The notes beneath the pieces were generated by a model, which was given only the letters and a program-made list of their open reading frames with translations, was not told the DNA's origin and ran no database searches. Made by a program: the position numbers and the translations under genes. From assembly GCA_937901015.1 (NCBI GenBank), contig CALCGQ010000024.1, positions 1 to 32,927 of the forward strand: a stretch of DNA of 32,927 nt. Reading direction: 5' to 3'. Each line of letters begins with the position of its first letter. Within the stretch, counting starts at the first letter, position 1. Source of the stretch: an uncultured Bacteroidota bacterium. Lineage in GTDB: Bacteria; Bacteroidota; Bacteroidia; Bacteroidales; F082. Shown here in pieces: positions 1-32,927 of the stretch.

Positions 1-66
1 CGACATTACTCCAACTCTTATCCTAGAATCAAAGGATTTATTGAGTTTTGAAAGAATCTCTTTCAT
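1..66 (-). CDS. Winged-helix transcriptional regulator, N-terminal fragment (runs off left edge)
   Basis: Only the first 22 codons are in the window, reading leftwards from the ATG whose complement is at 64-66. The peptide begins MKEILSKLNKSFDSRIRVGV, which resembles the first helix of small MarR/ArsR-like winged-helix regulators common in Bacteroidota (about 100 aa, often next to membrane proteins). The frame is open to the edge. A good TTG-N18-TAnnTTTG promoter lies just upstream, so this is a true gene start rather than a chance ATG. The DNA-binding helix and any partner gene lie outside the window, so the family call rests on a short match. Confidence 0.6.
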   Translation of the reverse strand, partial: MKEILSKLNKSFDSRIRVGVMS

Positions 67-89
67 ACAGATCAAAGTTATTTGAAATA

Positions 90-118
90 CAAAGTTAAAT
101 AAATTATTGTAAGTTCAA
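90..118 (-). promoter_or_regulatory. Bacteroidota-type promoter for the left-edge regulator
   Basis: Read on the minus strand there is a TTG (-33 element, 116-118), an 18-bp spacer and TAACTTTG (-7 element, 90-97), matching the Bacteroidota primary sigma consensus. A second TAACTTTG lies at 73-80, nearer the start codon, but I see no -33 partner for it. Confidence 0.6.
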
Positions 119-161
119 TCAACATCGATAGTATTATATGTTTACCCACAAGAATCTGCGA

Positions 162-1634
162 TTATTCTACATCTTCCCAGTCACCAAAACTTTTGATTAG
201 AGAAATCAGTGAATCAACAGCCATATTCTGCGGAACATTTTTTTGAACTATGGAACTACCTTTGTATAGTTGGACTTTTTGTGCACCCGCACCCATAATT
301 CCATAATGGGCATCTGCCATTTCACCCAGACCATTAACTATGCATCCCATAACCGCAAGTTTTAATCCGATAATATGACTAGTCTTACTTTTTAGCTCTT
401 TTAGCAGATCGACCAGATTGATAGTTGTTCTACCACAAGTTGGGCATGCAATATATTCAGTGCCTGAAATTCTTAGTCCCAACGCCTGAAGAATTGTCTT
501 TGAGATATTTCCCAGTTCAACATCTAACATTTGTGAATTTTCAAGATGTATGCCATCAGCAAGATTATCGTAAAATGCTATTGAGGCTAGTACAGATGAG
601 ATAGTAGTATACTCAAAACTTGGAAGTTTCATATTCTTCAAAGAGACAATTTTCAATATCTCTGAATTATATGACGAACCATTCATACCATATAATTCAT
701 CCATAGAAAGATCAGAAGATTCTGTTTTACTTGTAGTAACAATTATTGGTTTCTTGAATTCTAAGTTCTCAACAGAATATCCATAAAGTTTGGATCGAAC
801 AAGTTTACTAGGTAAAGATCGCTTTCCGAAATATTCAACTAATAGTTTTGCCACGGGAATCTCGTTTACCGGATTCTCTGCTAACGAAACCCTAATTGTA
901 TCTCCGATACCTTTAGATAATACATACCCAATTCCCGCAGATGACTTAATTCTGCCCTCTTCTTCACTCCCTGCTTCCGTAACACCTAGATGAATTGGGC
1001 ATGACATCCCAAGAGATACTAAACGCTCTGCCAATAAAATATTAGCTTCGATCATAATCTTTACATTGCTTGTCTTCACAGAAAGAACGAGATTATCAAA
1101 ATCATACCTACGACAAACCTCTACAAACTCCATCAAGGATTCAACCATTCCCAAAGCTGTATCACCATATTTAAATAGTATTCTTTTTGACAAAGAACCG
1201 TGGTTAACACCAATTCGGATAGTAGTGTTATAATTCTTACAAATACTTAGCAGTGAGTTTAACTTTTCCGAAATGATCTCCTCATTTTCTCCATTGAGAG
1301 ATGAAGTGTAATAGTTCCCAGGATTAATTCGAACTTTCTCCACAAATTTAGCTGCAACCTCAGCCACTGATGGGTTGAAATGAACATCTGCTACCAATGG
1401 TACATCGATACCAGCTTTCACTAATTGAGTCTTTATATTCTTGAGGTTGTACGCTTCATTCTTATTCCGAGTTGTTATTCTAACGATCTGACAACCCACA
1501 TCAACAAGTTCTTTCACTTGCCTTACAGTTGCCTCGGTATCCATAGTATTTGTTGTTGTCATAGATTGCACAACAACTGGATGTTTACCACCAATATACA
1601 GATTTCCAATCTTAATTTCTGATGAACAATACAC
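162..1634 (-). CDS. ispG: 4-hydroxy-3-methylbut-2-enyl diphosphate synthase (flavodoxin/ferredoxin), IspG/GcpE
   Basis: IspG carries out the penultimate step of the MEP isoprenoid pathway: reductive ring opening of MEcPP to HMBPP, using a [4Fe-4S] cluster in the cytosol. The N-terminal TIM barrel is clear (VQSMTTTNTMDTEA near residue 23, then VADVHFNP). The C-terminal cluster domain has C397 and C400 (CPTCGRT), C431 (MGCIVNGLGE) and Glu438, the expected three-Cys-plus-Glu ligand set, followed by DAHYGIMGAG. At 490 aa it is longer than the two-domain E. coli type (about 370 aa) but shorter than many Bacteroidota IspG (about 600 aa), so the insert between barrel and cluster domain (roughly 270-385) is reduced. 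The start is GTG, directly after an in-frame TAA; no ATG is available near the conserved N-terminus. It lies 14 nt behind the upstream outer-membrane gene and is probably cotranscribed. Confidence 0.95.
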   Translation of the reverse strand: MYCSSEIKIGNLYIGGKHPVVVQSMTTTNTMDTEATVRQVKELVDVGCQIVRITTRNKNEAYNLKNIKTQLVKAGIDVPLVADVHFNPSVAEVAAKFVEKVRINPGNYYTSSLNGENEEIISEKLNSLLSICKNYNTTIRIGVNHGSLSKRILFKYGDTALGMVESLMEFVEVCRRYDFDNLVLSVKTSNVKIMIEANILLAERLVSLGMSCPIHLGVTEAGSEEEGRIKSSAGIGYVLSKGIGDTIRVSLAENPVNEIPVAKLLVEYFGKRSLPSKLVRSKLYGYSVENLEFKKPIIVTTSKTESSDLSMDELYGMNGSSYNSEILKIVSLKNMKLPSFEYTTISSVLASIAFYDNLADGIHLENSQMLDVELGNISKTILQALGLRISGTEYIACPTCGRTTINLVDLLKELKSKTSHIIGLKLAVMGCIVNGLGEMADAHYGIMGAGAQKVQLYKGSSIVQKNVPQNMAVDSLISLIKSFGDWEDVE

Positions 1635-1648
1635 TTAACAAATGGATA

Positions 1649-2260
1649 TTAATATATTTGAATTGAGAGACCTGCATTAATTATACCTTTATAACCATAT
1701 CCAAGCTCAATGAAACCGGCAATATTGCTGCCCATGCGAATTCCAATAACATTTAACTGATAGGCTAACCGATTAATACTTCCGGATGCAGACAATTTCC
1801 CGCTATCCGTGGGAGGCTGCAAGGTTTCAGAACCAATGGAATAACCTATTCCAATACCAGAATATAATTGAATCTTTTTGAGGTTTTGATATCTATAATG
1901 ACCTTCAGCAGCAACAGTGATAAAATTTCTCTTCAGCTCACCTTCATGGGAACCCAGATAATATAAGTCACCTTTAGTTGAATTATATCCAGCTGTAACA
2001 CCCCAGAAAAACTTCTCGCTTTTGGAAACACGTCGATAGGTTAGCATTACAATTCCCGACCCACCATAATTATCCCTAACATACCTTTCATCAGGAAATT
2101 GTTCATTTAACATGGGGGAGCTGATCTTAAGAAACAAATCTGTTGAAGGGATTCCATAACTAATCAAAACATCATTTCTTAAATAACTTCGGTCAAAACT
2201 TTGGCTTAATATTACTGACCCAGTGAATATTAGAATAACGAATATTAGGAATCTTTTCAT
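1649..2260 (-). CDS. Putative outer-membrane beta-barrel protein, function unknown
   Basis: 203 aa from the ATG at 2260. That start gives a typical signal peptide (MKRFLIFVILIFTGSVILSQ) and sits 15 nt below a good promoter. A longer in-frame extension to 2344 would place the promoter inside the gene and is unlikely. After the signal, the protein has alternating polar/aromatic strands (VTAAEGHYRYQNL, LYSGIGIGYSIGSE, GFIELGYGYKGIINAGLSI) and ends in an aromatic residue (IQIY), as small outer-membrane barrels do. I recognise no family or function. It is the first gene of a likely two-gene unit with ispG, but nothing in the protein suggests an isoprenoid role. Confidence 0.7.
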   Translation of the reverse strand: MKRFLIFVILIFTGSVILSQSFDRSYLRNDVLISYGIPSTDLFLKISSPMLNEQFPDERYVRDNYGGSGIVMLTYRRVSKSEKFFWGVTAGYNSTKGDLYYLGSHEGELKRNFITVAAEGHYRYQNLKKIQLYSGIGIGYSIGSETLQPPTDSGKLSASGSINRLAYQLNVIGIRMGSNIAGFIELGYGYKGIINAGLSIQIY

Positions 2261-2275
2261 CGAATTGATTTTGGT

Positions 2276-2304
2276 CAAAAATAATACAATTAAGTCAATT
2301 GCAA
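2276..2304 (-). promoter_or_regulatory. Promoter of the outer-membrane protein-ispG unit
   Basis: Minus strand: TTG at 2302-2304, 18-bp spacer, TATTTTTG (TAnnTTTG) at 2276-2283, then a short leader to the ATG at 2260. Both consensus elements are present at ideal spacing. Confidence 0.65.
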
Positions 2305-2380
2305 CAGCCGTATAAAGATAATGGGGTACAATGTAAATGATCATTTTTTTTATCTTTACACTAACACAAATTCCATAATC

Positions 2381-2512
2381 ATGAATAATGAAATTGCTAT
2401 AATTGAAACTCTGATTAAAGCTGGTATACCATTAAAAACTGGTGAAATATCTGAAATTTTGAATATTAATAAAAAAGATGTGGACAAAGCCATTAAAGAT
2501 CTCAAAAAATAG
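2381..2512 (+). CDS. Small winged-helix-like protein (43 aa)
   Basis: A tiny gene coding MNNEIAIIETLIKAGIPLKT followed by GEISEILNINKKDVDKAIKDLKK. The pattern helix, short turn, GEISEILNINKKDVDKAIKDL resembles the helix-turn-helix half of a MarR/ArsR winged helix in which each residue group after 'GE(I/V)SE' forms the recognition helix. It lacks the beta-wing, so it would be a minimal or truncated DNA-binding domain. The ATG at 2381 is preferred over one 60 bp upstream, because the latter would add a non-helical leader overlapping the outer-membrane gene's promoter. TATCTTTA near 2350 is an imperfect -7 element. No partner gene is evident; it precedes the orphan kinase by 109 bp. Confidence 0.55.
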   Translation: MNNEIAIIETLIKAGIPLKTGEISEILNINKKDVDKAIKDLKK

Positions 2513-2621
2513 AATAAAATCTTTTCTTCAAAAAGGTGTTATTATTCACCAAATCAATAAACTATTGTATTTTTAGGACAAATTGAAACCATACTAGGTA
2601 GTACGAAAACACAACTTCCAT

Positions 2622-4757
2622 ATGTACAACCATATCAAATCATTTTTTTTAAAGCCATACTTTATTACTGTAATAATCAGCACAATAGTTATTGTGTTGC
2701 TTCCAGATGTATTTGATAAATATATTGTTGAGGTCATCCCCTTTCCACTTAAAGATGTAAAAGAAAAATCAATTTCATATAGCTATGATTTGGACAATGA
2801 CGGTATCTCTGAAAGAATTGATTCATATGATTACGAGGGTAAACATTCTTTGCAAGTTATTACACATGATGGAGGAATAGTTGACCAATGGAATCTTAAG
2901 CGGAATCTTCCCATAACAAATAACAGGGTAGCATTTGGGAACTATGACAATGATCTTTTCTCGGAAATATATACTTTCAGCGAAAGAAATGATACTCTTT
3001 TTCTTTTTTGCATTGAGCCAATGGATGATAACAATCCTCTGTGGATTGATAATATCCCATTATTAACATTAACCCGTAAATATAATAAACCCGATTTTCT
3101 CATACTTAATATGGAAATCGAAGATATGAATAATGATGGCCATCAGGATTTGTTCTTTATCCTTAATTCTGGTCAGGCCAGATTCCCCAGAAATCTCTAT
3201 ATCTATGATATTTTTAATGACACATTATTAGTTTCACCAAATTATGGTATTACCATTAATGCTGGAGCAACGATAAGGGATATAAACAATGATGGGTTAC
3301 CTGAAATATTTGGCGATATTCAGTCTCCAGGACAAATACACGACAGTCTTGGATATAAATATAGTGATTACGATGCATGGTTGATGGTTTATGACAGTGA
3401 ATTGAATCTACTATTCGAACCAAAAAAATATCCTGGATTTTTAAGTTGTATTAATGTAGATCATGTAAGGATTAATTCTCTTACAAATCCTGATTTGACT
3501 GAAGATGGCTTTGTGGTTTTTTATAATCATCGAGGTAAAGATCAAAATATTCCACTTTTACAACTACTAAACTCATCCGGAGAAATAATTAACGAAACAT
3601 CACTAGGAATACGCGATAAAACTCCTAGAAAGCTTTGCGCAGAGAAGGTTGATGATCAATACAAATTTCATATAATAGAAACTTCCGGAAAAATTACCAC
3701 TTACAATGAAAAATTAGTTGCCATTGGTTCCTGCGACTTAAAACATGGAATAGTCTCAAAATTTCATTATTTTGACCTTGATAATGATGGTAAAAATGAA
3801 AAAGTGATCTTTGGATCGGATAAAAACTTAATAATCACAAGAAACGACTTTTCACATCCTGTTTATTACCCTATTGGGTTTGCTCCAATTCGAGTTGATA
3901 TTTTTAACACTAAGCAACATAGTAATTTACTATTTGTTACGGGTATCAACAATAACGTTAGCTTATTAGCTTACAATAGAAATCCTCTGTATTATTATAA
4001 ATATCTATTCTATTTTGGTGTCCTTCTATTAACTTACCTATTTATAACACTTATTAGGAAACTCCAGTTAATCCAAATAAGGAAAAATGAAAGAATCAAA
4101 AACCAGATAGTCAATCTTCAGCTTAAAAGCTTTAAAAACCAGATGGATCCTCACTTTACTTTTAATGTTTTTAATGCCATAGCACATAAGATTCAAAAAG
4201 AAAGTCCTAACAGTTATGAAGCATTTGTGGAGTTTAGTAACTTTATCAGGAAGACACTACTATCTTCCGATTCAATTACACGATCAATTTCAGATGAATT
4301 AAGCAAACTTGAAAGCTATCTTAAACTTGAAAAGTTGAGGTTTGGTGATAAAATTGAGTACACAATTCAAGTAGATGAATCTGTTGACACTAGTTTTCAA
4401 ATACCTAAAATGATTCTGCAGACTTATGTAGAGAACGCAATTAAACATGGCATCCGTCATAAAAAAGATGGTGGCATGGTGAGTATTAATGTAATTAGTA
4501 CCACAAAATATCTTTCCATAGAAATTATCGACGATGGGGTTGGTAGAGAAAGTGCTAAGAAAATGTCAACCGATAGTACAGGTTTTGGATTAAGAATAAT
4601 GGATAATTATTTTAGCATGTTTAATGAATATAATGTATTGAAGATACGGCATTTAATAACTGATTTGTATGATGATCAACAGTTCCCTGCAGGAACAAAA
4701 GTAAATATTACTATCCCCCATAATTTTCGATACATCCATAATAAAAGCAATTCTTGA
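2622..4757 (+). CDS. LytS/YehU-type sensor histidine kinase with FG-GAP-like extracytoplasmic domain
   Basis: 711 aa, membrane-bound sensor kinase. TM1 spans about residues 12-29 and TM2 about 458-477. Between them lies a roughly 420-residue extracytoplasmic region with four Ca-binding-like DxDxDG repeats (DLDNDGISE near 56, DMNNDGHQD near 168, DINNDGLPE near 220, DLDNDGKNE near 385), suggesting a VCBS/FG-GAP beta-propeller. The cytoplasmic part is the His_kinase family: QMDPHFTFNVFNAI with His511 as phosphoacceptor, then N-box YVENAIKHG (Asn605) and DDGVGRES. Kinases of this family normally pair with a LytTR response regulator, but none is adjacent here, so it is an orphan. Its ligand is unknown; propellers of this kind often bind polysaccharide or protein, which is only an inference. 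Confidence 0.85.
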   Translation: MYNHIKSFFLKPYFITVIISTIVIVLLPDVFDKYIVEVIPFPLKDVKEKSISYSYDLDNDGISERIDSYDYEGKHSLQVITHDGGIVDQWNLKRNLPITNNRVAFGNYDNDLFSEIYTFSERNDTLFLFCIEPMDDNNPLWIDNIPLLTLTRKYNKPDFLILNMEIEDMNNDGHQDLFFILNSGQARFPRNLYIYDIFNDTLLVSPNYGITINAGATIRDINNDGLPEIFGDIQSPGQIHDSLGYKYSDYDAWLMVYDSELNLLFEPKKYPGFLSCINVDHVRINSLTNPDLTEDGFVVFYNHRGKDQNIPLLQLLNSSGEIINETSLGIRDKTPRKLCAEKVDDQYKFHIIETSGKITTYNEKLVAIGSCDLKHGIVSKFHYFDLDNDGKNEKVIFGSDKNLIITRNDFSHPVYYPIGFAPIRVDIFNTKQHSNLLFVTGINNNVSLLAYNRNPLYYYKYLFYFGVLLLTYLFITLIRKLQLIQIRKNERIKNQIVNLQLKSFKNQMDPHFTFNVFNAIAHKIQKESPNSYEAFVEFSNFIRKTLLSSDSITRSISDELSKLESYLKLEKLRFGDKIEYTIQVDESVDTSFQIPKMILQTYVENAIKHGIRHKKDGGMVSINVISTTKYLSIEIIDDGVGRESAKKMSTDSTGFGLRIMDNYFSMFNEYNVLKIRHLITDLYDDQQFPAGTKVNITIPHNFRYIHNKSNS

Positions 4758-4896
4758 TTTGAAAATTAATAATCACTAGTTGTTATTTAGAATCAGAATA
4801 AAAAGCCCATTTTACCCCTAAAACCTGCATTATATCATGTTTTGGAGCATGTTGATTAACAATATAATCCATGGAAATCGGATAGATTTGTGACCT

Positions 4897-4925
4897 ATTA
4901 TCAGACATACAAATAATCTGATAAT
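4897..4925 (+). repeat. Inverted repeat in the cysteine synthase leader
   Basis: Perfect 9-bp arms ATTATCAGA (4897-4905) and TCTGATAAT (4917-4925), separated by 11 nt, 39 bp before the cysteine synthase ATG. A TAGATTTG (TAnnTTTG) sequence lies just upstream at 4883-4890 but without a -33 partner at normal distance. The repeat could be an operator or an RNA hairpin; no known riboswitch pattern is visible. Confidence 0.45.
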
Positions 4926-4964
4926 TAAAGTTATTTTCAAACATGATTCAATAAAAAAGGGAAG

Positions 4965-6071
4965 ATGAAAAAAAGGATTCTTGGTTTATCCTCACTAGTA
5001 GGAAATACTCCGTTACTGGCTGTTAATTTTACATATAAGGGTGAAGAGCGAGTTATATATGCTAAAGCAGAAAATCTTAATATGACCGAAAGCATCAAGG
5101 ATAGAATGGCATTTCACATACTGTCTTATGCTTGCAACTCTAACCTTCTTAAACCAGGTGATAGAATAGCAGAAGCCACAAGTGGAAATACAGGAATATC
5201 TTTTGCTGCCTTAGGTAAAGCTCTGGGACTTGATGTTACTATTTTCATGCCCAATTGGATGAGTGAAGAAAGAATAAATATTATAAAGAGTTTAGGTGCT
5301 GATATAAGACTTGTTTCCAAAGAAGAAGGTGGATTTGTTGGTAGCATTGCCCTTGCGGAAGAATTAGCAAAAAATAATGAAAAGGTTTTTCTACCTCGTC
5401 AGTTTTCAAATACCCACAATGTTGAAGCACATTACAATACAACCGGACCTGAAATCTGGTGGCAATTACGATATCGTTCATTGCATCCTGATGCATTTGT
5501 TGCGGGAGTAGGAACAGGAGGTACTGTAATGGGTGTTGGCAAATTCTTTAAAGAACAAAACCCCGAAATAAAGGTTCATCCATTGGAACCGTCCAATTCA
5601 CCAACAATGTCCACTGGTCATAAAGTTGGAAAACATAGGATACAAGGTATATCCGATGAGTTTATTCCTGAAATTGTTAATCTTGGCCAATTGGATGAGA
5701 TTATCAGTGTAGATGATGGAGATTCAATAATTATGGCTCAAAAGTTATCAAAACAATTGGGTATCGGAGTTGGTATATCTTCGGGGGCTAACTTTTTAGG
5801 TGCATTACAAGTTCAAAATCAACTTGGAAAAGATTCAGTGGTAACAACCGTATTTCCTGATAGTAATAAGAAGTATTTGAGTACAAACTTAATGGACGAA
5901 GAACCGGTTAAGGATGGATTCTATTCACCAGATGTAAATCTCGATTACTTCAGAGCATTCAAGAGAGTATGTCAAACTTGTTGCGACCCAACCGACTGCG
6001 TTGAGGCTAGTTACAAAGGCAAGGATATAGAGTTTAAACTACCATATTGCCCAAGGAGGGGTCATCAATAG
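4965..6071 (+). CDS. PLP-dependent cysteine synthase family protein with Cys-rich tail
   Basis: Fold-type II PLP enzyme expected to make cysteine from an activated serine and sulfide, in the cytosol. It shows [11 protein letters not shown] at the N-terminus, Lys45 in TESIKDRMA as the PLP lysine, the substrate loop TSGNTGI near 72, the phosphate loop [10 protein letters not shown] near 180 and SSGANFLGA near 270. At 368 aa it is some 50 residues longer than CysK/CysM. The extra C-terminus carries Cys336, Cys339, Cys340, Cys345 and Cys362, spaced like a metal or Fe-S site. The active acyl donor (O-acetylserine, O-phosphoserine or serine) cannot be told from the sequence, so I leave the symbol blank. 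It stands alone, with an inverted repeat in its leader. Confidence 0.85.
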
Positions 6072-6203
6072 TCGGTTATAAGAATTATTGGACTTTGGAA
6101 CATCTTTCAAACTAAATTCTTGGAACTCAGCACCAACTAATTTATGGTCAATTATCAGTATTTTTCTGAATAAAGAAAGTAATACACTTACAATTTTATT
6201 CAC

Positions 6204-6211
6204 TACTTTTG
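6204..6211 (+). promoter_or_regulatory. Putative -7 element of corA
   Basis: TACTTTTG matches TAnnTTTG exactly. It lies so close to the coding region that transcription would begin at about 6217-6219, at or next to the GTG at 6218. No clear -33 TTG is present. Confidence 0.4.
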
Positions 6212-6217
6212 ACAGCT

Positions 6218-7126
6218 GTGAAAGAAGTGATAAAAATAGGAAGGCTTAGATGGCTGCACATTAATGAACCTGATGATGATGATTTTGATGAGTTTGAAAA
6301 TAAATATCATTTTCACCAGTTAGATATTGAAGATTGCAGGCAAACAAATCAACGACCAAAGATTGATATCTATGATGATTACTATTTCCTTATTTTACAT
6401 TTCCCTGTTTTTGATCGTCAGAATCTTTTTGTTAAACCAAGGGAACTAAAGGTTTTCTGGGGAGAAGACTTTTTAATCACAGTTGGTAAAACCCATTGGG
6501 CAGTTGACCGTGTTTTTGAAGAAGCCAAAGAACAAGAAGAAGAAGGTGCTGACTTTGAGGTTGGAACATCCGATGCATTACTATATACCATTCTGGAGAA
6601 ATTAATGACTGAATCTGTTTTTGTGCTACGTAAAATAGGTCTTGAACTCGAGCTAATCAACCGTGAACTTTTCAGTGGTAAAGCTCGCAGGATTATAGAA
6701 AGGTTATCGGTTACCAGAAAGAATATTATTGCCATCAACACAATGTATAAGCCTCAGCTTAGAGTATTTAATAAATTTGAGTCGGGTACCGTAGAAGGTT
6801 TTGCTGATAATATGGAGGACTACTGGGGTAATATCCTCGATTATTATAACAAGATGTGGGATATGACCGAAGATTATGGTGAACTAATTGAAGGGCTTTC
6901 CACAACTTTTGATTCAATGCAGACCAATAAAACAAATGAGATAATGAAGATTCTTACCCTTATCTCATCCATTATTCTACCCCTAACTTTCCTCACAGGA
7001 TTATACGGGATGAATGTATTATTACCATTACAGGATGATAATATTGCATTCTATATGATAATTGTAGCCATGTTCATTATTGGTGGTGGAATGGCCGCTT
7101 ATTTCAGAAGGCAGAAGTGGCTTTAG
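6218..7126 (+). CDS. corA: CorA family Mg2+/Co2+ transporter
   Basis: Inner-membrane divalent cation channel, active as a pentamer in this family. The long acidic cytoplasmic N-terminus (NEPDDDDFDEFENK) is followed by a helical stalk and two C-terminal TM helices. The first ends in the signature YGMN; the second is YMIIVAMFIIGGGMAAYF with the usual basic end RRQKWL. The loop after GMN reads LPLQDD instead of the common MPEL, so ion preference is uncertain and a ZntB-like role is possible. No ATG exists near the N-terminus: candidates are TTG 6209, GTG 6218 and GTG 6227. I chose GTG 6218 because the TTG would lie inside the putative -7 element; GTG 6227 is equally good biologically. Size (about 300 aa) is normal for the family. 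It appears monocistronic. Confidence 0.88.
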   Translation: MKEVIKIGRLRWLHINEPDDDDFDEFENKYHFHQLDIEDCRQTNQRPKIDIYDDYYFLILHFPVFDRQNLFVKPRELKVFWGEDFLITVGKTHWAVDRVFEEAKEQEEEGADFEVGTSDALLYTILEKLMTESVFVLRKIGLELELINRELFSGKARRIIERLSVTRKNIIAINTMYKPQLRVFNKFESGTVEGFADNMEDYWGNILDYYNKMWDMTEDYGELIEGLSTTFDSMQTNKTNEIMKILTLISSIILPLTFLTGLYGMNVLLPLQDDNIAFYMIIVAMFIIGGGMAAYFRRQKWL

Positions 7127-7181
7127 AAAAACTACCTTTCCCCTATTCATTTTTTATATCAACTATTTCAACTCAATATAT

Positions 7182-7189
7182 TAAGTTTG
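7182..7189 (+). promoter_or_regulatory. Putative -7 element of the Cache-PAS kinase gene
   Basis: TAAGTTTG matches TAnnTTTG, 18 bp before the ATG at 7208. I see no TTG at the right distance, so the call is tentative. Confidence 0.35.
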
Positions 7190-7207
7190 TAGTAATAATT
7201 ACTTGAA

Positions 7208-9301
7208 ATGAAAAATAGTTACTTCAACCTATCCCTTAAGTTCAAATTATTTTACCCCGTCCTAATTGCATTGGTAGCAACCATTATTGTTTTTGCTGTA
7301 TTTCTTGTAAACATTAGTCGTGATTCCATATATCAAATTGCAGAAAACGACATGTTATTGCAAGTTACTACCATTAAAAAAATGTTTGAACGGGAAAGGG
7401 AATTAAAGCTGGAAAAAGTTAAAACAGATTTACGAGTTGCTCACAGGCTATTCTATGATAAAGAACTTATTTTTTCTAGTAAAACAGAAACTGTAATTGC
7501 CACTAATCAGTTTTCGTTAAACACCCACAAGACTGACATAAAGCAACTTCTATGGAATGATGAACCAGTTCTAAACTCGGAAAGATTCCCAGATAATATG
7601 TTTGAACTATTTGGAGGCACTACTACCATTTTTCAAAAAATAGATAGTGGTTTTTTAAGGATTTCCACTAATGTGCTTAAGATAAATGGTGAAAGAGCTG
7701 TTGGTACATTTATTCCGAATACATCAATTGTTGCAAAAACAATAAATCAAGGAGAAATATATTACGGAAGAGCGTTTGTTGTTAACGATTGGTATATAAC
7801 TGCATATGAACCAATATATCTAAACAATATACTCGTTGGAGTACTATATGTTGGCGGAAAAGAGAAAGATATTGAAAAACTGCGACTTACCTTAAATACC
7901 ATAAAAATAGGAAAAACAGGATTTCCTTTTGTTCTTGACAATGATGGTGAAATAGTATTTCAACCTTCTGATTCTAGAAAGAATATAATTGATAACAAAT
8001 TCAAAGAACTAATACTACAGGATAGCGTTGATATAAAGAAATTCAAAAGTTCAGTTAATAATGAAACGTATCTAATTGCCTCCGATTATTATGATGATTT
8101 TGGTTTTCATATTGTTACGGCAATTCCCGGTAAAGAACTTACCTATGTTCCCATTAGGAGTATTATGGTTAATTCGGCAATTATTGGAACCATTTTAGTC
8201 CTATTACTGATGATTCTTATGTTGTCGACAACTACGCCAAGGGTTCACCGATTATTAAATGCAATAAGACTGAGTAATACAAAACTTCAAACCACAAAAC
8301 AAGCTCTAAAACAAAGTGAGAAGAATTTTGAAACAATATTTCAGAACAGTAGTGATGAGATTTTTGTTAGCGACATACAAGGAAATATAATGGAATTAAA
8401 TGAACAGGCTAGTAAGCTTCTTGAGTATTCAAGAGAAGAACTGCTTGCCATGAATATTCTGGATATAAAACCATTAAAGCAAGCTGAATTATTTCTTGTA
8501 TACCGAAAAACTATTATAGAAGAAGGTGGTTACTTATTTGATTCTGAATACATAACCAAGTCAGGTGAGACTGTCCCTGTGGAGATAAATAGTAGGGTTC
8601 TTGAATTTAATGGGGAAACCGTAATCCTTAGTATTTCCCGAAACCTTGCAAAACGTAAAGAAATGGAACGCAAGGTATTAAGCGCCGTAATACAAACAGA
8701 AGAGAAGGAGCGTGAACGATTTTCTAAAGACATGCATGATGGTATAGGTCCTCTTCTGTCAACCGTTAAACTCTATGTAAATGAGTTGGGATCCGCAGAA
8801 ATTGGAGACAAAGAGAAGAAGGAGTTTGTAATTGAGGTTAATAAAATGCTTGACGATGCTGTGAGCAGTATCCGTGAAATTTCGAATAATTTAATGCCGA
8901 GGGTAATTCATGAATATGGATTAGTAAAAGCATTGGAAGCCTTTTGTCAGAAAGTAAATCAAACTGGTAAAATACATGTGGAGTTTAATACAACAGGAAT
9001 AGAAAGCACATTGGATAAGAATGTTCAGTTAATACTATTTCGTGTGTTTAGTGAGCTATTAACGAATACCATAAAACATGCCCAAGCTAAGAATGCCTTT
9101 ATCCAATTACAAAAATCCGACGAAAGCATTTCTCTTATTTTTACGGATGATGGCATTGGTTTTAATAGCTCTAAAGTTATGGGAGATAAGAACACCGGAA
9201 TAGGTCTTAAGAGTATCGTAAGCAGAATTAAATCAATAAATGGAAGCTGCGAAATCAGCAGTACTGAGGGTAGTGGATTTAAAATTTCAATTGATATATA
9301 A
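7208..9301 (+). CDS. Cache-PAS sensor histidine kinase, NarL/DegS class
   Basis: 697 aa. TM1 is near residues 14-34 and TM2 near 318-338; the 280-residue segment between is a Cache-type extracytoplasmic sensor (GRAFVVNDWYITAYEPIY, then IGKTGFPFVLDNDGEIV). After a short coiled coil (TKQALKQSEK) comes a PAS domain (about 372-490: IFQNSSDEIFVSDIQGNIME). The HisKA_3 dimerisation domain has ERERFSKDMHDGIGPLLSTV with His510, and the HATPase has LLTNTIKHAQ and DDGIGFN. The next gene, 92 bp on, codes a matching NarL-type regulator, so the pair forms one two-component system. Cache domains usually bind small organic acids or amino acids; the ligand here is unknown. It lies directly upstream of the hydrogenase island, so a regulatory link is possible but not shown. 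Confidence 0.9.
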   Translation: MKNSYFNLSLKFKLFYPVLIALVATIIVFAVFLVNISRDSIYQIAENDMLLQVTTIKKMFERERELKLEKVKTDLRVAHRLFYDKELIFSSKTETVIATNQFSLNTHKTDIKQLLWNDEPVLNSERFPDNMFELFGGTTTIFQKIDSGFLRISTNVLKINGERAVGTFIPNTSIVAKTINQGEIYYGRAFVVNDWYITAYEPIYLNNILVGVLYVGGKEKDIEKLRLTLNTIKIGKTGFPFVLDNDGEIVFQPSDSRKNIIDNKFKELILQDSVDIKKFKSSVNNETYLIASDYYDDFGFHIVTAIPGKELTYVPIRSIMVNSAIIGTILVLLLMILMLSTTTPRVHRLLNAIRLSNTKLQTTKQALKQSEKNFETIFQNSSDEIFVSDIQGNIMELNEQASKLLEYSREELLAMNILDIKPLKQAELFLVYRKTIIEEGGYLFDSEYITKSGETVPVEINSRVLEFNGETVILSISRNLAKRKEMERKVLSAVIQTEEKERERFSKDMHDGIGPLLSTVKLYVNELGSAEIGDKEKKEFVIEVNKMLDDAVSSIREISNNLMPRVIHEYGLVKALEAFCQKVNQTGKIHVEFNTTGIESTLDKNVQLILFRVFSELLTNTIKHAQAKNAFIQLQKSDESISLIFTDDGIGFNSSKVMGDKNTGIGLKSIVSRIKSINGSCEISSTEGSGFKISIDI

Positions 9302-9372
9302 ATCAATATTCGATTGTTAATTCTTATCAGTACTAAATCCAATAAATATAATACTTCCAATTGTTTTCTTTT

Positions 9373-9380
9373 TAATTTTG
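9373..9380 (+). promoter_or_regulatory. Putative -7 element of the NarL-type regulator gene
   Basis: TAATTTTG matches TAnnTTTG, 13 bp before the ATG at 9394. No -33 element is clear. It implies the regulator can be transcribed apart from its kinase. Confidence 0.4.
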
Positions 9381-9393
9381 CATAGCTGATAAT

Positions 9394-10044
9394 ATGGATA
9401 ATTCTGTAGATATAATTATTGTTGACGACCACGAAATCTTTCGGAATGGTCTGAAAATGGTATTGGGCAAGCTCGACTATGCAAAAGTTGTAGGTGAAGC
9501 TTCAAATGGACAGGAATTTCTTGATCTCATACGCCAAGTTACTTGTGACATTGTTCTTATGGATATTGAAATGCCAATTATGTCAGGTATTGATGCCACT
9601 ATTATTGCTTTAAAAGAGAATCCTGAATTGAAAGTTATTTCACTTACGATGTTTACCGACGACAACTATGTACAGAGTATGATGGATGCAGGAGTTAAAG
9701 GATTTCTTGTTAAGAATATCAATAAAGACACACTAAACAAGGCAATTACCACAGTCGCAGGAGGAGGAAATTACTATTCAGAGGAATTATTCAAATTCTT
9801 TACTCGCAAACTAAATACAAAAGAGGATACCAACAAATCAGACGAAGTTAAATTTACCGCTCGTGAAAAAGAGATACTTCAACTCCTTTCAGAAGGATTA
9901 AGTAATAAGGAAATTGCAGACATTCTGTATGTTAGCGAACGAACTGTAGTAGGTCATAAATCAAATATGCTGGCAAAAACGGGTTGTAAAAGTGCAATAA
10001 GCCTACTTGCATACGCACTGCGTCACAAACTGATTATCATATAG
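9394..10044 (+). CDS. NarL/FixJ-family response regulator
   Basis: 216 aa with a receiver domain followed by a LuxR-type helix-turn-helix. In the receiver, the acidic pair Asp11/Asp12 (IIIVDDHEIF), phosphoacceptor Asp57 (IVLMDIEMP), the Ser/Thr of SLTMFTDD and Lys of FLVKNI are all present. The C-terminal domain (about 150-210) reads FTAREKEILQLLSEGLSNKE then IADILYVSERTVVGHKSNM, a textbook LuxR HTH. It should be phosphorylated by the Cache-PAS kinase coded just before it and act as a transcription factor. It is the only complete DNA-binding regulator near the hydrogenase island, whose first gene starts 174 bp downstream. Confidence 0.92.
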   Translation: MDNSVDIIIVDDHEIFRNGLKMVLGKLDYAKVVGEASNGQEFLDLIRQVTCDIVLMDIEMPIMSGIDATIIALKENPELKVISLTMFTDDNYVQSMMDAGVKGFLVKNINKDTLNKAITTVAGGGNYYSEELFKFFTRKLNTKEDTNKSDEVKFTAREKEILQLLSEGLSNKEIADILYVSERTVVGHKSNMLAKTGCKSAISLLAYALRHKLIII

Positions 10045-10170
10045 TTATAATTGTTATTTCTTTTTGCTTCCTTAATTTACATAAACACCCTTCCTAAAAG
10101 TACTGGTTTTTGCCAAAATAATCGGTAATTCTATACATTCAAAAAGGTAATAACCTACCTAGCTCAAGCG

Positions 10171-10204
10171 AGTTTTCGAATATACTTTTACATCATCGAA
10201 AACT
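10171..10204 (+). repeat. Inverted repeat around the putative hydrogenase-island promoter
   Basis: Perfect 9-bp arms AGTTTTCGA (10171-10179) and TCGAAAACT (10196-10204), with 16 nt between. The spacer contains TACTTTTA (10183-10190), one base off the TAnnTTTG -7 consensus. The first gene of the island starts 15 bp after the right arm. This is where a repressor or activator dimer could bind; the same sequence could also form a hairpin in the 5' leader. Confidence 0.5.
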
Positions 10205-10218
10205 TAAAAATTAGAGCA

Positions 10219-10716
10219 ATGGAAAACTTAAAGAAAATTGTAATCGTAGATGACGATATTGACATCATCGCTGCTGTTGAATCAATACTAACTGCTAAAG
10301 GATATAAAGTACTTTCAGCAAATGACAAAAAAGAAGGATTAGCATTAATTATGAAAGAAAACCCAGATTTGGCGATTCTTGATGTAATGATGACTACTCA
10401 ATTCGAAGGATTTGAATTAGCCGAAGAAATGGCAAAAAATGCTACACTAAGTCATATTCCAGTTATTATTCAAACTTCTATTGAAGTACTGACTACCACA
10501 AAACCAAGTGTTCAGGCAATGGCTCAGCAGTTCCGACAAAACCCTGATTACTCTGATCTTCGTGTAATTCTTGTTAAAGATATTCTAACTGGAAACGCTG
10601 GAGTTGACTATCTAAATGAAAATAACGAAGGAGTTTGGTTCCCAGTAAGTGCGTTCGTTAAAAAACCTGTGAATGCAGCAGTTCTTCTTCCAGAGATTGA
10701 AAAACTTATCAAATAA
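10219..10716 (+). CDS. Stand-alone receiver-domain protein, first gene of the hydrogenase island
   Basis: 165 aa, a single receiver domain with no output domain. It has IVIVDDDID (Asp11-Asp13), phosphoacceptor Asp55 in LAILDVMM, IIQTS as the strand-4 Thr/Ser, and Lys-Pro at FVKKPV. Between the last two lies an enlarged segment of about 60 residues (VQAMAQQFRQNPDYSDLRVI and on) where typical receivers have about 22. This resembles receivers often found next to [FeFe] hydrogenase genes, although that is recalled rather than searched. It starts 37 nt before hydC and is probably cotranscribed. Likely job: to accept phosphate from the hydrogenase-kinase coded downstream and pass it on or act by protein contact. 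The sequence around its start (TAGAGCAATGGAAAA) recurs at 17392, the start of the receiver-kinase hybrid. Confidence 0.85.
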   Translation: MENLKKIVIVDDDIDIIAAVESILTAKGYKVLSANDKKEGLALIMKENPDLAILDVMMTTQFEGFELAEEMAKNATLSHIPVIIQTSIEVLTTTKPSVQAMAQQFRQNPDYSDLRVILVKDILTGNAGVDYLNENNEGVWFPVSAFVKKPVNAAVLLPEIEKLIK

Positions 10717-10753
10717 TAAATTTAGTACTAACCCTGAAAACAAGCTTTTCAAA

Positions 10754-11218
10754 ATGGGAGATATTAAGCAAATATTTAATAAATACCCCGAAGCAGGTCG
10801 TGATAACCTGATTCCAATTTTACAGGATATACAATCTGTTGATGGGTATTTATCAAAAGAGTCCATCATAAAGGTAGGTGCACATCTGGATATTCCTTCA
10901 AGTAAAATATTCGGAGTAGCAACTTTTTATAATCAGTTTAGATTCCAACCAAATGGAAAATACCATGTTCAGGTATGTAGAGGAACTGCATGCCATGTAT
11001 TGGGATCTGTAACTGTATTACAGGAAATCGAAAAACAGTTAAAAGTTAAGGCTGGTGATACAACTCGAGATGGTTTATTCAGTATCGAAGTTGTTGCATG
11101 TATTGGTGCTTGCGGACTTGCTCCTGTTATTGCTATTAACGGAGAATTTTACGCAAAAGTAAGTGCAGCTTCACTTGCTGAAATAATTGAGTCCTATAAA
11201 AATAAGGAGGATGAGTAA
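10754..11218 (+). CDS. hydC: NuoE-like [2Fe-2S] subunit of NAD-linked [FeFe] hydrogenase (HydC)
   Basis: 154 aa, the thioredoxin-fold [2Fe-2S] subunit (NuoE family, 24-kDa type). Ligand cysteines are Cys75, Cys80, Cys116 and Cys120 (VCRGTACHVLG; CIGACGLAP), the standard CX4C...CX3C set. In HydABC hydrogenases this subunit sits on HydB near the flavin. The start is ATG 10754 (MGDIKQIFNKYPEAGRDNLI); an upstream in-frame extension overlaps the receiver gene and lacks family similarity. The stop overlaps the hydB start by one base (TAATG), indicating tight coupling. Some authors exchange the names of HydA/B/C subunits; here HydC means the NuoE-like one. Confidence 0.93.
   Translation: MGDIKQIFNKYPEAGRDNLIPILQDIQSVDGYLSKESIIKVGAHLDIPSSKIFGVATFYNQFRFQPNGKYHVQVCRGTACHVLGSVTVLQEIEKQLKVKAGDTTRDGLFSIEVVACIGACGLAPVIAINGEFYAKVSAASLAEIIESYKNKEDE
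11204..11210 (+). promoter_or_regulatory. Strong Shine-Dalgarno sequence for hydB
   Basis: AAGGAGG, 7 nt before the hydB ATG at 11218, inside the 3' end of hydC. Such sites are rare in Bacteroidota, which seldom use the anti-Shine-Dalgarno pairing. The same bases also code Asn-Lys-Glu-Asp-Glu, so coincidence is possible. Confidence 0.45.
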
Positions 11219-13152
11219 TGGAGAGAATTGAAGGAAATATAGAAAGCCTACTCATAAATAAGGTTGCAAATGTTGAAGTTGACACTGAAACTAAACTATC
11301 CTTATTAAAAAGAGAAAAAGTTGAGAAACCTGTTATTTATCTTGGAGCTGGTACTTGTGGACTTGGCGCTGGTGCAGGTAAAACATTGGAAAGCATTAAA
11401 TCATATCTAAACACAAACTCCATTGATGCTGAAATAGTTGAAGTAGGCTGTATTGGATTATGTGCTGCTGAACCTATAGTTGACATTCAGCTACCAGATC
11501 ACAATAGAGTTTCATTTAGTAAGGTAACAAGTGAAAAAGTGGATAGTCTAATGGACTCTATTTTTAATCTTGAACTACCCGAAGAAATTGATGTTCAGTA
11601 TCAATTTCCAATTGATCAAAACAGATCATGGGAAGGTGTTACAACATTTAGCGAACATCCATATTTTAAAAATCAAATGCGCATCGTACTTCAAAACTGT
11701 GGTTCAGTTAACCCGGTTAGTATTGATGAGTACATTGCAATTGGCGGATACACATCATATTTATCAACCATCAATACTTTCAATTCAGAGGAAGTATGCG
11801 ATATGGTTGAGAAAAGTGGATTAAGAGGCCGTGGTGGTGGTGGTTTTACCACAGGAGCAAAATGGAAATTTGCACTAAATACACCAGCAGAACAAAAATA
11901 TTTAATCTGTAATGCAGATGAGGGTGACCCTGGTGCATTTATGGATAGAGCAATCATCGAAGGTGATCCACATCGTCTACTTGAAGGTATGATGATCGCT
12001 GCATTTGGAATAGGAGCAACAAAATCTTACGTGTATATAAGAGCTGAATATCCACTTGCAATTGAACGATTAGATATCGCTATTAAACAAGCAAGAGAAT
12101 ATGGATTACTAGGGAAAGACATATTTGGTAGTGGAATTGATTTCGACATCAAAGTAAAAATGGGTGCTGGTGCATTTGTTTGTGGTGAAGAAACAGCTCT
12201 AATAAAAAGTGTTGAAGGTAAAAGAGGAATGCCAATACCACGTCCTCCGTTTCCAGCAGTAAAAGGATTATTTGGAAAACCTACAATTATCAATAATGTA
12301 GAAACCCTTTCATGTCTTCGCGAAATTATTCCTCACGGTGTTGATTCATTTAGCTCAATTGGAACCGCGAAAAGTAAAGGAACAAAAGTATTCGCACTTT
12401 CCGGCAAGGTTACCTTAACTGGTCTTGTTGAAGTCCCAATGGGAACAACTATCAGACAAGTAATTTTTGATATTGCAGGTGGAATACCAAACAATAAAAA
12501 GTTCAAATCTGTTCAAATTGGTGGACCATCAGGTGGTTGTATTACTGAAGAGAATTTAGATATTGAAGTGGATTATGATTCCTTAATTAGCATAGGTGCT
12601 ATGATGGGTTCTGGTGGATTAGTTGTAATGGATGAGGACACATGTATGGTTGATGTGGCTAAATTCTTTATGGATTTTATACAAAGAGAAAGCTGTGGAA
12701 AATGTATCCCATGTCGTGAAGGAACCAGAAGGATGCTTGAAATTCTTGAAAGCATTACTCATAAACCAATTAATGCTGCTCAAAATGAGGCATTGGAAAG
12801 ATTTAAAGGTGTTACTCAACTTGAAAAACTTGGAAGAGTAATCAAAGAAACATCTCTTTGTGGACTTGGTCAAACTGCTCCAAACCCAGTATTAAGCACA
12901 CTTCATTGGTTTAGAAATGAATATGAAGAGCATATTTTCGACAGAAAATGCCGCGCTAATGTTTGTACAGAACTAAGGACATTTACCATCGATGTAGACA
13001 AATGTACAGGTTGTACTATTTGTGCGAAGAAATGCCCTACAGATGCAATTATTGGCAGTCGTAAGCAACCACATTTTGTTGTTGATGATAAATGTATCAG
13101 CTGTGGAACTTGCTTTGATGTTTGTAAATTCGATTCAATTGTTATCTCTTAA
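11218..13152 (+). CDS. hydB: NuoF-like flavin/Fe-S subunit of NAD-linked [FeFe] hydrogenase (HydB)
   Basis: 644 aa, the NAD(H)- and FMN-binding subunit. Order of domains: a thioredoxin-like [2Fe-2S] part (GTCGLGAGAGKT near 46; CIGLCAAEP near 80), the NuoF core with FMN loop GLRGRGGGGFTTGAKW (about 201-216) and NADH motif NADEGDPGAFMDR, the SLBB part, a [4Fe-4S] site with Cys493, Cys496 and Cys499 (SCGKCIPCREG) plus the later CGLG cysteine, and two C-terminal [4Fe-4S] ferredoxin motifs (CTGCTICAKKCP; CISCGTCFDVCK). This extended form is typical of the HydB of trimeric electron-bifurcating hydrogenases (T. maritima type) and of NADP-reducing hydrogenases. It would pass electrons between NADH and ferredoxin/H-cluster. 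HydA follows after 12 nt. Confidence 0.95.
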   Translation: MERIEGNIESLLINKVANVEVDTETKLSLLKREKVEKPVIYLGAGTCGLGAGAGKTLESIKSYLNTNSIDAEIVEVGCIGLCAAEPIVDIQLPDHNRVSFSKVTSEKVDSLMDSIFNLELPEEIDVQYQFPIDQNRSWEGVTTFSEHPYFKNQMRIVLQNCGSVNPVSIDEYIAIGGYTSYLSTINTFNSEEVCDMVEKSGLRGRGGGGFTTGAKWKFALNTPAEQKYLICNADEGDPGAFMDRAIIEGDPHRLLEGMMIAAFGIGATKSYVYIRAEYPLAIERLDIAIKQAREYGLLGKDIFGSGIDFDIKVKMGAGAFVCGEETALIKSVEGKRGMPIPRPPFPAVKGLFGKPTIINNVETLSCLREIIPHGVDSFSSIGTAKSKGTKVFALSGKVTLTGLVEVPMGTTIRQVIFDIAGGIPNNKKFKSVQIGGPSGGCITEENLDIEVDYDSLISIGAMMGSGGLVVMDEDTCMVDVAKFFMDFIQRESCGKCIPCREGTRRMLEILESITHKPINAAQNEALERFKGVTQLEKLGRVIKETSLCGLGQTAPNPVLSTLHWFRNEYEEHIFDRKCRANVCTELRTFTIDVDKCTGCTICAKKCPTDAIIGSRKQPHFVVDDKCISCGTCFDVCKFDSIVIS

Positions 13153-13164
13153 AACCTCAAAAAA

Positions 13165-14889
13165 ATGGACTTTACAATAAATGTAAATAATAACGAGTTT
13201 CAAGCAACACAAGGGGAAACCATCCTTGAGGTACTAAATAAAAACGGTATTAAAGTACCTACTTTGTGTCATCTTAAAAATTCAATGCCAACGGGGGCTT
13301 GCCGTATGTGTGTTGTTGAAGATGAGCAAACAGGTAAACTAATTACTTCATGCTCATTCCCTGCTAATCCAGGAATGAAAATCAAAACACATAGCCAGAG
13401 AGTTGTTGAATCCAGAAAGACAATCATTGAGCTTCTGCTTTCAAATCATCCTGATGACTGCCTATATTGTGTGAGAAATAAAAACTGTGAACTTCAGGAC
13501 CTAAGTGAAGAACATCATGTTAGGGAAAGAAGAATCAGAGGTTACAAGAATAGTGAGAAACTAGATCTTTCTAGTGCATCAATTGTAAGAGATCCTGAGA
13601 AATGTGTTCTTTGTGGAAGATGTGTTGTTGTTTGTGAAGAAGTAATGGGAGTAGCTTGTATCGATTTTGTAAATCGTGGAAACAAATCTATCATCGGAAC
13701 TTCTTTCAATCAAGGTCTAAATACTTCAAGTTGTATTAACTGTGGACAATGTATTATGGTTTGTCCAACTGGTGCTCTCACAGAGAAAAACCACTTTCCC
13801 GAGATTCAGCAAGCGCTTAATGATCCGGCAAAAAGAGTTGTTATTCAATATGCTCCATCAATCAGTGTTTCAATGGCTGAAGAGCTTGGAATGGAACAAG
13901 GCAAAGATATAAATGGTATTCTTAATGCAGCTCTTCGCAAGGTTGGATTCAACAATGTTTTTGATTCATCATTCTCTGCCGACCTTACAATTATGGAAGA
14001 GTCAGCTGAGTTGATTCAACGTATTACCGAAGGTGGTACACTACCGATGATTACCAGCTGCTGCCCAGGTTGGGTTAAGTATGCTGAAGAATTTTATTCA
14101 GATTTAATTCCAAACCTAAGTTCTTGCAAATCACCACAACAAATGATGGGTGCTGTTATTAAATCATATTTTGCAGAACAAGAAGGATTAAAACCTGAAG
14201 AGATTTATTCTGTGGCAATTATGCCATGTACTGCGAAAAAATTTGAAGCTCAGCGAGAAGAAATGACACAGGCAGGAATCTCAGATGTGGATGCTGTTCT
14301 TACAACTAGAGAACTTACTAAGTTCCTAAAACTTTATGGAGTTGATATGTTCAATATCAAACCTGAGTTAACTGACTCTCCAATGGGATTCAGAAGTACT
14401 GCTGGTAAACTATTTGGTGCATCAGGTGGAGTTATGGAAGCTGCAATTCGCACAGCTCATTTTAAACTAACAGGTAAAGAACTTGTTAATTTCCAGATCC
14501 CTCAAATTAGAGGTCTTGAAAAACGCAAGGAAGCTAAAATGAAAATTGGTGATCTGGAACTTGGAGTAGCCGTTGTAAACGGAATGGCAAACGCAAGAGA
14601 ACTACTTGATGAAATAAAGAATGGTCGTAATGATATCCATTTTGTGGAAGTTATGGCATGCCCAGGTGGCTGCATAGGTGGTGGTGGTCAGCACATTGGT
14701 ACCAGCCATGAACAGCTAAAAGCGAGAATGAAAACTCTTTATAAAATTGATGAAAATGAAACCCTTAAGGTAAGTCATAAAAATCCGGAAATTATTGAGT
14801 TATATGATAACTTTCTTGGAGAGGCCGGAGGGCACAAGAGTCATGAGTTATTGCATACCAAATATAAAAAACGTGAAGTGATGATATAA
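13165..14889 (+). CDS. hydA: [FeFe] hydrogenase catalytic subunit (HydA), group A, M3 type
   Basis: 574 aa, makes or oxidises H2 at the H-cluster in the cytosol. It starts with a plant-type [2Fe-2S] domain (CHLKNSMPTGACRMC), then a His-Cys3 [4Fe-4S] site (HPDDCLYCVRNKNC), then two [4Fe-4S] motifs (CVLCGRCVVVCE; CINCGQCIMVCP). The H-domain has all canonical residues: Cys299 (proton relay) and Cys300 in TSCCPGW, Met353 and Cys355 in MPCTAKK, Cys499 and Cys503 in MACPGGCIGGGGQ; the numbers coincide with C. pasteurianum CpI. With the NuoE- and NuoF-like partners this indicates a HydABC complex of the bifurcating/confurcating group A3, coupling H2 to both NADH and ferredoxin. Whether it really bifurcates cannot be proved from sequence. 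Confidence 0.97.
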   Translation: MDFTINVNNNEFQATQGETILEVLNKNGIKVPTLCHLKNSMPTGACRMCVVEDEQTGKLITSCSFPANPGMKIKTHSQRVVESRKTIIELLLSNHPDDCLYCVRNKNCELQDLSEEHHVRERRIRGYKNSEKLDLSSASIVRDPEKCVLCGRCVVVCEEVMGVACIDFVNRGNKSIIGTSFNQGLNTSSCINCGQCIMVCPTGALTEKNHFPEIQQALNDPAKRVVIQYAPSISVSMAEELGMEQGKDINGILNAALRKVGFNNVFDSSFSADLTIMEESAELIQRITEGGTLPMITSCCPGWVKYAEEFYSDLIPNLSSCKSPQQMMGAVIKSYFAEQEGLKPEEIYSVAIMPCTAKKFEAQREEMTQAGISDVDAVLTTRELTKFLKLYGVDMFNIKPELTDSPMGFRSTAGKLFGASGGVMEAAIRTAHFKLTGKELVNFQIPQIRGLEKRKEAKMKIGDLELGVAVVNGMANARELLDEIKNGRNDIHFVEVMACPGGCIGGGGQHIGTSHEQLKARMKTLYKIDENETLKVSHKNPEIIELYDNFLGEAGGHKSHELLHTKYKKREVMI

Positions 14890-14899
14890 ATAGGGAATA

Positions 14900-14963
14900 G
14901 AAAGGGAAAGGAGCGGTTTTAATGAATTAGTTAACTCTTATTGGTCATAAGCCTTTCCCTTTC
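14900..14963 (+). repeat. Inverted repeat between hydA and the sensory hydrogenase
   Basis: Perfect 12-bp arms GAAAGGGAAAGG (14900-14911) and CCTTTCCCTTTC (14952-14963) enclose 40 nt. A second complementary pair, GGTTTT (14915-14920) and AAAACC (14964-14969), is interleaved with the first, so the two pairings would compete rather than stack. There is no T-run after the right arm, so it is not a standard terminator. It probably tunes the mRNA between the enzyme genes and the sensor genes (stability, processing or attenuation). Confidence 0.6.
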
Positions 14964-14984
14964 AAAACCTTAACTACTACTACA

Positions 14985-16976
14985 ATGAACTACATTAATC
15001 TGGACGACATACTTGTTTATACTGTTAAGGATCGCTGCCGCGTATGCTATACATGTGTGAGAGAATGCCCGGTTAAAGCCATTAAGATTATAAATGGCCA
15101 AGCTGAGGTTATGCCCGAAAGATGTATCGCATGTGGTAATTGTGTAAATATGTGTAGCCAGGGAGCAAAAACATTCAATAAACATTTAAATAAGGTTGAT
15201 GCGCTCCTACGCAAAGATAATAATGTAATTGCTGCTGTTGCTCCAAGTTTTCCAGCAGAATTTACTGAGATTGACACTACCGGACAATTTGTAGGGATGA
15301 TTAGAAAATTAGGTTTTAGCAAAGTGGTAGAAGTATCCTTTGGCGCGGACCTTGTTGCAGATCAATACAATGAACTATTGCAAAAGAACTCGGGCGTTTC
15401 ATATATCTCCTCCGATTGCCCCGCTGTGGTGGCCTGTATTGAAAAGCATCATCCTGATCTAGTCAAAAACCTAGCTCCAATTGTGTCTCCTATGGTAGCA
15501 ATTGGGCGGGTAATTAAGAAAAAATATTCTGAAGATGTAAATATCGTATTCATCGGACCTTGCATTGCTAAAAAAGGTGAGTCTGATGAAATTGATTATT
15601 CCATAACTTTTACAGAGTTGAGGCAGATCTTCCTGTCAAAAGGGATAACACAAGACACAGTAGTTCATAGTGAGTTTGACCCTCCAACTTCTGGAAAAGG
15701 ATCAATTTTTCCAGTTAGTCATGGCTTGTTAAACACCATGGGGCTAAAATCAGATGTAACAGAATGTGATATCATTGTAGCTGATGGTAAAAAGAATTTC
15801 ATGGATGCCCTTAATGAATTTGAAAAAGGCAATCTTGATGGAAAACATCTTAACTTACTTTGCTGTGATGGTTGTATCATGGGTCCGGGAATGTCAAAAA
15901 ATGGCAGTAGACTAAACAGAAAAAACAGAATTTCTGATTATGCTAAAAATAAGCTGAGTAAACTGGATACCAAAGAGTGGGAAGAACAAATTAAAGAATT
16001 TGAAACCTTGGATTTCTCAAGGACGTTCAATCCTGAAGATAGAAGACAATACCTTCCCTCAGAACAAGAAATAACAAATGCATTAAAAAAGATCGGCAAA
16101 TTTGATCATATGGATCACCTTAACTGCAAAGCTTGTGGTTATGATACTTGCCGTGAACATGCAATAGCAATCATTAATGGTTTTGCTGAAAATGAGATGT
16201 GTTTACCTCATTCAATTGAGATTATGCATCAAACCATTAACAATCTAAATGTTACCAATGATAAGCTGGCAACTGCTCGTCAGGCTCTGAAGCAATCTGA
16301 AAAACTTGCCAATATGGGTCAGCTTTCAGCAGGGATTGCTCATGAGTTAAACAATCCACTAGGAGTTATTTCAATGTACAGCAATATCCTTAAGGATGAG
16401 TCAAAGGATGGTGATCCCATTAGAGAAGACCTTGATTTAATTGTTGAACAAGCCGACAGATGTAAAAAAATTGTTGGCGGATTGTTAAATTTTGCAAGGA
16501 AAAACCAGATTGTTACAACTAAGACAGACATAATTGAATTTTGTCGTCGAAGCTTACAGTCGATTGTAATACCATCAAATATTACTACCAAGTTTATCTC
16601 AAAAACAGAAAAGCTTGAAGCAGATATTGATAAAGATCAAATGATGCAAGTTCTTACTAATCTTGAGAAAAATGGTATTGATGCAATGCCCGATGGTGGT
16701 CATCTGAGTATTAAAGTAGAAGATTTAGTAACCGTGTTTGAAATTACAATTTCAGATGAAGGTTGTGGTATAGCTGAAGAAAATATGGATAAGATATTTA
16801 CTCCATTCTTCACAACAAAAGGAATTGGAAAAGGCACAGGCATGGGCCTTCCATTAGTTTATGGAATAGTAAAAATGCACAAGGGACAAATTAATGTAAA
16901 ATCGAATACCGACAAAGATCTTGGTCCCACAGGAACAAGTTTTGCAATTCGATTACCAAAAAAACCAATTATTTAA
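14985..16976 (+). CDS. Sensory [FeFe] hydrogenase-histidine kinase fusion (HydS-like, group C type)
   Basis: 663 aa, soluble. Two [4Fe-4S] motifs (CRVCYTCVRECP; CIACGNCVNMCS, residues 18-58) precede an H-cluster domain (about 80-370). The four H-cluster cysteines are kept: Cys145 (SSDCPAV), Cys193 (GPCIAKK), Cys293 and Cys297 (CCDGC). The proton-relay Cys of HydA (TSCC) is Asp144 here, and the Met of MPC is Gly, so fast turnover is unlikely, as expected for a sensor. Then come a Cys-rich PF04060-like Fe-S motif (CKACGYDTC, near 382), a short coiled coil, HisKA with His453 (AGIAHELNNPLGVI) and HATPase (NLEKNGIDAM; TGMGLPLVYGIV). No PAS domain or membrane segment is present. It should sense H2 or redox state and start phosphotransfer to the receivers coded next to it. 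Family assignment is recalled, not searched. Confidence 0.93.
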   Translation: MNYINLDDILVYTVKDRCRVCYTCVRECPVKAIKIINGQAEVMPERCIACGNCVNMCSQGAKTFNKHLNKVDALLRKDNNVIAAVAPSFPAEFTEIDTTGQFVGMIRKLGFSKVVEVSFGADLVADQYNELLQKNSGVSYISSDCPAVVACIEKHHPDLVKNLAPIVSPMVAIGRVIKKKYSEDVNIVFIGPCIAKKGESDEIDYSITFTELRQIFLSKGITQDTVVHSEFDPPTSGKGSIFPVSHGLLNTMGLKSDVTECDIIVADGKKNFMDALNEFEKGNLDGKHLNLLCCDGCIMGPGMSKNGSRLNRKNRISDYAKNKLSKLDTKEWEEQIKEFETLDFSRTFNPEDRRQYLPSEQEITNALKKIGKFDHMDHLNCKACGYDTCREHAIAIINGFAENEMCLPHSIEIMHQTINNLNVTNDKLATARQALKQSEKLANMGQLSAGIAHELNNPLGVISMYSNILKDESKDGDPIREDLDLIVEQADRCKKIVGGLLNFARKNQIVTTKTDIIEFCRRSLQSIVIPSNITTKFISKTEKLEADIDKDQMMQVLTNLEKNGIDAMPDGGHLSIKVEDLVTVFEITISDEGCGIAEENMDKIFTPFFTTKGIGKGTGMGLPLVYGIVKMHKGQINVKSNTDKDLGPTGTSFAIRLPKKPII

Positions 16977-16986
16977 ATTAACTGTC

Positions 16987-17379
16987 ATGTTGGAGGAAAA
17001 AAAATTAGTATTAATTGTAGATGACGATCCGGATTATTTGTTTCAAATGAAACATCATGTTGAAAGCTTTGGTTTTAATGTTGTTACTGCAGAGAGCGTT
17101 GCAGAAGCTGAAAAAGCCTTGGTTAACAAACCTGATCTAGCAATACTAGATCTTATGATGGAAACACAAGATGCAGGATTTGTACTAGCATACAAAATAA
17201 AGAGAGATTATCCTGATGTTCCTGTAATTATTGCTTCGGCCGTAACTTCCGAAACAGGTCTGAATTTTAATCTTGATACAGAGCAGGATAAAAAATGGAT
17301 TAAAGCTGACCTCTACCTTGAAAAAGGAATTAGAAGTGATCAGCTACATAGAGAAATCAGCAAACTGCTTAAATTATAA
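16987..17379 (+). CDS. Stand-alone receiver-domain protein
   Basis: 130 aa with no output domain. Acidic residues are in LIVDDDPDY, phosphoacceptor Asp55 is in LAILDLMM, strand-4 Ser in IIASAVTS, and Lys in YLEKGI. The LAILDxMMxTQ block is shared with the first receiver of the island (10219), so the two are paralogues; this one has a smaller strand 4-5 insertion. The start ATG 16987 (MLEEKKLVLIVDDDPDYLF) lies 10 nt after the sensor-kinase stop; a longer frame reaching back into the kinase gene is not credible. Most likely it is the direct partner of the sensory hydrogenase-kinase, and may work as a phosphate relay or a protein-binding switch. Confidence 0.87.
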   Translation: MLEEKKLVLIVDDDPDYLFQMKHHVESFGFNVVTAESVAEAEKALVNKPDLAILDLMMETQDAGFVLAYKIKRDYPDVPVIIASAVTSETGLNFNLDTEQDKKWIKADLYLEKGIRSDQLHREISKLLKL

Positions 17380-17398
17380 TTATCTAAAATATAGAGCA

Positions 17399-18517
17399 AT
17401 GGAAAAGTTAAAAGTATTAGTAGTAGATGATGAGCCAGGAATCCGATCAGGAGTAGTTCGAATCTTAAAAAACTACACAATCGGCTTCCCTTTTATGGAA
17501 GAAGACTTTTCTTTTGACATAATTGAAGCTGAAACAGGTGAAATAGCTCTGGAAATCATTGAAAATGAAGGAGCTGACATTGTCCTGCTTGACAATAAGC
17601 TTCCTGGTATTCAAGGCATTGATGTGTTGGAGAAAATCAGCAAGATGCGTATAGATACAGCCGTAATGATGATAACATCATACGCATCACTCGACATCGC
17701 TGTAAAAGCTACAAACTTTGGTGCTTACAACTTCGTACCAAAGCCTTTTACTCCGGATGAGCTAAAATCATCAATCGAAAATATTAGCAAGCACCTCTTC
17801 CTTAAAAGGATGACTAGTGCCATGAAAGAAGAAGGAAAACAAATACGTTTTCAGTTTCTATCAGTGCTGTCACATGAGCTTAAATCTCCATTAAATGCTA
17901 TAGAAGGCTATTTGAAGATAATGGAAGAGAAGCAAGTTGGTGAAAATATTGATGATTATATGTCGATGATCGATAGATCAATGGTCAGAATAAAGGGGAT
18001 GCGAAATTTAATTATTGACATGCTTGATCTTACTCGCCTTGAATCAGGTAAGAAAAAGAGAAAACTTCATGAAGTTGAAATTCATCAACTAGCAACCCTG
18101 GCCATTGATACTATCAAACCAATGGCAATACAACATAATATTACCATCAAACCAGATATTGATGAGAGTATTGTTATGGAAGCAGATCATGATGAGTTGG
18201 AAATAATATTCAATAACCTTCTTTCAAATGCCGTTAAGTATAATCGTGATGGTGGCGAAGTTCGTATTAGTATCCAGAAAATCAACAACGTTGTTACATT
18301 AACAGTATCTGATACTGGTATTGGAATCAGTGATGATGATCTGCCTAAGCTATTTGAAGAGTTTTCACGTATCAAAAACAGTGATACACGGAATATTAGC
18401 GGAACAGGCCTTGGATTGTCAATAACAAAGAAAATGGTTGAGCTCTATAATGGTACTATTACCGTAGATAGCAAACCTAATTTTGGCACAACATTCACAG
18501 TAAAGATGCCAATATAA
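17399..18517 (+). CDS. Receiver-histidine kinase hybrid
   Basis: 372 aa, soluble. An N-terminal receiver (LVVDDEPGIRSG; phosphoacceptor Asp65 in IVLLDNKLPG; Thr in MITSYAS; Lys-Pro in FVPKPF) is followed by HisKA (FLSVLSHELKSPLNAIEGYL) and HATPase (NNLLSNAVKYN; DTGIGIS; GTGLGLSI). The order receiver-then-kinase means its kinase activity is probably controlled by phosphorylation from another kinase, here most simply the sensory hydrogenase-kinase. The start at ATG 17399 lies 19 nt after the previous stop; an upstream in-frame extension overlaps that gene and has no domain. No output or DNA-binding domain follows; the next relay partner must lie elsewhere. About 60 bp separate it from hydG. Confidence 0.9.
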   Translation: MEKLKVLVVDDEPGIRSGVVRILKNYTIGFPFMEEDFSFDIIEAETGEIALEIIENEGADIVLLDNKLPGIQGIDVLEKISKMRIDTAVMMITSYASLDIAVKATNFGAYNFVPKPFTPDELKSSIENISKHLFLKRMTSAMKEEGKQIRFQFLSVLSHELKSPLNAIEGYLKIMEEKQVGENIDDYMSMIDRSMVRIKGMRNLIIDMLDLTRLESGKKKRKLHEVEIHQLATLAIDTIKPMAIQHNITIKPDIDESIVMEADHDELEIIFNNLLSNAVKYNRDGGEVRISIQKINNVVTLTVSDTGIGISDDDLPKLFEEFSRIKNSDTRNISGTGLGLSITKKMVELYNGTITVDSKPNFGTTFTVKMPI

Positions 18518-18579
18518 TTGATTAAAGAATCAGGATACTAGATAAATATCTTCAACCATGATTCTAAAATATTAAAACA

Positions 18580-20007
18580 ATGAAATTCACTCCTGAAATA
18601 TATAATATACCTGATAAGCCACAAAAGCCATATATCGATGTGGATGAAATATGGGGCTATCTAAATAATGCTAAACCTACTGATAATAGGGTTGAGGAAA
18701 TTGTTACAAAATCCCTTAATAAAGAGAGACTTAACCTTGAAGAGGTTGCTACACTTATAAAGGCTGACAAACCAGGCCAGATAGAGCTAATAAAAAATGG
18801 AGCCCGTCAACTTAAGGAAAGAGTGTATGGCAAAAGAATAGTGCTTTTTGCTCCTCTTTACGTTGGTAATCTTTGTCAGAACAATTGTGAATACTGCGGC
18901 TTTAAAGCCACTAATAGCGAAACCGTACGCAAAACTCTAGACAAAGCAGAACTCATTAATAATGTTGAGGCTCTTGAGAAGAATGGACAAAAACGCCTAA
19001 TTCTTGTTTATGGTGAACATCCAAAATATACACCTGATTATATTGCTGATAATGTAAAAACTGTTTATGGTGTTAAAACCGGAAATGGTGAAATCAGAAG
19101 GGTGAATATAAATGCAGCACCTTTAAGTATTGAAGGATTTAAAACAGTTAAAGATGCCGGTATTGGAACCTACCAGGTTTTTCAGGAAACATATGAACCT
19201 GAAGCCTATCGCAGGTATCATAAGGGTGGTAGAAAATCAGCATACGATAATCGTTTAGTTGCTCTCGATAGAGCTCAGGAAGCAGGACTCGATGATGTTG
19301 GTATTGGTGTACTTTTTGGTTTAGCTGATTGGAGATTTGACGTTATGGGACTTGTCCGACATACAAATCACCTTGAAGCATGTTATAATGTTGGCCCTCA
19401 CACTATTTCATTTCCAAGATTACAGGATGCTGCCGAGTTTAAAGTAGACCCTGAATATGCTGTAAGTGATGATGAGTTTACAAGAATCGTAGCTATCCTT
19501 CGGCTTGCCGTTCCCTACACAGGAATGATACTTACAGCTCGTGAGCCAATGCATATTCGTAAGGAAGTATTACAATATGGTGTATCTCAAATAGATGCCG
19601 GCACAAAAATAGAAATGGGTGCTTATACTGAAGAAGAGAAAAAGCCTCAGGATTTAAATCAGGAACAATTTCTAATCAATGATGATCGTTCACTGGGAGA
19701 AGTTATTAATGAGCTTCTTGAAGGAGACTATCTTCCATCATTCTGCACAGCGTGCTATCGCAAAGGAAGAACAGGCGAGCATTTTATGGAATTCTCAGTG
19801 CCTGGATTCATAAAAAGATTCTGCACTCCAAATGCTATTCTCACTCTTGCTGAATACATTATGGATTATGCAAAGGAAGATACAGCTATTAAAGGCTGGA
19901 AACTAATTGATAAGAATGTAAGTAGTTTGAATGAACCAAAGCTTGAAGCATCTGTAAAGATGAAAATTGATCGAATAAAACAAGGACAAAGAGATTTGTA
20001 CTATTAA
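18580..20007 (+). CDS. hydG: [FeFe] hydrogenase H-cluster maturase HydG (tyrosine lyase, radical SAM)
   Basis: 475 aa. HydG splits tyrosine into p-cresol and dehydroglycine, giving the CO and CN- ligands of the H-cluster. The radical-SAM cysteines are Cys99, Cys103 and Cys106 (CQNNCEYC, the CX3CX2C form). The second cluster, where the Fe(CO)2CN synthon forms, is held by Cys389, Cys392 and Cys415 (CTAC, then 22 residues, Cys), the exact HydG spacing. Length and the N-terminal helical part are normal for the family. HydF starts 10 nt downstream. Its position in the same operon as structural hydrogenase genes supports that both HydA and the sensory homologue receive an H-cluster. Confidence 0.97.
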   Translation: MKFTPEIYNIPDKPQKPYIDVDEIWGYLNNAKPTDNRVEEIVTKSLNKERLNLEEVATLIKADKPGQIELIKNGARQLKERVYGKRIVLFAPLYVGNLCQNNCEYCGFKATNSETVRKTLDKAELINNVEALEKNGQKRLILVYGEHPKYTPDYIADNVKTVYGVKTGNGEIRRVNINAAPLSIEGFKTVKDAGIGTYQVFQETYEPEAYRRYHKGGRKSAYDNRLVALDRAQEAGLDDVGIGVLFGLADWRFDVMGLVRHTNHLEACYNVGPHTISFPRLQDAAEFKVDPEYAVSDDEFTRIVAILRLAVPYTGMILTAREPMHIRKEVLQYGVSQIDAGTKIEMGAYTEEEKKPQDLNQEQFLINDDRSLGEVINELLEGDYLPSFCTACYRKGRTGEHFMEFSVPGFIKRFCTPNAILTLAEYIMDYAKEDTAIKGWKLIDKNVSSLNEPKLEASVKMKIDRIKQGQRDLYY

Positions 20008-20017
20008 TTGGTGAGTG

Positions 20018-21244
20018 ATGAAAAAAGGAAAGGATCTTAAGCCACATATTGGAATTTTTGGAAGAAGAAATAATGGTAAAAGTTCTTTTATCAACATGAT
20101 TACAGGTCAGGATGTTGCAATTGTTTCAGAACAAGCGGGAACAACCACCGATCCTGTTAAAAAATCCGTAGAGATTTTTGGAATTGGTCCTGTTATAATT
20201 ATTGATACTGCCGGAGTTGATGATGTGGGTGAATTAGGGAAAAAGAGAATCGACAAAACCATGGCAATGGTTAACAACATCGACCTGGCAGTACTTTTAA
20301 TCACTGATAATACATTTGGTTCATTTGAAAAGGATTTGATCAAGGATTTCGAAAAACTTGACATTCCTTATTTGATATTTCATAATAAATCAGATGCCAC
20401 ACCTCTGTTAAAAGAGACTAGTGTAATAATAAAAGAAGAAACTGGAAAAGATTCTCTCGATATTGTAACCTTAACGGATGCATTTGTTACAAAAGTTACT
20501 GACCTGATGAGAGACGCAATTCCCAAATCTGTTTATATAAAAACATCACTATTGGAAGGTCTCATTACGGAAAAAGATATTGTACTATTAATAACACCAA
20601 TCGACTCCGAAGCTCCTGAAGGTAGAATGATTCTTCCTCAACAAATGGCAATTAGAGATGTTCTAGACCATAATTGTATTTGTATCACAGTAAGGGAAAC
20701 AGAACTTGATGATTTTTTGAAACTAGGAATCAAGCCCTCATTAGCAATTACTGATAGCCAGGCATTTGGAATGGTTTCTAGTATTATACCAGAGGATATT
20801 CCATTAACAGGTTTTAGTATTGTTTTCGCTCGTATGAAAGCGAATTTTGATAAATATCTGGAGGGAACTCCACATATTTCAAAGTTGAAAGATGGTGACA
20901 AGGTTCTTATTCTTGAATCATGCACTCATCATGTTAGTTGTGAAGATATAGGTCGATTTAAACTACCAGATTGGATAACAAAATTTACTGGCAAAAAAAT
21001 TAAATATGATGTGGTTGCCGGACTTGATAGCTTAAAAGTAGACATCAACGAATATGCAATAGTAATCCAGTGTGGTGGTTGTGTTGTTACAAAAAAGCAA
21101 CTATCCAACAGATTAAAACCTGCAATCGATGCTGGAATTCCAGTATCAAATTACGGCATGGCGATAGCATATATGAATGGGATCTTTGAACGAGCTGTAG
21201 CACCATTTTTAAATATCAGTGAAAAACCTAAATCTGATTCTTAA
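20018..21244 (+). CDS. hydF: [FeFe] hydrogenase maturase HydF (GTPase/scaffold)
   Basis: 408 aa. HydF is the scaffold on which the 2Fe precursor is assembled and from which it is delivered to HydA. It has an N-terminal GTPase with P-loop GRRNNGKSS, TTTDP switch, DTAG and HNKSD, a dimerisation domain, and a C-terminal cluster site: Cys302 and His304 (CTHH) and Cys352, Cys355 (QCGGC). The family motif CxH...HCxxC usually has His before the CxxC; here it is Gln351, so one potential ligand is missing. The start is ATG 20018; a GTG directly before it is possible but adds only one residue. HydE follows after 20 nt. Confidence 0.95.
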   Translation: MKKGKDLKPHIGIFGRRNNGKSSFINMITGQDVAIVSEQAGTTTDPVKKSVEIFGIGPVIIIDTAGVDDVGELGKKRIDKTMAMVNNIDLAVLLITDNTFGSFEKDLIKDFEKLDIPYLIFHNKSDATPLLKETSVIIKEETGKDSLDIVTLTDAFVTKVTDLMRDAIPKSVYIKTSLLEGLITEKDIVLLITPIDSEAPEGRMILPQQMAIRDVLDHNCICITVRETELDDFLKLGIKPSLAITDSQAFGMVSSIIPEDIPLTGFSIVFARMKANFDKYLEGTPHISKLKDGDKVLILESCTHHVSCEDIGRFKLPDWITKFTGKKIKYDVVAGLDSLKVDINEYAIVIQCGGCVVTKKQLSNRLKPAIDAGIPVSNYGMAIAYMNGIFERAVAPFLNISEKPKSDS

Positions 21245-21264
21245 ATATCCTAGAAAAGACTAAT

Positions 21265-22347
21265 ATGACTAAAGTTTGCCGTATACTAACTCAGGATCGA
21301 TTCGACAAAGAATCAATCATTACCCTTCTAAATGCTGAAGGTAGTGATCGTGATCTTCTGTTTGTAAAGGCAACAGAAGTTAAACAGGAATATATTGGTA
21401 ATAAGGTTCATCTCCGCGGATTAATTGAACTCACAAATCGTTGTTCGAAAAACTGCTACTATTGTGGAATTGGGGCCTCCAATAAAAATATTAATCGATT
21501 TATGGTTAGCTTGCCTGAAGTTGAAAAGGCAATTCAATTTACCTACAACAATAACTATGGTTCAATAGTTATCCAAACGGGGGAACTACAAAGTGAAAGC
21601 TTTACTGCAGCAATCGAAGATATACTTCAATCTATTAATAAAATTAGTGATGGAAAATTAGGTGTTACACTTTCATGTGGCGAACAAAGCAAAGAGACTT
21701 ATCAGCGATGGAAAAATGCCGGAGCTGACCGTTATCTTCTACGTATTGAATCTTCAGATCGAGAATTATACTACAAATTACATCCAAAAGATAAAAAACA
21801 CGATTTTGACACAAGGTTGGCAGCACTGAAATCTTTAAAGGAATGTGGATATCAAACAGGTACTGGAGTGATGATAGGCTTACCTTTTCAAACCATTGAA
21901 AATCTTGCTGAAGACTTATTATTCATGCAGAATTTCAACATTGACATGGTTGGAATGGGTCCATATATAGAACATATTGACACTGAATTATACAAGTACA
22001 AAGATCTGGTTCCTTCAAAGGAAAAGAGAGTGGATTTAAGCCTTAAGATGATCGCTATTTTGCGTATTATGATGAAAGATATAAACATTGCGGCAACAAC
22101 AGCAATGCAGACTCTCATTGATGGTGGAAGAGAAATGGCATTGAAATCTGGAGCCAATATTATGATGCCAAACACAACTCCAGGACTCTATAGAGAACAA
22201 TATGCTCTCTACAATGATAAACCAGGATTAGATGAAGAGGCGGAAGATAGTAAACAATCAATTGAAAAATTAATTAACCGAGCCGGATGTATTGTTGCTT
22301 ATGGAGAACAGGGAAACTCCAAGCATTATAAGGTTCGAACATCATAG
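21265..22347 (+). CDS. hydE: [FeFe] hydrogenase maturase HydE (radical SAM)
   Basis: 360 aa. HydE is the radical-SAM enzyme that converts the HydG product into a dinuclear precursor on the route to the azadithiolate-bridged 2Fe cluster. Radical-SAM cysteines are Cys60, Cys64 and Cys67 (CSKNCYYC) after LRGLIELTNR. The barrel continues with IQTGE, TLSCGEQ, LLRIESSD, GVMIGLPFQT and MVGMGPYIEH, all typical of HydE; biotin synthase would differ here. No extra [2Fe-2S] cysteine triplet is visible near the C-terminus, which is acceptable as that cluster is dispensable in the family. Last gene of the island, closed by an intrinsic terminator. Confidence 0.95.
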   Translation: MTKVCRILTQDRFDKESIITLLNAEGSDRDLLFVKATEVKQEYIGNKVHLRGLIELTNRCSKNCYYCGIGASNKNINRFMVSLPEVEKAIQFTYNNNYGSIVIQTGELQSESFTAAIEDILQSINKISDGKLGVTLSCGEQSKETYQRWKNAGADRYLLRIESSDRELYYKLHPKDKKHDFDTRLAALKSLKECGYQTGTGVMIGLPFQTIENLAEDLLFMQNFNIDMVGMGPYIEHIDTELYKYKDLVPSKEKRVDLSLKMIAILRIMMKDINIAATTAMQTLIDGGREMALKSGANIMMPNTTPGLYREQYALYNDKPGLDEEAEDSKQSIEKLINRAGCIVAYGEQGNSKHYKVRTS

Positions 22348-22374
22348 ATTAACTACTACTTAATTTCATTGTTG

Positions 22375-22406
22375 GGCTGCATCTATTGATGCGGCCTTTT
22401 TATTTT
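22375..22406 (+). terminator. Rho-independent terminator of the hydrogenase island
   Basis: GGCTGCATC (22375-22383), loop TATT, GATGCGGCC (22388-22396) form a 9-bp stem with one G-T pair, followed by TTTTTATTTT. It lies 27 bp after the hydE stop and is the only textbook terminator I see in the window. Confidence 0.88.
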
Positions 22407-22531
22407 AAAAGGACATGCATCCAGTTTGCAAATCGAATGAGCGAGGGGTTATAATCTAAAAACATAAATACATGAATTTCTTTTGATTAATAATCCAACC
22501 CAACACCTATGATTATTTTAAAAATAAGCTA

Positions 22532-22539
22532 TACTTTTG
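22532..22539 (+). promoter_or_regulatory. Putative -7 element of the MATE gene
   Basis: TACTTTTG matches TAnnTTTG and ends only 7 bp before the ATG, so the transcript may begin at or next to the start codon (near-leaderless). No -33 element is clear. Confidence 0.4.
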
Positions 22540-22546
22540 CCACCCA

Positions 22547-23881
22547 ATGGTGAAAACTGATATTAAATATAGCCGTATATGGCAAATTGCCTACCCCATA
22601 ATTCTTGGGAGTATTGCGCAAAACCTCATCAATTTTACCGATACCGCCTTTTTGGGTAGAGTTGGAGAAATTGCATTGGGAGCAGGTGCACTAGGTGGTC
22701 TTTTTTACCTTGCTGTTATTATGCTCGGACTAGGTTTTAGTACTGGAGCTCAGATTATTATTGCCAGAAGAAATGGTGAAGGTAAATTAAAAGAGATTGG
22801 TCAGATCATTGATCAGTCATTGTATTTTATGGTACCCCTTGCATTATTTGCATTTGTATTACTAAGGTATTGGTCCATCGATATATTAGATTATGCAGTA
22901 CAGTCGAAGGCAATATTCGCTGAAACTACGATCTATATGAAATACCGTGCTGTGGGCATATTCTTTGCCATGGGAAATATGGTGTTTCGTGCATTTTATG
23001 TCGGGCTGGCGAAAACCAAGGTTATTACCTATACAACTATTGTATTGGCAATTGTTAACATTACCTTGGATTATATTCTAATATTCGGTCATTTTGGAGC
23101 GCCAGAAATGGGAGTTGCAGGAGCAGCAATCGCATCAGTAATTGCAGAAGCAACAGCACTTCTTTATTTTATTGGATACACATTTGTTACTGTTAAATTT
23201 AGTGATTACGATCTGTTTCTATTTAAGAAACCAGAATACGTTAAACTATTCGCCATTCTAAAAGTTGCAATTCCCATTATGATGCAACAGTTTATTTCAT
23301 TATCGGTATGGTTTATTTTCTTTCTCTTCATCGAAAAACTAGGAGAAATGGCATTGGCAGTATCTAATATTGTACGAAGTGTATATGTGATATTAATGAT
23401 TCCTATTTGGGGATTTGCCACTGCAACAAATACTCTTGTAAGCTATATCATTGGGTTGAAAAAACAAGACGAAGTTCTGTCGTTGATATACAAAATTGCC
23501 GGACTTACATTAGTTGGCGTGCTGGGAATTGTCACCATCGGGGTCTTATTTCCAACGGCAATATTAAGTGTTTACACAAATGATCCCGTACTTATTGAGA
23601 TGGGAAAACCTGTTCTTTCAATAGTAACAATAGGTGTGATTTTTGTTGGAGTTGGGTTCATTTTCTTTAATGGGATCTCAGGCACAGGCAAAACAAATAT
23701 CTCACTATCATTGGAGATCATAGTATTAACAATTTATCTAGTATATACCTATGTTATCATTAATGTATTCAATGCGTCAGTAACAATGGCATGGTCATCT
23801 GAGATAGTATATGGAACCTTGATGGCCTTAGTATCGATATTATACTTAAGAACCGGGCATTGGAAAAAGAGTGAAATATAA
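22547..23881 (+). CDS. MATE family efflux transporter
   Basis: 444 aa inner-membrane protein with about 12 predicted TM helices, the usual MATE size. The N-terminal repeat starts YSRIWQIAYPIILGSIAQNL and NFTDTAFLGRVGEIALGAGA, a clear MATE signature; the second half repeats the pattern (AIPIMMQQFISLSVW). Members export cationic drugs or metabolites using Na+ or H+ gradients; the substrate here cannot be read from sequence. It appears to be a single gene with a TAnnTTTG element directly ahead of it, and converges on aroF across a tandem-repeat region. Confidence 0.92.
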   Translation: MVKTDIKYSRIWQIAYPIILGSIAQNLINFTDTAFLGRVGEIALGAGALGGLFYLAVIMLGLGFSTGAQIIIARRNGEGKLKEIGQIIDQSLYFMVPLALFAFVLLRYWSIDILDYAVQSKAIFAETTIYMKYRAVGIFFAMGNMVFRAFYVGLAKTKVITYTTIVLAIVNITLDYILIFGHFGAPEMGVAGAAIASVIAEATALLYFIGYTFVTVKFSDYDLFLFKKPEYVKLFAILKVAIPIMMQQFISLSVWFIFFLFIEKLGEMALAVSNIVRSVYVILMIPIWGFATATNTLVSYIIGLKKQDEVLSLIYKIAGLTLVGVLGIVTIGVLFPTAILSVYTNDPVLIEMGKPVLSIVTIGVIFVGVGFIFFNGISGTGKTNISLSLEIIVLTIYLVYTYVIINVFNASVTMAWSSEIVYGTLMALVSILYLRTGHWKKSEI

Positions 23882-23923
23882 TTCTTCACAAAAAACTTTG
23901 AGATGAGCTCATGATTTATCCAT

Positions 23924-24025
23924 GACAACTCAACAACAATGATAACCCAACAACTCTGATAACATGAAAACCTTGATAACCTAACAACTCTGATAACCTG
24001 ACAACTCTGACAACCTGACAACATT
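23924..24025 (+). repeat. Six imperfect 17-bp tandem repeats
   Basis: Units start at 23924, 23941, 23958, 23975, 23992 and 24009; the core reads GATAACCTGACAACTCT. Each unit itself looks like two diverged halves (GAtAACcT and GAcAACtCT), so an 8-9 bp ancestral motif is likely. There are no spacers, so it is not a CRISPR. It fills the gap between the 3' ends of convergent genes and ends 8 bp before the aroF stop. Confidence 0.85.
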
Positions 24026-24032
24026 TCAAACC

Positions 24033-25121
24033 CTATTCCTTCCCGAAAATATCTTCCTGACGGTTTATGGATTCTTTGTGTATGAGATTCAGTAGTTTTT
24101 TAAGAAATACGCTATCAAGTCCCAAGTGTGTTCCTATGGCTAATCGGTCTTTGATAATTCCCGCCCATCTCTTCATTTGAAGAATAGTAATATCGTTTTC
24201 ACTTTTATACTCCCCTATTTCATCAATAATTTCCATCCGTTTGGATAGAATTTGAAGAAGCTCACCATCAAGTTTATCAATTTCAGTTCTAAGTTCTTCA
24301 AGCTTATGCTGAAATTCAATATCCCCTTTTGATTGCCTTAGTACAAGATTGTCTAATATATTCCTTAGATACTTAGGAGTGATTTGCTGGGCTGAGTCGG
24401 TTAGAGCATTATCAGGATCAAAATGGCTTTCGATCATTAGCCCATCCATTTCAAGATCAAGGGCTTTTTGAGAAATTGACTCGAGAAGTTCACGATTTCC
24501 ACAAATATGACTTGGATCCGTAACAATAGGTAAGCTAGGTGCAGCGCGTTTTAGTTCAATTGGAATTTCCCACATTGGAGCATTCCTAAATGGCGACTTT
24601 TCAAAATAATGAAATCCACGATGAATGGCAATTATTTTGTTGATACCCATCGAGTTAATACGTTCAATTGCACCAAGCCAAAGTTTAAGATCAGGGTTAA
24701 CAGGATTCTTAACCATTACGGGTATATCTATCCCTTCCAACGCTTCGGCAATTGCTTGAACGGAGAAAGGATTTACTACTGTGCGAGCTCCCAGCCAAAG
24801 AATATCAACATTGTGCTTTATTGCCAGTTCAACATGTTTGCTATCGGCGACTTCCACAGCAGTCATAAGACCTGTTTCCTTTTTAACTTTCTCGAGCCAA
24901 ATCAAACCCTTTTCACCAACACCTTCAAAGTCATTTGGTCGGGTTCGGGGTTTCCAAATACCAGCCCGGAAAACCTTAACCTGATCAATTTTGACCAATT
25001 CTCTGGCAGTCTCCAGCATTTGATTTTCACTCTCAGCACTGCATGGACCAGAAATAATCAATGGTTTTCCATCAGTATCAATCCAGTCGGATAGGGGTAG
25101 TATTTTTAGTTTGGGGCTCAA
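24033..25121 (-). CDS. Bifunctional 3-deoxy-7-phosphoheptulonate synthase / chorismate mutase
   Basis: 362 aa, cytosolic, aromatic amino acid pathway. The N-terminal type I-beta DAHP synthase (about 20-260) shows IISGPCSAES, KPRTRPNDFEG, DILWLGART, MVKNPVNPD and VTDPSHICG. The C-terminal chorismate mutase (AroQ type, about 275-362) shows LEELRTEIDKLDGELLQIL with SKRMEII and the YKSEN segment. The fusion of synthase then mutase is widespread in Bacteroidota and allows prephenate or chorismate feedback. The start must be TTG at 25121: an in-frame stop lies 4 codons upstream, and the first ATG would remove the conserved GPCSAES. Codons before GPC agree with family N-termini. It follows the S46 peptidase gene, separated by a 48-bp palindrome. 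Confidence 0.93.
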   Translation of the reverse strand: MSPKLKILPLSDWIDTDGKPLIISGPCSAESENQMLETARELVKIDQVKVFRAGIWKPRTRPNDFEGVGEKGLIWLEKVKKETGLMTAVEVADSKHVELAIKHNVDILWLGARTVVNPFSVQAIAEALEGIDIPVMVKNPVNPDLKLWLGAIERINSMGINKIIAIHRGFHYFEKSPFRNAPMWEIPIELKRAAPSLPIVTDPSHICGNRELLESISQKALDLEMDGLMIESHFDPDNALTDSAQQITPKYLRNILDNLVLRQSKGDIEFQHKLEELRTEIDKLDGELLQILSKRMEIIDEIGEYKSENDITILQMKRWAGIIKDRLAIGTHLGLDSVFLKKLLNLIHKESINRQEDIFGKE

Positions 25122-25146
25122 ATTTGTTTTTTATGTGTTACAGAAC

Positions 25147-25194
25147 GGGACTTTTACTTTTCCAAAGTTTAAACTTTGGAAAAGTAAAAGTCCC
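25147..25194. repeat. Perfect 48-bp palindrome
   Basis: Two 24-bp arms meet with no spacer at 25170/25171; the left arm begins GGGACTTTTACTTTTCC and its end AAAGTTT joins AAACTTT of the right arm. It lies 7 nt after the S46 peptidase stop and 25 nt before the aroF TTG (both on the minus strand). It may terminate or attenuate transcription, although no T-run follows on either strand, or form a cruciform. Its extreme length and symmetry suggest a genome-wide repeat family. Confidence 0.9.
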
Positions 25195-25201
25195 AAATAA
25201 A

Positions 25202-27373
25202 CTAATTATTCTTTATTAATTTCATCTCATCCAATAAATATCCAGCTCTGGCATATTTATCTACAATGAATAGAAAATATCTTATATCTATCGATATATT
25301 ACGGCAAACACTTGGATCGTACATTAAATCACTCATAGTACCTTCCCAACAACGGTCAAAGTTAACACCTACCAGCTCTCCATTGGCATTTAATACCGGA
25401 CTTCCGGAGTTTCCTCCTGTTGTATGATTGCTTGCAGCAAATCCTACGTGTAATGAACCATCCTTATCTGCGTATTGGCCATAATCTTTTGTTTCATACA
25501 ACTCTCTTAACCTGTCGGTTACAACATAATCATAAATATCTGGATCTTCTTTCTCCATAATACCTTCAAGAGTGGTAAAATGTTTATAATAAACAGCATC
25601 CTTTGGTGAGTAACCTCCAACATTTCCATAGCTAACTCTTAAAGTAAAGTTTGCATCAGGATAAAAACGGTCATCGGGCTTCATCTCCATTTGCGCTTTC
25701 ATATAAATACGTTGTAGGCTGTCAATGGAATTATTTATGGCTTTCATTTGACCACCAAGTTTTGCTCTAAATAAGTCACCCATTTCCATGGCCATTTTAT
25801 AGGCAGGATCCTTCATAAGCTTTTTGTATTTCTTTGGCTTATATGAATCTAAGAACTCTGTCAATTTTGCATCATCGTCAAACATGGTTTTTGAGAATAC
25901 ATAATTAGTATAAGCTTTATAATCGCCATTATACTTTGTTGAAATGGTACTTAAAAATGCAGGTTTATATTCCCCATCAGGCATATTCTCATTGTACAAC
26001 TTCAATAATGAGGTCATTACCTCTTCATCAATTGGCTTATAATAGTCTTTAAAAAAAGCAGCCTTCCTTTTCTTGAGTTTAGCTATCTCTGCATCTATTG
26101 CTTCAATATTATTCGGGTCATCTTTACTCAGTTTCACCAAATTAAAGTAATAACTAGCTGCTTTAATAACTTCAATGGCCATTCCACCTTCCATCATGTA
26201 CTCGGAAGCAACTTTAACTGGCGTTAGTTCACCATATAGTCTTTCAAACTCAGGCATTATTAAGGAATATTGGTCATTTCCTGATTGTTTAGCCCAGTTT
26301 GTAAATTCATTTTCAAAATCTTTCTTTTTATTAATTCCATCCATCCGTTTAACACCACCACTTTCACCTATCATCTTTTTCCAGTAATTGGATACTCTGG
26401 CATGTTTTGTTGCATACTTTATTCGTACAGCAGGATCTTTTTCTGAATATTTGCTAAAAATATCAAGTCTGGTTTCTCTAAGCTCAATTTTATTGGGATT
26501 TCCAATTTCAGTAATAAGTTCAACAGCATATGATGGCAAATATTCATTTGTTCGTGCTGGATACCCAAACACAAATGTAAAATCTTCTTCTTCCACACCT
26601 TCCAATGAAATTGGGAAATAAAACTTAGGCTGATAAGGTACATTATCCTCAGAATACTCAGCAGAATTCCCATCCTTGTCAACATAGATTCTGAACAATG
26701 AAAAGTCACCGGTATGGCGTGGCCACATCCAATTATCAGTATCACCACCAAATTTCCCAATATTAGATGGTGGTGCACCCACCAAACGGATATCCTTAAA
26801 TACCTCAGTAATCAACATATAATATGCATTGCCTTTAAAGAATGGCTTAACACTTGCTTTATATGGCGAGTCTTTCTCAAAGTTTGACGTAAGCCTTACA
26901 GTATTAGCTTTTATTTGTAGTTGACGTTCTTTCATGGACATTTTTTCATCAACACCCTGAAGAATACTATCAGTCACTTCTCTCATCTCGATAAGTAAGG
27001 TTGCCGTAAGTCCGGGGTTTGGTAACTCCTCTCCCTTATTCATTGCCCAAAAACCATCTGTTAAATAATCATGATCCACAGTACTATGCTTTTGAATATT
27101 ACCGAAACCACAATGGTGATTTGTAAGAAGTAATCCATCCTTAGAAATTATTTCACTAGTACATCCTCTTCCAAAAAGCAATATGGCATCCTTTAAACTG
27201 CTTTTATTTATTGAATAAATATCCTCAGCAGTAATCTTCATACCCATTTCCTGCATTTCCTTTTCATTCATTTGCTGAAGCAACATTGGTATCCACATAC
27301 CTTCACCACCGATAAGCGTTAATCTCGATATAATGACTAACAAAGCAACTAAAACTGATGATCTTAATTTCAT
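25202..27373 (-). CDS. S46 family dipeptidyl-peptidase, DPP11-like (Asp/Glu-specific)
   Basis: 723 aa. A signal peptide (MKLRSSVLVALLVIISRLTL, then IGGEG) directs it to the periplasm, where S46 enzymes release dipeptides from peptide N-termini. The chymotrypsin-like triad is His87 (LTNHHCGFG), the Asp in DTDNWMWPRHTGD, and Ser656 (GGNSGSPV). Residue 18 after the Ser is Arg674 (VNFDRCWEG); P. gingivalis DPP11 has Arg673 there and prefers Asp/Glu at P1, while DPP7 has Gly. So DPP11 is favoured. The start ATG 27373 is chosen for the signal peptide and lies below a strong promoter; an upstream in-frame extension would begin at the promoter itself. It fits a proteolytic, amino-acid-fermenting lifestyle. 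Confidence 0.93.
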   Translation of the reverse strand: MKLRSSVLVALLVIISRLTLIGGEGMWIPMLLQQMNEKEMQEMGMKITAEDIYSINKSSLKDAILLFGRGCTSEIISKDGLLLTNHHCGFGNIQKHSTVDHDYLTDGFWAMNKGEELPNPGLTATLLIEMREVTDSILQGVDEKMSMKERQLQIKANTVRLTSNFEKDSPYKASVKPFFKGNAYYMLITEVFKDIRLVGAPPSNIGKFGGDTDNWMWPRHTGDFSLFRIYVDKDGNSAEYSEDNVPYQPKFYFPISLEGVEEEDFTFVFGYPARTNEYLPSYAVELITEIGNPNKIELRETRLDIFSKYSEKDPAVRIKYATKHARVSNYWKKMIGESGGVKRMDGINKKKDFENEFTNWAKQSGNDQYSLIMPEFERLYGELTPVKVASEYMMEGGMAIEVIKAASYYFNLVKLSKDDPNNIEAIDAEIAKLKKRKAAFFKDYYKPIDEEVMTSLLKLYNENMPDGEYKPAFLSTISTKYNGDYKAYTNYVFSKTMFDDDAKLTEFLDSYKPKKYKKLMKDPAYKMAMEMGDLFRAKLGGQMKAINNSIDSLQRIYMKAQMEMKPDDRFYPDANFTLRVSYGNVGGYSPKDAVYYKHFTTLEGIMEKEDPDIYDYVVTDRLRELYETKDYGQYADKDGSLHVGFAASNHTTGGNSGSPVLNANGELVGVNFDRCWEGTMSDLMYDPSVCRNISIDIRYFLFIVDKYARAGYLLDEMKLIKNN

Positions 27374-27396
27374 AATATTGGTTTTAAATAAGATGG

Positions 27397-27427
27397 CAAA
27401 AGTATCTAAAAAAGAGACATAAATCAA
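27397..27427 (-). promoter_or_regulatory. Promoter of the DPP11-like gene
   Basis: Minus strand: TTG at 27425-27427, 20-bp spacer, TACTTTTG (TAnnTTTG) at 27397-27404, then 23 bp to the ATG. Both elements fit the Bacteroidota consensus. Confidence 0.65.
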
Positions 27428-27575
27428 GGATGGCTAACCATGGCAAGAGGGATATAAATCAATATAAATACTGAGAAGCTAGAGCATCTTTCTGAAAATA
27501 TTAATTACTTAATTTTTAATCTTATCCAATTAAAATGAGTCTTATATCTACACCATATTCAAAATCAAACTTTAC

Positions 27576-27583
27576 TATATTTG
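27576..27583 (+). promoter_or_regulatory. Putative -7 element of icmF
   Basis: TATATTTG matches TAnnTTTG, 25 bp before the icmF ATG, in the divergent region shared with the peptidase gene. No -33 TTG at suitable distance. I found no cobalamin riboswitch features in this 235-bp region. Confidence 0.4.
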
Positions 27584-27608
27584 CAACTGCTCAAAATTTA
27601 GATTTAAT

Positions 27609-30600
27609 ATGACACATACTCAAATAGCTTATAAGCCTACTAATCATGTACGTATTGTGACTGCCGCATCCTTATTCGACGGTCATGATGCCGCAATTAA
27701 TGTAATGCGACGTATTATACAATCAACCGGTGCTGAAGTGATACATCTTGGCCATAACAGGTCGGTTCATGAAATAGTAAACACTGCTATTCAGGAAGAT
27801 GCACAGGCTATCGCATTGACTTCCTACCAAGGAGGTCATATGGAGTTTCTAAAGTATATGTACGATATGCTTAAGGAAAAAGGTTGTGGACATATAAAAA
27901 TATTTGCCGGTGGTGGTGGTGTGATTCTACCTGATGAAATCAAGGAATTACATGAATATGGTATAGATAGAATTTATACTCCCGACGATGGTATGGAGAT
28001 GGGATTGCAAGGTATGATCAACGACCTAATGAAAAAAGCAGACTTTCCAACAGGAAGTGACATTGAAGTTGATCTAGAAGATATTGCAAAACAAGATTAT
28101 GTTGCCATTGCCAAACTAATCAGTGCTGCTGAAAATAATCCTGACAAAACCGCTCCAATAATTGAGATATTGGCAGCAAAAGTAGAAGGAAACAAATCAC
28201 CAGTTCTGGGAATAACTGGCACAGGTGGAGCAGGTAAATCATCATTGGTTGATGAAATTGTAAGGCGTTTCCTAAATGACTTTCCTGAAAAAACCTTAGC
28301 AATTATTTCCGTAGATCCTTCCAAAAGAAGATCAGGAGGTGCATTACTTGGTGATAGAATTCGAATGAATGCAATCGACAATAGCCGAGTTTATATGCGG
28401 TCACTTGCTACACGTCAGTCAAACCTCAGTATTTCCAAATATGTTAAAGATGCGGAAACCATTGCACAAGCGGCGGGATTTGATTTAATAATACTTGAAA
28501 CTTCCGGAATAGGTCAATCTGATACCGCAATCATTGACCATAGCGATGTTTCATTTTATGTAATGACTCCTGAATATGGAGCAGCAAGTCAGTTGGAAAA
28601 AATTGATATGCTTGATTATGCAGATATTATAGCTCTTAATAAATCTGATAAACGAGGTGCTCTTGATGCTTTGCGAGATGTGAAAAAGCAATATCAAAGG
28701 AATCATAAGCTTTTTGATGCTAGCCCCGATGAGCTTCCCGTTTATGGTACTGTTGCATCACAATTTAACGATCCAGGAGTAAATGAACTTTATGCAAACC
28801 TTCTGAACAAAATAAACACGAAAACAGGTGCTAATTTTAAAATCGGAGAAGACTCATTCGACTTTAGTCCTGACAAAATTTATATAATCCCACCTAAAAG
28901 GGTCAGATACCTTTCTGAGATTGCAGAAACAATTAGAGGCTATAATGAAAAAGTAAAGAGTCAGAGTGAAGTAGCTCAAAAACTCTTTAGCCTAAATCAA
29001 TCCATTGAGATGGTTAAGGAAGCTGGCAAACCTGATGAAGCAATTACACTTGAAGAGATTTATAACAATACACTAAAAGAGCTTGACCCTGCCAATAAGG
29101 AAATCCTTGACACATGGGAGGAAAAAAAGAAAAACTATGAAGGTGAATTCTATACTTTTAAAGTAAGAGATAAGGAGATAAAGATAGCTACACGGGTTGA
29201 ATCACTTTCAAAGAATATGATTCCAAAGATTAGTCTTCCCAAATTCACAAGCTGGGGTGAAATTCTTAGGTGGGTATTAAGTGAAAATGTACCCGGTGAA
29301 TTTCCATTTGCTGCCGGAGTATTCCCTTTCAAACGTGAGGGTGAAGACCCAACACGGATGTTTGCAGGTGAAGGTGGTCCGGAACGTACTAATCGTAGAT
29401 TCCATTATGTGAGTAGAGGACTGGCTGCCAAGCGACTCTCAACAGCATTTGACTCAGTTACACTTTATGGAGAAGACCCCGATTTAAGACCTGATATTTA
29501 TGGGAAAATCGGTAATGCCGGAGTTAGTATTTCATGTTTGGATGATGCTAAGAAACTTTATTCAGGTTTTAACTTAGCTGACCCAATGACTTCTGTTTCT
29601 ATGACCATAAACGGGCCTGCTCCTACCATGGTAAGCTACTTTATGAATGCTGCCATTGATCAACAATGCGAATTATATATTAAAGAAAATGGTCTTGAAA
29701 ATGAAGTTCAGAAGAAAATAGATGAATTATATTCCGGTAAGGGAACCACAAGACCAGCATATCAGGGTAAGGTTCCGGAAGGAAATAATGGACTTGGACT
29801 AATGTTATTGGGAGTTACCGGTGATATGGTACTTCATGAAGATACATATGAGGAAATTAAGAAAAATACTATTTGTAGAGTTCGTGGAACAATCCAGGCT
29901 GATATTCTAAAAGAAGATCAGGCACAAAATACATGTATTTTTAGCACCGACTTTTCACTTAAAGTAATGGGTGATATTCAGGAATATTTCATCAAAAACT
30001 ATGTTCAGAATTTCTACAGTGTATCAATTTCTGGGTATCATATAGCTGAAGCTGGTGCAAATCCAATAAGCCAGCTTGCTTTTACTCTTGCAAATGGATT
30101 TACATATGTTGAGTATTATCTTTCAAGAGGAATGGACATTAACAAATTTGCTCCAAACCTCAGCTTCTTCTTCTCAAATGGTGAAGATCCTGAATATGCA
30201 GTAATTGGAAGAGTTGCAAGATTAATATGGGCCAAAGCAATGAAGCTTAAGTATGGTGCAAATGATCGATCACAAAAACTAAAATATCATATCCAAACAT
30301 CAGGTCGATCACTTCATGCTCAGGAAATTGATTTTAATGATATTCGTACCACTCTACAGGCTTTATATGCGATTTATGATAACTGTAATTCTCTGCATAC
30401 AAATGCCTATGATGAAGCAATCACAACTCCAACCGAAGAATCCGTTAGACGAGCAATCGCTATTCAGATGATAATAAATCATGAACTTGGGTTGGCTAAA
30501 AATCAAAATCCATTGCAGGGATCATTTATAATTGAAGAGTTAACAGAATTGGTTGAAGAGGCTATTCTGAGTGAAATGGACAGGCTAACTGAAAGAGGAG

Positions 30601-30983
30601 GTGTTCTGGGTTCCATGGAAACCATGTATCAACGTGGCAAAATCCAGGAGGAGAGTTTATACTACGAAAACCTGAAGCACACTGGAGAAATGCCAATAAT
30701 TGGCGTTAACACATTCTTAGGTAGAGATGGATCAAAAACTGTTGTTCCCGGGGAGGTAATCAGAGCCACAGAAACTGAAAAACAGTACCAAATTTCAATG
30801 CTCGACCAGTTGCACACCACCTGGAAAGATGAAGCAACGGAAGCTTTGAAAGTTCTTAAGCTTAGGGCCATGAAAAATGAAAATGTATTTGATGCATTAA
30901 TGGACGCTGCAAAATTCTCTTCCATTGGACAAATTACTGAAACTCTCTTTGAGGTAGGTGGCCAGTATAGGAGAAATATGTAG
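27609..30983 (+). CDS. icmF: Fused isobutyryl-CoA mutase (IcmF)
   Basis: 1124 aa, B12-dependent, interconverting isobutyryl-CoA and n-butyryl-CoA. Domain order: B12-binding (about 10-150; [14 protein letters not shown] with His26, FAGGGG), a MeaB-like G-protein chaperone (about 195-430; GTGGAGKSS with Lys210, [23 protein letters not shown]), a linker, and the mutase barrel (about 560-1110; [55 protein letters not shown]). The B12-GTPase-mutase fusion in one chain is diagnostic of IcmF rather than methylmalonyl-CoA mutase, whose subunits and MeaB are separate. Related fused mutases use pivalyl- or isovaleryl-CoA, so substrate range is uncertain. The butyrate kinase gene nearby supports a C4-acyl role. 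Confidence 0.93.
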
Positions 30984-31161
30984 AGGGTTGTAATATTTGA
31001 AGTATAGTAAAAAATCATTTTTATTTATTTCTAAAAATTTCTTTGCTGAAAATAACTATTGCTTTTGCCTTTAACAATCTATAAATGAAAGGCTATTGGC
31101 CAATAATCTTTTATCTGTTATTTCATTAACACTGGTTTTCTGTTTAATGAGTAAATTCGTC
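30984..31161 (+). other. AT-rich intergenic stretch before the butyrate kinase promoter
   Basis: Part of a 334-bp gap without a gene (30984-31317). I see no open frame longer than about 15 codons with a credible start, no terminator with a T-run after icmF, and one perfect 12-bp palindrome TATTGGCCAATA (31094-31105). The right half of the gap holds the butyrate kinase promoter and leader. Confidence 0.5.
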
Positions 31162-31193
31162 TTGCATTTATAATGAAACATTAATTAAATTTG
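31162..31193 (+). promoter_or_regulatory. Promoter of butyrate kinase gene
   Basis: TTG at 31162-31164, 21-bp spacer, TAAATTTG (TAnnTTTG) at 31186-31193. It gives a leader of about 118 nt, which contains the palindrome CTAATTAATTAG (31268-31279). The long leader may carry regulation, but I recognise no riboswitch. Confidence 0.55.
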
Positions 31194-31317
31194 TGCTTTC
31201 AACCTGATTTAACGCCTAAATTTTTCGTTGAAAAAGGTAGGAATATTATAATCACAACTACTATCTAACTAATTAATTAGATCTTAGTTGCATGTATTAA
31301 ACCCTTATAAGACAGAT

Positions 31318-32391
31318 ATGATTAAGAAAAATATCCTTATCATTTATCCTGAAGAAGACGGAACAAAAATTGCGGTTTATAGAAATACCGAGCCCATCTT
31401 CTTAAAAACAATAAAGCACTCCGAAGAGACCCTTGATTCATTCGAACATTTTACGGAGCAAATTGATTTCAGGTTAAATAGCATTGCTGCAGAATTGGAG
31501 AATAATGGACTGCGTCTGGATGATATTGAGTTAATCATGGGACGAAGTGGATTGATGAAACCCGTTGAGCAAGGTGTTTATGAGATTACATCAAAGATGG
31601 TTGAAGACCTTAAAGTTGGAGCCATGGGAATGCATGCTACAAATCTCGGTGGTTTAATATCATTTGAGATGGCGAAAAAACTAGGTGTAAAGGCCTATGT
31701 TGCTAACCCAATTGTTGTTGATGAATTATCGGATGTTGCTCGTATTACTGGTCATCCTAAATTTAAAAGAAAATCCATTTTCCATGCTCTAAACCATAAG
31801 TTTGTTTCTTCACAATATGCAAAATCTGTGCATAAACAATATGAAGATTTAAACCTTATTGTTTGTCATATTGGCAAAGGTGGTATCTCCATTGGAGCTC
31901 ACAAAAAAGGACGAGTGGTAGATGTAAATCAGGCGCATGATGGTGGCGGACCATTCTCAATTACAAGAAGTGGAACTTTGCCCATGGGACAGCTGGTTGA
32001 ACTTTGTTTCAGTGGTGAAATGACCAAAGATGAAGTTATGGAAATGATAACTTCAAAAGGAGGATATTCAGCATATCTTGGCACTTCGAATATTCAAAAA
32101 ATAAATGAACGTATTGCCAACGGCGATCAGGAAGCAATGGATATCTCTTATGCACTATCATATCAGGTAAGCAAGGAAATAGCATCTCATTATGCAACTC
32201 TTAAAGGTGAGGTTGATTGTATAATTCTTACTGGAATTATTTTCGACAGCGAGAACTTTCTTAAAAATGTTAAGAGACGCCTTGCTGGTCTTGCACCAAT
32301 TGCATTGTATCCAACAGTAAATGATTTTGCATCGCTAGCTTCTTTCGGACTTATGGTTCTTAAGAATGAAATTGATGTTAAAGAATACTAG
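31318..32391 (+). CDS. buk: Butyrate kinase
   Basis: 357 aa, ASKHA-fold acid kinase (EC 2.7.2.7) that turns butyryl phosphate and ADP into butyrate and ATP, the energy-yielding last step of butyrate fermentation, or works on isobutyrate or branched acyl phosphates. Family blocks are clear: LIIYPEEDGTKIAVY, MGRSGLMKPVEQGVYEI, ATNLGGLISFEMAKK, NPIVVDELSDVARITGHP, HIGKGGISIGAH, DGGGPFSITRSGTLP, ILTGIIFDSE. The start ATG 31318 (MIKKNILIIYPEEDG) is preferred to one 30 bp upstream, as it matches the usual N-terminus. The usual partner, phosphate butyryltransferase, is not next to it in this window. icmF lies upstream. Confidence 0.94.
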   Translation: MIKKNILIIYPEEDGTKIAVYRNTEPIFLKTIKHSEETLDSFEHFTEQIDFRLNSIAAELENNGLRLDDIELIMGRSGLMKPVEQGVYEITSKMVEDLKVGAMGMHATNLGGLISFEMAKKLGVKAYVANPIVVDELSDVARITGHPKFKRKSIFHALNHKFVSSQYAKSVHKQYEDLNLIVCHIGKGGISIGAHKKGRVVDVNQAHDGGGPFSITRSGTLPMGQLVELCFSGEMTKDEVMEMITSKGGYSAYLGTSNIQKINERIANGDQEAMDISYALSYQVSKEIASHYATLKGEVDCIILTGIIFDSENFLKNVKRRLAGLAPIALYPTVNDFASLASFGLMVLKNEIDVKEY

Positions 32392-32393
32392 AA

Positions 32394-32927
32394 ATGTTTA
32401 TCAGTGGTTTGTTTTCTGCTAGAAAGCAATTTTATTCCTTTTTATTTATATTGTTTTCACTAACCTCTACCAGTCAGGTTTACTTCAATAATATGGAGAA
32501 ACTACCTGATTCCGGCAATTGGATAGGAACACAATCCATTGACTCAGGTATGGCTTTTTCAGGCTATAACTATTCTCATACCGACTCACTACTACCATAT
32601 GGGATTGGCATTGAACAAGAGTTTCCAAAAAATCTCAAACTCAAGAATACCGTGCTCGATATTAGCGGTTATGTTATGACTGACAATGTAAACAATAGGG
32701 CTCTTTATGTGGTTACAATTATTGATGATAATAAAGAAACTTTGCTTTGGACGGGAATCCCCATTGGCAATGTTATTGAAGAAGCAAATAATTGGTATTA
32801 TTTTTCTGACTCTATTATTATCCCAGCCAGCATAACCACAAGGTCAAAGATTAAAGCATATCTCTGGAATCAGGACAGGAATTACTCCACAAATATTGAT
32901 GATTTAAAATTTGAATTTACAGAACTT
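32394..32927 (+). CDS. Secreted protein of unknown function, 5' part (runs off right edge)
   Basis: 178 codons, open to the end of the window. It starts at ATG 32394, 2 nt after the butyrate kinase stop, so it is probably cotranscribed. The N-terminus has a signal peptide (basic SARKQ, then FYSFLFILFSLTSTSQ). The mature part (NWIGTQSIDSGMAFSGYNYS; LLPYGIGIEQEF; NTVLDISGYVMTD; SKIKAYLWNQDRN; NIDDLKFEF) alternates strands and aromatic residues like a beta-sandwich (galactose-binding or CBM-like) domain. Because it is cut, total length and any later domain (catalytic or anchor) are unknown. I recognise no family. Confidence 0.7.
   Translation, partial: MFISGLFSARKQFYSFLFILFSLTSTSQVYFNNMEKLPDSGNWIGTQSIDSGMAFSGYNYSHTDSLLPYGIGIEQEFPKNLKLKNTVLDISGYVMTDNVNNRALYVVTIIDDNKETLLWTGIPIGNVIEEANNWYYFSDSIIIPASITTRSKIKAYLWNQDRNYSTNIDDLKFEFTEL

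Follow-up and report, generated by a model that had tools for sequence, protein, structure and literature searches.

The locus and its genes

The window (the whole stretch of DNA that was analysed, 32,927 nucleotides from an uncultured bacterium of the Bacteroidota) carries on its forward strand a gene for a putative H2 sensor, referred to here as HydS-HK, together with the following neighbours:

10673 to 14889, forward strand: hydC, hydB and hydA, for a trimeric NAD-linked (bifurcating-type) [FeFe] hydrogenase (domain and model matches)
14985 to 16976, forward strand: HydS-HK, an ORF of 663 amino acids, putative H2 sensor in which an [FeFe]-hydrogenase is fused to a histidine kinase (ORF listing and Pfam)
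16987 to 17379, forward strand: stand-alone receiver (REC only), its start ATG at 16987 chosen inside an ORF listed from 16921 (Pfam)
17399 to 18517, forward strand: Rec-HK (receiver, HisKA and HATPase), its start ATG at 17399 chosen inside an ORF listed from 17273 (Pfam)
18580 to 22347, forward strand: hydG, hydF and hydE, H-cluster maturation genes (each above its NCBIfam cut-off)

The hydA gene passes the model for NADH-dependent group A6 enzymes (796.1 bits, cut-off 765), and HydA and HydS-HK are the only two H-domain proteins in this genome, which is 84.85% complete and in which no HydS paralogue without a kinase was found. Just upstream of hydC lie what we judge by eye to be a putative second sensor kinase, at 7208-9301, and, at 9394-10044, a regulator of LuxR type, together with a lone receiver (10219-10716, Pfam); in 13 of 63 related neighbourhoods there is a receiver whose best match is this last protein.

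A preliminary description of this DNA had claimed an ORF at 14985-16976 on the forward strand for a hydrogenase-kinase fusion of sensor type without PAS. The ORF listing contains it, and Pfam bears out the fusion, with no PAS domain detected in HydS-HK at E 0.001 and with the following parts:

15036 to 15155, forward strand: two N-terminal [4Fe-4S] motifs, Cys18/21/24/28 and Cys47/50/53/57 (Pfam Fer4)
15222 to 15887, forward strand: H-cluster domain Fe_hyd_lg_C, residues 80-301 (Pfam, E 1.4e-50)
16116 to 16208, forward strand: C-terminal Fe-S domain PF04060, residues 378-408, with Cys381/384/389/406 (Pfam, E 1.3e-8)
16314 to 16505, forward strand: HisKA (DHp) domain, residues 444-507, with His453 (Pfam)
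16629 to 16964, forward strand: HATPase_c catalytic domain, residues 549-660 (Pfam)

The cysteines of the N-terminal motifs show no variation in either of two alignments (23 rows and 52 rows). Structure prediction, which had been proposed earlier as a check, gives the H-domain the fold of an [FeFe] hydrogenase: in an AF2 model of the monomer (52-sequence alignment, mean pLDDT 86.5, pTM 0.65) a structural search matched this domain to CbA5H (8zqd; Z 39.6, 2.4 A, 342 residues) and to CpI (4xdc; Z 37.0, 2.9 A, 347 residues). These [FeFe]-hydrogenase matches lie mainly within residues 2-353, which leaves the Fe-S domain at the C-terminal side barely covered by the fold comparison. The kinase half of the model resembles the cytoplasmic domain of ZraS (9jfj_A, TMt 0.79) and scores 177.6 bits with the AtoS model and 155 bits with the ZraS model, both far under the curated cut-offs.

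Relatives and their surroundings

The sample combines relatives of the window, a draw from the Bacteroidota, draws from the phyla of three loci (L115, L082 and L074) and the 80 best, at 79 distinct loci, of at least 502 confirmed matches; the Firmicutes and Thermotogota lie outside the sample, and no Thermotoga title occurs among the 79 distinct loci from the best 80 matches listed. Full-length matches were found in 22 of 61 genomes among the relatives (source genome included), matches at 1e-60, kinase-fused or not, in 20 of 296 genomes of the Bacteroidota draw, and matches in 4 of 251, 25 of 247 and 18 of 246 genomes of the other three phylum draws, in the order of the loci given above. Rows of fewer than ~250 aligned residues or less than 150 bits were removed before counting. 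The resulting 133 kinase-fused sequences include HydS-HK and have been freed of exact copies only, so that many are related to one another and near-copies such as L119 and L153 remain; deduplicated sets hold 113 sequences at 80% and, from a smaller sample, 91 at 95%. The 63 kinase-fused sequences at named loci carry 16 phylum names, with 6 unassigned, these names being taken from deposited titles, mostly of MAGs, of which some are possibly misnamed.

In a census of homologues of this contig's neighbours, which were named by best BLAST match to its proteins with receivers assigned loosely, and which a conserved DNA-binding regulator could escape, hydC, hydB and hydA lie upstream in 38 of the 45 named loci whose upstream flank is 6 kb or longer. 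Downstream, a Rec-HK is present in 42 of the 44 named loci that have 3 kb of flank or more (it is absent from L068 and L119), and a similar receiver in 36 of the 44, or 38 if upstream copies are counted. A HydS paralogue without a kinase is found near 17 of the 63 kinase-fused genes, on the opposite strand in 15 cases.

PAS is absent from every kinase-fused relative sampled. Of the 17 relatives analysed with Pfam, 15 have no kinase, and several of these 15 are also without PAS. The outputs of the relatives without kinase include PAS (for example L030 and L141), a chemoreceptor signalling domain (L040), several PAS domains with a SpoIIE phosphatase (L041 and L042) and a sigma-54 activator with HTH (L168 and L172); L027, L033 and L096 show no further Pfam domain. 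The proteins at L168:1492-3792 and L172:1381-3804, in which sensor hydrogenase and Fe-S domain are followed by the sigma-54 activator and a Fis-type HTH, look by their domain content like one-protein H2-responsive transcription activators. An AAA+ motif is present in seven sequences without kinase, and six such rows of the tree have His at the position of Cys299 (see below).

Ligand positions of the H-cluster

Three short stretches of the H-domain hold the residues of most concern:

15414 to 15419, forward strand: Asp144, at the position of Cys299 (proton relay), and Cys145, at a ligand position (profile alignment, counts and tree)
15555 to 15563, forward strand: Gly191 (position of Met353), Pro192 and Cys193, at a ligand position (profile alignment and residue counts)
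15861 to 15875, forward strand: L3 motif C293-C294-D-G-C297, with ligand positions Cys294 and Cys297 and an extra Cys293 (profile alignment and residue counts)

A profile of the kinase-fused sensors, for which hhalign used 106 of the 133 supplied, was aligned with 114 HydA-type sequences, the HydA of the same contig being the alignment partner, and the aligned positions bear residue numbers of CpI. The profiles pair Cys145 with Cys300, Cys193 with Cys355, Cys294 with Cys499 and Cys297 with Cys503; they also pair Asp144 with Cys299, Gly191 with Met353, Leu292 with Met497 and Cys293 with Ala498. The preliminary description had assigned the ligands to Cys145, 193, 293 and 297 and regarded Cys294 as an extra cysteine next to Cys293. 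The alignment, itself one of the checks proposed there, agrees with Cys145, Cys193 and Cys297 but exchanges the roles of the other two: Cys145, Cys294 and Cys297 occur in 133 of 133 kinase-fused sequences and Cys193 in 132 (HydS-HK included), and the residue at position 293 is C in 69, F in 43, A in 9, S and Y in 5 each and T and M in 1 each. Cys293, which aligns with Ala498 and is Cys in just 69 of the 133, was rejected as a ligand. The fixed cysteines are not a matter of chance, because their positions persist while identity to HydS-HK drops to 37%. The H-cluster would be held by Cys145, Cys193, Cys294 and Cys297.

The spacing from Cys294 to Cys297 is CX2C in 132 of the 133 kinase-fused sequences and CX3C, as in the prototype, in one; the L3 loops of 45 deduplicated sequences without kinase comprise 24 CX2C, 13 CX3C and 8 that lack one or both cysteines. 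This loop, one residue shorter than that of the prototype, and the loss of ligands from some paralogues of ~620 amino acids elsewhere might suggest that HydS-HK is a relic scaffold in which the [2Fe] subcluster is no longer bound. We hold this to be very improbable in view of the ligand cysteines kept in 132-133 of 133 sequences and of the maturases encoded in the same cluster. The presence of hydEFG in the gene cluster and the pairing with the ligands of HydA would support the reading of HydS-HK as an H-cluster sensor.

Several side observations concern the same region. The kinase-fused homologue with the prototype-like CX3C loop is L091:1236-3284. Just before the L3 motif, Asn290 (15852-15854) occupies a position that is E or D in 122 of the 133 kinase-fused sequences and that matches Glu289 of TamHydS by motif. 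HydS paralogues of ~620-650 amino acids without kinase (L049:1273-3144, L050:1775-3724, L053:1778-3646, L060:1312-3165, L046:1257-3116 and L023:728-2674) have at least one H-cluster cysteine missing and their accessory-cluster cysteines mostly or all kept, and to judge from these residues they are possibly hydrogenase-dead sensors. The C1 proteins of Hydrogenedentota are reported to have a HATPase domain and the C3 proteins PAS or a kinase, and in the C1 proteins the H-cluster motifs were reportedly hardly detectable with published signatures (PMC11406978); our guess is that a CX2C loop might be the reason.

The position of the proton relay

The correspondence of Cys299 to Asp144 and of Met353 to Gly (Gly191), as first described, is borne out by the profile alignment with HydA-type sequences. 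It had also been proposed that the relay cysteine was "lost" and an Fe-S link to the kinase "gained", as if by special events, and this part cannot be upheld. A Cys299 that is not conserved and a C-terminal Cx2Cx4Cx16C motif are published traits of M2e and M2f alike (PMC8163306; PMC10055695), that is, of the sensory groups C and D, and Asp144 and the C-terminal Fe-S domain are for this reason not a recent loss and gain. None of 136 deduplicated sequences (91 kinase-fused and 45 without kinase) has Cys at position 144, and the motif cysteines are also found in the relatives without kinase (Cys381, Cys384 and Cys389 in 45 of 45 and Cys406 in 44, the gap being the truncated gene L066).

Among the 133 kinase-fused sequences position 144 is occupied by D in 46, S in 21, T and P in 20 each, A in 15, F in 5, N in 4 and Q and V in 1 each; for sensory enzymes at large, Cys has been reported at position 299 in 17%, Ala in ~43% and Pro and Ser in ~10% each (PMC10055695). 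All 34 of the Asp144 rows in a quick tree of 175 rows group together (SH-aLRT 87, not starred) within a starred set of 35 that includes one Asn row, and Asp144 marks a single clade of Bacteroidota.

Asp144 is a natural counterpart of the C299D relay mutants made in the laboratory. The C299D/C169D variants are reported to keep 30-80% of H2 release, with a shifted pH optimum (PMC6226526), and Asp144 need not therefore mean a lost relay. H2 uptake by C169D was just 1-2% (PMC6226526), and the Cys-to-Asp swap is described as tilting the enzyme toward H2 evolution, its rate of H2 oxidation being 0.02-4% of the wild-type value (PMC9563086). A sensor based on Asp144 would therefore be slow in H2 oxidation, and the very low rates of the laboratory relays may be a reason to doubt that Asp144 serves H2 sensing as an efficient relay.

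The C-terminal Fe-S domain

The CX2CX4C motif near residue 382 that had been noted between hydrogenase and kinase is present (PF04060) but is incomplete as first given: the full motif is CX2CX4CX16C, with Cys406 as the fourth cysteine. It had been proposed that electrons from the H-cluster reduce this C-terminal [4Fe-4S] cluster, whose redox state would then switch the kinase via the adjoining helix. The cluster does stand directly before the kinase helix, all four cysteines are present in 91 of 91 deduplicated kinase-fused sequences, and the proposal is compatible with the phased helix described below. The literature holds, as far as we found, no redox measurement for the HydS-HK lineage; what speaks against a redox wire comes from TamHydS of group D, in which the C-terminal cluster is reported not to be reduced under 1 atm H2 at pH 6-8, the C379A variant keeps its activity, and the secondary structure changes with H2 though this cluster stays unreduced (PMC13104023). 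Two residues of TamHydS, D378 and D403, are thought to lower the potential of the cluster (PMC13104023) and have been argued to keep it oxidised. By cysteine spacing they match Asn380 and Met405 of HydS-HK (of the 133 kinase-fused sequences, 101 have N and 32 have D at position 380, and 127 have M and 6 have Y at position 405), and the TamHydS result does not settle the matter for HydS-HK because this Asp pair is replaced. On balance we regard switching by the redox state of the C-terminal cluster as unlikely, perhaps one chance among several.

A linker in register

The segment that joins the Fe-S domain to the kinase is as follows:

16203 to 16343, forward strand: linker from Leu407 to the phospho-acceptor His453, a seven-residue-phased helix of 47 residues (length counts and AF2 helices)

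The distance from Cys406 to the histidine is 33 in 4 kinase-fused sequences, 40 in 26, 47 in 97 and 54 in 6, and thus equal modulo 7 in 133 of 133; after deduplication at 80% the corresponding numbers are 3, 24, 81 and 5 (n=113). Other stretches of the same proteins, for which the distances depend on MAFFT gap placement, are off register in 81 of 132 (C57-C145), 7 of 133 (C145-C193, which hardly varies), 87 of 133 (C193-C294), 25 of 133 (C297-C381) and 73 of 130 sequences (H453-G595), with C28-C47 constant in 131. A register control with the Rec-HK proteins (length 44 in 79 of 80 and 60, out of register, in 1) is too uniform to help. In the 47-residue class (94 distinct linkers) five positions spaced by seven are LIVMF in 99-100%, and in the 40-residue class four heptad positions are LIVMF at 96-100%; the few 33-residue linkers (n=4) have two such positions at 100%, and the 54-residue linkers (n=6) have one heptad position at 0%. 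The AF2 model has a helix at 407-431 directly after Cys406 and another at 439-472, with low confidence at 431-439.

At least 5 changes of linker length are needed on a FastTree tree of 133 rows and 6 on the quick tree with 113 labelled rows, counts that rest on quickly made trees (55 of 173 inner branches of the quick one are open). Under uniform lengths the chance that six changes are all multiples of 7 would be (1/7)^6, a figure that is only a guide because indels in helices are not uniform in length.

With just 47 residues between the last Fe-S cysteine and His453 there is no space for a PAS in HydS-HK, and the same distance is at most 54 residues in 133 of 133 kinase-fused sequences, none of which hides one. 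An overlooked PAS was rejected on these lengths; kinase G-box patterns were found in 0 of 74 sequences without kinase.

The activity of the LOV kinase YF1 is reported to vary periodically with the length of its linker (period 7), and LOV and phytochrome families to be heptad-periodic (PMC6798134); Rec-HK linkers are said to favour multiples of seven (PMC13269768), and several registers to be occupied in natural phytochrome kinases (PMC11164954). Heptad linkers are thus known in other kinases, and the phasing indicates a helix in register and is not proof of an H2 trigger.

A possible course of the signal

How sensory [FeFe] hydrogenases transfer their signal is described as an open question (PMC8163306, PMC13104023), and the receiving end is hard to assay because the chains of the two sensors characterised so far stop at a PAS or at the Fe-S domain. 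HydS-HK has sensor and kinase in one chain, with likely partners adjoining, and makes signal transfer directly testable.

We consider it rather probable that HydS-HK is an H2 sensor of HydDB type C1 whose signal is mechanical and reaches a phosphorelay by way of a phased coiled coil. Its domains, conserved ligand positions, phased linker and conserved gene order can be read from the DNA; beyond these we infer a loaded cofactor, an electron path, a coiled-coil dimer, a response to H2 and the direction of the switch, partners for phosphotransfer and target genes. The protein would be a soluble sensor of H2 (or of H2/H+ poise) that serves the hydrogenase encoded directly upstream. H2 would react, probably slowly, at the H-cluster, and the electrons would pass to the N-terminal clusters. 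As the state of the clusters and the contacts between domains change, they might then displace the C-terminal Fe-S domain, which is located at the place of PAS in other receptors and whose last helix would run on as a coiled coil, phased by seven residues, into the DHp helices. A twist or pivot of this coiled coil would switch the kinase/phosphatase activity of His453, and phosphate would go to the adjoining receiver and/or to Rec-HK, the output of Rec-HK itself presumably lying elsewhere.

We know of no redox acceptor in the kinase, so the last step of signalling should be conformational, and the seven-residue phasing of the linker points that way. Linker lengths that have changed by multiples of 7 throughout, taken with the YF1 precedent (PMC6798134), would support a mechanical switch by analogy, as would the change of secondary structure in TamHydS, a member of another group, without reduction of its C-terminal cluster (PMC13104023). 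Linkers longer by 7 residues are predicted to be functional, and those longer by 1 to 6 residues to fail or invert.

The input might be something other than H2. The N-terminal clusters could conceivably trade electrons with ferredoxin, and TamHydS is reported to have unusual CO and O2 reactivity (PMC8163306); the H-domain might on these grounds be thought to report ferredoxin/NADH poise or O2 damage, with H2 incidental. The retention of the ligand positions and the placement of the gene after hydCBA, by the counts given above, favour H2 as the input, and we regard such a general redox or O2/CO sensor as improbable.

A wider reading, which we advance tentatively and rate at somewhat under an even chance, joins the mechanical sensor to the survey of relatives. 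The Fe-S domain, and not PAS, would be the direct mechanical transducer for the whole lineage of H2-sensing kinases, by way of a register-locked coiled coil; a conserved phosphorelay of receiver and Rec-HK would accompany bifurcating-type hydrogenases in many phyla; one clade of Bacteroidota would be tuned by a natural C299D relay; and the shortened CX2C loop would be common to nearly all kinase-fused members.

Classification and comparison with known systems

By architecture (fused HisKA and HATPase) HydS-HK would belong to HydDB [FeFe] group C1, the "histidine kinase-linked (putative)" part of a group C that is subdivided into kinase-, chemotaxis- and phosphatase-linked enzymes (PMC5037454). 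It shares with group C (M2f) the two N-terminal [4Fe-4S] motifs, the Cx2Cx4Cx16C C-terminal motif, a Cys299 that is not conserved (Asp144) and a small residue for Met353 (Gly191), and it has no PAS after the Fe-S domain. The lack of PAS is a trait of group D (M2e), in which Ser/Thr is expected at Met353; the residue here is Gly191, and it is Gly in 91 of 91 deduplicated kinase-fused sequences. Lacking both the PAS by which M2f is described and the Ser/Thr-353 of M2e, HydS-HK is filed here under neither.

In the titles and abstract openings searched there was no description of heptad phasing or of a CX2C loop in sensory [FeFe] hydrogenases, nor of a receiver/Rec-HK pair with one; likewise we found no earlier description of the clade-wide Asp299. 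The search covered papers available without subscription, and such absences are weak evidence.

Among HisKA kinases, those of the ZraS/AtoS type resemble HydS-HK in the kinase half, including the ZraS fold, and differ in the input module, which in HydS-HK is a hydrogenase. The LvrA-LvrB phosphorelay is similar in that a sensor kinase feeds a Rec-HK, with the preference for linkers of multiples of seven already mentioned (PMC13269768); its inputs and outputs are unrelated, and the pairing of HydS-HK with its Rec-HK is drawn from gene order only.

TmHydS (group C/M2f) has, like HydS-HK, a non-Cys residue at 299 (Ala131), Gly for Met353 (Gly177) and a C-terminal Fe-S cluster (PMC10055695, PMC10407848), but according to these sources a PAS follows its Fe-S domain where HydS-HK has the kinase directly, and residue 299 is Ala rather than Asp. 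TamHydS (group D/M2e) shares the lack of PAS, the layout of clusters and Leu at the position of Met497 (PMC8163306, PMC13104023, PMC10407848). It differs in having Ser/Thr instead of Gly at Met353 and Asp beside the cysteines of the C-terminal cluster where HydS-HK has none. Its relay Glu252 appears, by motif comparison with HydA, to correspond to Leu248 (Leu in 107 of 133 kinase-fused sequences), and these papers describe TamHydS without mention of a kinase in its chain.

A close counterpart, compared by its published description, is the C1 gene ING2E5A_0849 of Petrimonas mucosa, also of the Bacteroidales, which is reported to lie close to hnd genes (PMC7768429); here too a sensory H-domain is tied to a histidine kinase, and a hydrogenase of bifurcating type is encoded nearby. 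Since a C1 gene near hnd genes has been published for that organism, sensors of the kind represented by HydS-HK are already known.
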